From JBBIVP01 sp037439705 [NCBI: bacterium] (GTDB lineage Bacteria; JBBIVP01), in assembly GCA_037439705.1 (NCBI GenBank), contig JBBIVP010000150.1, forward strand, positions 1 to 5,217: DNA of 5,217 bases, given 5' to 3'. A program made the translations under genes and the position numbers. Below are positions 1-5,217 of this stretch, piece after piece. Numbering within the stretch: the stretch's first letter is position 1; the number at the start of each line of letters is the position of its first letter. Under the pieces are notes generated by a model that had not been told where the DNA came from, searched no databases, and was given only the letters and a program-made list of their open reading frames with translations.

Positions 1-1184
1 GGAAGCGGTGTGTCCGTAGCGCTATAGGATTGCATATCGAGGGGCAGAAATTTTTGAAGCGATTTCTTAAAGATGTATTTAGTCTTTCTGACTCTTACCT
101 TTAAAGAAGATGTAAGGCACGCGGAAAATTCTACAAGATGATGGTCAAGAATTGGAGTTCTAACTTCTACAGAGCAAGCCATTGCCATCTTATCCGCCTT
201 CATAAGAATGTCTTCAGCAAGCCAGATTTTTATGTCAGCATAAAATACTCTGTCAAGAAAGTTCAAATTGTTCACCCTAACTTCTGCTATTGAAAGATAA
301 ATTTCCTGGGGTTTTGAATTGAAACTCGGACAGAGGAGTTTCATCTCGGTATCGTTAAAATATGATAACCAGACAAAATTTCTAACCACAGGATTTTTAT
401 CAGTAACCGCAAGCCGTTTCATGTATTCAGGAATTTTTCCAGGCAGAAAATGGAATGTTGAGATTATTTCAAAAGCATTTCTTCGTAAAGATGATGGTAG
501 CACATCCAAAAAATGAGCAATTTTATGAAGAATGTAACGGGGATACCCACCAAATATCTCATCTCCTCCCTCTCCGCTTAACAATACCTTTATCCCCATT
601 TCGCGGGCTTTTTTAGAAATTAAAAACACAGGAACACAGGCTTCATCTGCTATTGGTTCATCTAAATGCCATATAAGAAGCGGCAAATAAGATAGGTCTT
701 TTTCTTGAAGGATTATCTCGTTGTGATTTGTCCCAAAGAATGAAGCGACTTTTTTAGCATATACTCTTTCATCATACAATGAATTTTCAAATCCTATGAT
801 GATTGTATTTATGTTAGATGTGCTTTCAGCCATTAAACCAACGATGGCACTTGAATCAATACCACCAGATAACATCACTCCTAAGGGAACATCGCTTATA
901 AGTCTGTATTTAACAGATTCCCTCAAAAGTATCCCGAGCCTCTCTATCACATCATTTTCATCCGCTGGATTTTTTAGAGAAAAATTTATATCCCAGTATC
1001 TTTTGAATTTTATATCTCCTTCACAATAAATAAGCATATAGCCGGGAGGAAGTTTGTTTATTCCTTTGAACAGCGTTATCTCGCCTGGAATATATTGAAG
1101 GTGAAGATAAAGGTTGAGAGCATCTTCATTAACTTCAGTTTTTGTGCTACTGGCCGACAGAATTGCCTTTATTTCTGAAGCGGG
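1..1184 (-). pseudogene. asnB: Asparagine synthetase (glutamine-hydrolysing), synthetase domain only; 5'-truncated and open at the left edge
   Basis: An open frame of about 394 codons encodes the ATP-dependent amide-transfer half of AsnB-type enzymes. The full enzyme converts aspartate, glutamine and ATP to asparagine; relatives amidate sugars in glycan loci. Reading on the minus strand, visible motifs in order are ASEIKAIL (from 1181), YIPGEITLFKGINKLPPGY, the PP-loop LSGGIDSS (about 872-849), LLSGEGGDEIFGGYPRY (about 580-535) and VRTPILDHHL (about 160-130). The N-terminal class II glutaminase domain, which should begin Met-Cys and span roughly 190 residues, is absent. The frame meets a TGA at 1187-1185 directly before the conserved part, and the first in-frame ATG is deep inside, at 1037. 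Family resemblance also fades after KKSLQKFLP, from about position 38 to the edge. The gene is almost certainly a remnant, cut next to the element at 1190. Its original substrate cannot be told. Confidence 0.9.
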
Positions 1185-1189
1185 TCATT

Positions 1190-1207
1190 GGTTAAGAGAT
1201 AGTATCC
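1190..1207 (+). repeat. Left terminal inverted repeat
   Basis: The sequence GGTTAAGAGATAGTATCC is the exact reverse complement of 1489-1506. It begins 8 bp from the last position that still matches asparagine synthetase. An 18-bp perfect inverted match at about 280 bp spacing is not expected by chance in a window of this size. Confidence 0.85.
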
Positions 1208-1338
1208 ATTTGTATGAGAATTTATATTTTGTTTAAGAGGGAAGAAGATTTTAATTTGGGGTGTGAGGTGGTGGATGATGATGAAGGGGAAAAGTGCGAT
1301 GGATTTAGGGAGATTGAGGGGAAAGGGTTTCCTACTTT

Positions 1339-1425
1339 CATGGGCTTCCTCCTTCTATCATTTTCATAAGATATCCTGATGGGGGAAGCCCCCTATTTCA
1401 ACGATTTTCTTTATCATCTTATGAA
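1339..1425 (-). promoter_or_regulatory. Nested hairpins with a possible ribosome-binding-site mask inside the element
   Basis: On the minus strand, TTCATAAGAT (1425-1416) pairs perfectly with ATCTTATGAA (1372-1363), enclosing a second hairpin of five G-C pairs (1393-1381). Downstream lies GGAGGAAGCCC followed at once by ATG (1341-1339). That Shine-Dalgarno segment (1352-1342) can pair at 10 of 11 positions with GGGCTTCCCCC (1391-1381) from the inner hairpin. Two exclusive folds are therefore possible, one exposing and one hiding the start site. Insertion sequences such as IS10 and IS50 use comparable folds to block translation from read-through transcripts. That this is the role here is inference. 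The frame opened by the ATG is only 39 codons and Ser/Pro-rich. Confidence 0.45.
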
Positions 1426-1488
1426 GAGCCTCCTTATTTTCAGGAACATAAACATTCTTCCATCTCCTTTTCCATACCTTACACCTCC

Positions 1489-1506
1489 GGATACTATCTC
1501 TTAACC
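1489..1506 (-). repeat. Right terminal inverted repeat
   Basis: The sequence GGATACTATCTCTTAACC is the mate of the repeat at 1190-1207. It ends 17 bp before the -35 box of the ATPase promoter, so the element lies directly upstream of that transcription unit without overlapping its core promoter. Confidence 0.85.
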
Positions 1507-1523
1507 CGAAAGAGCAAGAATGA

Positions 1524-1552
1524 TTGACAATTTATCTGATATTTCTTAAAAT
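1524..1552 (+). promoter_or_regulatory. Sigma-70-type promoter of the ATPase gene
   Basis: TTGACA at 1524-1529 is a perfect -35 box. It is followed by a 17-nt spacer and TAAAAT at 1547-1552, which matches the -10 consensus at five of six positions. Transcription should start near 1559, giving a leader of about 38 nt before the ATG at 1597. The promoter lies between the right end of the 317-bp element and the gene, on native flank rather than in the element. Confidence 0.75.
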
Positions 1553-1560
1553 TTCTCAAC

Positions 1561-1595
1561 AGGTGAGAAAAAAATTGAAGAAATTGTATCAGTAA
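1561..1595 (+). promoter_or_regulatory. Possible six-codon leader peptide coupled to the ATPase start
   Basis: The ATPase ATG has no Shine-Dalgarno at normal distance. The only good candidate in the leader, AGGTGAG at 1561-1567, is 7 nt before a TTG at 1575. That TTG opens a frame reading (M)KKLYQ, which stops at TAA 1593-1595, one base before the ATPase ATG. This layout would allow termination and re-initiation on the main gene. It is inferred from spacing alone. The alternative is that the ATPase is simply translated from a weak site. Confidence 0.3.
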
Positions 1596-1596
1596 G

Positions 1597-2859
1597 ATGG
1601 ATAAAGAACGTGTAAAAGACTATCTCGCTGAATATATGAAAAGGGACCTCCCGTGGCTTGTTGAAAGGGAACTGGAGGTTAGTGAAACGGAGAGAAGGAT
1701 AATTACCATAATTGGACCGAGGAGAGCAGGAAAAACCTATTATCTTTATCAATTGATGAAGAAAAACAGGGAAAGGCCGCTTTATCTTAACTTTGAAGAT
1801 ACAAGACTGATTGACCTTTCTTTTAAAGAAATAAGGGATTTAATAAGGATGTATAAAGAAATCACCGGGAGGGAACCACTTTACCTGTTTTTTGATGAGG
1901 TTCAGAACATTGAAGGTTGGGAAATAGCACTGAGGGAACTACTTGACACCGGAAGGTTCAGAATTTTTGTTACAGGCTCTTCTTCGAAATTATTAAGTAG
2001 AGAAATAGCCACATCTTTGAGGGGAAGAACCCTCACCTATATACTTCTTCCTTTCAGTTTTTCTGAGTTCTTAAAAGCAAAAAATATCTCCCTTCAATTT
2101 ATTTCAAAAGATGATGAAACCACAGTTAAAAAAGAACTGAGGGAGTATTTAGAGTTCGGAGGGTTTCCCGAGGTGGTTCTTGAAAAAGAAAAGGAAAAGA
2201 TACTGAAAGAGTTCTATGACCTTATTCTTTTTAAAGATATCGTTGAAAGGCATAACCTGAGGAACATAAGCCTTGCAAAATTCCTGCTCTCCTTCTTTGC
2301 ACAGAATTTCTCATCCATGATGAGCGTCAACAAAATTCTGAATTTCTTTAAATCGCAGGGTAAAAAATTTGGCAGGAACACCCTTTACGATTATATTGAC
2401 AAAATTCAGGATACTGTCGCTGTTTTCTTCCTCAGCAGATATTCTACAAAGATATATACAAGAGAAAGTTGGCCAAAAAAAATCTATCTTGCTGACACAG
2501 GTATTTCAAGGGTTGTAAAATTTTCTCAAGATATGGGGAGATTGATGGAAAATGTTGTGTTTCTTGAACTCCTGAGGAAAACAAACAAGCATCCTTTGAT
2601 GGAAATTTATTTTTTGAACATTAACAATAAAGAGGTGGATTTCCTGCTCAAAAAGGGTGAGGAGATAAGTTTGATTCAGGTATGTTATGAGATAGAAGGC
2701 TTTAAAACCAGGGAAAGGGAGATAAAAAGTTTGCTCAAAGCAGGTGATGAGTTAAATTGCAAAAATCTTCTTATCCTTACATGGGATTATGAAGGTGAGG
2801 AAAAATTCAGGGAGAAAAAGATAAACTTCATTCCTCTCTGGAAGTGGCTTCTTTTTTGA
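1597..2859 (+). CDS. AAA_14/DUF4143 family ATPase
   Basis: A complete 420-residue protein, the usual length for this family (COG1373). N-terminal P-loop domain: Walker A GPRRAGKT at residues 40-47, Walker B LYLFFDEVQ at 95-103 (D100, E101), a sensor-like FVTGSSS at 124-130, LRGR at 141-144 as a probable arginine finger, and LPFSFSEFL at 151-159. The linker carries EFGGFPEV (186-193). The C-terminal DUF4143 half has NTLYDYIDKIQDT (261-273), KIYLADTGI (295-303), MENVVFLELL (317-326) and EVDFLL (346-351), then LIQVCYEI (359-366). This half resembles a restriction-endonuclease fold, but position 363 is Cys where a catalytic Lys would sit, so nuclease activity is doubtful. The WDYE...PLWKWLL tail recalls archaeal members, from memory. 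No signal peptide or membrane segment is seen, so it is probably cytosolic. Its role is unknown. ATG 1597 is the only start; an in-frame stop lies at 1576. It has its own promoter. Confidence 0.93.
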   Translation: MDKERVKDYLAEYMKRDLPWLVERELEVSETERRIITIIGPRRAGKTYYLYQLMKKNRERPLYLNFEDTRLIDLSFKEIRDLIRMYKEITGREPLYLFFDEVQNIEGWEIALRELLDTGRFRIFVTGSSSKLLSREIATSLRGRTLTYILLPFSFSEFLKAKNISLQFISKDDETTVKKELREYLEFGGFPEVVLEKEKEKILKEFYDLILFKDIVERHNLRNISLAKFLLSFFAQNFSSMMSVNKILNFFKSQGKKFGRNTLYDYIDKIQDTVAVFFLSRYSTKIYTRESWPKKIYLADTGISRVVKFSQDMGRLMENVVFLELLRKTNKHPLMEIYFLNINNKEVDFLLKKGEEISLIQVCYEIEGFKTREREIKSLLKAGDELNCKNLLILTWDYEGEEKFREKKINFIPLWKWLLF

Positions 2860-3922
2860 GGACTTCTAAAAAAACCCCTTCATAATCCTCAACCATCCTT
2901 TCCTTTGAGTAATATCTGGATGCTTCAAGGGCATTTTTTGACAGTTTCTCCCTTAATGGTGTATCTTCACACAACCTTAAAACCCATTCCGCTATGGAAA
3001 ACGGGTCTTCCGGCGGGATAAGTATGCCTGTCTCATTTTCTTTTACCACCTCAGGAATACCACCAACCCTCGTTGCAATCACAGGAACACCGCATGCGTA
3101 TCCCTCAAAAATAACTGTGGGCGTTGCCTCAGAAACAGAGGGAACCACAAGGATGTCCATCTCCTTCATTATCCGTGGGACATCAAACCTTCTTCCAAGA
3201 AATAGGAGATTTTTATGGAATTCTTTATACCTTTCCTCTGCAGATTTTATTTCATCTTCATAACCTCCCACGAATATGTAAACCACATCTCTTCTTTTTT
3301 TGAGAACTAATGGAAGGCTATCAAGAAAATACCTTCCGCCTTTCCGCCAGGAAAATCCTCCAAAAAATCCAGCAAAAAAATTTTTTTCTGAAATTCCATA
3401 TTCTTTTCTTATCCATCCATCCTTTTTTGATGAAAACTCATCTAAATCTATTCCATTATAGATTATTCGCAGTTTTTCCTTTTTAACTCCGTAGAGTTCG
3501 CCTATAAATTTACAGACAACAACAACCACATCGCCCATTTTTCTCATTTTTTTTCTCAAAAAATCAAGGTCAAAGGTATTATGAATGGTTGAAACAACCT
3601 TTGCTCTTCCAGTGATTTTTGATGATATGCAGGCTGTAAGGGATGTCATCGCTGAATTACAATGAAGTATATCAATTTCTTCATCCTTTATGATTTTTGA
3701 AAGGGAATGAATTGCCTTAACCAGAGCCCGCACTCCCTTCTGAAACGGAATTTCAAAATGCCTTATTCCATTTTCTTCTGCAATTCTTACCGCATTTCCA
3801 CCATTTGAACCAATAAAAACCTCATGCCCTCTCTTTTTTAATCCCTTTGCAAGATTGAAAACCGAAGCATTTATACCGCTTCCTCCGAGGTTGAAATCGT
3901 TTACCAGAAGAAGTATCCTCAT
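2828..3922 (-). CDS. Glycosyltransferase family 4 (GT-B fold, retaining)
   Basis: A complete 364-residue protein, typical of GT4 enzymes that transfer a sugar from an NDP-sugar to a lipid-linked or glycan acceptor at the cytosolic face of the membrane. It starts MRILLLVNDFNLGG, with the Gly-rich loop GGSG at 13-16 and LAKGLKKRGHEV at 24-35, as in acceptor-side Rossmann domains. The donor-side domain opens after YNGID (155-159), with FGGFSWRKGG at 187-196 supplying the basic residues that hold the nucleotide diphosphate. The family E-x7-E signature is E265 and E273 in PSVSEATPTVIFEGYACGVP, followed by VIATRVGGIPEVV (281-293). No signal or transmembrane segment is seen. The donor sugar and acceptor cannot be read from the sequence. 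The gene converges on the ATPase with a 32-bp coding overlap and has its own promoter. Only a weak Shine-Dalgarno precedes the ATG. With the nearby methyltransferase and synthetase remnant it suggests a surface-polysaccharide locus. Confidence 0.95.
   Translation of the reverse strand: MRILLLVNDFNLGGSGINASVFNLAKGLKKRGHEVFIGSNGGNAVRIAEENGIRHFEIPFQKGVRALVKAIHSLSKIIKDEEIDILHCNSAMTSLTACISSKITGRAKVVSTIHNTFDLDFLRKKMRKMGDVVVVVCKFIGELYGVKKEKLRIIYNGIDLDEFSSKKDGWIRKEYGISEKNFFAGFFGGFSWRKGGRYFLDSLPLVLKKRRDVVYIFVGGYEDEIKSAEERYKEFHKNLLFLGRRFDVPRIMKEMDILVVPSVSEATPTVIFEGYACGVPVIATRVGGIPEVVKENETGILIPPEDPFSIAEWVLRLCEDTPLREKLSKNALEASRYYSKERMVEDYEGVFLEVLKKEATSREE
2840..2857 (+). terminator. Weak intrinsic terminator overlapping the ATPase stop codon
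   Basis: GAAG-TGG-CTTC (2841-2851), extendable by a G-U pair, is followed directly by six T residues whose last T belongs to the TGA stop. The stem is only 4-5 bp, so termination would be weak. It lies inside the region shared with the converging glycosyltransferase gene. On the minus strand the hairpin is not followed by T residues, so it would serve the ATPase only. Confidence 0.35.
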
Positions 3923-3974
3923 CTTGGAATTTCTACCCGAAAGAAGTATTTAATTTTTTAAGAATCATAAAATA

Positions 3975-4003
3975 TTTGTACCATCCTGAGAATTAGTTGT
4001 CAA
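3975..4003 (-). promoter_or_regulatory. Sigma-70-type promoter of the glycosyltransferase gene
   Basis: Reading the minus strand, TTGACA (4003-3998) is a perfect -35 box. It is followed by a 17-nt spacer and TACAAA (3980-3975), which matches the -10 consensus at four of six positions. Transcription should start near 3968, about 45 nt before the ATG at 3922. The architecture matches the ATPase promoter at 1524-1552. Confidence 0.65.
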
Positions 4004-4024
4004 GTAAATGTATAAGTTATATAC

Positions 4025-4232
4025 ATATGCGACATTTTATGAGTTTGAATGAGATAATTTAAGGGGCTTTTTAGACCGAGGGATTTGTGAGGTCTTTTTA
4101 TTATCTAATACACTCAAAATCCTCTCAAACTATAAAGCATATCCTGAAACCTCCTCTTGTAAAATCCCCTTATATTACCAAATATAGAATAAAACTTCAT
4201 CTCTCCCTCTCACTCCTTAATGTCGCTCATAT
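4025..4232. repeat. Imperfect inverted repeats, possibly a decayed small mobile element
   Basis: The left segment ATATGCGACATTTTATGAGTTTGA (4025-4048, joined here from two shorter matches) has two partial inverted mates. One is at 4125-4142 and reads ATATGC, TTTAT, AGTTTGA on the minus strand, lacking GACAT and one G. The other is at 4211-4232 and reads ATATG-AG-CGACATT, followed by a diverged GAGT stretch. The outer pair would bound roughly 200 bp and the inner pair about 118 bp. CATAT occurs at both outer flanks (4024-4028 and 4228-4232) but is partly palindromic, so it is poor evidence of a target duplication. Confidence 0.4.
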
Positions 4233-4244
4233 CTTAACTTTTCC

Positions 4245-4304
4245 ATATTTTTTTTATTTTATTTTTTTTGTTTGGATAGGGGGGTGTTTTGTTGTGTGGG
4301 GGGG
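4245..4304 (+). other. T-rich tract followed by G/T-only tract with G6 and G7 runs
   Basis: Positions 4245-4274 are almost entirely T with occasional A and G. Positions 4276-4304 then carry a six-G run (4279-4284) and a seven-G run (4298-4304) joined by G and T only. The minus strand here is essentially A and C. Such skew can promote melting, a two-layer G-quadruplex or polymerase slippage. Homopolymer lengths in this tract may also be sequencing-sensitive. Confidence 0.5.
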
Positions 4305-4408
4305 TTAAACGGCGTTCCTTAAAACTTACTTCCAGGAATGCTGATTGAAAAAATATAACACACTCATAACTCTTTTATTTCCTCCTCAAATAATGTTTTT
4401 TGAAAATC

Positions 4409-4436
4409 TTGCTTATTATACAGGATGAATTATAGT
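4409..4436 (+). promoter_or_regulatory. Possible promoter placing transcription start at the methyltransferase ATG
   Basis: TATAGT (4431-4436) matches the -10 consensus at five of six positions. It is preceded at 16 nt by a poor -35, TTGCTT (4409-4414). The ATG follows seven bases after the -10 box, so the transcript could begin at or next to the start codon (leaderless). This fits the absence of a Shine-Dalgarno at normal distance; the nearest, AGGA at 4422-4425, is too far away. Confidence 0.4.
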
Positions 4437-4443
4437 ATTCAAT

Positions 4444-5217
4444 ATGTGCCCTGTATGTAAAAAACCCTCTAATTTGTGGAGGTCTTTTATTCTGGATGAA
4501 AAGGAGTTTGTGTTTCTCAAGTGTCCGCACTGCGGACTTATATTTCTTAAGGGAAGGGAGTATTCTTATTCCTTTTATAACGAACACTACAGAGAGATAG
4601 AAAAAGCAAGTTTTTCTCTTGATTGTTTTCCACAGGAAAGGGGAAGGGGGAAAAAGGTTTATGAGATAATTTCAAGAATGAAAGGGAAGGGAAAATGTCT
4701 TGATATAGGATGCGGTCCCGGATACTTTCTTGGAAATTTGAAGAACTATGGAGATTATGAACTGTTCGGGGTTGAAATCTCTGAAACAGCAGTAAAATTT
4801 GCAGAGAAAAACTTCGGAATAAAGGTTTTTCATGGAACAATTGATGATGCGGATTTTCCTCCAGAATATTTTGACATAATTATCCTTTCTCATGTTCTTG
4901 AGCACCTTCCTGATCCCCTTCAAATGCTTTTAAAAATAAGAGAACTTTTGAAAAACGATGGAATTTTTTACTGCGAAGTTCCTGATGAATTTGAGAGCAT
5001 AAATGGTTTAATCAGAACATACATTCTGAAAAAACCTCCTGTTGGACTCTATGCTGGACACCTGAATTATTTTGGGAAATCATCTTTAAAGAAGGTGTTA
5101 AGTATAGCAGGATTCAAGCTTTTAAGAGGCTTATGGACACATTCTCACATAGACCTCAAAAGGGCTGTGCACCAGATTTTTGGGGTTCAGGTTAAATACG
5201 ATAACCCTCTCATTAAT
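4444..5217 (+). CDS. Zinc-ribbon class I SAM-dependent methyltransferase, C-terminus beyond the window
   Basis: The 258 visible codons stay open to the right edge. The N-terminus is a Cys4 zinc ribbon, CPVC at residues 2-5 and CPHC at 27-30, followed by GLIFL, a common lead-in for methyltransferases found in polysaccharide loci. The Rossmann-like methyltransferase domain follows. Motif I is LDIGCGPGYF (86-95), E111 in GVEIS binds the SAM ribose, FDIIILSHVLEHLPDP lies at 143-158, and DGIFYCEVPD follows as a post-motif strand. The HLNYFGKSSL stretch further on fits the same family. It presumably methylates a small molecule or sugar, perhaps capping or modifying a glycan, but the substrate is not readable. 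ATG 4444 is the only start; an in-frame TGA lies at 4426 and the ribbon begins at residue 2. The gene is divergent from the glycosyltransferase. Confidence 0.92.
   Translation, partial: MCPVCKKPSNLWRSFILDEKEFVFLKCPHCGLIFLKGREYSYSFYNEHYREIEKASFSLDCFPQERGRGKKVYEIISRMKGKGKCLDIGCGPGYFLGNLKNYGDYELFGVEISETAVKFAEKNFGIKVFHGTIDDADFPPEYFDIIILSHVLEHLPDPLQMLLKIRELLKNDGIFYCEVPDEFESINGLIRTYILKKPPVGLYAGHLNYFGKSSLKKVLSIAGFKLLRGLWTHSHIDLKRAVHQIFGVQVKYDNPLIN

Follow-up and report, generated by a model that had tools for sequence, protein, structure and literature searches.

What kind of element is enclosed by the two inverted 18-bp repeats of this contig, and how did it come to lie between a truncated asparagine synthase gene and the promoter of an ATPase gene? 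The window (i.e., the whole stretch of 5,217 nucleotides that was analyzed) carries GGTTAAGAGATAGTATCC at 1190–1207 on the plus strand and at 1489–1506 on the minus strand, forming an exact inverted pair (18 of 18 positions) with 281 bp between the two copies. A scan of the window with up to three mismatches recovered these two sites alone. The pair is not expected by chance, since 200 dinucleotide shuffles gave no match.

Extent and composition of the element

The initial annotation described a 317-bp element with exact 18-bp terminal repeats. The repeats are indeed exact, but these borders fall 7 and 8 bp short: comparison with relatives extended the element to 1183 on its 3′ side and to 1514 on its 5′ side, giving a length of 332 bp (1183–1514, minus strand). 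Its orientation was determined from the sequences outside the repeats. Outside the 5′-side repeat (1489–1506) lies CTCTTTCG (1507–1514, minus strand), the outer 5′ end of an insertion sequence (IS), which is mostly TTCTTTC[AC] in the family, and outside the 3′-side repeat (1190–1207) lies GGTCATT (1183–1189, plus strand), the outer 3′ end, with the family form GGTC[ACG]TT; each directly precedes its 18-mer. The right end of the element is therefore the 5′ end and the left end the 3′ end, and the two match the 5′ and 3′ signatures of the family separately.

From the 5′ end, the layout consists of a leader reading frame, a hairpin, a start codon, ∼150 bp and the 3′ end. The leader frame (SFGLRDSIRRCKVWKRRWKN...EIGGFPHQDIL; 1364–1513, minus strand) stops in the loop of the hairpin (GGGCTTCC/GGAAGCCC; 1342–1391, minus strand), which covers part of the Shine-Dalgarno sequence AAGGAGG and is moderately better than its shuffles (z −1.7). 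The following ATG-started frame of 39 codons (1222–1341, minus strand) is not a transposase, and its start occupies the position of the ATGA with which the transposase begins in three copies from other genomes (L028, L127 and L129; see below). The element carries no transposase gene, as had been noted at the outset; the parts retained are the 5′ end, leader frame and hairpin on the right (minus strand) and the 3′ end on the left. The middle ∼150 bp, from the leader to the 3′ end, gave no convincing alignment to the IS. A likeness of this part to the C-terminus of the transposase was seen by eye only, and no claim is made for it. Rfam gave no matches at its gathering thresholds. No target duplication is present at the window copy, where CTTG adjoins the 5′ border and CGCT the 3′ border.

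Genes and promoter beside the element

Just beyond the right end of the element lies a promoter, which was absent from the initial annotation. Reading outward from the 5′ border, CAAGAATGA is followed by the −35 box TTGACA (1524–1529, plus strand; first base at position 10 outside the border), a 17-bp spacer, the −10 box TAAAAT (1547–1552, plus strand) and the ATG, at 1597, of a gene for an AAA_14-DUF4143 ATPase (1597–2859, plus strand). The ATPase had no relative in IMG/VR, and its best relative in 142 genomes of the Aminicenantes class (Aminicenantia is our own label; the records say Candidatus Aminicenantes) was 46% identical.

On the other side of the element, an asparagine synthase fragment (about 3–1181, minus strand) lacks the N-terminal ∼159 residues. 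Its homology starts at the element border: position 160 of the 517 positions of the profile corresponds to residue 2 of the frame, a few bases from 1183, and the fragment aligns to a solved amidotransferase from residue 162 of the latter. The missing first half of the gene was not seen among the other frames of the window. The remaining genes of the window encode a glycosyltransferase, which matched plasmids in many genera, all below 60% identity, and a methyltransferase. Between genes, at 4240–4310, a T-rich stretch is followed by a G-rich one (GGGGGGTGTTTTGTTGTGTGGGGGGG).

The proposed parent insertion sequence

The exact 18-mer occurs ten times in the MAG JACIYJ (Candidatus Aminicenantes) and once in JAKPCG. 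The ten JACIYJ copies are alike inward and represent the 5′ ends of a single repeated element, at which the contigs are broken; they read through the 18-mer into the leader and, if long enough, into the hairpin and the ATG of a protein. With up to two mismatches, the 18-mer was found in 25 of the 142 genomes of the class, in up to 13 copies per genome versus at most one per strand for a reversed control, and some of the 25 genomes, with one weak match each, may represent chance. The commonest form among the matches listed is GGTTAAGACATGGTATCC. A DNA search of the phylum returned end-sized matches alone, in 2 of 396 genomes. The 5′ ends of the family mostly read TTCTTTC[AC]GGTTAAGACATGGTATCCAG, and the 3′ ends, inward, about GGTC[ACG]TTGG[CT]T[AG]A[GT]ACATGGTATCC.

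Two candidates were set aside. The seven IMG/VR contigs that match the 18-mer (L012–L018) represent a single phage-like locus, share their flanks and have one site apiece; these matches are probably due to chance. TGTCAA was rejected as a true IS481-like terminus: the bases that separate it from TTCTTTC vary among near-identical copies and, at element-free sites, are part of the host sequence.

The initial annotation had named a longer copy with a transposase between the ends as confirmation of a mobile family. Such copies, with ends of the same kind, occur in other genomes, namely L028 and L129 (1282 bp each) and L127 (1279 bp). Judged by their sequences, these are putative autonomous elements with ends like those in the window. 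The transposase frame of L028 (395 aa) extends past the 3′ end of the element, so that this copy may not be intact. The L028 protein, the only one scored, matched the NCBIfam model NF033577 (transpos_IS481) over residues 21–323 with 156.6 bits (E 9e-46), below the curated cut-off of 224. Its Pfam matches were HTH_28, HTH_29, HTH_32, HTH_23 and rve_3, and no Mutator-like transposase model of Pfam or NCBIfam was matched. The catalytic triad is likely formed by D154, D230 and E273, with 42 residues between D230 and E273. The transposase had no match in phages, no relative in IMG/VR and none in the PDB at 0.01. Among plasmids, 74 records matched, all below 60% identity, the best being from Thermovirga.

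A 4-bp target duplication flanks four of the eight complete copies (L127, L129, L109 and L132) and is absent from the others (L028, L081, L082 and L134). Two contigs of genome G442, C113 (L173) and C80 (L103), seemingly hold opposite sides of a single insertion, for which a 5-bp duplication was reconstructed by reading. When the flanks of L129 were joined minus one duplication, four of 14 other genomes gave an alignment spanning the junction, with the central 73–78 bases free of gaps. In the equivalent search for the site without the L109 element, the promoter-side flank alone aligned, in 7 of 14 other genomes.

Leader frame and hairpin

The half of the element next to 1489 had been likened to an IS 5′ leader, and the relatives bear this out, since they carry the same frame from the 5′ border and the same hairpin over the Shine-Dalgarno sequence. 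In 12 of 12 copies from five genomes (L028, L127, L129 and nine others), a frame of 61–62 residues within the first ∼190 bases of the IS extends uninterrupted from the 5′ border and ends in the ATGA with which the transposase begins; these copies were hand-picked from 20, seven of them from one genome, with L108, L146 and six near-duplicates omitted. The frame passes through the inverted repeat and is conserved (e.g., ...EKAGLPPLK...), beginning with SF[RG]L or SCRL in the relatives and reading SFGLRDSI...VWKRR in the window. The other two frames of the leader contain stops in the four copies for which they were printed. No obvious start codon for the leader frame was found in the window or in the relatives.

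In the strong hairpin, the stem is formed by GGGCTTCC(TCC) and (GGA)GGAAGCCC, and the Shine-Dalgarno sequence lies within it; z is −5.3 in L028. Among the 20 copies that have GGAGG...ATGA beyond position 110, at least four of the five GGAGG bases were paired in the minimum-energy fold of 12; the other eight comprise six of a single G001 form in which GGAGGAGG is doubled, and L108 and L146, which look unrelated. The hairpin would hide the ribosome-binding site of the transposase, and translation of the leader probably opens it.

A distant relative of the IS, with no annotated gene, is located on a Thermovirga lienii plasmid (L038:1620–2940). Its transposase is 37.7% identical over 68% and is readable in two frames, while its hairpin is made of other letters (GGCGGGTACCTC/GGAGGTAACCCGCC; z −5.1). 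At its putative border, assigned by eye, the sequence GTCAA-N9-CTCTTT is found, with TTGACA-N16-TAAAAT reading outward at the same distance. A hairpin-like leader was also seen by eye at L041, a distant transposase in G155.

Deletion derivatives and remnants

The initial annotation considered an internal deletion of a larger element to be plausible, and internally deleted relatives do exist. L109 and L132 lack the part from ∼134 to 579 of the full copies, with an identical junction, and L134, L081 and L082 have other internal deletions relative to the full copies. The window copy is of the same type as these forms, and its interpretation as an internally deleted IS is supported by the sequence comparison.

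Whether the 332-bp form ever moved is a separate matter. It could be a relic in place, left by a full IS that landed upstream of the ATPase promoter and then lost its middle, such that the short form never moved itself; we lean slightly against this account, although it remains a serious contender. Remnants dominate in the relatives: of the 90 5′ ends followed inward by 1300 bp or more, 83 lack a 3′ end (a further 40 are too close to a contig end to be judged), so that most of the short forms in the relatives are remnants rather than MITEs. The flanks of the window copy, lacking a duplication and adjoining a broken gene, would also fit such a history. In contrast, L109 and L132 show one deleted form at two sites of a single genome, each with a duplication. 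Moreover, the two 18-mers are identical in the window and different in all eight complete copies of the relatives (13 to 16 of 18 positions alike), whereas the sites of an old relic would be expected to drift.

With up to three mismatches, 164 5′ ends were detected versus 49 3′ ends in the same 22 genomes, using patterns of unequal strictness for the two ends. Throughout loci L081–L140 and L145–L224, promoter-side remnants far outnumber whole copies. At L131:498–554 and L239, 5′-end-like sequence begins no more than a few bases beyond a 3′ end, perhaps reflecting repeated insertion at the same promoter.

Insertion upstream of promoters

The insertion sites were compared in 22 genomes chosen for carrying the repeat or the transposase, 16 of which contributed the 164 places; beyond the loci obtained earlier, 86 of the matches listed were taken and 80 retrieved. 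The patterns used to collect the 5′ and 3′ ends contained no TTGAC. 5′ ends with less than 45 bp of outward flank were excluded, and 147 raw 5′ ends were reduced to 130 by removing those whose flanks agreed at 28 or more of 40 bases. The resulting 130 sites are distributed over 16 genomes, all of a single class, and the few doubtful ones (second matches in L028, L155 and L131) were counted as misses.

The core of the sigma70 −35 box, TTGAC, begins 8–11 bases outside 109 of the 130 distinct 5′ ends, and at base 9 in 97 of them. At the same distance outside the 3′ ends it was found in 2 of 49, and the background is 0.001 per position. The rule is broken by 21 of the 5′ ends. By genome, it holds in 22 of 25 sites in G225, 15 of 17 in G001, 10 of 12 in both G442 and G443, 10 of 14 in G440, 9 of 12 in G444 and 33 of 38 in the remaining ten combined. 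The window copy, with TTGACA beginning at position 10, fits this rule.

A preference for the letters TTGAC alone, rather than for promoters, would be consistent with the information at the 5′ flanks, which is concentrated in TTGAC, and with L129, which lies within a coding frame (judged by eye, that of an HD-domain-like protein in the element-free genome) and is flanked by TTGACC. We nevertheless think this unlikely in view of what follows the motif. A −10-like box (at least 4 of 6 positions of TATAAT, spacer 15–19) comes after TTGAC in 102 of the 109 cases, versus 31 of 109 in a shifted control and 97 of 465 for the other TTGACs of the same loci; for TANNNT at spacers 16–18, the corresponding numbers are 56 of 109, 8 of 109 and 25 of 465. 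The −10-like boxes are commonest at spacers 17 and 18. Outward ORFs of at least 40 codons that begin within 220 nt were found in 106 of 118 5′ flanks versus 32 of 49 3′ flanks, whereas inward-reading open frames are similar on both sides (66 of 118 and 25 of 49, respectively). Survival bias could add to this picture, because insertions in genes are lost.

Element-free sites were found for two G442 copies, up to the border in two of nine genomes each (G179 and G187; G233 and G179). In these, the host sequence runs on from precisely the border position, and the −35 box is in place. At the L129 site, none of four element-free relatives has TTGAC at that place; this site indicates that a promoter context is not obligatory and that the box is not kept in relatives at every target.

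Preferential insertion at promoters would explain in a simple way why promoter-side remnants are so numerous in these genomes. The excess of 5′ remnants likely arises from selection against deletions through the 5′ end, which would damage the promoter. Possibly, the promoter may also make use of the remnant.

Proposed history of the window copy

We regard it as highly probable that the locus, taken as a whole, represents a deleted IS481-like copy that was inserted on the promoter side and later lost its other flank. The 332-bp element would be a non-autonomous, internally deleted copy of an IS481-like IS, whose full form (1279–1282 bp) encodes a DDE transposase behind the leader frame and hairpin. 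This IS inserts with a 4-bp duplication (5 bp in one reconstructed case), mostly 8–9 bp upstream of a sigma70 −35 box and with its 5′ end towards the promoter, which leaves the gene and its promoter intact. The target rule and the duplication are shown by comparison of the copies, and the manner in which the protein finds its site is inferred; the question raised is whether the transposase reads TTGAC itself or a bound RNA polymerase. Oriented insertion just upstream of a promoter would allow the element to multiply with little harm, and would put its end where upstream regulatory DNA lies.

The window copy lies in this manner beside the promoter of the ATPase gene and, since both 18-bp sites are kept, could be moved by a transposase acting in trans. 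Subsequently, an adjacent deletion or recombination with another copy, both described as causes of such outcomes (PMC11708052), may have eliminated the opposite flank together with the first half of the asparagine synthase gene; the broken gene and the missing duplication point to such an event, and either process would explain both. That the segment is a host regulatory palindrome or attenuator, as its intergenic position, its structure and the lack of any known encoded protein might suggest, is very improbable, since the same kind of ends elsewhere flank a transposase gene, with duplications and element-free sites.

Comparison with known systems

Like bacterial MITEs (e.g., MITEAba12), the window element is short, has inverted ends, lacks a transposase and is kin to an IS. 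It differs from them in the absence of a target duplication at this copy. The full-length IS with which it shares its ends come from other genomes than that of its host.

The likeness to the IS481 family (with the IS1202 group) lies in the match of L028 to the IS481 model and in the combination of HTH domains with an rve/DDE fold. Prokaryotic IS481 elements have TG(T)...(A)CA termini and about 35 residues between the second D and the E. In contrast, the ends of the present family are TTCTTTC...GACC, as set by duplications and element-free sites, and its D and E are separated by 42 residues; a leader frame with a hairpin, promoter targeting and a score below the curated cut-off are further differences. 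The termini of IS481EU are given as TGT...ACA, and the target duplications of IS481 elements as 2–15 bp, most being 6 bp (PMC10045372), compared with 4 bp here. By title and abstract, no report of promoter or TTGAC targeting by IS481-type elements was found in the open-licence literature, and a survey of IS positions, where it treats preferred distance to genes, singled out ISLre2 and ISKra4, not IS481 (PMC9208149).

Promoter targeting has been called an unusual property among prokaryotic transposases (PMC3942029). As described in the same source, TnGBS inserts in an oriented manner 15–17 bp upstream of sigmaA promoters, ISLre2 and ISKra4 also target promoters, and all three are Mutator-like. 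The family described here resembles them in its oriented insertion upstream of sigma70/sigmaA promoters (109 of 130 5′ ends, 2 of 49 3′ ends). However, the distance to the −35 box is 8 bp in the family and 9 bp in the window, as opposed to the 15–17 bp given for TnGBS and its kin; the promoter-facing end is the 5′ end here and the right repeat in most of the TnGBS-type elements covered there; and the transposase, with its HTH and rve domains, is unrelated to the Mutator-like enzymes. A broader proposal would be that an IS481-like family, represented in the Aminicenantes, in one Synergistota copy recognized by eye and in the host of the window, independently evolved oriented insertion 8–9 bp upstream of sigma70 −35 boxes, and that the leftover promoter-side end persists as the upstream promoter part of host genes; we consider the chances of this to be evenly balanced. 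If it is true, convergent promoter recognition could be tested directly with an unrelated transposase that acts at a different fixed distance.
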